The notes under the pieces were generated by a model. It had not been told where the DNA came from. It made no database searches and saw nothing but the letters and a program-made list of their open reading frames with translations. A stretch of DNA of 32,346 nucleotides. Origin: Acidimicrobiia bacterium. GTDB taxonomy: Bacteria > Actinomycetota > Acidimicrobiia > Acidimicrobiales > CAIXPF01. This document shows positions 1-32,346 of this stretch, piece after piece; position 1 is the first letter of the stretch; each line of letters starts with the position of its first letter. The translations under genes and the position numbers were made by a program. Where the stretch lies: assembly GCA_009377505.1 (NCBI GenBank), contig WHTX01000020.1, positions 1 to 32,346 on the forward strand, read 5' to 3'.

Positions 1-62
1 CCGAGCAGCCCGGCATCGTGGGGCACGGCGGCACCGAGGTGCCACACTTGTCCACCGCATGA
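1..62 (+). CDS. C-terminal end of an unidentified gene (partial)
   Basis: Reading from base 3 there is an open frame of 19 codons that ends in TGA at 60-62. That stop overlaps the ATG of the next gene (ATGA, 59-62), the usual sign of translational coupling. The visible tail ends in ...VPHLSTA. It is too short to assign a family. The tight overlap suggests it belongs to the same operon as the histidine phosphatase. Confidence 0.55.
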   Translation, partial: EQPGIVGHGGTEVPHLSTA

Positions 63-763
63 CCGCCGAACGCGTCCTCACGCCCATCGACCGGGCCTTC
101 CTCACGTACTACGAAGACGCCACCGAGCTGATCCTCGTGCGCCACGGCCAGCAGGTGTTCCCCGACCCGGCCACGGGCAAGGTCGGCGACTGGGTCGACC
201 CGCCGCTGTCCGACATCGGCAACCGCCAAGTGGCCGCCGTCGGCCGCTACCTCGCCCCCAAGCGGGTCGACGCCGTCTACAGCTCCCAGCTCGTGCGGGC
301 CAACGAGACGGCCCTGGCCATCGCCCGCCCCCACGATCTCGAGGTGGTCGTCGAGGAGGACCTGCGCGAGATCGAGACGTTCCGCGACCTGCCCCGGGAC
401 GTGACCCCCATGGAAGCCGTCGGGGAGCTGCGCCTCAAAGGAGCGAGGGAGCGCTTCGTCCGGCACCGCACCTGGGACGTCTACCCCTACACGGAGCGCA
501 ACGAGGAGTTTCGCCACCGGACGGTGAACGCCATCGAGGGCATCCTGGCCACCCACCCTGGCCAGCGCGTGGTCGTGGCCTGTCACGGTGGGGTCATCAA
601 CGCCTACCTGGGCGAGGTGCTCGGCCTCCTGACGGCGATGTTCTTCCGCCCGGCGCACGCCTCGGTGCACCGCGTGCGCGCCCATGACGACACGCGCGCC
701 CTCGGCTCGCTCAACGAGATCATCCATCTCGACGGCGAGGACCCCGACCTCGTCACCTTCTGA
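59..763 (+). CDS. Histidine phosphatase superfamily protein (phosphoglycerate mutase-like)
   Basis: A 234-residue protein of the histidine phosphatase (branch 1) superfamily, which transfers phosphate through a phospho-histidine intermediate. The catalytic RHG signature is LVRHGQQ (Arg28-His29-Gly30). A conserved Arg follows in SSQLVRANET (about residue 80), and the second catalytic His is in VVACHGGVINAY (His176). The length fits small-molecule phosphatases such as cofactor-dependent mutase relatives or CobC-like enzymes. The sequence does not show the substrate. The ATG overlaps the stop of the upstream gene by 4 bp. The gene ends only 11 bp from the convergent rnc stop, leaving no room for a separate terminator. 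The family is secure; the exact role is unknown. Confidence 0.85.
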   Translation: MTAERVLTPIDRAFLTYYEDATELILVRHGQQVFPDPATGKVGDWVDPPLSDIGNRQVAAVGRYLAPKRVDAVYSSQLVRANETALAIARPHDLEVVVEEDLREIETFRDLPRDVTPMEAVGELRLKGARERFVRHRTWDVYPYTERNEEFRHRTVNAIEGILATHPGQRVVVACHGGVINAYLGEVLGLLTAMFFRPAHASVHRVRAHDDTRALGSLNEIIHLDGEDPDLVTF

Positions 764-774
764 CCTCGGCGCCG

Positions 775-1536
775 CTACTGGACAGGGTCGAGGGTGTCAG
801 CCTCCGACGCTTCCTCGCCCGCCTCGTCCCGCCCCTCGGCGACGACCGCCCAGGCCACCTGGGCCGCGGCCTGCTGCGCCTGCTTCTTCGAGCGACCCTC
901 GCCGACGCCGAGCTCGACCCCGCCGACGAGGACGCGTGCCCGGAACAACTTGTCGTGGTCGGGCCCCTCCTCCTCCACGACGTAGCCGGGCGGCCGGTCG
1001 AAACGGCGGGCGACCAGCTCCTGCAGGCGTGTCTTGTAGTCCTGGGTGCCGGGGTCGGTCGCCGCCTCGATGATGAGCCCGTCGAAGAGGGCGAGGACGA
1101 CCCGCTGGGCGTCGGGCCACCCCCCGTCGAGGTAGACGGCGCCGAGGACGGCCTCGAGCGCGTCGGCCAGGATCGAGGGCTTGGCCCGGCCCCCGGTGGC
1201 CTCCTCCCCCTTGCCGAGGCGCAGGCCCTCGCCCATGCCGAGGTGAGCGGCGACGGCGGCGAGCGCCGGTGCGCTCACGACGGCGGCGCGCACCTTGGCC
1301 ATCGCCCCTTCCGCCAGGGTGGGGCAGGTGCGGTAGATGTGGTCGGTCACCACGATGCCGAGCACGGCGTCGCCGAGGAACTCGAGGCGCTCGTTCGACT
1401 CCGAGCCCTCGTGCTCGGCGCACCAGGACCGGTGCGTCAGGGCGAGGGCCAGGAGGTCGGGGGCCGCGAAGCGGTGGCCGACCCGCTCGGCGAGCGACTC
1501 GAGGGCGGCGGGCGCGGGGTCAGGCGGCGCGGGCAA
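775..1536 (-). CDS. rnc: Ribonuclease III
   Basis: Endoribonuclease III cleaves double-stranded RNA during rRNA and mRNA processing. The RNase III signature NERLEFLGDAVLG is at residues 48-60 and carries the acidic metal ligands. A second acidic patch follows (DALEAVLGAVYLDGG). The C-terminal third (about 160-230, DYKTRLQELV... to KKQAQQAAAQVAW) is a double-stranded RNA-binding domain. At 253 residues the length is normal. The start is TTG at 1536, which overlaps the 3' end of acpP by 17 bp and implies coupled translation. It is the last gene of rpmF-plsX-acpP-rnc, a conserved bacterial order. The C-terminal tail after the dsRBD is acidic and low-complexity. Confidence 0.95.
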   Translation of the reverse strand: MPAPPDPAPAALESLAERVGHRFAAPDLLALALTHRSWCAEHEGSESNERLEFLGDAVLGIVVTDHIYRTCPTLAEGAMAKVRAAVVSAPALAAVAAHLGMGEGLRLGKGEEATGGRAKPSILADALEAVLGAVYLDGGWPDAQRVVLALFDGLIIEAATDPGTQDYKTRLQELVARRFDRPPGYVVEEEGPDHDKLFRARVLVGGVELGVGEGRSKKQAQQAAAQVAWAVVAEGRDEAGEEASEADTLDPVQ

Positions 1537-1810
1537 GGACGTAGTCGACGGCGTCCCTGACGGTCTTGAGGTCCTCGAGGTCCTCGTCCTCGATCCGGAA
1601 GCCCACGCTGCGCTCGCCGACCTCCTCCTCGATGGCTTCGACGAGCTCGATCAGCGCCAGCGAGTCGGCGTCGAGGTCGTCCTGGAAGGAGTCGCCCTCG
1701 CTGATGGTGGCGGGCTCGATCTCCAGGATGTCGGCGAGGCGGTCCCGGATCAGCCCGAAGACCTCGGCTCGCGACAGCGGACCATGTTCGACGTGGGTCT
1801 CGGCAGGCAC
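1520..1810 (-). CDS. acpP: Acyl carrier protein
   Basis: A small acidic 96-residue protein with the phosphopantetheine attachment motif DADSLALIELV; Ser50 is the residue modified by holo-ACP synthase. It carries growing acyl chains in type II fatty-acid synthesis and supplies acyl-ACP to PlsX, encoded just upstream. It is somewhat longer than the typical 77-80 residues, with an extra N-terminal segment (MPAETHVEHGPLSRAE). The ATG at 1810 lies 78 bp downstream of the plsX stop, and the stop overlaps the TTG start of rnc. Its position between plsX and rnc supports the housekeeping ACP role over a polyketide carrier protein. Confidence 0.93.
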   Translation of the reverse strand: MPAETHVEHGPLSRAEVFGLIRDRLADILEIEPATISEGDSFQDDLDADSLALIELVEAIEEEVGERSVGFRIEDEDLEDLKTVRDAVDYVLARAA

Positions 1811-1888
1811 TCGATCTCCTCGGAGGGTGGGTGGGCCGAGCTTAGCTGCGGCGCGGCGCCGGCCTCCCGGCGTGCCGCGCCTCGGGCC

Positions 1889-2968
1889 TCAGCCGGTGCT
1901 GGCCGGGCCCTCGGCGGTGCTGGCCGGGCCGGAGTGGCGGGCGGCCTCGGCGAGCGTGTCCACGACTCGCGCCTGCACCATCTCCCGCGCCACCCCGATC
2001 GCGTTGGCGACCGCCCACGCCGAAGAGGACCCGTGGCTGATGATGGCCACGCCGCGCACGCCGAGGAGGATGGCGCCGCCGGTGCGCTCGGGGTCGAGCT
2101 CCTCGTACAGGCGCCGGGCCGAGTCGACGATGAGCTGGTTGCCTGCGGCGATGCCCTCCAGCGTCCTGACCATGCCGTCGAGCGCGCCCTCCAGGGTCTT
2201 GAGGGCCACGTTGCCGGTGAAGCCGTCGGTGACCACGACGTCGACGTCGGTGGACATCAGGTCGCGGCCCTCGACGTTGCCGATGAAGTCGCCGCCGACG
2301 TGGTCGAGCCAGCCCGGCACGCTCATCAGCCGGTGGGCGTCCTTGACGACCTTGTTGCCCTTGACGGACTCCTCCCCGATGGACATGAGCCCGACCCTGG
2401 GCTTGTCCACGCCGTAGCGCAGCCGGGCGTACACCGTGCCCATCTGGCCGAACTGGACCAGCCACTCGGGGTTGCACTCGGCGTTGGCGCCGGCGTCGAG
2501 CAGGATCGTCGGCGTCCCGCCCGGCGAGGCGATCGGGCTGGCGATGGCGGGGCGGGCGATGCCCCGGATACGCCCCATGCGCAGGAGCGCGGCGGCCATG
2601 GCCGCGCCGGTGTTGCCTGCGCTGACGAGGGCGGACGCCAGGCCGTCGCGCACGGCCTCGGCCCCGCGAACGACCGAGGAGTCTTTCATGCGCCGCACGC
2701 TGGCCGTGGGGTCGGCGTCCATGGGGATGGCCTCGGAGGCGGCGATGAAGGGCACCTCGCCGCGTGAGCCCAGGGCGTCGGGCGGACCGAACAGCACGAC
2801 AGGGATGCCGAGCTGTTCGAACGCGGTGCGCGCCCCGGCGACGACGGCATCGGGGGCGTTGTCCCCGCCCATGGCGTCGACGGCAATGGGCAGGTGCCCG
2901 GCCGCCTCCACCAAGTCGACGAGGCGTTGCCCGAGGTCCGCCAGCCCGGCCAAGTTCTGGTTCGGCAC
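1889..2968 (-). CDS. plsX: Phosphate acyltransferase PlsX
   Basis: PlsX converts acyl-ACP to acyl-phosphate, the first step of phospholipid synthesis by the PlsX/PlsY route. The N-terminal family hallmark IAVDAMGGDNAPDAVV is present. Further family segments include SAGNTGAAMAAALLRMGRIRG and the C-terminal GVAIISHGSSSAWAVANAI. The reading frame is open far upstream into rpmF, so the start is uncertain. GTG at 2968 gives 359 residues and overlaps the rpmF stop region. GTG at 2911 gives 340 residues and places the start eight codons before IAVDAM, closer to family N-termini. Neither has a clear Shine-Dalgarno, which fits coupling to rpmF. The C-terminal tail (PASTAEGPASTG) is low-complexity. Confidence 0.92.
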   Translation of the reverse strand: MPNQNLAGLADLGQRLVDLVEAAGHLPIAVDAMGGDNAPDAVVAGARTAFEQLGIPVVLFGPPDALGSRGEVPFIAASEAIPMDADPTASVRRMKDSSVVRGAEAVRDGLASALVSAGNTGAAMAAALLRMGRIRGIARPAIASPIASPGGTPTILLDAGANAECNPEWLVQFGQMGTVYARLRYGVDKPRVGLMSIGEESVKGNKVVKDAHRLMSVPGWLDHVGGDFIGNVEGRDLMSTDVDVVVTDGFTGNVALKTLEGALDGMVRTLEGIAAGNQLIVDSARRLYEELDPERTGGAILLGVRGVAIISHGSSSAWAVANAIGVAREMVQARVVDTLAEAARHSGPASTAEGPASTG

Positions 2969-2985
2969 CGAGGACGTGGTGCTGG

Positions 2986-3165
2986 TCAGCCGACCTCGAC
3001 GGCCTGGCGGCCGCGGTACCAACCGCACACCGGGCACACGACGTGGGGCACCTTGGCCGACCCGCAACGCGGGCACAGGCTCCGCGCCGGGGCGTCGAGG
3101 GCCCACGCAGACGCCCGCCGCGTGCGGGTCTTGGCCTTAGACATCTTCTTCTTGGGGACAGCCAT
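2986..3165 (-). CDS. rpmF: 50S ribosomal protein L32, zinc-binding type
   Basis: A 59-residue L32. The start is set at ATG 3165 because the protein begins MAVPKKKMSKAKTRTRR, the standard L32 N-terminus; the frame is open further upstream but that extension is not L32-like. Two Cys pairs, CPRCG and CPVCGWYRGR, form the zinc ribbon, so this is the zinc-dependent paralogue. In most bacteria rpmF is directly preceded by yceD (DUF177) in one operon. Here the 244 bp upstream hold only a dispersed repeat and then an unrelated MFS gene. A yceD-like 3' remnant lies 8.5 kb away at 11664-11880. Confidence 0.95.
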   Translation of the reverse strand: MAVPKKKMSKAKTRTRRASAWALDAPARSLCPRCGSAKVPHVVCPVCGWYRGRQAVEVG

Positions 3166-3262
3166 CTTCGTGGATCCTGCCTGAGAGGTGGCCCGGTGGG
3201 CCGAGCGGCTGGCTGGCCGAAGGCGCGCGCCGGGCGCGCTCGTCGACACGGGGACGAGAGCT

Positions 3263-3343
3263 TAGCCCTGATCTTTCATGAGGCTCACGGCCAGGCCCCT
3301 GACCAGGACGGCAGCTGGTCGGGCGAACTCGAATGAAGGTTGG
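3263..3343 (-). repeat. Dispersed repeat, copy A
   Basis: This intergenic element between the MFS gene and rpmF has near-inverted ends: CTTTCAT at 3273-3279 and, on the opposite strand, CCTTCAT from 3333-3339. Its core at 3288-3325 matches 21313-21350 in inverted orientation at 37 of 38 positions. On the minus strand it could encode ...FARPAAVLVRGLAVSLMKDQG followed by TAA, resembling the end of copy C (...TSLMKHHG, TAG). Whether it is a MITE-like element or a relic of a short coding module is not clear. It sits at the rpmF-side boundary of the block that appears inserted between yceD and rpmF. Confidence 0.6.
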
Positions 3344-3409
3344 GCTAGTGCCGAGCGCCGTTCGCGGCGAGCCCGCCCCCCACCTGGGCCGGGAGAGCGA
3401 GCCCGGGCC

Positions 3410-4690
3410 TTACCTCACGTGAAGGACGTCGGGGCGGTAGAGGAGCCAGAGGCCCAGGGCCACGATCCCGGCGCCGGCGTTCACCACCAGCGCCGTGCTC
3501 GGGCTGGTGGCCTCGGCCAGCAAGCCGAGGATGACCATGCCGAAGGGCAGGGCGCCGATGGCCATGGACAGCAGCCCCATGGCCCGGCCCCGCATCGACT
3601 CGTCGGCAACGGCGAGCACCAGGGCGCTCTGGGTGGCGGCGAAGCCCCCGGCACACAGCCCGGTGAGCACGAGCAGCCCGAGCGCCACCGAGTAGTCAGG
3701 CACCAGGGCGAAGGCGATGAGGCAGGCCATGCCCGAGAAGCACCCTCCCACGTAGAGCAGGCCCCGCCGCTTCGGGTCGAAGGCCACGACCAGCGCCGAA
3801 CCGATGAGCATGCCCGCGCCCGTGCCCGACGCCAGCAGGCCGGTCCGGAAGGCGCCGGCGTCGAAGCGCTCGGCGAGCACGGTCACGAGGGGCATGTACG
3901 AGAAGAACAGCAGGTTCATCAGGAAGGTGACGCCGAGCATGCTCACCAGGGCCCGGTTCGCCGGCAGGGCGCGGAGGCCGTCGACCACGTCACGGCGCAC
4001 CGAGGTGCCGCTCGTGGCCGCGGTGCGGCGGGGCGCCGACGGCACGCTCAGCATGAGCAAGAAGCAGGCGCCGTAGAGCACGGCCACGAGCCCGTAGGCG
4101 GAGCCGTTGCCGATGGCGGCGATCACGGCGCCGCCGCACAGCGCGCCCGCCATGTTGCCCGCGGAGATGGAGACCGCCTCGAGGGACATGGCATTGCCCA
4201 CGAGGCGGTCGCCGACGAGGTCGTGCACGAAGGCCCGGCGGTTCGTCATGTCCACGACGTTCCCGACGCCGACGGCCGCCACGAAGACGTAGACCATCCA
4301 GGGCTCGACCCGCCCGGCGCCGACGACGACCGCCATCAACGCGGCGAGGGGGATGAGCACGCCGAGCTGGCGGACGACCGTGCGGCGCCGATCGGAGCGG
4401 TCGGCGATGGCTCCGGCGGCCACGCCCCCGAGGAACATCGGCAGGAACGAGGCGGTGCCCACGAGCTGGACGAGCAGCGGGGAGCCGGTGAGCTCGCGCA
4501 TGAGGTAGGCGCCGGCGAACAGAGCCATCCAGCGGGCCAGGTTCCACAGCGCTCCGGAGGCGAACACCCGCGGGTAGGCGGGGGCGCCGAACGCGGCGAA
4601 CGAGCCACTCCGGGAGGCAAGGGCTTCCTCGGCGGCGATCGTCCCCTCAGCGCCCCCCGCCGGCACGCGCGCTGGCCCCGTCGTCGTCAC
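3410..4690 (-). CDS. Major facilitator superfamily exporter (MFS_3/EntS-like)
   Basis: A 426-residue membrane protein with about 12 hydrophobic helices. The loop GAIADRSDRRRTVVRQLG (about residues 92-109) matches the MFS motif after TM2 (GxxxDRxGRR). The second half repeats the pattern (GSALVVAFDPKRRGLLYVG). The opening, ALWNLARWMALFAGAYLMRELTGSP, resembles the enterobactin-exporter/MFS_3 group, usually drug or siderophore efflux. The substrate cannot be read from sequence. The start is GTG at 4690, preceded by AGGGGAC and embedded in a short tandem repeat. It follows the DsbA-like gene by 130 bp on the same strand. Confidence 0.88.
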   Translation of the reverse strand: MTTTGPARVPAGGAEGTIAAEEALASRSGSFAAFGAPAYPRVFASGALWNLARWMALFAGAYLMRELTGSPLLVQLVGTASFLPMFLGGVAAGAIADRSDRRRTVVRQLGVLIPLAALMAVVVGAGRVEPWMVYVFVAAVGVGNVVDMTNRRAFVHDLVGDRLVGNAMSLEAVSISAGNMAGALCGGAVIAAIGNGSAYGLVAVLYGACFLLMLSVPSAPRRTAATSGTSVRRDVVDGLRALPANRALVSMLGVTFLMNLLFFSYMPLVTVLAERFDAGAFRTGLLASGTGAGMLIGSALVVAFDPKRRGLLYVGGCFSGMACLIAFALVPDYSVALGLLVLTGLCAGGFAATQSALVLAVADESMRGRAMGLLSMAIGALPFGMVILGLLAEATSPSTALVVNAGAGIVALGLWLLYRPDVLHVR

Positions 4691-4718
4691 GTCCCCTCAC
4701 GTCCCCCTCACGTCCCCC
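4688..4718 (-). repeat. Short tandem repeat over the MFS start codon
   Basis: Three near-identical 10-11 bp units, read on the minus strand as (A)GGGG(G)ACGTG, run directly into the GTG start of the MFS gene. Each unit carries a GGGG-rich Shine-Dalgarno-like stretch followed by GTG. The GTG at 4711 is in frame but stops after four codons, and the GTG at 4700 is out of frame, so only the last (4690) can start the transporter. Gain or loss of units could alter initiation; that is inference. Confidence 0.55.
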
Positions 4719-4820
4719 AGGTCGATCGGGGAGGATAGTGCCCCGTCCATCACCGGGGCCTGAACACCGCGAACGTCGGTGGTCGTGGCGCTCGTCGCTC
4801 GAGCCGGTCGCCCTTGCCGG

Positions 4821-5513
4821 TCAGCCCTCGGGCGACGGGGCCAGGCGCTGCCTGGCCCGCTCGAGCACGGCCACGAAGGTGTCGACCTCCTGCGCGCCGG
4901 GGATGAGCAGGCGGTCCTCGATGACGAAGGCGGGCACGCCGGTGATCTCCCGCTCGAGCGCCGCCTGGCTGTCCCCGGCCACCTCGTCCCCGAACTCGGT
5001 GGACGCCAGCGTGGCCGCCGCGGCATCGGCGTCGAGGCCGGCATCGGCGGCGAAACGGGCGAGGGCGGGGTGGTCGGCCACGTCGGCGCCCTCCTCGAAG
5101 TAGGCCTGGAAGAGGCGCTCGGCCAGCCGGCCCTGGGCCTCGGGCGCGGTGGCCCACGCCCAGGCGAGCAGGCGGTGGGCGTCGCGGGTGTTGACGCGCT
5201 GCGCCCGGTCGAAGCGGTAGTCGATGCCCTCGGGCGCCCCGAGGGCGACGAGCCTGGTGACCATGGCGTCGAAGGCGCCGGGGCCGTACTTGCGCTCGAG
5301 CGAGGCGCGCAGGTCGCCCGGCTCGCGGGACGCGCCGGGATCGAGCTGGTAGGCACGCATGCGGACCTCGACCTCGCCACCCCAGCCGAGCGAGGCGACG
5401 GCTCGCTCGAAGCGTCGCTTGCCGAGGTAGCACCACGGGCAGACCACGTCGGACCAGATGTCGATGCGCACGCCCGGGGCAACGCTCGGCGGCCTGGCCT
5501 CCTTCCGCCCCAC
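4821..5513 (-). CDS. DsbA family oxidoreductase (FrnE-like thioredoxin fold)
   Basis: A thioredoxin-fold protein with the CPWC redox motif in IDIWSDVVCPWCYLGKRRFE and the cis-proline loop TGVPAFVIEDRLLIPGAQ near the C-terminus. It belongs to the DsbA/2-hydroxychromene-2-carboxylate isomerase-like group (FrnE type). No signal peptide is visible, so it is probably cytoplasmic. The GTG at 5513 gives 230 residues. Family proteins usually begin near VRIDIWSD, so GTG at 5471 (216 residues) is a serious alternative, although the best Shine-Dalgarno-like stretch (GGAAGGAGG) lies inside the longer frame. It is 50 bp downstream of oppF and on the same strand. Confidence 0.88.
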   Translation of the reverse strand: MGRKEARPPSVAPGVRIDIWSDVVCPWCYLGKRRFERAVASLGWGGEVEVRMRAYQLDPGASREPGDLRASLERKYGPGAFDAMVTRLVALGAPEGIDYRFDRAQRVNTRDAHRLLAWAWATAPEAQGRLAERLFQAYFEEGADVADHPALARFAADAGLDADAAAATLASTEFGDEVAGDSQAALEREITGVPAFVIEDRLLIPGAQEVDTFVAVLERARQRLAPSPEG

Positions 5514-5563
5514 CCCATCCAGCGCCGGCCGGCAACGGCGGGAGGGGCCGACGCCGCGTCCGT

Positions 5564-6699
<1,136 letters not shown>

Positions 6700-6703
<4 letters not shown>

Positions 6704-7677
6704 CGGTCGTCCTCGACCAGCCAGCAGGCGGCGGAGTGGCCGTCGTCCACGGGGAGCAGGGGCGGCGCCGCCCCCCAGCAGCGGTCGTAGACCTTCGGGC
6801 AGCGAGGGGCGAAGTCGCACCCGGGCGGCAGCGCGGCCAGGTCCGGGGGCTGTCCCGAGATGTGGAAGAGCGGCTCCTTGCTACCCATCTTCGGCACCGA
6901 GCGCAGCAGGGCGTCGGCGTAGGGGTGGCGGGGCCGGCTGAAGATCGCCCGCACGCTGCCCTGCTCGACCGGCTTGCCGGCGTACATCACGATGACCTCG
7001 TCGCACATCTTGGCCACGATGCCCAGGTCGTGGGTGACGAAGACCATCGCCACCCCGGTGTCGGCCTGGAGCGTCTTCAAAAGGTCGAGGTACTGCGCCT
7101 GCACGGTCACGTCGAGGCTGGTGGTCGGCTCGTCGGCGATGATCACCCGGGGCGTGGCCGACAGCGCGATGGCCCCGGCGATTCGCTGGCGCATCCCCCC
7201 GCTCATCTGGTGGGGGTGCTCCTTGCGGCGCACATCGGGAGAAGGGATGCGGACCGCGGCGAGCAGCTCCCGGACTCGGGCAGCCAGGGCCCCGCCGCGC
7301 AGGTGGCGGTGTTGCCGGGCAGGCTCGCCCACCTGGTCGCCGATCGTGAACAGCGGGTTCAGCGAGGCCATGGGGTCCTGGAGGATCATGGCGATCGCCG
7401 CGCCCCGGACGCGCTGCATCGCCTTGGCCGACAGGGTGGTGAGCTCGACGCCGTCGAGCTCGATGCTGCCCTCGGTTATCGCCGCTCCGGGGGGCAGGAG
7501 GCGCATGAGCGACAAGCAGGTGGTGGTCTTGCCGCAGCCCGACTCGCCCACGAGCCCGAGCGTCTTGCCCGGCTCCAGCCGGAAGCTGACCCCGTCCACG
7601 GCTCGGATGACGCGGCTGCCGCCGAAGCCGCGGTACTCGGTGTGCAGGTCGCGAACCTCGAGCAACGCTCCGCTCAT
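6700..7677 (-). CDS. Peptide/nickel-type ABC transporter ATP-binding protein (OppD/DppD-like)
   Basis: The first ATPase of the importer. Walker A is [18 protein letters not shown], the signature is MSGGMRQRIAGAIAL, and Walker B is VIIADEPTTSLDVT. The C-terminal oligopeptide-transporter extension has GCDFAPRCPKVYDRC. I chose ATG 7677 (MSGALLEVRDLHTEY), 325 residues, because the residues upstream are encoded by the tandem repeat. ATG 7722 in the last repeat copy is in frame and would add 15 residues. The stop overlaps the oppF GTG. Translation probably depends on ribosomes arriving through the stop-restart chain from oppC. Confidence 0.93.
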
Positions 7678-7810
7678 CTGCCTGCCCGCTCCCGGCCCGC
7701 TCGGGCCATTCGCTCCGCTCATCTGCCTGCCCGCTCCCGGCCGCTCGGGCCATTCGCTCCGCTCATCTGCCTGCCCGCTCCCGGCCGCTCGGGCCATTCG
7801 CTCCGCTCAT
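7678..7810 (-). repeat. Tandem 44-bp repeat forming a chain of overlapping 15-codon ORFs
   Basis: Three head-to-tail units (44, 44 and 45 bp) start at ATG 7810, 7766 and 7722 on the minus strand. The first unit's ATG overlaps the oppC stop (TGATG). Units 1 and 2 each encode MSGANGPSGRERAGR and stop with a TGA that overlaps the next unit's ATG (ATGA). The mini-ORFs span 7763-7810 and 7719-7766. Unit 3 carries one extra C (7697 region), which removes the stop and lets its frame run into oppD. The array therefore looks like serial termination-reinitiation between oppC and oppD. It has no spacers and is not a CRISPR. Confidence 0.9.
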
Positions 7811-8703
7811 CAGAGGTTCCGCTGCTTGGGGTCGAGGCGGACCCGTAGCCAATCACCGAGCATGTTGGTGGCGAAGACGGTGGCCGCGATGAGCACGCCC
7901 GGGGCGGCGACGTGCCACCACTGCCCGGCGAACACCAGCGCCCGGGCGTCGGCCACCATCGAGCCCCAGGCCGGCGTCGGCGCGGGGATACCGAGGCCGA
8001 GGAAGGACAGCGAGGCCTCGAGGATGATGACCACGCCCACGGTGAGGCTGGCCAGCACCATCCACGTGTTGAGGATGTTGGGGACGATGTGGCGCCGCAT
8101 GATCCGCCAGCGGCTCGCCCCGGCAACCTCGGCCAGTCGCACGAAGTCCCGCTCCCTCAGTGACAGCACCTCACCGCGGATGACCCGGGCGTAGCGGGTC
8201 CAGTAGACGAGGCCGAGGATGACCACGATGGTCCACTGGCTCGGCCTCATCACCAGGGCGACGAACACCGCGAAGATCAACGACGGGAGCGCCAGCCACG
8301 CATCGATGACCCGCATGGCCAACTGATCGACCCAGCCGCCCAGGTAGCCGGCGACCACCCCGAAGACCAGCCCGATGAAGCCGGCGACCACTGTCCCCAC
8401 GACGCCCACGGTCAACGACACGCGCGCGCCGTAGATCACCCGGGACAGCACGTCCCGGCCCTGGAAGTCGGTGCCCAGAGGCGTGCTCCAGCTGCCGCCC
8501 TGCCACACGGGAGGGGCCAGGAGGCCGACGCCCGGCACCGGCCGCAGCGGGTCATGAGGAGCGACGAGGGGAGCGAACACCGCCACGAACACCAGCGTCG
8601 TCAGGATCCCCACCGCGAGCATCGGAGCACCCGACAAGGCCTCGCGCACCCGGCCGAGCACCCGCCGCCGGGAGGGGAGCAGTGCACCGCTGACGACGCC
8701 CAT
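7810..8703 (-). CDS. Peptide/nickel-type ABC transporter permease (OppC/DppC-like)
   Basis: An inner-membrane permease of 297 residues. An N-terminal cytoplasmic segment and first helix (MLAVGILTTLVFVAVFAPLV) are followed by the OppC-type periplasmic loop PLGTDFQGRDVLSRVIYGAR. Several more helices and the ATPase-contact EAA loop EVAGASRWRIMRRHIVPN come next. The ATG at 8703 lies 7 bp after the oppB stop. The TGA at 7810-7812 overlaps the ATG of the first repeat unit. It pairs with OppB as a heterodimer. Confidence 0.93.
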   Translation of the reverse strand: MGVVSGALLPSRRRVLGRVREALSGAPMLAVGILTTLVFVAVFAPLVAPHDPLRPVPGVGLLAPPVWQGGSWSTPLGTDFQGRDVLSRVIYGARVSLTVGVVGTVVAGFIGLVFGVVAGYLGGWVDQLAMRVIDAWLALPSLIFAVFVALVMRPSQWTIVVILGLVYWTRYARVIRGEVLSLRERDFVRLAEVAGASRWRIMRRHIVPNILNTWMVLASLTVGVVIILEASLSFLGLGIPAPTPAWGSMVADARALVFAGQWWHVAAPGVLIAATVFATNMLGDWLRVRLDPKQRNL

Positions 8704-8710
8704 CAGGTCC

Positions 8711-9631
8711 TCACCGTTCGAGCCGGATCCGCGGGTCGACCCACGCGTAGGCGATGTCGACCAACAGGTTGACGAGCACGACCATCGCTGCCGCCAGCAG
8801 CACCACCCCTTGGACGAGGGGGAAGTCGCGTTGGTCGATGCCCTGCTTGACCAGGTCGCCGATACCGGGCCAGGAGAAGATCGACTCGACGACCACGGCC
8901 GCGTTGACCATGACGACGAAGTTCACCCCGGCCAGCGTGAGGACGGGCAGAAGGGCGTTCTTCAGCGCGTGCTTGAGCACGACGACCCGCTCGGGCATCC
9001 CCTTCAGCCGGGCCAGCTTCACGTAGTCGCTCCCGGCGATCTCGAGCAGGCTCGAGCTCACCAACCGCATCATCGACGCGGCGAAGTACCAGCCCAGGGA
9101 GATGGCCGGCATGATCAACTGCTTCCAGCTCCCGCTGCCCGACGTCGGGAGCAACTCGAGCTGTACCGACAGGATGTACATGAGCACGAGGGCGATCACG
9201 AAGTTGGGGATGGCCAACCCGGCCAGGCCGACCACCTTGGCGGCGGAGCTGAGGCGGCTGCGTGGTCGCACGGCCGACACGATGCCGGCGGGGATGCCGA
9301 CGAAGATCGAGATGAGGAAGGCGGCCCCGGCCAGCTGCAGCGAGAACGGCAGACGGTCGAAGTACAGGTCGCGCACCGGCACCCGGAAGTTGAATGACTG
9401 GCCGAAGTCGCCGCGCACGGCGTCGCCCAGGAACGCGGCGTACTGGACCGGGAGCGGGCGGTCGAGGCCGAGGTCGGCCCGCAGGGCGGCCACGTCCTCG
9501 GCGCTGGCCTCCTGGCCGGCCAGGAGCCGGGCCGGATCGCCGCTCAGCCTCACCATCATGAAGACGGTCAGGCTCAAGAAGAGCAGCGTTATGGCGCTGT
9601 AGACCAAGCGGCGGATGATGAACCTCGCCAT
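8711..9631 (-). CDS. Peptide/nickel-type ABC transporter permease (OppB/DppB-like)
   Basis: A 306-residue permease with the N-terminal family pattern MARFIIRRLVYSAITLLFLSLTV and the typical loop LRADLGLDRPLPVQYAAFLGDAVRGDFGQSF. The EAA-type loop reads KLARLKGMPERVVVLKHALKNALLP. The ATG at 9631 has a good Shine-Dalgarno (AAGGGGGAGC) just upstream. About 180 bp separate it from the SBP gene stop, and that gap contains dispersed repeat copy C, so it may rely partly on its own ribosome binding site. Confidence 0.93.
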   Translation of the reverse strand: MARFIIRRLVYSAITLLFLSLTVFMMVRLSGDPARLLAGQEASAEDVAALRADLGLDRPLPVQYAAFLGDAVRGDFGQSFNFRVPVRDLYFDRLPFSLQLAGAAFLISIFVGIPAGIVSAVRPRSRLSSAAKVVGLAGLAIPNFVIALVLMYILSVQLELLPTSGSGSWKQLIMPAISLGWYFAASMMRLVSSSLLEIAGSDYVKLARLKGMPERVVVLKHALKNALLPVLTLAGVNFVVMVNAAVVVESIFSWPGIGDLVKQGIDQRDFPLVQGVVLLAAAMVVLVNLLVDIAYAWVDPRIRLER

Positions 9632-9692
9632 GCTCCCCCTTGCCGGCGCCCTCGGCCACGTGCCAGGTCGGCGGACGAAACGGTGCGGACGG

Positions 9693-9812
9693 CTAGCCGT
9701 GATGTTTCATGAGACTCGTGGCCGAGCCATCTGAGCTGGTCGGGCACGAACGGGCGTTCCGTGGGCGCCGAGTGAGGCTGACCAGGCGAAATGAGGCCGA
9801 ATGAAACATTGC
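9693..9812 (-). repeat. Dispersed repeat, copy C, with perfect 9-bp inverted ends
   Basis: An element of about 120 bp between the SBP gene and oppB. ATGTTTCAT at 9702-9710 and ATGAAACAT at 9801-9809 form a perfect 9-bp terminal inverted repeat. One end lies immediately beside the SBP stop codon (9815-9817). Internal GCCCGACCAGCT and terminal CTCATGAAA(C/G)ATCA(C/G)GGCTA strings are shared with copy A. The structure resembles a small non-autonomous (MITE-like) insertion. No target-site duplication was identified. Confidence 0.6.
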
Positions 9813-9814
9813 AG

Positions 9815-11488
9815 CTACGACCTGAGCTCGATGTCTTCGTACGGCCCCAGGTAGAGGTACTGGGGGATCGCCCCCCAGATCTCGTCCCAGGGATTGGCCA
9901 GCGTCTGGCCCTGCACCGTGACGAACGCCAGCTCGTAGACGTAGGGGAACACGTACTGGTCCGAGAGGGTGCGCTGGACCTCGGTGATCAGGCGGTCGCG
10001 CTCCTCGGCGTCTGTGCTGGCCTCGTAGGCGGCGAACTTCTGGTCGACCTCGGGGATGCAGGTGCGCGAGCTCGCCCCCTCGCACGTGGCGAAGGCCCGG
10101 ATACGGGATGCGGCGTCGCCCGGCGCCCCCGAGATGTTGAGGATGATGCCCGGGAGGGCGTCGGGGCCGCTGGCGAGGGCCTCGACGAAGGCGGCCCGCT
10201 CCATCTTGTTGAGGGTCGTCCGGATGCCGATCTCCCCGAGCTGGGTGATCAGCCTCTCAGCCAGCGAGTAGTACGGGGGCAGCGGCGTGAACAGCGGCAC
10301 CTCGAAGCCGTCGGGCACGCCGGCCTCGGCCATCAGCTGCTTGGCCTTGTCCAGGTTCGACTCGTAGGTCTCGGGGTCGACGCCGTCCTTGGTGATGGCG
10401 CCCGGCCACGTCTCGGGGATCCACGTGCCCTCGATGGGGGCCATGCCGCCGGCCTCGGCGTCGGAGAGGGCCTGGCGGTCGATGGCCAGCGAGATCGCCT
10501 TGCGGACCCGGATGTCGTTGAACGGGTTGCCGGGCTGCTCCCAGCCAGGGAACTCCAGCCAGAACGGGCCTGCCTGGGTAGCGGCGACGGTGAACTCCGA
10601 GTTGCCCATCGCCGCGGGGATGAGGGCGCCGTCGAGCTGGTTGATGGCGTCGACCTCGCCCGTCTGCACCGCCGCGAATCGGGTGGCGGCATCGGTGATG
10701 AACCGGTAGACGAGCGTCTTGACGTTGGGGGACCGCCGCCAGTAGTCGGGCACCGCCTCCAGCTCGATCTCGGTGTTGTTGTCGTTGCGCACGAACTTGT
10801 AGGGCCCGGCCCCGATGGGGTGTTGCTTGAACCCGTCCGGCCCCACCTCGGTGTAGTACTCCTGGGGCACCACCCAGCCCGCTCCACTGGCTGCGCTGCC
10901 GTACAGGAGCAGGAAGTCGAGGAACGGCTCGTTGAACACGAACCGGATGGTGCGGGGGTCGGGCGTCTCGATGCGCTCGACCTTGCTCTTCATGAGCGTG
11001 GCGTTCGCGCCCCGGTAGTTCTCGAAGGAGAACTTGGCGTCGGCGGAGGTCACCGGCTCGCCGTTGTGGAAACGAGCGTCCTCGCGCAGCGTGAACGTGG
11101 CCATCCGGAAGTCGTCGGCGATGTCGTAGGACTCGGCCAGGCTGGGGGCGAAGGGCTGGCCCGGTAGGTGCTTCACCAAGGCGTCGTGCAGCGCGTACTG
11201 GAAGGCGTAGACAGTGATCAGCGCCGGGTTCTCGCTGGGGTCGAGCCACGCCGGGCTGAAGGCCGTGTGCCAGGCGTACACGAACCGGCCCTCGGGCTCC
11301 CCCCGGGGGCCGATCGTGGTCGGGACGCCCTCGGGCGCGTCGCTGACCTCGAGCCGCTCGGTCACCTTCGTGTCGAGCGTCCCGCCCTGCCCGGCCTCGC
11401 CCCCCACGCCGCTGTCCGACGAACCGCACGCTCCCCCTACCAGGGACAGCGCGATGGCAAGGAACACCGACGCCCTGCGTCGCGACAT
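9815..11488 (-). CDS. Peptide-type ABC transporter substrate-binding lipoprotein (SBP family 5)
   Basis: A 557-residue extracytoplasmic binding protein. The N-terminus MSRRRASVFLAIALSLVGGAC is a lipoprotein signal with lipobox LVGGAC (Cys21), followed by a Ser/Gly-rich linker. Family 5 features include LAESYDIADDFRMATFTLREDARFHNGEPVTSADAKFSFE and NPFNDIRVRKAISLAIDRQAL. It delivers substrate (peptide, nickel complex or similar; not determinable) to OppB/OppC. The ATG at 11488 has a strong Shine-Dalgarno, GGGGGAGG, 9 bp upstream. It is the first gene of the transporter operon and has a candidate promoter at 11598-11626. Confidence 0.93.
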   Translation of the reverse strand: MSRRRASVFLAIALSLVGGACGSSDSGVGGEAGQGGTLDTKVTERLEVSDAPEGVPTTIGPRGEPEGRFVYAWHTAFSPAWLDPSENPALITVYAFQYALHDALVKHLPGQPFAPSLAESYDIADDFRMATFTLREDARFHNGEPVTSADAKFSFENYRGANATLMKSKVERIETPDPRTIRFVFNEPFLDFLLLYGSAASGAGWVVPQEYYTEVGPDGFKQHPIGAGPYKFVRNDNNTEIELEAVPDYWRRSPNVKTLVYRFITDAATRFAAVQTGEVDAINQLDGALIPAAMGNSEFTVAATQAGPFWLEFPGWEQPGNPFNDIRVRKAISLAIDRQALSDAEAGGMAPIEGTWIPETWPGAITKDGVDPETYESNLDKAKQLMAEAGVPDGFEVPLFTPLPPYYSLAERLITQLGEIGIRTTLNKMERAAFVEALASGPDALPGIILNISGAPGDAASRIRAFATCEGASSRTCIPEVDQKFAAYEASTDAEERDRLITEVQRTLSDQYVFPYVYELAFVTVQGQTLANPWDEIWGAIPQYLYLGPYEDIELRS

Positions 11489-11597
11489 GGTCGTTCGCCT
11501 CCCCCGAAGCGAGTCCTTCCGGCGATCCGGGTCGCGCCCATCGCTCTGGGCATGTCAGCCCGGCGGGACGCCCCATCCCGACTCGATGGATCGGGGC

Positions 11598-11626
11598 AAG
11601 CTAGCACCGTAACCGACGTCACACAA
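11598..11626 (-). promoter_or_regulatory. Candidate promoter of the peptide transporter operon
   Basis: On the minus strand TTGTGT (11621-11626) and TAGCTT (11598-11603) are separated by 17 bp, a sigma-70/HrdB-like spacing with a TANNNT -10. The spacer contains GTTACGGTGC. It lies between the yceD remnant and the SBP gene and would give a leader of about 100 nt. The -35 match is weak (3 of 6). Confidence 0.35.
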
Positions 11627-11663
11627 CCAGCTCGTGCCGCCTCTCTGCGTGTAGGCCCGGCTT

Positions 11664-11880
11664 TCAGTCGAAGTGCAGGTCCCGCAGCGCCGCCCATCGG
11701 GGGTCGCCCCGAGGCTCGCCTGCGTCGTCCGCTCCGCCGGCCTCGTCGCCCACGGCCCCGCCCGTCCGCCCGAGCTCCCCCTCGCCGGCCCCGGGGGTCG
11801 TCGGGTACAGCTCGGGCGCCGGGCCGGGGCAGTCGGGCCGACACAGCGGAGCGAGCGGCAGCGCCAGGACCAGGCGACGC
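11664..11880 (-). pseudogene. yceD: 3' remnant of yceD (DUF177), cut off from rpmF
   Basis: An open frame on the minus strand ends in TGA at 11664-11666 and reads LVLALPLAPLCRPDCPGP near its start and GDPRWAALRDLHFD at its end. These are the two C-terminal hallmarks of DUF177/YceD proteins (ALPLxPLCxxxCxGLC... and DPRWaaLxxL). Only about 70 of the family's roughly 170 residues remain, and the second Cys pair normally following CxGLC is not seen. There is no start codon before the frame loses similarity near 11875-11885, where a plus-strand ORF of foreign character begins. YceD normally sits immediately upstream of rpmF on the same strand; here rpmF is 8.5 kb downstream. The reading comes from direct translation, and the family call rests on remembered motifs. 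Confidence 0.72.
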
Positions 11881-12166
11881 GTTCTACCTCGCGCTCGTCG
11901 CAGCTACCTACGGCATCGCTGCGATCAAGCCCAAGACGATCACCTCGAAGCACCCGCGCATCGCCAAGCGGCTCGAAGAGCACTTCGCAGCCGAACGTCT
12001 GAACAACGGCAGCTTCTCCCACTACGAGCCGGCGGTGCACCTCCGCGCCAACAAGGCCCTGCTGCAGAACCTCGACGACGACGCGATCGATCACGCCGAA
12101 GCGCTCATCAGCAAGATCAACGGCTTGCTCCGCTACGACGACGCGTCAGTCCCGGTCGCCAAGTAG
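11876..12166 (+). pseudogene. Headless C-terminal ORF fragment, function unknown
   Basis: About 95 codons of well-behaved protein sequence (FYLALVAATYGIAAIKPKTI ... ALISKINGLLRYDDASVPVAK) end in TAG at 12164-12166. Upstream of about 11876 the frame is open but has no ATG or GTG nearby, and its sequence becomes Arg/Pro-rich noise antisense to the yceD remnant. This is therefore probably the 3' end of a gene whose head was lost at the same junction that cut yceD. The residue mix (Lys, Ile, Asn, Tyr) differs from the Ala/Arg-rich neighbours and suggests a transferred piece. I do not recognise the family. Confidence 0.5.
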
Positions 12167-12254
12167 GCCGCCACGGCGTAGGTCGCATAGCGGTCGAGGC
12201 TGTGATCAGAGCCGCCCATGCATTCATGCCCATCCTCCGCCGTGATCGCCCGCG

Positions 12255-13361
12255 GTGACGGCATCACGAGGAGGGCCACGGCCCACCGCCATGGCCCGCC
12301 GGCCACCCGTCCACGGCGGTCAGCCTACGCACCTCGCTCACGATCCGGACGCGGTGGTGGTGTCGGTCCGGCCCCGCAGGGCCACGAAGCGGCGTTGCGG
12401 CCGGTGCGGTGCTCGCTCAGGCCGCTACGACAACGGTGAGGGGCGACGCCGGTGGCGGGCACTGGATCTCGGCGTGGTGAAGGCGTACGTCGAGGCCGAG
12501 GCACCTCGGGTCCGTTGTCGTGATCACGGGGTGGTCGTGGCCCAGGTGCCATGGGCCCGGCACGGTGCCGGCCACACCCGGGCGTTCGATGACCAGGTCG
12601 CTTGGCTCGTCACCCACTGCTCGAAGACGGCGGTGACGGAGCTGATGCGGGTGGCGTGGCGCACCGTGGGGACCATCGTCGGCCGGGTCGTCGCTGACGC
12701 CCGCGAGGCCGCCGACCCCTTCGACGGGCTCCGCCGGATCGGGATCGACGAGATCAGCCACAAGCGCGGGCACCGGTACCTGACCGTGGTCGTCGATCAC
12801 GACAGCGGCCGCCTCATCTGGGCTGCCCCGGGGCGGGACAAGGCCACCCTGGAGGCGTCCTTCGTGGTCCGCCGGGAGACGTGGAACACCGCCCGGCGGG
12901 TCGGTCTCGCCGGGAGGGCGAAGCAGCTGAAGGGCTGCCGCTACGCCCTGTGGAAGAACCCCGAGAACCTCACCGGCCGACAGGCCGGCAAGCTCGCCTG
13001 GATCGCCCGCCACAACAACCGGCTCTACCGGGCCTACCTGTTGAAGGAGCAGTTCCGCCTCGTGTTCCAACACCGCGGGGCCGAGGCAATCGCCATGCTC
13101 GACGCCTGGCTCTCCTGGGCCCGGCGCTGTCGCATCCCCGCCTTCGTCGACCTCGCCCGACGGGTCGTGAAGCACCGGGCGGCGATCGAGGCGACTCTCA
13201 CCCATGGCCTGTCGAACGCGCTCGTCGAGAGCACGAACACCAAGCTGCGGCTGCTGACCCGCCTCGCCTACGGGTTCCGCTCCACCGACAACCTCATCGC
13301 CCTCTGCCTCCTCGACCGAGGCGGCTACTGCCCACCACTACCTGGCTCTCAGACAGGCTGA
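12255..13361 (+). CDS. ISL3 family transposase with an internal in-frame deletion
   Basis: An ISL3-type transposase. The N-terminal zinc finger RRCGRCGARSGRYD (about 47-60) with CRDHG (about 88-92) is followed by the helix-turn-helix region HCSKTAVTELMRVAWRTVGTI (about 121-141). The first catalytic Asp is in RIGIDEISHKRGHRYLTVVVD (Asp165), and the Glu-containing LVESTNTKLRLLTRLAYGFRS is near the C-terminus (Glu325). After GRDKATLEASF (about residue 203) the sequence jumps directly to VRRETWNTARR. The stretch that should lie between, with the VSADGA and D-P-F-H-V motifs that hold the second catalytic Asp, is absent; I estimate 55-60 residues are missing. At 368 residues it is shorter than the usual 400-430, so it is probably inactive. 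ATG at 12291 is an alternative start. Confidence 0.85.
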   Translation: MTASRGGPRPTAMARRPPVHGGQPTHLAHDPDAVVVSVRPRRATKRRCGRCGARSGRYDNGEGRRRWRALDLGVVKAYVEAEAPRVRCRDHGVVVAQVPWARHGAGHTRAFDDQVAWLVTHCSKTAVTELMRVAWRTVGTIVGRVVADAREAADPFDGLRRIGIDEISHKRGHRYLTVVVDHDSGRLIWAAPGRDKATLEASFVVRRETWNTARRVGLAGRAKQLKGCRYALWKNPENLTGRQAGKLAWIARHNNRLYRAYLLKEQFRLVFQHRGAEAIAMLDAWLSWARRCRIPAFVDLARRVVKHRAAIEATLTHGLSNALVESTNTKLRLLTRLAYGFRSTDNLIALCLLDRGGYCPPLPGSQTG

Positions 13362-13397
13362 CCGACCCACGGATCCAGCACAAGAGCCCGAAAACCC
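12255..13397 (+). mobile_element. Decayed ISL3 family insertion sequence
   Basis: The transposase gene is followed 18-36 bp downstream by GCACAAGAGCCCGAAAACCC (13378-13397). Its reverse complement, GGGTTTTCGGGCTCTTGTGC, looks like an ISL3 terminal repeat. No matching left end was found in 12167-12254, so the left terminus seems lost. Together with the internal deletion this indicates a dead copy. Confidence 0.5.
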
Positions 13398-13474
13398 TTG
13401 TCGAGATGCTCGACGGCGTTGGCGATCGGATGGCCGACGATCCCCGCAGACCAGCCGACTCGCTGGCCAGCCGT

Positions 13475-13855
13475 TCAGGCTGGTTCGGACACGTAGAGGC
13501 GGTTGCCGTCGGGGTCGGAGAAGCTGAACATCAGCGGCGCCGTGTCCCAGTCGAGCAGCTCGCCGACCGACAGGCCGAGAGCGAGCAGCTCGTCGCGGGC
13601 CGACCGCGCGTCGGGCGTGACCAACCGGATGCCCGTGTCGATGCCGGTCGGCAGTCCGTCGCCGGTGGCGACGAGGGCGATGGAGGTAACGGCTCCGGGC
13701 GGCGCCAACTCGACCCAGCGGAAGCCGTCTCCGAGGTCGGCGTCGAACCGGGTCTCGAAGCCCAATGTCTCGAGGAGCGCCTTGGTCCGGTCCTGGTCCG
13801 TGACCGGGATCGCCACCGTCGAGAGGCCTGTGAAGGTCATGGTCCGCTTCGTCAT
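13475..13855 (-). CDS. VOC (glyoxalase/bleomycin-resistance fold) protein
   Basis: A single-domain VOC protein of 126 residues from ATG 13855 (MTKRTMTFTGLSTVAIPVTD); the frame stays open to 13888. The pattern of a first strand (LSTVAIPVTDQDRTKALLETLGFE) and a last strand with FSFSDPDGNRLYVSE is typical of the fold, and the terminal Glu is a usual metal ligand. Such proteins include dioxygenases, isomerases and resistance proteins; the role here is not determinable. It lies between the dead ISL3 element and the liv operon terminator and may be a lone gene. Confidence 0.85.
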   Translation of the reverse strand: MTKRTMTFTGLSTVAIPVTDQDRTKALLETLGFETRFDADLGDGFRWVELAPPGAVTSIALVATGDGLPTGIDTGIRLVTPDARSARDELLALGLSVGELLDWDTAPLMFSFSDPDGNRLYVSEPA

Positions 13856-13944
13856 GTTGGGACGACGACGGTGCAACGCCCAACTCATCGGTGCTCGAGG
13901 GATGGGCTCCCTCGTGGTTCGCGGGTGGGTCGGCCCGGGCCCGA

Positions 13945-13973
13945 GGGCTGGCCGGCACCAGGCCGGCCAGCCC
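13945..13973 (-). terminator. Hairpin terminator of the liv operon
   Basis: GGGCTGGCCGG (13945-13955) and CCGGCCAGCCC (13963-13973) form a perfect 11-bp GC stem with a 7-nt loop, starting 19 bp past the livF stop. No U-tract follows, which is common in high-GC actinobacteria. A near-direct 15-bp repeat (CCCGACCAGGACAGC / CCCGGTCAGGACAGC) lies between stem and stop. Confidence 0.65.
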
Positions 13974-13991
13974 CGACCAGGACAGCCCCGG

Positions 13992-14831
13992 TCAGGACAG
14001 CCAGCGTTTGCGGCGCTTGTAGTGCTTGACGTCGCGGTAGCTCTTGCGACCAGCGGTCGAGATGCCCAAGTAGAACTCCCGGATGTCGTCGTTCTCCTTG
14101 AGCACGGCAGCGGGCCCGTCGAGCACCACGCGCCCGTCCTCCATCACGTAGCCGTGGCTGGCGAGCTCGAGCGCCAGGTTGGCGTTCTGCTCCACCAGCA
14201 GGATCGTCACCCCCTCGTCCTCGTTGAGCCGGCGGACGATCTCGAAGATCTCCGCCACGACCAGCGGGGCGAGCCCGAGGGACGGCTCGTCGAGGAGCAA
14301 CAGCCGCGGGTGGGCCATGAGCGCCCGCGCGATGGCGAGCATCTGCTGCTCGCCACCGGACAGGTACCCCGCCTTGGTGCGCATCCGCTCGCCCAGGTGG
14401 GGGAAGTACTCGAGCACCCGGGCGATGTCGTCCTTGATGCCCGCGGCCTTCTGGGTGTGGGCGCCGGCGACGAGGTTGTCCGTCACCGAGAGGTGGGCGA
14501 AGACGCGGCGGCCCTCCATCACCTGGGAGATGCCGAGTCGCACCGACCGGCCCGACGCCTGGCGCTCGAGGTGGTGGCCCTCGAACGTGATGGTGCCGTT
14601 GGTGACCTCGCCCTTCTCCGTGCGGAGGAGCCCCGAGATGGCCTTGAGCGTGGTCGACTTGCCCGCGCCGTTGGCCCCGAGGAGGGTCACGATGTCTCCT
14701 CGGGGCACCTCGAGGGACAACCCCTTCACGGCCAGGATCACGTTGTCGTAGACGACCTGGACGTTGTGGAGCGCCAGGTGGACGTCGGTGGATGCGGCCG
14801 GCTGAGCCTCGGCCGGTGCGACGGAGGTCAC
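13992..14831 (-). CDS. livF: LIV-type ABC transporter ATP-binding protein (LivF)
   Basis: A 279-residue HAAT-family ATPase. Walker A is GANGAGKST (52-60), the signature is LSGGEQQMLAIARAL, and Walker B is LLLLDEPSLGLAPL. LVEQNANLALELASHGYVMEDGRVV is characteristic of LivF. The C-terminus carries a basic extension (SYRDVKHYKRRKRWLS) beyond the usual end. The GTG at 14831 overlaps the livK stop by 4 bp, so translation is coupled. It works with LivG on the LivH/LivM channel and is the last gene of the operon. Confidence 0.93.
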   Translation of the reverse strand: MTSVAPAEAQPAASTDVHLALHNVQVVYDNVILAVKGLSLEVPRGDIVTLLGANGAGKSTTLKAISGLLRTEKGEVTNGTITFEGHHLERQASGRSVRLGISQVMEGRRVFAHLSVTDNLVAGAHTQKAAGIKDDIARVLEYFPHLGERMRTKAGYLSGGEQQMLAIARALMAHPRLLLLDEPSLGLAPLVVAEIFEIVRRLNEDEGVTILLVEQNANLALELASHGYVMEDGRVVLDGPAAVLKENDDIREFYLGISTAGRKSYRDVKHYKRRKRWLS

Positions 14832-16141
14832 GAGGGCGGGATCCCCAGCAGCTCGAACACCAGCGGGCGCTGCGAGTTCGACCAGTCGGTGAGCGGTTCG
14901 AACCCGCCGTCCTGGACCTGGTAGACGCGGGTGAAGCCACCGCCCTCGTGGTCACGCAGGCCGGTCGTGAGCGGCGGAGCCAGATCCTCGCTGCCGATCA
15001 CCTTGTCCTCGAAGGACTCGAGGGCCTCCTTCACCGACGTGCCGGTCACCGGGTCGACGCCCGCGGCGACGGACGCCCTTACGCCCTCGACCATGAGGGC
15101 CGCGGTGTACACGCCCCGGTTGTAGTAGACGCTGCTCTCCATCTCCTCGGGCGCGTCCTCGCCCCGCGCCTCGTACATCGCCCGGATCTCCTCGCGCACA
15201 GGCCCGTCGCCCACACCGGCGAACTGCAGCCCGCGGTAGCCCTCGGCGAAGTCGTAGCCTCCGGCCGCCTCGATGTCGTTCTCGGCGAAGCCCCAGACGA
15301 GGGAGACGACCTGGTCGAGCGGGAAGCCGGCCCGCTTCAGCGTGGTGATGGACACGGACGGCGCCCGCCCGAACAGGTGGGTGATGAGCCAGTCGGGCTG
15401 GTAGCGGCTGACGATGTCGGTGACCTGGGCCGTCATCTCGAGCCCGGGCGGCGGCACGGCGAAGGTGCGCAGCTCGAAACCCTGCTGCTCAGCCATCGAC
15501 TCGAGAGCGACGATCGGCTCCTGGCCTGCGGCGTTGTCGTAGTACATGTAGGCGACCTTCAGCTCGCTGGGGTCACCTTCGGACTCCCCGAGCACGTAGT
15601 CGACCGCGGCTGCGCCCTGGGACACGTAGCTGGCCGCCAGCGGGAACTGGTACGGGTACTCCTCCCCGTCGGTCGCGCTGGCCACCCCGAAACCAGGCGT
15701 CAGGCACGGCACCTGGGACTGCGCCGACGCTTCCACCAGCGCCAGCGCGATCGGGGTGCCGAAGCAGACGATGGCGACGGCGCCCTGGCTCACCATCTCG
15801 TGGTAGGCGGCCACCCCTCGGGGCACCTCGTAGGCCATCTCGACGAAGATGGGCTCGAGCGGGTGCCCGTCGACGCCGCCCTGGCTGTTGACGAGGTCGA
15901 TGTAGTCCGTGGCGCCGGGGCACAGGGCGAGGCCCACGAGCGATGTCGGGCCGGTCTGGTCGCACATGATCCCGACCTTGATGGGCGTGCCCGTCGCCGC
16001 CACGGTGGTCGCCGCACCCTGGCCCGCTGCCGTGGTGCCGGCGGCCTCCCCGCTGTCGCCGTCGTCGCCCCCGCACGCTGCGGCGGCGAGCGCCATCACC
16101 GCGAGGACCACCATGGCCCTGAACTTCCCTCGATGCTTCAT
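14828..16141 (-). CDS. LIV-type ABC transporter substrate-binding lipoprotein
   Basis: A 437-residue periplasmic-binding-protein type I (Peripla_BP_6/LivJ-like) lipoprotein. The signal MKHRGKFRAMVVLAVMALAAAAC has lipobox LAAAAC and is followed by GGDDGDSGEAAG. Family features include the start of the first lobe (IKVGIMCDQTGPTSLVGLAL), VAYHEMVSQGAVAIVCFGTP and DWLITHLFGRAPSVSITTLKRAG. The substrate is unknown. The acyl-CoA synthetase in the operon makes a carboxylic acid (fatty, aromatic or branched) more likely than an amino acid, which is inference. The ATG at 16141 has an AAGGGGGG stretch upstream. A hairpin sits in the 135-bp gap after livM. Confidence 0.9.
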   Translation of the reverse strand: MKHRGKFRAMVVLAVMALAAAACGGDDGDSGEAAGTTAAGQGAATTVAATGTPIKVGIMCDQTGPTSLVGLALCPGATDYIDLVNSQGGVDGHPLEPIFVEMAYEVPRGVAAYHEMVSQGAVAIVCFGTPIALALVEASAQSQVPCLTPGFGVASATDGEEYPYQFPLAASYVSQGAAAVDYVLGESEGDPSELKVAYMYYDNAAGQEPIVALESMAEQQGFELRTFAVPPPGLEMTAQVTDIVSRYQPDWLITHLFGRAPSVSITTLKRAGFPLDQVVSLVWGFAENDIEAAGGYDFAEGYRGLQFAGVGDGPVREEIRAMYEARGEDAPEEMESSVYYNRGVYTAALMVEGVRASVAAGVDPVTGTSVKEALESFEDKVIGSEDLAPPLTTGLRDHEGGGFTRVYQVQDGGFEPLTDWSNSQRPLVFELLGIPPS

Positions 16142-16252
16142 GTGGTCACGTCCCCCCTTGCGCTGCTCTCTCCCTGTGTCGCTCGTGGTGCGGAGCCCTC
16201 CTCCAAGGGCCTTCCCGCCGCTGTGCCGTGCGTTGCGGTGTGCTCGAGGTGA

Positions 16253-16270
16253 CCGATCGCGGTCGATCGG
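16253..16270 (-). promoter_or_regulatory. Intra-operon hairpin between livM and livK
   Basis: CCGATCG (16253-16259) and CGATCGG (16264-16270) form a perfect 7-bp stem with a 4-nt CGGT loop, 7 bp beyond the livM stop. It is short for a terminator. It could act as a partial terminator or stabilise processed livK mRNA, because binding proteins are usually needed in excess over permeases. Function is inferred. Confidence 0.45.
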
Positions 16271-16276
16271 CCGGGT

Positions 16277-17338
16277 TCAGTAGCGGAACGGCCAGACTCG
16301 CACGTAGTCCTTGATGTTCCGCCACATCCGGTTGAGGCCTTCCGGCTCGGCGATGAGGAACACGATGATCAGCAGCCCGAAGACGATGAGCCGGAGCTGG
16401 CCGACGAGCCCGGGCACGTCGCCGATGCCGAGCGTGTCCTCCAACGCCCGCAGGACATCGCTGAGCACGAAGGGCAGCAAGGTGACGAAGATGGCGCCGA
16501 ACGTGGCGCCGATGATGCTGCCCAGCCCGCCGATGATGATCATGGCCACGTACTCGATCGAGATGGTGATGGTGAACATCTCGTAGTTGGCGATGCCGAG
16601 GTAGTAGGCCCACAACGCACCGCCGATCCCGGCGAAGAACGAGCTCAAGGCGAAGGCGAGCAGCTTGTAGCGGTAGACGTCGACGCCCATGATGTTCGCC
16701 GCGACCTCGCGGTCTCGTATGGCGACGAACGCCCGCCCGATGCGGCTGCGGGCGAGGTTGAGCCCGGCAAGCACGGAGAGCACAGCGAATACCAGGATCA
16801 CGTAGTACTTGGCGGTGTCGCTGATGAGCTCCCACCCGAAGATGGACGGTGGGGGCAGCACCACGGTGGGCTCGGCCCGGCCGGCGATCCAGTCGATGTG
16901 GTTGATGGCCCACTCGATGATGAACTGGGCGGCGATCGTGGCGATGGCGAGGTAGATGCCCTTCACCCGTGCCGAGGGCAGGCCGACGATGAGGCCGATG
17001 ATCGCGGCCATCGTGCCGCCGGCGAGGATGCACACCCAGAAGGGCATCCCGTGCCTGGTGGCGAGCATGGCCGCGGTGTAGGCGCCCACGGCCAGGAAGG
17101 CGCCATGGCCCAGTGACACCAGGCCGGCGTAGCCGGTGAGCAGCATCAGGCCCACCGCGCCGGGTATGGCGATGCCGACCAGGCTCGCCCACGTCACGTA
17201 CTTGCCCGGCAGCACGAAGGGCAGGGCCACGAGCGCCACGCCCAACCCGGCCATCGCCCAACGGGCGAACGGCAAGGGGTAGAGGGCCATGTCGGCCTTG
17301 TAGTCGGTCTTGTAGATGCCGCACTCTCGGACGATCAC
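16277..17338 (-). CDS. livM: LIV-type ABC transporter permease (LivM)
   Basis: A 353-residue permease. It has the LivM core LLTGYAGLVSLGHGAFLAVGAYTAAML and the conserved GRAFVAIRDREVAANIMGVDVYRYKLLAFALSSFFAGIGGAL, which contains the EAA-like ATPase contact. The C-terminus carries the GLGSIIGATFGAIFVTLLP repeat and LIAEPEGLNRMWRNIKDY. The GTG at 17338 lies 4 bp after the livH stop. The first 16 residues (MIVRECGIYKTDYKAD) are polar, and ATG at 17290 is an alternative start. It forms the channel with LivH. Confidence 0.93.
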   Translation of the reverse strand: MIVRECGIYKTDYKADMALYPLPFARWAMAGLGVALVALPFVLPGKYVTWASLVGIAIPGAVGLMLLTGYAGLVSLGHGAFLAVGAYTAAMLATRHGMPFWVCILAGGTMAAIIGLIVGLPSARVKGIYLAIATIAAQFIIEWAINHIDWIAGRAEPTVVLPPPSIFGWELISDTAKYYVILVFAVLSVLAGLNLARSRIGRAFVAIRDREVAANIMGVDVYRYKLLAFALSSFFAGIGGALWAYYLGIANYEMFTITISIEYVAMIIIGGLGSIIGATFGAIFVTLLPFVLSDVLRALEDTLGIGDVPGLVGQLRLIVFGLLIIVFLIAEPEGLNRMWRNIKDYVRVWPFRY

Positions 17339-17342
17339 GGCG

Positions 17343-18227
17343 TCACACCTTCTCGATGGCTTCCCGGCCGAACAACCCGTAGGGCCTGACCATGAGCACC
17401 ACCAGCATCAGCAGGTAGGGGATGAAGTCCTTCGTGCCGCCGCCCACGAGCGGGTCGATGTAGCCAGCGGCGACGTTCTCCACCGCCCCCACGACGAGAC
17501 CGCCGACGATGGCGCCGCCGATCGAGTCGAGGCCGCCGAGGATGACGACGGGGAAGACTCGGAGCCCGACGAGGGCGAGGTAGGCGTCGACGCCGATGAG
17601 GCCGCCCCAGATGAGCCCGCCCGCCCCGGCGGCGATCCCCGCGATGGCCATGGCCACGGCGAACACGCTCGGCACGCTGATGCCCACGGAGGCGGCCGCC
17701 TGCTGGTCGTCCGAGACGGCCCGCAGGGCCACGCCCGTCCTGGTGCGCTGGAAGAACCAGGTGAACGCCACCAGCATGGCCAGGGCGGCCCCTGCCCCGG
17801 CGATGGTGATGTAGGACAGGTTCACGTCGAACACCCGCACCGCGCCGAAGGGCACGGGCAGGGAGAGGTTTCGCGTCGAGGGCCCGAACAGCATGGGCGC
17901 GAGGCCCCGCAGGAGGAAGGCCAGCCCGATCGTGGCCATGATCATCCCGAGCACGCCGCTGCCGATCATGGGCCGCAGGACCGTCCGCTCGACGAGGAGG
18001 CCCACAAACATGAGGGCGATGAGCGTCGCCGGGATGCCGAGGATCGGCGCTACGCCGTAGGAGTCGAGGATGACGACGCCGATGTACCCGCCGAGCATGA
18101 CGAGCTCGCCCTGGGCGAAGTTGATCACCCCGGTGGCCTTGAAGACGAGCACGAAGCCGAGGGCCACCAGTGCGTAGATCGCGCCGATCATCAGGCCGTT
18201 GACGAGGAGGGAGAAGAAGAAGGTCAC
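17343..18227 (-). CDS. livH: LIV-type ABC transporter permease (LivH)
   Basis: A 294-residue hydrophobic permease. The N-terminal signature LLVNGLMIGAIYALVALGFVLVFKATGVINFAQGELVMLGGYIG is diagnostic of LivH. The region ALRAVSDDQQAAASVGISV and the terminal repeat GLDSIGGAIVGGLVVGAVENVAAGY complete the family pattern. The GTG at 18227 overlaps the stop of the acyl-CoA synthetase gene by 4 bp, which places the synthetase firmly inside the operon. Confidence 0.93.
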   Translation of the reverse strand: MTFFFSLLVNGLMIGAIYALVALGFVLVFKATGVINFAQGELVMLGGYIGVVILDSYGVAPILGIPATLIALMFVGLLVERTVLRPMIGSGVLGMIMATIGLAFLLRGLAPMLFGPSTRNLSLPVPFGAVRVFDVNLSYITIAGAGAALAMLVAFTWFFQRTRTGVALRAVSDDQQAAASVGISVPSVFAVAMAIAGIAAGAGGLIWGGLIGVDAYLALVGLRVFPVVILGGLDSIGGAIVGGLVVGAVENVAAGYIDPLVGGGTKDFIPYLLMLVVLMVRPYGLFGREAIEKV

Positions 18228-20161
18228 CCGGCACCCCCGACCACGGCAGCTTCGGTGACGGGTACCGACTCCACCTGGCGGACGTGCACCTTCGCCTCGG
18301 TGCGCCCGCGCCGCCCGTCCTCATGGGTGACCTCGCTCGAGACCAGGGCCGTCTCGCCTTCCTCGTACAGGGCCCGGACCAACGGCGCGTAGCGTTCGCC
18401 GATGACCCATCGCCGCAGCGAGCGGGCCCGCGTGACCTCCTCGTCGTCGGGGTCCAGCTCCTTGTGGAGCAGGAGGAACTTCTTGATGGCGAGCTGCTCG
18501 GGCAGGCCCTCGTTCACCTTTCGCACCTCTCCCTCGAGCAGGTCGTAGACGACGCCCATGCGGGCGAGGTCGCTGTAGCTCGTGAAGTTGAGCTCCCGAC
18601 GCGCCGCCCACCGGCCCACGCTGCCCAGGTCGAAGTTGACCATCGCCGTCACGTAGGGCCGTCCGGCCCCGATGGCCACCACCTCACGGATGTAGGGGCT
18701 GAACTTGAGCTTGTTCTCGATGGGCGCCGGCGCGAAGTCGGTGCCGTCGCGCAGGTGGGAGATGTCGTCGGCCCGGTCGACGATGACGAGGTGGCCGTCT
18801 TCGTCCAGGTAGCCGGTGTCGCCCGTCCGGAGCCAGCCGTCGTCGACGAGGGCTTCCGCGGTGGCCGCCGGGTCCTTGTAGTAGCCCTGGAACACGCCCC
18901 CCGAGCGCAACAGCACCTCGCCGCCCTCCGCGATGCGCACCTCGACGCCGGGCAGGGGCGTGCCCACCGAGTCGGCACGGGCGTCGGTGTCGGGCTGGAC
19001 GACGGCCAGGGCCGAGCACTCGGTGAGCCCGTAGTACTGCTTCAGGTTCACGCCGATGCCCCGGAAGTTGCGGAGCGTGTCGGGGCCCATCGCCGCACCG
19101 CCGGCGTAGGCGTGGCGGACGCGTCGCAGGCCCAGCTGGTCCCGCAGCGGGCCGTAGACGAGCACCTCGTGGATCCGGTGCTGCAGCCGGCGCCCGAAGG
19201 AGACCGCCTCGCGTTCCATGCGCAACGACTCGATGTCGAGGGCCGCCCGCATCGCCCGGCGGTACAGCCAGCGCTTCAGCCGCGTCGTGTCCTCGATGCG
19301 GACCTGCACGTCACGGAGCATGTTCTCCCAGATGCGGGGCGGGGCGAAGAACACCGTGGGCCCGAGCTCGCGCAGGTCGCGCTGGACGGTCTCGGGCGAC
19401 TCGGGGATGTTCACCGTCATGCCGTGGCGCACGGCCATGAACACGGACACGAACGCCTCGCCGACCCAGGCGAGGGGGAGGTAGGCGAGCGTCTCCTCCT
19501 CCCCCTCTCGCCACGGTTCCCGGGCGAGGAGGCTGTCCCCGGCGGCGAAGAGGTTGCGGTAGGACAGGAGCACGGCCTTGGGCGTGCCGGTGGTGCCCGC
19601 GGTGTAGCAGATGACGCTCACGTCGTCGGGCTCGCCCGCCTCCACCTGCACCTCGAAGAACCCCGGGTGCTCGGCGTCGAAGCGCCGGCCCCGCTCCTGC
19701 ACGTCGTCGAAGCTGACGAGCATCGGGTCGTCGTAGGCGCGCATGCCCTTGGGGTCGCCGTAGACGACGTGCCGGAGACAGGGCAGCTGGGGCATGAGGG
19801 CGAGCAGCTTGTCGACCTGCTCCTGGTCCTCCGCCAGCACGATCGTGGCCTCGGAGTGGGCGACCGCGTAGCGGACCTCCTCGGCGATGGCGTCCTGGTA
19901 GAGGGCGACAGGGACCCCCCCGACGCATTGGGCGGCCATGAACCCCTGGTAGAGGCGCGGCCGATTGTCACCGATGACCGCCAGCTTGTCGCCCCGGCCG
20001 AACCCGAGGCTCGCCAGCCCCATGGCGAACGAGCGCACCTCCGACGCCTGGCGGGCCCAGGTGACGTCCTGCCAGATGCCGAACGCCTTCTCCCGCATGG
20101 CGACGCTCGCGTCCCCGTAGCGCCGGGCGTTCTCCAGCAGGATCTTGGGAACGGTGCCCAC
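18224..20161 (-). CDS. AMP-binding long-chain acyl-CoA synthetase within the liv operon
   Basis: A 645-residue adenylate-forming enzyme that makes acyl-CoA from a carboxylic acid, ATP and CoA. The phosphate-binding loop is YTAGTTGTPK (186-195). Other motifs are the adenine motif YYGLTECSAL, DDGWLRTGDTGYLDEDGHLVIVDR, and the family tail APAPIENKLKFSPYIREVVAIG. It sits between livG (3 bp away) and livH (4 bp overlap), an arrangement known from actinobacteria and deltaproteobacteria and taken to couple uptake with CoA activation. One oddity: in the C-terminal segment I recall relatives reading TRTRKLRR, but here it is TRARSLRR, with Ser581 at the position of the Lys that may be the catalytic A10 lysine. 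That comparison is from memory. Confidence 0.92.
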   Translation of the reverse strand: MGTVPKILLENARRYGDASVAMREKAFGIWQDVTWARQASEVRSFAMGLASLGFGRGDKLAVIGDNRPRLYQGFMAAQCVGGVPVALYQDAIAEEVRYAVAHSEATIVLAEDQEQVDKLLALMPQLPCLRHVVYGDPKGMRAYDDPMLVSFDDVQERGRRFDAEHPGFFEVQVEAGEPDDVSVICYTAGTTGTPKAVLLSYRNLFAAGDSLLAREPWREGEEETLAYLPLAWVGEAFVSVFMAVRHGMTVNIPESPETVQRDLRELGPTVFFAPPRIWENMLRDVQVRIEDTTRLKRWLYRRAMRAALDIESLRMEREAVSFGRRLQHRIHEVLVYGPLRDQLGLRRVRHAYAGGAAMGPDTLRNFRGIGVNLKQYYGLTECSALAVVQPDTDARADSVGTPLPGVEVRIAEGGEVLLRSGGVFQGYYKDPAATAEALVDDGWLRTGDTGYLDEDGHLVIVDRADDISHLRDGTDFAPAPIENKLKFSPYIREVVAIGAGRPYVTAMVNFDLGSVGRWAARRELNFTSYSDLARMGVVYDLLEGEVRKVNEGLPEQLAIKKFLLLHKELDPDDEEVTRARSLRRWVIGERYAPLVRALYEEGETALVSSEVTHEDGRRGRTEAKVHVRQVESVPVTEAAVVGGAG

Positions 20162-20164
20162 GGG

Positions 20165-20956
20165 CTACCCCCTGGTGGTCAGGTTCTCCCCGAGATAGGC
20201 GGTGATGACCGCCCGGTCCTCCCGCACGACGTCGGGCGGGCCTTCACTGATCTTCTTGCCGTGATCGAGCACGACGACGTGGTCGGAGATGTCCATGACC
20301 ACGCCCATGTCGTGCTCGATGAGCACGATGGTGATGCCCTTCTCCTCGCTCGCGTCCAGGATGAAGCGAGCCATGTCCTCCTTCTCGTCGACGTTCATGC
20401 CCGTCATGGGCTCGTCGAGGAGGAGCAGATTGGGATCGAGGGCGAGGGCCCGGCCGAGCTCGACACGCTTCTGGAGGCCGTAGGGAAGCGCGCTCACCGG
20501 CGCCCTTCGAATCCCAGGGATCTCGAGGAAGTCGATGATCTCCTCGGCGGCCTCACGCTGGCGGACCTCGTCCCGCTGCGCCCGGCCCCAGTACAGGGCC
20601 GAGGTGAAGACATTGCTCCGCATCTTCACGTGGCGGCCCAACATGATGTTGTCGAGCACCGTCATGCCCGGGAAGAGGGCGATGTTCTGGAACGTCCGCG
20701 ATATGCCCAGGCGGGCGATGCGATGGGGCTTGAGCCGGCTGATGGTACGGCCGCCGAAGAGCACACGGCCTCGACGTGGGCGGTACACGCCGCTGATAGT
20801 GTTGAGAAGGGTCGTCTTGCCGGCGCCGTTGGGGCCGATGACGGAAACAATCTGGCCCTGCGGCACTTCGAAGGAGACGTCATCGACGGCCCTGACGCCG
20901 CCGAATTGGACGTCTACCTCCTCGACAGCCAGGAGACTTGGCGCGTCGGCGCTCAT
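20165..20956 (-). CDS. livG: LIV-type ABC transporter ATP-binding protein (LivG)
   Basis: A 263-residue HAAT ATPase. Walker A is GPNGAGKTTL (41-50). ISRTFQNIALFPGMTVLDNIMLG follows, and the signature region is the LivG-type LPYGLQKRVELGRALAL rather than LSGGQ. Walker B is LLLLDEPMTGMN, and IEHDMGVVMDISDHVVVLDHGKKI is typical of LivG. I chose ATG 20956 (MSADAPSLLAVEEVDVQFGG) because GAGGTGATC sits just upstream; the frame is open to 20998. It is the first gene of the operon and has a candidate promoter/operator 100 bp upstream. Confidence 0.93.
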   Translation of the reverse strand: MSADAPSLLAVEEVDVQFGGVRAVDDVSFEVPQGQIVSVIGPNGAGKTTLLNTISGVYRPRRGRVLFGGRTISRLKPHRIARLGISRTFQNIALFPGMTVLDNIMLGRHVKMRSNVFTSALYWGRAQRDEVRQREAAEEIIDFLEIPGIRRAPVSALPYGLQKRVELGRALALDPNLLLLDEPMTGMNVDEKEDMARFILDASEEKGITIVLIEHDMGVVMDISDHVVVLDHGKKISEGPPDVVREDRAVITAYLGENLTTRG

Positions 20957-21054
20957 GCCGAGATCACCTCGTCCCTCGCGAGCGCAGCCAGGCCGCACAA
21001 GGAGGGCACTGCGGAGAGCGAACGCTCATCCTGCTTCCCCCTGTCAGTGCGCCA

Positions 21055-21084
21055 ACCATAGCAGCAAGTTGTGACGAGGGTCAC
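21055..21084 (-). promoter_or_regulatory. Candidate promoter and overlapping operator of the liv operon
   Basis: On the minus strand TGACCC (21078-21083) and TATGGT (21055-21060) are spaced 17 bp, giving a plausible -35/-10 pair 100 bp before livG. A perfect inverted repeat, GTGAC-GAGG-GTCAC (21071-21084), overlaps the -35 and could bind a dimeric repressor. No regulator gene lies next to it. This is read from the sequence; activity is inferred. Confidence 0.4.
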
Positions 21085-21172
21085 GCGCCCGGGTGGCGAG
21101 GGCGTCGACGGGTTGCCCGGCCCCCGGTCGGCCCCTGCCCCCCGGGCCCACCTGCTCGTACCGTGGCGCCCC

Positions 21173-21529
21173 ATGCCCACCAGAGGGCCGGCGGGCCCCG
21201 GCCGGCGGAGGCTGGCCACGGCGCCGTCTTCGCCGTCAACGGCGCGGCGGTCTCCAGCCCCAATCCTTCATTCGAGCTCGCTCGAGCTGGTCAGCCAGTT
21301 GCCCGCTTGGCTCGCCCGACCACCTGCCGTCCTGGTCAGGGGCCTGGCCGCACTGCTGGCTGCCCTGGTCGAGGGGGCGCCTCCGGACTGGAGCGGGGCC
21401 CACCTCGCCGAGCGCGGTGTCGCCGACGGCCTCACCTCGCCCGGGGTGGTGGCCTTCTGGGCGGGCATGCTCGCCGGCCGGCTCGTCGGGGCGGCCCGCC
21501 GGGCGGGGCGATCAGCGCGACAGTGGTGA
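21173..21529 (+). CDS. Small protein of unknown function, coupled to the next gene
   Basis: An ORF of 118 codons from ATG 21173. The N-terminal third is Pro/Ser/Arg-rich and may not be translated. The C-terminal part (ALLAALVEGAPPDWSGAHLAERGVADGLTSP and GVVAFWAGMLAGRLVGAARRAG) looks like helical, partly amphipathic protein. The stop TGA at 21527-21529 overlaps GTG 21526 of the next gene (GTGA), which supports real translation. The middle overlaps dispersed repeat copy B, so the ORF may have been assembled on a repeat. No family recognised. Confidence 0.45.
   Translation: MPTRGPAGPGRRRLATAPSSPSTARRSPAPILHSSSLELVSQLPAWLARPPAVLVRGLAALLAALVEGAPPDWSGAHLAERGVADGLTSPGVVAFWAGMLAGRLVGAARRAGRSARQW
21262..21350 (+). 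repeat. Dispersed repeat, copy B
   Basis: The segment 21313-21350 matches 3288-3325 in inverted orientation at 37 of 38 bases. The left end CCTTCATTCGAG is also shared with copy A. Copy B carries about 30 extra bases between these two blocks, including CTGGTCAGCC, which is also found in copy C. The right-hand ATGAAA-type end is missing, so this copy is truncated or fused into the ORF 21173-21529. Confidence 0.6.
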
Positions 21530-22036
21530 GCGAGACCGAGCCGACAGAGCGGGGGTGGGGAATGAGCGCTGAGGGGCCTCAGGGGCCGGGCATCGAGGAG
21601 CTGCTGCGCGGGCTCACCCCTCCGGCGGACCAACTCCGTGCGCTGCAGCAGATGCTGTCGCTCTTCCCTGGCCCTCGAGCAGCGCCAGGCCGTGCAGCAG
21701 ATGTTCACCCAGCTCTTCCTGCCGCCCGAACGGCTCCGCACCGCCCGGGAGCTGCTGCGGAGCTTCACCCCGCCGGCCGAGCAGCTCGAAGCGGTGCAAC
21801 GTGAGCTCGCCGCCCAGCGGGAGCAGCTCCAGGCCATGGCCCGCGAGCTCGAGTCCATGGAGCGAACGGTCAGCCGGCTCGCCACCCTGGGCGAGCAGGT
21901 GCGGGCCACCCAGGACACCTTCGTCAAGCTGATGTCGCTGTTCGTGCCGCCGGGCCCGCCCCGGCCCTCGGGCGCCGCCGAGGATGCCGCCGGCACAGCC
22001 ACCAACGACGAGACGGGCGAGCACGGCACCGGGTAG
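21526..22036 (+). pseudogene. Coiled-coil/helical-repeat protein, frameshifted
   Basis: Translation from GTG 21526 (or ATG 21562 after GGGGGTGGGGA) gives GPGIEELLRGLTPPADQLRALQQMLSLF up to about 21666. The matching continuation LALEQRQAVQQMFTQLFLPPERLRTARELLRSFTPPAEQ lies in the +1 frame and runs to TAG at 22036. One extra C in CTTCCCTGG (21662-21670) would account for the shift. The joined protein is about 158 residues with a recurring PP-x(2-4)-L helical unit (LTPPADQL, FLPPERL, FTPPAEQL). A coiled coil (LAAQREQLQAMARELESMERTVSRL) and an acidic tail follow. It is phasin-like in texture only; the family is unknown. The break may be a sequencing error, a true mutation or a programmed shift. 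Confidence 0.6.
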
Positions 22037-22067
22037 CCGCTCGCCTCATGGCCGCCGTCGCTCGCCT

Positions 22068-22086
22068 TCGGGGCGTTCTCGCCCGA
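22068..22086. terminator. Weak bidirectional hairpin between convergent genes
   Basis: TCGGGGCG and CGCCCGA form a 7-bp stem with one bulged G and a TTCT loop, between the coiled-coil gene (+) and the phosphohexomutase gene (-). No U-tract is present. It is the only terminator-like structure seen in this 77-bp gap. Confidence 0.3.
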
Positions 22087-22113
22087 CGAGCACGCGACGC
22101 TTTGGTCGGCGCT

Positions 22114-23826
22114 TCAGAGCCGGCCGCCACCCGTGGCCAACAGGGGCCGCAGGGCGTCGCGCAGCTCGCCCAGCCGCGCCCGGGCCTCCCGCTCGGCCTC
22201 CTCGTGGCCGCCGGCGGCCTCGGGCGGCACCAGGCGCACCACCTCGGCGTAGACCTTGAGCTTGGGCTCGGTGCCACTCGGCCGTACCACCAACCGGGAG
22301 CCGTCGCCCAGCTCCCAGACCAGGACGTCGCTGGGGGCCAGCCCATCGAGGCCCTTGGCGAGGTCGCACACCCTGTCCACGGCCACCCCCGCCAGCGCGC
22401 CCGGCGGGTCGACGCGCAACCGCGCCATCAACGCCGAGGTCCCCGCCATGCCCGAAGCACGGTCCCCGAACCGGACAGACCACTGCGCGGTGGCGTGGAG
22501 GCCGTGCTCGCCGGCCAGCTCGGCCAGGCGCTCTGCCGGGCTCGAGCCCGCCCCGGCCAGGTCGGCCACCACCTCGGCCACGAGGAGCGCGGCGGAGATG
22601 CCGTCCTTGTCTCGTACGACTGGGCCGACACAGTAGCCGAGGGCCTCCTCGTAGCCGAAGAGGAAGCGCCACTCCGGGTGCTCGAGGGCGGGACGGACGA
22701 TCCACTTGAAGCCGGTGAGCGTCCGGGCAGCGCGCACGCCGGCCGCCTCCGACATGCGCTCTACGAGGCGCGAGCAGGCCACCGTGGAGACGACGAGCCG
22801 GTCGTCGCCGCTCGTATGGCGGAGGAGGTGGTCGGCGAGCAGCGCGCCGACCTCGTCCCCGGTGAGCACCCGCCAGCCACCGGGGCCGGGCACGGCCACC
22901 CCGAGCCGGTCGGCGTCAGGGTCGTTGGCCAGCGCGACCTGCGCACCAGCGCCCTCGGCCACGTCGAGCAGACGGTCGAGGACGCCGGGCTCCTCGGGGT
23001 TCGGGAAGGGCAAGCCGGGGAACGCCGGGTCGGGACGGGACTGGTCCTCGACGACCACCGGCGGGGCGAACCCCGCCCGTCGGAAGGCCGCCAGCATGGT
23101 CTCTGCGCCCACCCCGTGCAACGCCGTGAAGGCCACGGCGACCGCCCGGGCCCGGGGGCGGACGCTCTGGGCCACGATCGCCTCCAGGTAGGCGTCGACC
23201 AGCTCGCCACCGACGGTGGCCACGAGCGGCGAGCTCCACGGGTCGTCCAGCACCTCGACCGGCGCCCGGCCCGCTCGGGCGATCTCCGCAGCGATGCGCT
23301 CGTCGTGGGGCGGCACGATCTGGGCCCCGTCTCCGAGGTACACCTTGTAGCCGTTGTCCCGGGGCGGGTTGTGGCTCGCCGTCACCATCACCCCGGCGTC
23401 GGCGCCGAGGTGGCGGACGGCGAAGGCGAGGACCGGGGTGGGCAACGGGCCCTCGAGGACCCGCACCTCCACCCCCCGGGCCGCGGCGACGGCGGCGGTG
23501 TCCGCCGCGAAGACGTCCGAGCGCCGTCGCGCGTCGTAGCCCACCACCAGCAACGGGCGACGACCACGCGGGGCGCGCTCGGCCACGTAGGCCACGAGAC
23601 CGGCGGCGGCCTGGCGCACGACGAGGCGGTTCATGCGCATCGGCCCCCCGCCGAGCTCGGCCCGCAGGCCGGCCGTGCCGAACTGCAGCCGGCCTGAGAA
23701 GCGCTCGGCCAGGGCTTCCCAGTCGCCCGCCGCCCGCAGGGAGCTCAGCTCGGCGTGGGTCTCGGCGTCCGGGTCCTGAGCCAGCCAACCCTCCACCTCT
23801 TCGCGCAGCGTCGCGGTGTCGATCAT
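22114..23826 (-). CDS. Phospho-sugar mutase (phosphoglucomutase/phosphomannomutase family)
   Basis: A 570-residue alpha-D-phosphohexomutase that interconverts hexose 1- and 6-phosphates through a phosphoserine. The catalytic loop is VTASHNPPRDNGYK with Ser151. The metal-binding loop is NDPDADRLGV (302-307), the sugar-binding loop is GYEEALGY (391-398), and the phosphate-binding loop near the C-terminus is RPSGTEPKLKVY. QFGTAGLRAELGGGPMRMN (48-66) is typical of the PgcA/PgmB-like long form found in actinobacteria and Bacillus. The start is ATG 23826. It is convergent with the upstream small genes and divergent from the ribbon-helix-helix gene. Glucose versus mannose preference cannot be decided here. 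Confidence 0.93.
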   Translation of the reverse strand: MIDTATLREEVEGWLAQDPDAETHAELSSLRAAGDWEALAERFSGRLQFGTAGLRAELGGGPMRMNRLVVRQAAAGLVAYVAERAPRGRRPLLVVGYDARRRSDVFAADTAAVAAARGVEVRVLEGPLPTPVLAFAVRHLGADAGVMVTASHNPPRDNGYKVYLGDGAQIVPPHDERIAAEIARAGRAPVEVLDDPWSSPLVATVGGELVDAYLEAIVAQSVRPRARAVAVAFTALHGVGAETMLAAFRRAGFAPPVVVEDQSRPDPAFPGLPFPNPEEPGVLDRLLDVAEGAGAQVALANDPDADRLGVAVPGPGGWRVLTGDEVGALLADHLLRHTSGDDRLVVSTVACSRLVERMSEAAGVRAARTLTGFKWIVRPALEHPEWRFLFGYEEALGYCVGPVVRDKDGISAALLVAEVVADLAGAGSSPAERLAELAGEHGLHATAQWSVRFGDRASGMAGTSALMARLRVDPPGALAGVAVDRVCDLAKGLDGLAPSDVLVWELGDGSRLVVRPSGTEPKLKVYAEVVRLVPPEAAGGHEEAEREARARLGELRDALRPLLATGGGRL

Positions 23827-23992
23827 GGTGGGTTCGCTTCCTCGGGTGCCTCGGGCGAAGGTGAGACCAGACGGGCCATGCTACGCCGCCCCCTCGCGGG
23901 CCACCCCGTGAGCGGTCGTACCGCCACGCGGGGAAGGGCGACCTCGAGGCGGCGGGGTGTGGCGCCCACTCGCCCGTGCGCCACATGACGAC

Positions 23993-24020
23993 CTTGGCCC
24001 TCCGGCACTACCGGTAGCAT
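23993..24020 (+). promoter_or_regulatory. Candidate promoter of the ribbon-helix-helix gene
   Basis: CTTGGC (23993-23998) and TAGCAT (24015-24020) are spaced 16 bp. The GTG start at 24029 follows 8 bp after the -10, so the transcript would be leaderless or nearly so. On the other strand TAGCAT also occurs at 23878-23883, 50 bp before the mutase ATG, a possible divergent promoter with no clear -35. The rest of 23827-24028 shows nothing else. Confidence 0.35.
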
Positions 24021-24028
24021 CAGCGCCA

Positions 24029-24724
24029 GTGAGCCTCAAGCGCGACCTGTCGGGTTTCGCCGACCCCGGTGGCCTCCCGGCCCCCCCGCCTCCTCCGGCC
24101 GTCTCACCGGCGGTGGTGGCGCCGGCTCCCGACCGGGCCGTCCCCGAGGCTCCGCCGGGCGGCGACGCCCAGGCCAGCGGGGCACCAGGGAGCGGAGAGG
24201 GCCCCGCGCCGCCCGCGGCACCGCCGGGACGCGGCTCACGAGGCGCTCGCTCGGGCGGCGGGCGCAGCGGCCGCAAGGGAGGCAGTGGGCGGCCGGGCCG
24301 CAAGCGGATCTGCGTCTCGCTCACGCTCGAGGCCTCCGAGCAGCTCGCCGGGCTCGCCCAGGCCCGCCGGTCCTGGAAAGTGGAGGTGATCCTCGAGGCC
24401 CTGGACCGCTGGGACAGCCCGCTCCGGGAGGGGCAGGGCAACGGTGAGCGCGCCCGCTTCCGGCGCCGGCGCAGCTCGACGCCGACGCCCTTCGTGATGG
24501 ACCTGACCCCCGGAGAGCTGGGCCAGCTCGACGAGCTCGCCGCCGCGGTGGGGACGTCCCGGTCGGCTCTCGTGCGGCAGCTGATCCTCCTCGAGGCCAC
24601 GGCCGCTGCCACGGCCACGGCCACGAACGAGTCCACGCCCTCCCCGGGCGGGCCCGAAGCCGGTGAGGCGGGTGACGGGAACGGCGCGGCCGTCGAGGAC
24701 GGCGACGAGACGGGTACGCGGTGA
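24029..24724 (+). CDS. Putative DNA-binding protein with two ribbon-helix-helix-like segments
   Basis: A 231-residue protein from GTG 24029 (VSLKRDLSGFADPGG). Residues 10-85 are Pro/Ala/Gly-rich and likely disordered, followed by an Arg/Gly/Lys-rich linker. Two segments then look like ribbon-helix-helix units: KRICVSLTLEASEQLAGLAQ...EVILEALDRW (92-128) and PFVMDLTPGELGQLDELAAAVGTSRSALVRQLILLEA (154-190). The second is close to the CopG/Arc pattern (strand, helix, GTSRSALVRQ helix). Two in one chain would form a pseudo-dimer. The stop overlaps the GTG of the next gene (GTGA), implying a two-gene unit. A role in repression or partition is possible; nothing proves either. Confidence 0.65.
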   Translation: MSLKRDLSGFADPGGLPAPPPPPAVSPAVVAPAPDRAVPEAPPGGDAQASGAPGSGEGPAPPAAPPGRGSRGARSGGGRSGRKGGSGRPGRKRICVSLTLEASEQLAGLAQARRSWKVEVILEALDRWDSPLREGQGNGERARFRRRRSSTPTPFVMDLTPGELGQLDELAAAVGTSRSALVRQLILLEATAAATATATNESTPSPGGPEAGEAGDGNGAAVEDGDETGTR

Positions 24725-25329
24725 TCGACCACGTCTTCACCGACGCCATCGCCGCGCTCCGTGACGTGCTCGAGGGCGCCCTGCTCGAACCCCAGGCGGT
24801 GGAGGAGCGCCTCCAGGTCGACATGCTGGGCGGTGACCTGAGCTGGCAGACCACCTACAGCCTGCCCGGCGAGGGCAACCCGCCCCGGGTCCAGGCCGAC
24901 CTGACCCTGGACTGGTCGGTGTGGTCGCAGTCCGCCTACCGCTCGTGGCGGCTCGGCGACGCCCCCACCGACGCCCCGCGCATCGGTCTCGAGGTCGTGT
25001 TCAGGGTGCAGCGGCTCTCGAGCCCGCCCGACGTGCACACGGTGTCGACGGCGCTGCCCCCCACGTCGGCCGCGGTCGGGGGCACCGAGCTCGAGCGGCA
25101 CGGGCCCCGCGTCGAGTCGGGCTACGAGGACGACCTGTCGAGCGCAGAGCACGCCGTGGAGGTCAGCTACCACGGCGAGTACGAGCTCGACGACGCCTCC
25201 CTGGCCGACCCGGGCCTGCTCGACGACCACTACGGTGCCCTCGGCGGCTGGATCGCCTCGACCCTCGTGCGCTTGGCCGACCTGCAACTCGACTTCCTCC
25301 CTCCCGACGAGGAGGAGGCCACCCCCTGA
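24721..25329 (+). CDS. Conserved-looking protein of unknown function, paired with the RHH protein
   Basis: A 202-residue acidic, soluble protein from GTG 24721, which overlaps the previous stop by 4 bp. It starts with a helix (VFTDAIAALRDVLEGALLEPQAVEERL), then has strand-rich stretches (LQVDMLGGDLSWQTTYSLPG, VQADLTLDWSVWSQSAYRSW, RIGLEVVFRVQRL). It ends with an acidic helical part (GGWIASTLVRLADLQLDFLPPDEEE). There is no signal peptide, no membrane helix and no recognised catalytic motif. The codon pattern and coupling support a real gene. It may act together with the RHH protein. Confidence 0.75.
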   Translation: MIDHVFTDAIAALRDVLEGALLEPQAVEERLQVDMLGGDLSWQTTYSLPGEGNPPRVQADLTLDWSVWSQSAYRSWRLGDAPTDAPRIGLEVVFRVQRLSSPPDVHTVSTALPPTSAAVGGTELERHGPRVESGYEDDLSSAEHAVEVSYHGEYELDDASLADPGLLDDHYGALGGWIASTLVRLADLQLDFLPPDEEEATP

Positions 25330-25357
25330 CCGGCCTCCGGCCGAGAGCGGAGAACCC

Positions 25358-26164
25358 GTGACCACGACCGCTGACCCCGTGCTCGTCGACGTCGCCGAAC
25401 GGATCGGCACCGTCACCCTCAACCGGCCCGAAGCCCGCAACGCGCTCTCCTCCGAGGTGCTCACACGGCTCCCCGAGGCCATGGCCGCCCTCGACGGGGA
25501 CGACGGCGTCGACGTCATCATCCTGACCGGGGCCGACCCGGCCTTCTGCGCCGGCCTCGACCTCAAGGAGCTGGGCTCGACGGGGGGGAACCTCGGCGCC
25601 GGTGCGCCCAACCGCGACCGCGCCGACGGCCAGGGACTACGCCGCGGCCCCTGGGGCCAGCTCGGCAAGCCGGTCATCGGCGCCGTCAACGGCGTCAGCG
25701 TCACCGGCGGGTTCGAGCTCGCCCTGTGCTGCGACTTCCTCGTCGCCTCGGAGCGGGCGCGCTTCGCCGACACCCACGCCCGGGTCGGGGTCATGCCCGG
25801 CTGGGGCCTGACCGTCCTGCTGCCCCAGGCCGTCGGCCTGCGCAAGGCTCAGGAGATGAGCACGACCGGCAACTTCCTCGACGCGGCGGAGGCCCATCGG
25901 CTGGGCCTGGTCAACCACGTCGTAGCCCACGAGCAGCTCATCCCCACGGCCAGGGGCCTGGCGCTCGACATCATCGGCAACGACCAGCCCGGCGTGCGCC
26001 AGGTGCTCGCCACCTACCGTGCCGTGGCCGACACGACCATCGCCGAGGGCTGGCAGGCGGAGGCACGGATGGGCCGCGCCTGGCTCCGCGGCCGCGACGT
26101 GACCTCGGAGGTGGCCGGCCGCCGTGAGGGGATCCTGGCCCGGGGGCGCACCCAGTCGACCTGA
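25358..26164 (+). CDS. Enoyl-CoA hydratase/isomerase (crotonase) family protein
   Basis: A 268-residue crotonase from GTG 25358, preceded by GAGCGGAG; the frame is open further upstream into the previous gene, so this start is preferred. The acyl-CoA site begins with GTVTLNRPEARNALSSEV (17-34). The first oxyanion-hole loop is ADPAFCAGLDLKEL (59-72) and the second is NGVSVTGGFELALCCDFLVAS (111-131). Glu120 corresponds to the first catalytic Glu of enoyl-CoA hydratase. The second Glu position (PE in hydratases) reads THARVGVMPGWG here, so the second catalytic Glu is absent. That pattern is common in crotonases of other activity, so hydration should not be assumed. It lies 28 bp after the unknown gene. 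Confidence 0.9.
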   Translation: MTTTADPVLVDVAERIGTVTLNRPEARNALSSEVLTRLPEAMAALDGDDGVDVIILTGADPAFCAGLDLKELGSTGGNLGAGAPNRDRADGQGLRRGPWGQLGKPVIGAVNGVSVTGGFELALCCDFLVASERARFADTHARVGVMPGWGLTVLLPQAVGLRKAQEMSTTGNFLDAAEAHRLGLVNHVVAHEQLIPTARGLALDIIGNDQPGVRQVLATYRAVADTTIAEGWQAEARMGRAWLRGRDVTSEVAGRREGILARGRTQST

Positions 26165-26227
26165 GTAGCAGGGGCGGAGAGGGTCAGCGGGGGGACGGCA
26201 GCTGGCAGCGGGCGTTGGCCGAGACGC

Positions 26228-26258
26228 CGGTGGGGCCGGCTCGTGGCCGGCCCCACCG
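26228..26258 (+). terminator. Strong hairpin terminator after the crotonase gene
   Basis: A perfect 13-bp stem, CGGTGGGGCCGGC (26228-26240) with GCCGGCCCCACCG (26246-26258), encloses a 5-nt loop TCGTG. It starts 63 bp past the crotonase stop. There is no U-tract, as is usual at this GC content. It could stop transcription from either strand. Confidence 0.7.
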
Positions 26259-26307
26259 CGCTCGTGCACCGCTCCGCCTCCACCGCCATGGGGCGTGCGC
26301 GGTGCGC

Positions 26308-26563
26308 CGCCGCAGCGGGGCCCGCCGAGGCCCGCACGCTGCGGCGTTCTCCCGGAGCCTGAGCTCTCGGGAGGGCTCGCCGGGCACCGGTCGCCGTTGA
26401 CCGCTGCCGGCGGCGAGCACCCCGGACCGCCGCCCGGGGTGCCGCCATGAGGGTCGCCCCTCGGAGATCCGCCGGAGCACCGGTCCGCCCCGGTGCCCCT
26501 TTCCCGCCATCCACCTCCCGCCGAGGTGGCCCGCCTCCCGATCAGGCACCCCCGCCGGGTGCC
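26308..26563. other. Gene-free stretch rich in hairpins (possible structured RNA or terminator cluster)
   Basis: Besides the hairpin at 26228-26258, the 458-bp gene-free stretch 26165-26622 holds three more perfect inverted repeats. They are CGCCGCAGCG (26308-26317) with CGCTGCGGCG (26357-26366), GCACCCCGG (26417-26425) with CCGGGGTGC (26434-26442), and GGCACCC with GGGTGCC (26545-26563). It lies between convergent transcription units. The ORFs across it are Arg/Pro-rich noise. I looked for RNase P RNA, tmRNA and SRP RNA landmarks and did not see them. Confidence 0.4.
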
Positions 26564-26622
26564 CTACCCGCCCTCGCAGCTGGTCGCCCCGCCTGGGCTA
26601 CCGCTGCGAGAGGACCGCCTGG

Positions 26623-26832
26623 TCAGGCAGCTACCGGGCCGTGCGCCTTGCCGGTGCCCAGCTCCGTCAGCCAGGCCTGCAGCTCGAGCTCGGCGGCTCG
26701 CCGCCGGTAGGCCTGAGCGACCAGCTCGTTCATCGAACCGGCCATGCGCCGCAGGCTGTCCGCCCGCTGCTTGAGTACCCCGACGCTGTCGACGGAGGAT
26801 TCCATCGGGACAACCGCCAGCTCCGTCCTCAT
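26623..26832 (-). CDS. Small helical protein downstream of the DNA methyltransferase
   Basis: A 69-residue ORF from ATG 26832 (MRTELAVVPMESSVDSVG), chosen because a strong Shine-Dalgarno (GGGAGGCGAG) precedes it; a start at 26856 lacks one. The protein is almost entirely helical (VLKQRADSLRRMAGSMNELVAQAYRRRAAELELQAWLTEL), with heptad-like spacing that suggests a coiled coil or dimer. It lies 54 bp after the methyltransferase stop on the same strand and may be co-transcribed. No family recognised. An antitoxin or accessory subunit is conceivable but unsupported. Confidence 0.6.
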   Translation of the reverse strand: MRTELAVVPMESSVDSVGVLKQRADSLRRMAGSMNELVAQAYRRRAAELELQAWLTELGTGKAHGPVAA

Positions 26833-26886
26833 CGTCTCGCCTCCCTTGCCCTTCACGCCTCGTACAACGACGACAGCGGCGGGTGA

Positions 26887-28779
26887 TTACGCGTCGGGCA
26901 GCAAGAATTCGCCGCTCGCGACGAGCAGGTGCCTCGGCAGGCGCGATGTCCACCACCTGAGCAGGTCTTCCGCTCCCACCAGCCCATACGCGCGCAACAT
27001 CGTCCGATTTGCGCCGATCAGCGATCCGATCGAGTCGGGGGCGTCGCGCAACGCGGCCGCGGCGTCGTCCCACGCCCCCCGATCGGCGGGCAGGGGCACC
27101 TCGAGCACCTGGCGGGCCGACAGCTTCACCGCCCCGGCGGAGAGACCGGCCCCACCGAAGCGCTCGAGCGCCCAGGCGGTGGCCACGGCCGAGTTGAGCA
27201 CGGCGGCGAGGTGCCACAGGTCGGCCGGCTCGGCCTCGACGGCCACGCACGGCACGGAGGGCACCCAGCGGCCGGCGACGTCCACCGCCGCCTCCAGTAC
27301 CGAGGACTGCGTGGCGACGACGAGCTTGGGGACGAGCCGGGCGTGCACCCACGCAGCGAGCGTGGGGTCGCTCCCATCGAGCCCGCCCAGGTCGAGGACC
27401 GGCGCCTGCCAACGGGCGCGGGCGAAGCGCACCGGACCGGCGCCGAAGCGCACGACCACGGGGTCGATCATCCCGACGGTGACGAGCCGGGGCCAGGTCG
27501 CCGACAGGCCCTCGCCCGCCTCCTGCACCCAGGGGGCGAGGCCGTAGTACTGGTCGCGGAACCCTGCCGTGGCCGTGGCGAGGTCGCCCACGCGCCCTGC
27601 CGCCCGTGGGCTGCAGAGGGGGACACCACGGGCACCGGCGGTGACGGCCGACCAGGTGGCCCGCCTCATCACCCGGGCGGCGTCGACCCCTGGCCCCGGC
27701 TCGGCGGCGCGCCCCAGCCACGTGCGCACGACCGGCGCTTGGCCCGCGCTGACCGTGAGCACCGGCGCGCAGACCCGCACGTCGGCGGGGAAGAGGCCTG
27801 CCCCGCCGAGCCAGACACCCTCGAGGCAGGCGGCGGCGGCCACCTGGGCGAGCACCCTCCCGGCGTGCTCGGCGACCAGCACCGACTCCGGCTGGACGAG
27901 CACGACCCGCGCCCCGGGCCGCGCCGCTCCGAGCGCGGCGAGGAGGAAGAGCGCCGAGGTGTCGACGTAGCCATGCACGGCGCGCCCGTGGCGGGCGGCC
28001 AGCTCGGCGGCCTCGGTGCGGCGTCGCGTCGTGTCCCGGGCGAGCTGGCCGAGGAAGGGCGGGTTGCCCACCACGACCGCCGCGCCTCCCGGCGGCCAGG
28101 CGGCGTCCTCGGCCAGGGCGTCGGCCACGGTGAGGCCCAGTCGGCCCTCGTGCCAGGACCCGCTGTGGCGCTCCGCCCACCAGCGCAGGGACACGTCGGC
28201 CACGGCCACGGCGACGGGGTCGATGTCGGCGCCATGGAGCAGGCCGAGGACGTCCGCAGCACGGGCCCCGCCCTCGTGGAGCGCCGCGGCGGCAGCGAGG
28301 AGGAAGGCCCCCCCGCCGACCGCCGGGTCGACCACCGGGCCCGCCACCGGGCCCCCGGGAAGGGCCGCTCGGCCCGAGGGCTCCGCCCCGAGCACCAGGC
28401 CGACGAGCCGGCGAGCGACGTCGGGCGGGGTGAAGAAGGCCCCCCGCACCCGCCGCTCCCGGCCCGCGAGCACGGCCTCGTAGGCCTGGCCGAGCAGGGC
28501 CGGCCCGACGCCCGTCGCGCCGACTGGCCCGGGGAGGGGGACGGGGCTGACCGGCGCCTCCACGGGTGGCGCCCGGCGGGCGCCCCGGCCACCAGCGTCG
28601 CCGAGGGGTACCGCGAGTCGCTCGTCGAGCGCCGTGACCAGGGCCGAAGGTGCGTCGCCGCGGGCGACGAGGGCCGCCGCCAAGGCGCGGACCACCTCGG
28701 CCGCCGGTAGGCCCTGTGCCGTCGCCCACCCGGCCAGGGCTGTCAGCCACGCGCCGACCGAGCGGTCCGGGTGCCCCAC
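26887..28779 (-). CDS. Putative N6-adenine-type DNA methyltransferase (orphan)
   Basis: A 630-residue class I S-adenosylmethionine-dependent DNA methyltransferase. Order: an Ala-rich helical N-terminus (1-90); GAFFTPPDVARRLVGLVLG (113-131), the pre-motif found in type I/IIG and BREX-like methylases; motif I VVDPAVGGGAFLLAA (149-163); DIDPVAVAVAD (185-195); and catalytic motif IV VVVGNPPFLGQL (236-247), the N-P-P-F form of adenine methylases. The C-terminal half (about 350-630) resembles a target-recognition and helical region (ATATAGFRDQYYGLAPW; LWHLAAVLNSAVATAWAL). There is no nuclease domain, and no restriction or specificity gene lies beside it. The start is GTG 28779. It is divergent from the Nudix gene, 51 bp away. 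Target sequence unknown. Confidence 0.8.
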   Translation of the reverse strand: MGHPDRSVGAWLTALAGWATAQGLPAAEVVRALAAALVARGDAPSALVTALDERLAVPLGDAGGRGARRAPPVEAPVSPVPLPGPVGATGVGPALLGQAYEAVLAGRERRVRGAFFTPPDVARRLVGLVLGAEPSGRAALPGGPVAGPVVDPAVGGGAFLLAAAAALHEGGARAADVLGLLHGADIDPVAVAVADVSLRWWAERHSGSWHEGRLGLTVADALAEDAAWPPGGAAVVVGNPPFLGQLARDTTRRRTEAAELAARHGRAVHGYVDTSALFLLAALGAARPGARVVLVQPESVLVAEHAGRVLAQVAAAACLEGVWLGGAGLFPADVRVCAPVLTVSAGQAPVVRTWLGRAAEPGPGVDAARVMRRATWSAVTAGARGVPLCSPRAAGRVGDLATATAGFRDQYYGLAPWVQEAGEGLSATWPRLVTVGMIDPVVVRFGAGPVRFARARWQAPVLDLGGLDGSDPTLAAWVHARLVPKLVVATQSSVLEAAVDVAGRWVPSVPCVAVEAEPADLWHLAAVLNSAVATAWALERFGGAGLSAGAVKLSARQVLEVPLPADRGAWDDAAAALRDAPDSIGSLIGANRTMLRAYGLVGAEDLLRWWTSRLPRHLLVASGEFLLPDA

Positions 28780-28816
28780 GGCGGGAACGGTACCCGGCCG
28801 TCCCCACCGGCCGCCC

Positions 28817-28822
28817 TACGCT
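28817..28822 (+). promoter_or_regulatory. Candidate -10 element for a leaderless Nudix mRNA
   Basis: TACGCT (TANNNT type) lies 8 bp before the Nudix ATG at 28831. That is the distance expected if transcription starts at or next to the A of the start codon. No Shine-Dalgarno is visible before this ATG. No convincing -35 was found, so support is limited. Confidence 0.35.
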
Positions 28823-28830
28823 CGCGCCCT

Positions 28831-29364
28831 ATGCGCTGGACGGTGCACGGTGAGCGGGTCATCTACACGTCACCGTGGGTGGGCCTGCACCTGACCGACA
28901 TCGAGATCCCCGACGGGCCGCGCTTCGAGCACCACGTGGTGCGCATGCCCTTCCCCGCCGTTGGCACGATCCTGCACCGCGACGGCGCGGTACTGCTGCT
29001 GTACCGGCACCGCTTCATCACCGACACCTGGGGCTGGGAGCTGCCGGCAGGGCGGGCCGAGGCGGGCGAGTCGCTCGACGAGGCAGCTCGGCGCGAGACC
29101 GTCGAGGAGACGGGCTGGGCGCCCGGCCCCCTGCGCCACCTCACCACGTACCACTACGCCCACGGCCTGTCCGACGGCGCCTTCGCCCTGTTCCTGTCCG
29201 AGGGCGCGACCGAGGTGGGCGAGCCGGTCGACGTGGCCGAGTCGGAGCGGATCGCATGGGTGCCCGTCGCCGAGGTCCGCGAGCTGATCGCACGGGGCGA
29301 GATGCCCGACGGCCTCTCCCTAACCGGCCTGCTGTGGGCGTTCGCCTTCGGCCTCCTCCACTAG
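28831..29364 (+). CDS. Nudix hydrolase (ADP-ribose pyrophosphatase-like)
   Basis: A 177-residue protein from ATG 28831 (MRWTVHGERVIYTSPWVGLHL); the frame is open 60 bp upstream but that part is not family-like. The Nudix box is complete: GRAEAGESLDEAARRETVEETG fits G-x5-E-x7-R-E-U-x-E-E-x-G-U. The upstream strand (VLLLYRHRFITDTWGWELPAG) and overall length match ADP-ribose/NDP-sugar pyrophosphatases. It hydrolyses a nucleoside diphosphate linked to a side group; the substrate is not determined. Confidence 0.9.
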   Translation: MRWTVHGERVIYTSPWVGLHLTDIEIPDGPRFEHHVVRMPFPAVGTILHRDGAVLLLYRHRFITDTWGWELPAGRAEAGESLDEAARRETVEETGWAPGPLRHLTTYHYAHGLSDGAFALFLSEGATEVGEPVDVAESERIAWVPVAEVRELIARGEMPDGLSLTGLLWAFAFGLLH

Positions 29365-29449
29365 ACCTGTTCCAAAGGGTCCCTGGGGTGAGGGTCCGGC
29401 GTTGCTCGGGCCGTTCGACCGTGGACGCCTTGTAAACCGGGTAGGGCGC

Positions 29450-29742
29450 CCACCTTCATGTTCTCGTACGTGTCTGGTCAGGAGGGTACGACAAGCGGGT
29501 GTTGAAGTCCGCCGCCTAGCTGGCCGCGCTGGTGAGAGCGCAGGGGCGGGCAGCGACGCGTGGGCGGACGAGGTGCGGCTGGCCGACTCACGCGTCGCTG
29601 GCGGACAAGGGTTTCTGGTCCGTCGAGCTCGACGCCGGCCTCGCCCGCCACGGCATCGAACTGGCCCGGCCCACCTCCAAGAGCGAGCCGGCCCGGCGGG
29701 CAGCCGCCCAGCTCCGCCAACGGCCCGGGCCAAGGCGCAAGG
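29450..29742 (+). pseudogene. IS982-like transposase remnant
   Basis: Pieces of a DDE transposase in more than one frame. GYDKRVLKSAA (about 29483-29516, ending in TAG) resembles the N-terminal xGYNKRLR pattern of IS982. Then SLADKGFWSVELDAGLARHGIELARPTSKSEP (about 29589-29690) resembles the C-terminal ADKG(Y/F)...LL-RP segment around the third catalytic region. The central catalytic part between them is missing, and stop codons interrupt the frames. No inverted ends were found. Together with the MaoC and DeoC remnants nearby it marks a scarred region. The IS982 assignment is from motif memory. Confidence 0.5.
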
Positions 29743-29985
29743 TCACGGCATGCGCGAAGGTTCCTGCACCGTGGCGTGCAAGATCCTTCGCGGTTCGCCT
29801 GGCCGGGCGACGCCGCAGCCCTGCCCGAACAGGACCTGACCTTTCGTGGCCACGTGACCGCCGTCGAGGGCGACGAGGTCAGCCTCGAGGTGTGGGAGGA
29901 GGCGCCGGACGGCCGAGTCCTCATGCCCGGCCGGGCCGTGGTCACCCTTCCCCACCGAGTGCCCCTGACCGGCCCCGACCAGCGC
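29743..29985 (+). pseudogene. C-terminal fragment of a MaoC-like hot-dog dehydratase
   Basis: The frame from about 29776 reads SRFAWPGDAAALPEQDLTFRGHVTAVEG, then DEVSLEVWEEAPDGRVLMPGRAVVTLP. This matches the last strands of MaoC-type acyl dehydratases (fxxPGDxL...G.V..v.....v.l.v....G....G.A.v.LP). The N-terminal helix and the catalytic Asp/His motif are absent, being replaced on the left by the IS982-like remnant. The frame lacks its own stop and runs antisense into ung. It is probably the surviving 3' end of a gene cut by the insertion. Confidence 0.55.
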
Positions 29986-30663
29986 CTACACGTCGTGGAG
30001 GCAGCACCAGTCCACGGGGCCCCGCCCGGCGGCGTCGAGGGCGGCGTTGGCCCGGGAGAAGGGCCGGCTGCCGAAGAAGCCGTTGGCCGCGGAGAGCGGC
30101 GACGGGTGGGCCGACTCGATGACCACGTGACGCGACTGGTCGACCAGCCGCTTCTTCTTGCGGGCGTACGCGCCCCAGAGGACGAACACCACCCGGTCTG
30201 ACTTGGCGTTCACCGCCTCGATCACGGTGTCGGTGAACCGCTCCCAGCCCCTCCCCTGGTGCGAGGCCGCCTGGCGCGCCCGGACGGTGAGCACGGCGTT
30301 GAGCAGGAGCACGCCCTGACGGGCCCAGGCCTCGAGGCACCCGTGGCCGGGGGGCGGGCAGCCCAGGTCCTGCTCCAGCTCCTTGAAGATGTTCACGAGC
30401 GAGGGAGGCGGGGCCACGTCGGGTGGCACGGAGAAGCACAGCCCGTGCGCCTGGCCCGGCCCGTGGTAGGGGTCCTGGCCGAGGACCAGCACCTTGACCT
30501 CGGCGTAAGGGGTGAGGTGGAGGGCGGCGAAGACGGCGTCCCGGGCGGGGAAGACGTCACGCTGCCCGCGCTCGGCGGCGACGAAGGCCTGGAGGTCCTT
30601 CCAGTAGGGCTCTTCGAACTGGCCTCGTAGGATCGGGTTCCAGTCCGTCCTCGGCGCACTCAC
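29986..30663 (-). CDS. ung: Uracil-DNA glycosylase, family 1
   Basis: Removes uracil from DNA as the first step of base excision repair. The catalytic water-activating loop VLGQDPYHGPGQAHGLCFSVP contains Asp64, and the minor-groove intercalation loop is SAHPSPLSAANGF (184-196). The conserved NVLLLN-type segment reads GVLLLNAVLTVR. I chose GTG 30663 (VSAPRTDWNPILRGQF, 225 residues) because it overlaps the stop of the preceding short ORF (GTGA) and matches the usual N-terminus. A start at 30705 would add 14 residues inside that ORF. Confidence 0.94.
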   Translation of the reverse strand: MSAPRTDWNPILRGQFEEPYWKDLQAFVAAERGQRDVFPARDAVFAALHLTPYAEVKVLVLGQDPYHGPGQAHGLCFSVPPDVAPPPSLVNIFKELEQDLGCPPPGHGCLEAWARQGVLLLNAVLTVRARQAASHQGRGWERFTDTVIEAVNAKSDRVVFVLWGAYARKKKRLVDQSRHVVIESAHPSPLSAANGFFGSRPFSRANAALDAAGRGPVDWCCLHDV

Positions 30664-30803
30664 GAGCCGGCGAGCCCCCGCAACAGGGCGTGGCCGATCT
30701 GCCACTCCACAGCCTCGAGACAGAGCTGCTCGACCCCCGACGCCGCAGCGAGAGGGTCGAGCAGGGTGTGGTCCAACCGAGCGGCGAGGGCGGCGACGTC
30801 CAC
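30660..30803 (-). pseudogene. Short ORF resembling the N-terminus of deoxyribose-phosphate aldolase, coupled to ung
   Basis: A 47-codon frame from GTG 30803 to TGA at 30660-30662. Residues 8-32 (ARLDHTLLDPLAAASGVEQLCLEAVEW) match the start of DeoC enzymes ((I/L)DHTLL-P...LC-EA). The sequence then ends after 13 further codons (QIGHALLRGLAGS), far short of the roughly 220-residue enzyme, with no barrel strands or Schiff-base Lys. The stop overlaps the ung GTG (GTGA), so it may still be translated and feed ribosomes to ung. No Shine-Dalgarno precedes it. The likeliest explanation is a deletion that removed most of deoC. Confidence 0.5.
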
Positions 30804-30865
30804 GCCCGGAGGTTAGCCAGAGGTGTCCTACGACCTCGTCCCTGGTGAGGGCCGGGGGTCGGCCG

Positions 30866-32053
30866 TCAGGCTGAGGCGCTCACCGGGGAGGTCTCGTCCG
30901 TCGGGTCCCAGCCAGCGAGGTCGGCGAGGCGGGGGTCGTTCGAGAACATCTCGACGATGGGCTGGCGCAGGCCCAGGCGGTTCTGGAGGCGGCGGACCTC
31001 GAGCTCCTGGTTCCACAGTACGAGGCTCACGGCCATGCCCGTCTCGCCCGCCCGCGCCGTGCGGCCCGAGCGGTGCAGGTAGGCCTTGTGGTCCTCGGGC
31101 AGGTCGTAGTGCACGACGGCGTCGACCCCGTCGACGTGGATGCCCCGGGCGGCGACGTCGGTGGCCACGAGCACGGAGAGCTTGCCGCCAGCGAAGTCCT
31201 TCAGCGCCTTCTCCCGAATGTTCTGGCGCAGGTCGCCGTGGATGGCCGCCGCGGAGACGCCGATGCGGTCGAGCGAGCCGGCCAGCCGGTCGGCGCCGCG
31301 CTTGGTGTTCACGAACACGAGCGTGCGGGACAGCGGCGCGGAGATGGAGGCGACGACCTTGACCTTGTCGAGCTCGTGCACGGTGAGGAAGCGGTGGGCC
31401 ATCTCGTCGACGGTCACCTGGCGCGAGGCCACCTCGTGGTGCACGGGGTCGCGCTGGTAACGGCGCACCAGGGAGCCGACGGCCCCGTCGAGCGTGGCGG
31501 AGAACAGCAGCGTCTGCGGCCGGCCCTCGACGTGGCGCAGGATCCACTCGACCTGGGGCATGAACCCCATGTCGGCCATGCGGTCGGCCTCGTCGATGAC
31601 GAGGAGGTCGACGTCAGCGACGGACAGCTCGCCCTGGCGGATCAGGTCGATGATGCGTCCCGGCGTGCCCACCACGAAGTCGACGCCACGGTGGAGGGCC
31701 TTGATCTGCAGGTCCATGCGGGCACCGCCGTAGACGGCGTGCAGCACCCGGCCGCGGGACTTGGCCAGGGGCACCAGCTCGTCGTGGACTTGCAGGGCCA
31801 GCTCCCGCGTGGGCACGAGGGCCAAGGCGAGGGGGTGCCGGGGCTGGGCGGTGGCGAGGCGTTCGATGACGGGGATGCCGAACGCGAGCGTCTTTCCCGA
31901 GCCCGTCTTGGCCTTGCCGCAGACGTCGCGGCCGGCGAGACCGTCGGCGATGGCGAGCTCTTGGATGGGGAACGGCTGCGTGATCCCTCGCTCGGCCAGG
32001 GCCGCGCACAGGTCGGCCGAAACCCCGAGGGTTGCGAATCCGGAGTTGCTCAA
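30866..32053 (-). CDS. DEAD-box ATP-dependent RNA helicase
   Basis: A two-domain superfamily 2 helicase that unwinds RNA duplexes. The Q motif is GFATLGVSADLCAALAERGITQPFPIQ, motif I AKTGSGKT, Ia PTRELA, Ib TPGRI and II VIDEADRM. Motif III is SAT, motif V is ATDVAARGIHVDGVD and motif VI is HRSGRTARAG. The C-terminal tail is short (LADLAGWDPTDETSPVSASA), with no RNA-binding extension. I prefer TTG 32053, preceded by GAGAAGGA, giving 395 residues with the Q motif close to the N-terminus as in relatives. A GTG at 32227 gives 453 residues, but the extra 58 are not family-like. Confidence 0.93.
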   Translation of the reverse strand: MSNSGFATLGVSADLCAALAERGITQPFPIQELAIADGLAGRDVCGKAKTGSGKTLAFGIPVIERLATAQPRHPLALALVPTRELALQVHDELVPLAKSRGRVLHAVYGGARMDLQIKALHRGVDFVVGTPGRIIDLIRQGELSVADVDLLVIDEADRMADMGFMPQVEWILRHVEGRPQTLLFSATLDGAVGSLVRRYQRDPVHHEVASRQVTVDEMAHRFLTVHELDKVKVVASISAPLSRTLVFVNTKRGADRLAGSLDRIGVSAAAIHGDLRQNIREKALKDFAGGKLSVLVATDVAARGIHVDGVDAVVHYDLPEDHKAYLHRSGRTARAGETGMAVSLVLWNQELEVRRLQNRLGLRQPIVEMFSNDPRLADLAGWDPTDETSPVSASA

Positions 32054-32307
32054 GAGGTCCTTCTCGGTTGTCGTAGGAGCTGTTCGCTTCGGGCCGCTCG
32101 CATGCCACCTCGAGCGAACGGCACCTTCGACAGCGATGGACCGGGGGCAGGGAAGCCATCCTGCGGCGGCGCCACCGGGGGCGTCCATCGTGTCAACGGC
32201 GCTACGGACCGCAACGCCGTTGTCCACATGCTACCAATCGCGTTGTGGATGGAGGTGAACCGCGGTTCGGCTAGGCCCGCCACCAGCGCCAACGCCACCG
32301 TGCTCTG

Positions 32308-32346
32308 TGCCCTCCCGCTCCCCGCCGCTCGGGCGCCCCGCTCCGC
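32308..32346 (-). repeat. Diverged copy of the 44-bp oppC/oppD repeat, cut by the window edge
   Basis: The plus strand runs GTGCCCTCCCGCTCCCCGCC then GCTCGGGCGCCCCGCTCCGC. It aligns along its whole length with the plus-strand form of the opp repeat unit (..CTGCCCGCTCCCGGCCGCTCGGGCC..). It lies upstream of the helicase gene. The remainder of 32054-32307 has no gene I can support. Confidence 0.5.

Follow-up and report, generated by a model that had tools for sequence, protein, structure and literature searches.

A protein assigned to a ParA-linked double ribbon-helix-helix family, inserted ahead of an order-conserved gene in an Acidimicrobiia genome

The first gene of an otherwise orphan pair in an Acidimicrobiia bacterium, ORF1, probably encodes a ParB-equivalent adaptor that was parted from its parA gene and came to lie behind the ancestral leaderless promoter of the second gene, ORF2, ahead of the start codon of the latter. 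This reading accounts for the pair and brings to light a system in which a ParA-type ATPase is coupled to a tandem ribbon-helix-helix (RHH) protein. The window, i.e. the whole stretch of 32,346 nucleotides that was analysed, corresponds to contig C84 in a draft assembly totalling 5.35 Mb (494 contigs, 92% complete, 5.5% contaminated). Its relevant features are listed below.

22114 to 23826, minus strand: phosphomannomutase/phosphoglucomutase-family gene (PMM), divergent from ORF1 (Pfam PGM_PMM I-IV)
24015 to 24020, plus strand: TAGCAT, a -10-like element 8 nt 5' of the ORF1 start codon, at the position of a leaderless promoter (putative promoter activity)
24029 to 24724, plus strand: ORF1 (P0001, 231 aa, GTG start), double RHH protein of the ParB-equivalent family
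24029 to 24058, plus strand: ORF1 residues 1-10, MSLKRDLSGF, proposed ParA-contact peptide (alignment with ParA-linked relatives)
24059 to 24301, plus strand: ORF1 residues 11-91, Pro/Gly/Ala-rich linker, probably disordered (sequence; low AlphaFold2 confidence; no distinct GC-by-position coding signature)
24302 to 24412, plus strand: ORF1 residues 92-128, RHH segment 1 (CopG, 1b01/2cpg, via the family profile; RHH_5 in relative L165; conserved R93, L98 and A124)
24482 to 24598, plus strand: ORF1 residues 152-190, RHH segment 2 (Pfam RHH_1; Arc-like repressor PHROG; similarity to a MazE-like RHH protein)
24614 to 24721, plus strand: ORF1 residues 196-231, acidic tail, missing from the relatives (alignment)
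24721 to 24724, plus strand: GTGA overlap between the ORF1 stop codon TGA and the ORF2 start codon GTG
24721 to 25329, plus strand: ORF2 (P0002, 202 aa, GTG start), order-conserved, with a predicted YbjN/type III chaperone-like fold
25361 to 26164, plus strand: enoyl-CoA hydratase gene, downstream of ORF2 (NCBIfam PRK06190 equivalog, above cut-off)

A previous reading of this DNA, made from the sequence only, had described ORF1 as a chain with a long disordered N-terminus followed by two RHH-like segments. The description stands at the level of sequence comparison, by means of Pfam RHH_1 for segment 2 and of the profile of the relatives for segment 1. Residues 164-188, in segment 2, score above the RHH_1 cut-off (22.9 bits, E 7.9e-5). 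This segment is also matched by an Arc-like repressor of the PHROG collection (E 2e-5), and it shares 49% identity (query residues 48-104) with a MazE-like RHH protein encoded elsewhere in this genome. Segment 1 (residues ~92-128) was undetected by Pfam in ORF1 itself; in the relative L165, the equivalent segment matches RHH_5 at E 9.3e-5, below the cut-off of that family. When a profile of the family was compared with all PDB sequences, four matches only were returned, each weak alone (E 0.25-1.1) and all RHH proteins: segment 1 aligned with two CopG sequences, segment 2 with MazE9 and with the antitoxin Rv0298. Structure prediction, which the sequence-only reading had offered as a check, gave a divided answer: it was confident for ORF2, as described below, and poor for ORF1 alone (single sequence, mean pLDDT 52.4). 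The low-confidence model of ORF1 displays two helices in segment 2 (161-174 and 178-201) and a single helix in segment 1 (100-112); segment 1 is therefore backed through the relatives and the profile, and this model does not prove it. Two RHH units in one chain had also been called unusual. They are, although not without precedent: TraY of the F plasmid is a tandem RHH protein. A further precedent exists in EntFR of F-like plasmids, for which two RHH motifs are predicted in one chain as in ORF1 (PMC5102898). EntFR differs from ORF1 as a putative regulator of the conjugation region, and neither a link to ParA nor an SGF peptide is mentioned in the accessible part of that report (PMC5102898).

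Searches for relatives with ORF1 as a single protein were weak on account of its low-complexity N-terminus. Such a search retrieved only the genome of origin from a set of 41, and matched 2 of the 298 genomes of the order. The second of these matches, in G047, was rejected as spurious, the surrounding genes being those of ordinary metabolism and the alignment spanning 52 residues (35% identity). Across the class, 19 of 345 genomes matched ORF1 at E <= 0.01, and the double-RHH architecture was present in 3 of the 13 loci inspected, nine of them from this search and four others. With the profile, matches at E <= 0.01 were obtained in 33 of 247 genomes; eight places in seven genomes, the genome of origin included, were kept at E <= 4.1e-14, the other 30 matches being weak and partial. 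Outside the window, eight relatives of the double-RHH architecture were collected, from G493, G321 (on two contigs), G374, G336, G333, G412 and G418. In every one of these eight, all found by RHH searches, a parA-type gene lies directly upstream of the RHH gene, the two overlapping by 4 nt in seven cases and being separated by a gap of 2 nt in the remaining one (G418). The upstream neighbour was identified as ParA by Pfam (AAA_31/CbiA) in three cases and by 37-49% identity to a ParA of the ORF1 genome in the other five, with the G412 protein compared over 132 residues only, where its contig ends. A ninth pair was obtained through a ParA search in G060: its RHH protein, coupled to ParA, has two RHH-like segments, lacks the SGF peptide, and reaches 35.0 bits against the profile of the family.

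ORF1 belongs to this family over its whole definition, from the N-terminal peptide through the linker to the two RHH segments. An HMM constructed from seven ParA-linked relatives, from which the window protein and G333 were excluded, matches residues 1-189 of ORF1 at 50.4 bits (E 1.6e-14), while the best of 1000 shuffles reached 6.7 bits. All 8 rows of the alignment carry the SGF triplet close to their N-terminus without variation (G333, cut by a contig end, was left out), and the shared MSLKRDLSGF peptide supports the start codon of ORF1 at 24029. A location directly behind parA is, however, a feature of the eight relatives and not of ORF1 in the window, where the upstream neighbour is the divergent PMM gene. 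On these comparisons, ORF1 is classed with the ParA-linked double-RHH family by homology, but is not regarded as a member of an intact parA operon. The very high GC content, the draft state of the assembly and the N-terminal 90 residues, a Pro/Gly-rich stretch whose GC by position (0.87/0.80/0.81) is non-discriminating for coding, could raise the suspicion of an artefact, whether a reading frame left open by chance in GC-rich DNA or a chimera created in assembly. This is highly improbable: the match to an independent protein family over the full length refutes a chance frame, the core of ORF1 (residues 91-195) carries the same signature as the neighbouring genes (GC by codon position 0.74/0.54/0.95), and the gene begins 8 nt after a conserved promoter element and ends in an overlap with ORF2.

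ORF2 is an older resident gene, independent of ORF1. Its homologues are found in 161 of the 298 genomes of the order, mostly in single copy; a search of 296 genomes of the phylum yielded 14 with a homologue, all 14 belonging to the order, and the named relatives from public contigs carry for the most part the labels Acidimicrobiales, Acidimicrobiia or Actinomycetota, in keeping with a host of the order Acidimicrobiales. The RHH family was found at none of 156 loci carrying an ORF2 homologue, some of these loci coming from the same genome. This distribution bears directly on the idea that the two genes form one functional pair, which the sequence-only reading had advanced together with a test set beforehand, the conservation of the pair. 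The genes proved to be unlinked in relatives, and the gene coupled to the RHH gene is parA in all eight RHH relatives. The translational coupling itself was correctly read, ORF1 and ORF2 overlapping by GTGA at 24721-24724, and this overlap would suit a single module, for instance one in which ORF2 acts as a chaperone of the YbjN kind for the disordered N-terminal part of ORF1. The type III chaperone-like fold predicted for ORF2, and the interaction mode proposed to be shared by DR1245, YbjN and these chaperones in the consulted part of one report (PMC3575483), point the same way. Given the wide occurrence of ORF2 without the RHH gene, and the constant association of the latter with parA elsewhere, such a module is very unlikely.

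The same evidence weighs on a type II toxin-antitoxin system, also envisaged in the sequence-only reading, in which ORF1 would be the antitoxin and ORF2 the toxin. The genes do constitute a small coupled pair, and the MazE-like protein that resembles segment 2 is itself coupled to a MazF-family toxin. Nevertheless, the homologues of ORF2 stand without the RHH gene at all of the 156 loci compared and are mostly single copies in the order, and ORF2 itself has no match to a toxin family in Pfam, NCBIfam or PADLOC, which makes this system extremely improbable. The MazEF-like pair of the genome (locus L035, contig C263 of G000, 1067-1665, minus strand) associates an RHH_1 protein with a PemK/MazF-family toxin.

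The absence of a recognisable domain in ORF2, as previously noted, is right by sequence, in Pfam and NCBIfam alike, and neither the YbjN nor the TY-Chap model of Pfam matched any of 40 rows (the window protein and 39 homologues) at E <= 5. Its structure was modelled by AlphaFold2 from a 40-row alignment with a pLDDT of 89.8 and a pTM of 0.86. The best structural match is DR_1245 (4h5b; Z 7.7, rmsd 5.7, 140 residues aligned), followed by the YbjN homologue 2plg (Z 7.4, rmsd 4.2, 132 aligned) and by the type III chaperones Spa15, AvrPphF ORF1 and ExsC (Z 6.1-5.8). All these scores lie below 8, a range in which, according to the warning of the tool, a match may reflect merely a common arrangement. 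Foldseek returned no match to the model at E <= 0.001, and its START-like and other matches were set aside for their low TM-scores. DR1245 and YbjN share their topology with type III chaperones, and a common mode of protein interaction has been proposed for them, as far as the available part of the source goes (PMC3575483). A fold like that of YbjN and the type III chaperones is predicted for ORF2, which differs from DR_1245 and 2plg by the lack of a sequence match, by a Z below 8 and by its length (202 aa vs 149 and 152). A peptide-binding, chaperone-like role may be taken from the model as a lead only.

The insertion of ORF1 is revealed by the comparison with sister genomes. In G002 to G005, ORF1 is absent and the locus reads PMM (minus strand), ORF2 (plus strand) and enoyl-CoA hydratase (plus strand), with an extra gene in between in G005. 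The enoyl-CoA hydratase gene directly follows the ORF2 homologue in all five sisters (G001 to G005); in G001, PMM was not found within the 9-kb stretch. Of 78 homologous loci, 59 have a TASVNT element at a distance of 5-10 nt upstream of the ORF2 start codon, with a peak at 9 nt (34 occurrences). The count covers loci L077 to L156, two of these 80 being left out for too little upstream DNA. The motif was chosen after viewing the upstream sequences, and control distances in the same loci serve as a guard: it occurs in 0 of 78 loci at 25-30 nt and in 1 of 78 at 40-45 nt. This position, judged from sequence, suggests that the ORF2 family is transcribed leaderless in the order. In the window, an element of this type precedes ORF1 by 8 nt and is absent before ORF2. 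Since the element stands before ORF1 and not before ORF2, and since G002 to G005 are devoid of ORF1, it follows that ORF1 entered the locus downstream of this promoter element and upstream of the ORF2 start codon. The ORF1-ORF2 arrangement is known from one genome of its genus, in a family of 6 genomes.

The ParA that matches the family of ORF1 is encoded elsewhere in the genome. Contig C25 bears the canonical chromosomal pair, a ParA followed by a ParB with ParB_N and HTH_ParB domains. A second ParA, on contig C144 (Pfam AAA_31), is 38-53% identical to the nine full-length ParAs of the set vs 33% to the C25 ParA, and is the sole ParA of the matching kind in this genome. It is flanked by tRNA-Ser and tadA, and no RHH gene was found beside it. 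ParAs of the C144 type are rare in the order: they were detected at E <= 1e-30 in 3 of 79 genomes, namely the genome of origin, G060 and G010. The G010 protein has a DUF3566 neighbour and no adjacent RHH gene; the coupling of ParA to a double-RHH protein is therefore not universal. Trees of the ParA proteins were mostly unresolved. The co-occurrence of ORF1 and the C144 ParA relates to a single draft genome, of the completeness, contamination and fragmentation given above. Contigs C144 and C84 are alike in tetranucleotide composition, and so are contigs of relatives, which leaves room for C144 to be a contaminant, whereas a dispersed motif carried both by C144 and by the sister G002 favours the same lineage. 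The C144 ParA is the candidate partner of ORF1, a pairing that we infer.

Repeated sequences were searched for as possible binding sites. Around ORF1 in the window, the search yielded no repeats of the centromere type, and no operator-like repeat was found upstream of ORF1. Five CGAWTCG cores with an 11/24 spacing, considered as a candidate centromere, are located between the C144 parA and tadA. They belong to a dispersed paired motif, CGAWTCGNNNNCGAWTCG, with 105 copies in the genome of origin, against 0 for a control pattern, and 21 of 30 copies examined are intergenic by a crude ORF call. Copies are seen, for example, in L230 at 6572-6648 and 9559-9606; the window contains none. In other genomes, the motif was counted 4 times in 200 kb of the sister G002 and 0 times in 100 kb of both G003 and G010. 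In G002, which carries the motif, the searches detected no C144-type ParA and no RHH protein of the ORF1 kind. The motif was dropped as a site for ORF1, being dispersed over the genome, present in G002 and not tied to ORF1.

On the preferred reading of ORF1 as a displaced adaptor, the two RHH units of one chain would bind DNA sites, while the MSLKRDLSGF peptide, on its long flexible linker, would contact and stimulate a ParA-type ATPase on the nucleoid. The DNA bound by ORF1 might thereby be positioned or segregated. The ORF1 gene would have been parted from its parA in this lineage, the candidate partner being the unlinked ParA of C144, and ORF2, an old YbjN/chaperone-like gene, would now lie downstream of ORF1 by an accident of insertion. 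In ParA partners generally, a positively charged disordered N-terminus contacts the ATPase while the remainder binds the cargo, according to the part of the source at hand (PMC10241942). The layout of ORF1 fits this scheme, with a short peptide whose basic residues are K4 and R5, a linker of ~80 residues and two RHH units, and the proposed contact of its N-terminal peptide with ParA is derived from this general rule. The argument of a basic peptide is weakened by three relatives in which the first 12 positions contain only one basic residue and 2-3 acidic ones.

RHH proteins are common autoregulators, and ORF1 could alternatively have severed its link with ParA to become a local DNA-binding repressor of the ORF1-ORF2 operon. 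No ParA adjoins ORF1, the gene sits directly behind the promoter element taken from ORF2, and its PHROG and Pfam matches are repressors and antitoxins. On the other hand, the SGF peptide, without obvious use in a pure repressor, has been kept, a matching ParA has been retained elsewhere in the genome, and the upstream operator-like repeat was not found; autoregulation by a plain repressor is unlikely. The displaced adaptor also fits in part the partition module suggested by the sequence-only reading. The suggestion holds in kind for the RHH protein, whose family stands behind ParA, and fails for its partner, which would be ParA and not ORF2.

ParG and omega are RHH centromere-binding proteins of type I plasmid partition. 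The relatives of ORF1 share with these systems (ParG of TP228, omega of pSM19035, ParB of pB171) the succession of parA and an RHH gene, and one relative displays a weak Pfam match to ParG (E 0.029, below cut-off). The pairing of ParA-type ATPases with RHH DNA-binding partners on plasmids is set out in the accessible portion of one source (PMC13245405). Unlike them, the ORF1 family possesses two RHH units per chain, a long Pro/Lys-rich linker and the SGF peptide, and ORF1 in the window has neither a linked parA nor repeats. With regard to the features of a type I RHH-ParB, the RHH DNA-binding domain is present in ORF1 and a ParA of the matching kind, which may be its partner, is on C144. In archaea, the ParA-type SegA and its RHH partner SegB are encoded on the chromosome; SegB is archaeal, has no sequence identity to bacterial or eukaryotic proteins, and is described without mention of a tandem RHH in the portion of the paper available (PMC12284271). 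ParT of the Streptomyces plasmid SCP2, an actinobacterial, CTP-independent ParB variant devoid of the CTPase fold, differs from ORF1 by a helix-turn-helix instead of an RHH middle domain, as stated in the section consulted (PMC12260392). The HTH-ParB type is given as the only partition type on bacterial chromosomes, again in the accessible portion of the source (PMC13245405), and RHH-type partition is otherwise described, within the parts of these reports that were at hand, from plasmids (PMC13245405) and archaea (PMC12284271). Literature searches confined to open-licence papers showed no ParA coupled to a tandem-RHH protein. Relative to known RHH partition, three elements are new: two RHH units in tandem, the SGF peptide and an apparently chromosomal setting.

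This setting is best seen in G321 and G336, where the ParA/double-RHH pair is bordered on one side by Ku and on the other by an ATP-dependent DNA ligase and YqeY. These loci, and two others that show one side each, are located as follows.

L219 (G321, contig C33), 3193 to 6886: ParA/double-RHH pair flanked by Ku and the ligase
L187 (G336): the same, both sides
L188 (G333): Ku side only, up to the contig end
L189 (G412): ligase side only, where the contig ends, with YqeY recognised by sequence similarity only

It may be, at slightly less than an even chance, that a DNA-positioning system made of ParA and a tandem-RHH protein exists in the class, apparently on the chromosome and sometimes between Ku and the ATP-dependent DNA ligase, the adaptor in the window being placed under the promoter of a YbjN-like gene with its motor in trans. 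A histidine kinase gene (HisKA, HATPase_c) is situated near the pair in L214, L220 and L221 (G321 contig C57, G374 and G493, respectively), and a Methyltransf_28 gene lies upstream in L220. In L218 (G418, 2440-5313, minus strand), the pair adjoins a TrwC-type relaxase, which points to a conjugative element. The G060 pair is near a resolvase. Mobile members of the double-RHH family thus probably exist, on the basis of this relaxase and this resolvase. A mobile-element origin was rejected for ORF1, which had no match to plasmids, phages or viral contigs; the relative L166 was likewise unmatched among plasmids.

With two RHH units in a single chain, a monomer could do what normally takes a dimer, which offers a simple test case for the evolution of ParA partners. 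The separation of adaptor and motor constitutes a natural experiment on whether such a pair must be co-encoded, and the recurrent location of the system next to Ku and DNA ligase poses the question, open to experiment, of a link between the positioning of DNA and end joining. Farther along the window, an ORF of 630 residues (26887-28779, minus strand) resembles by eye, from an NPPF-type motif, an N6-adenine DNA methyltransferase.
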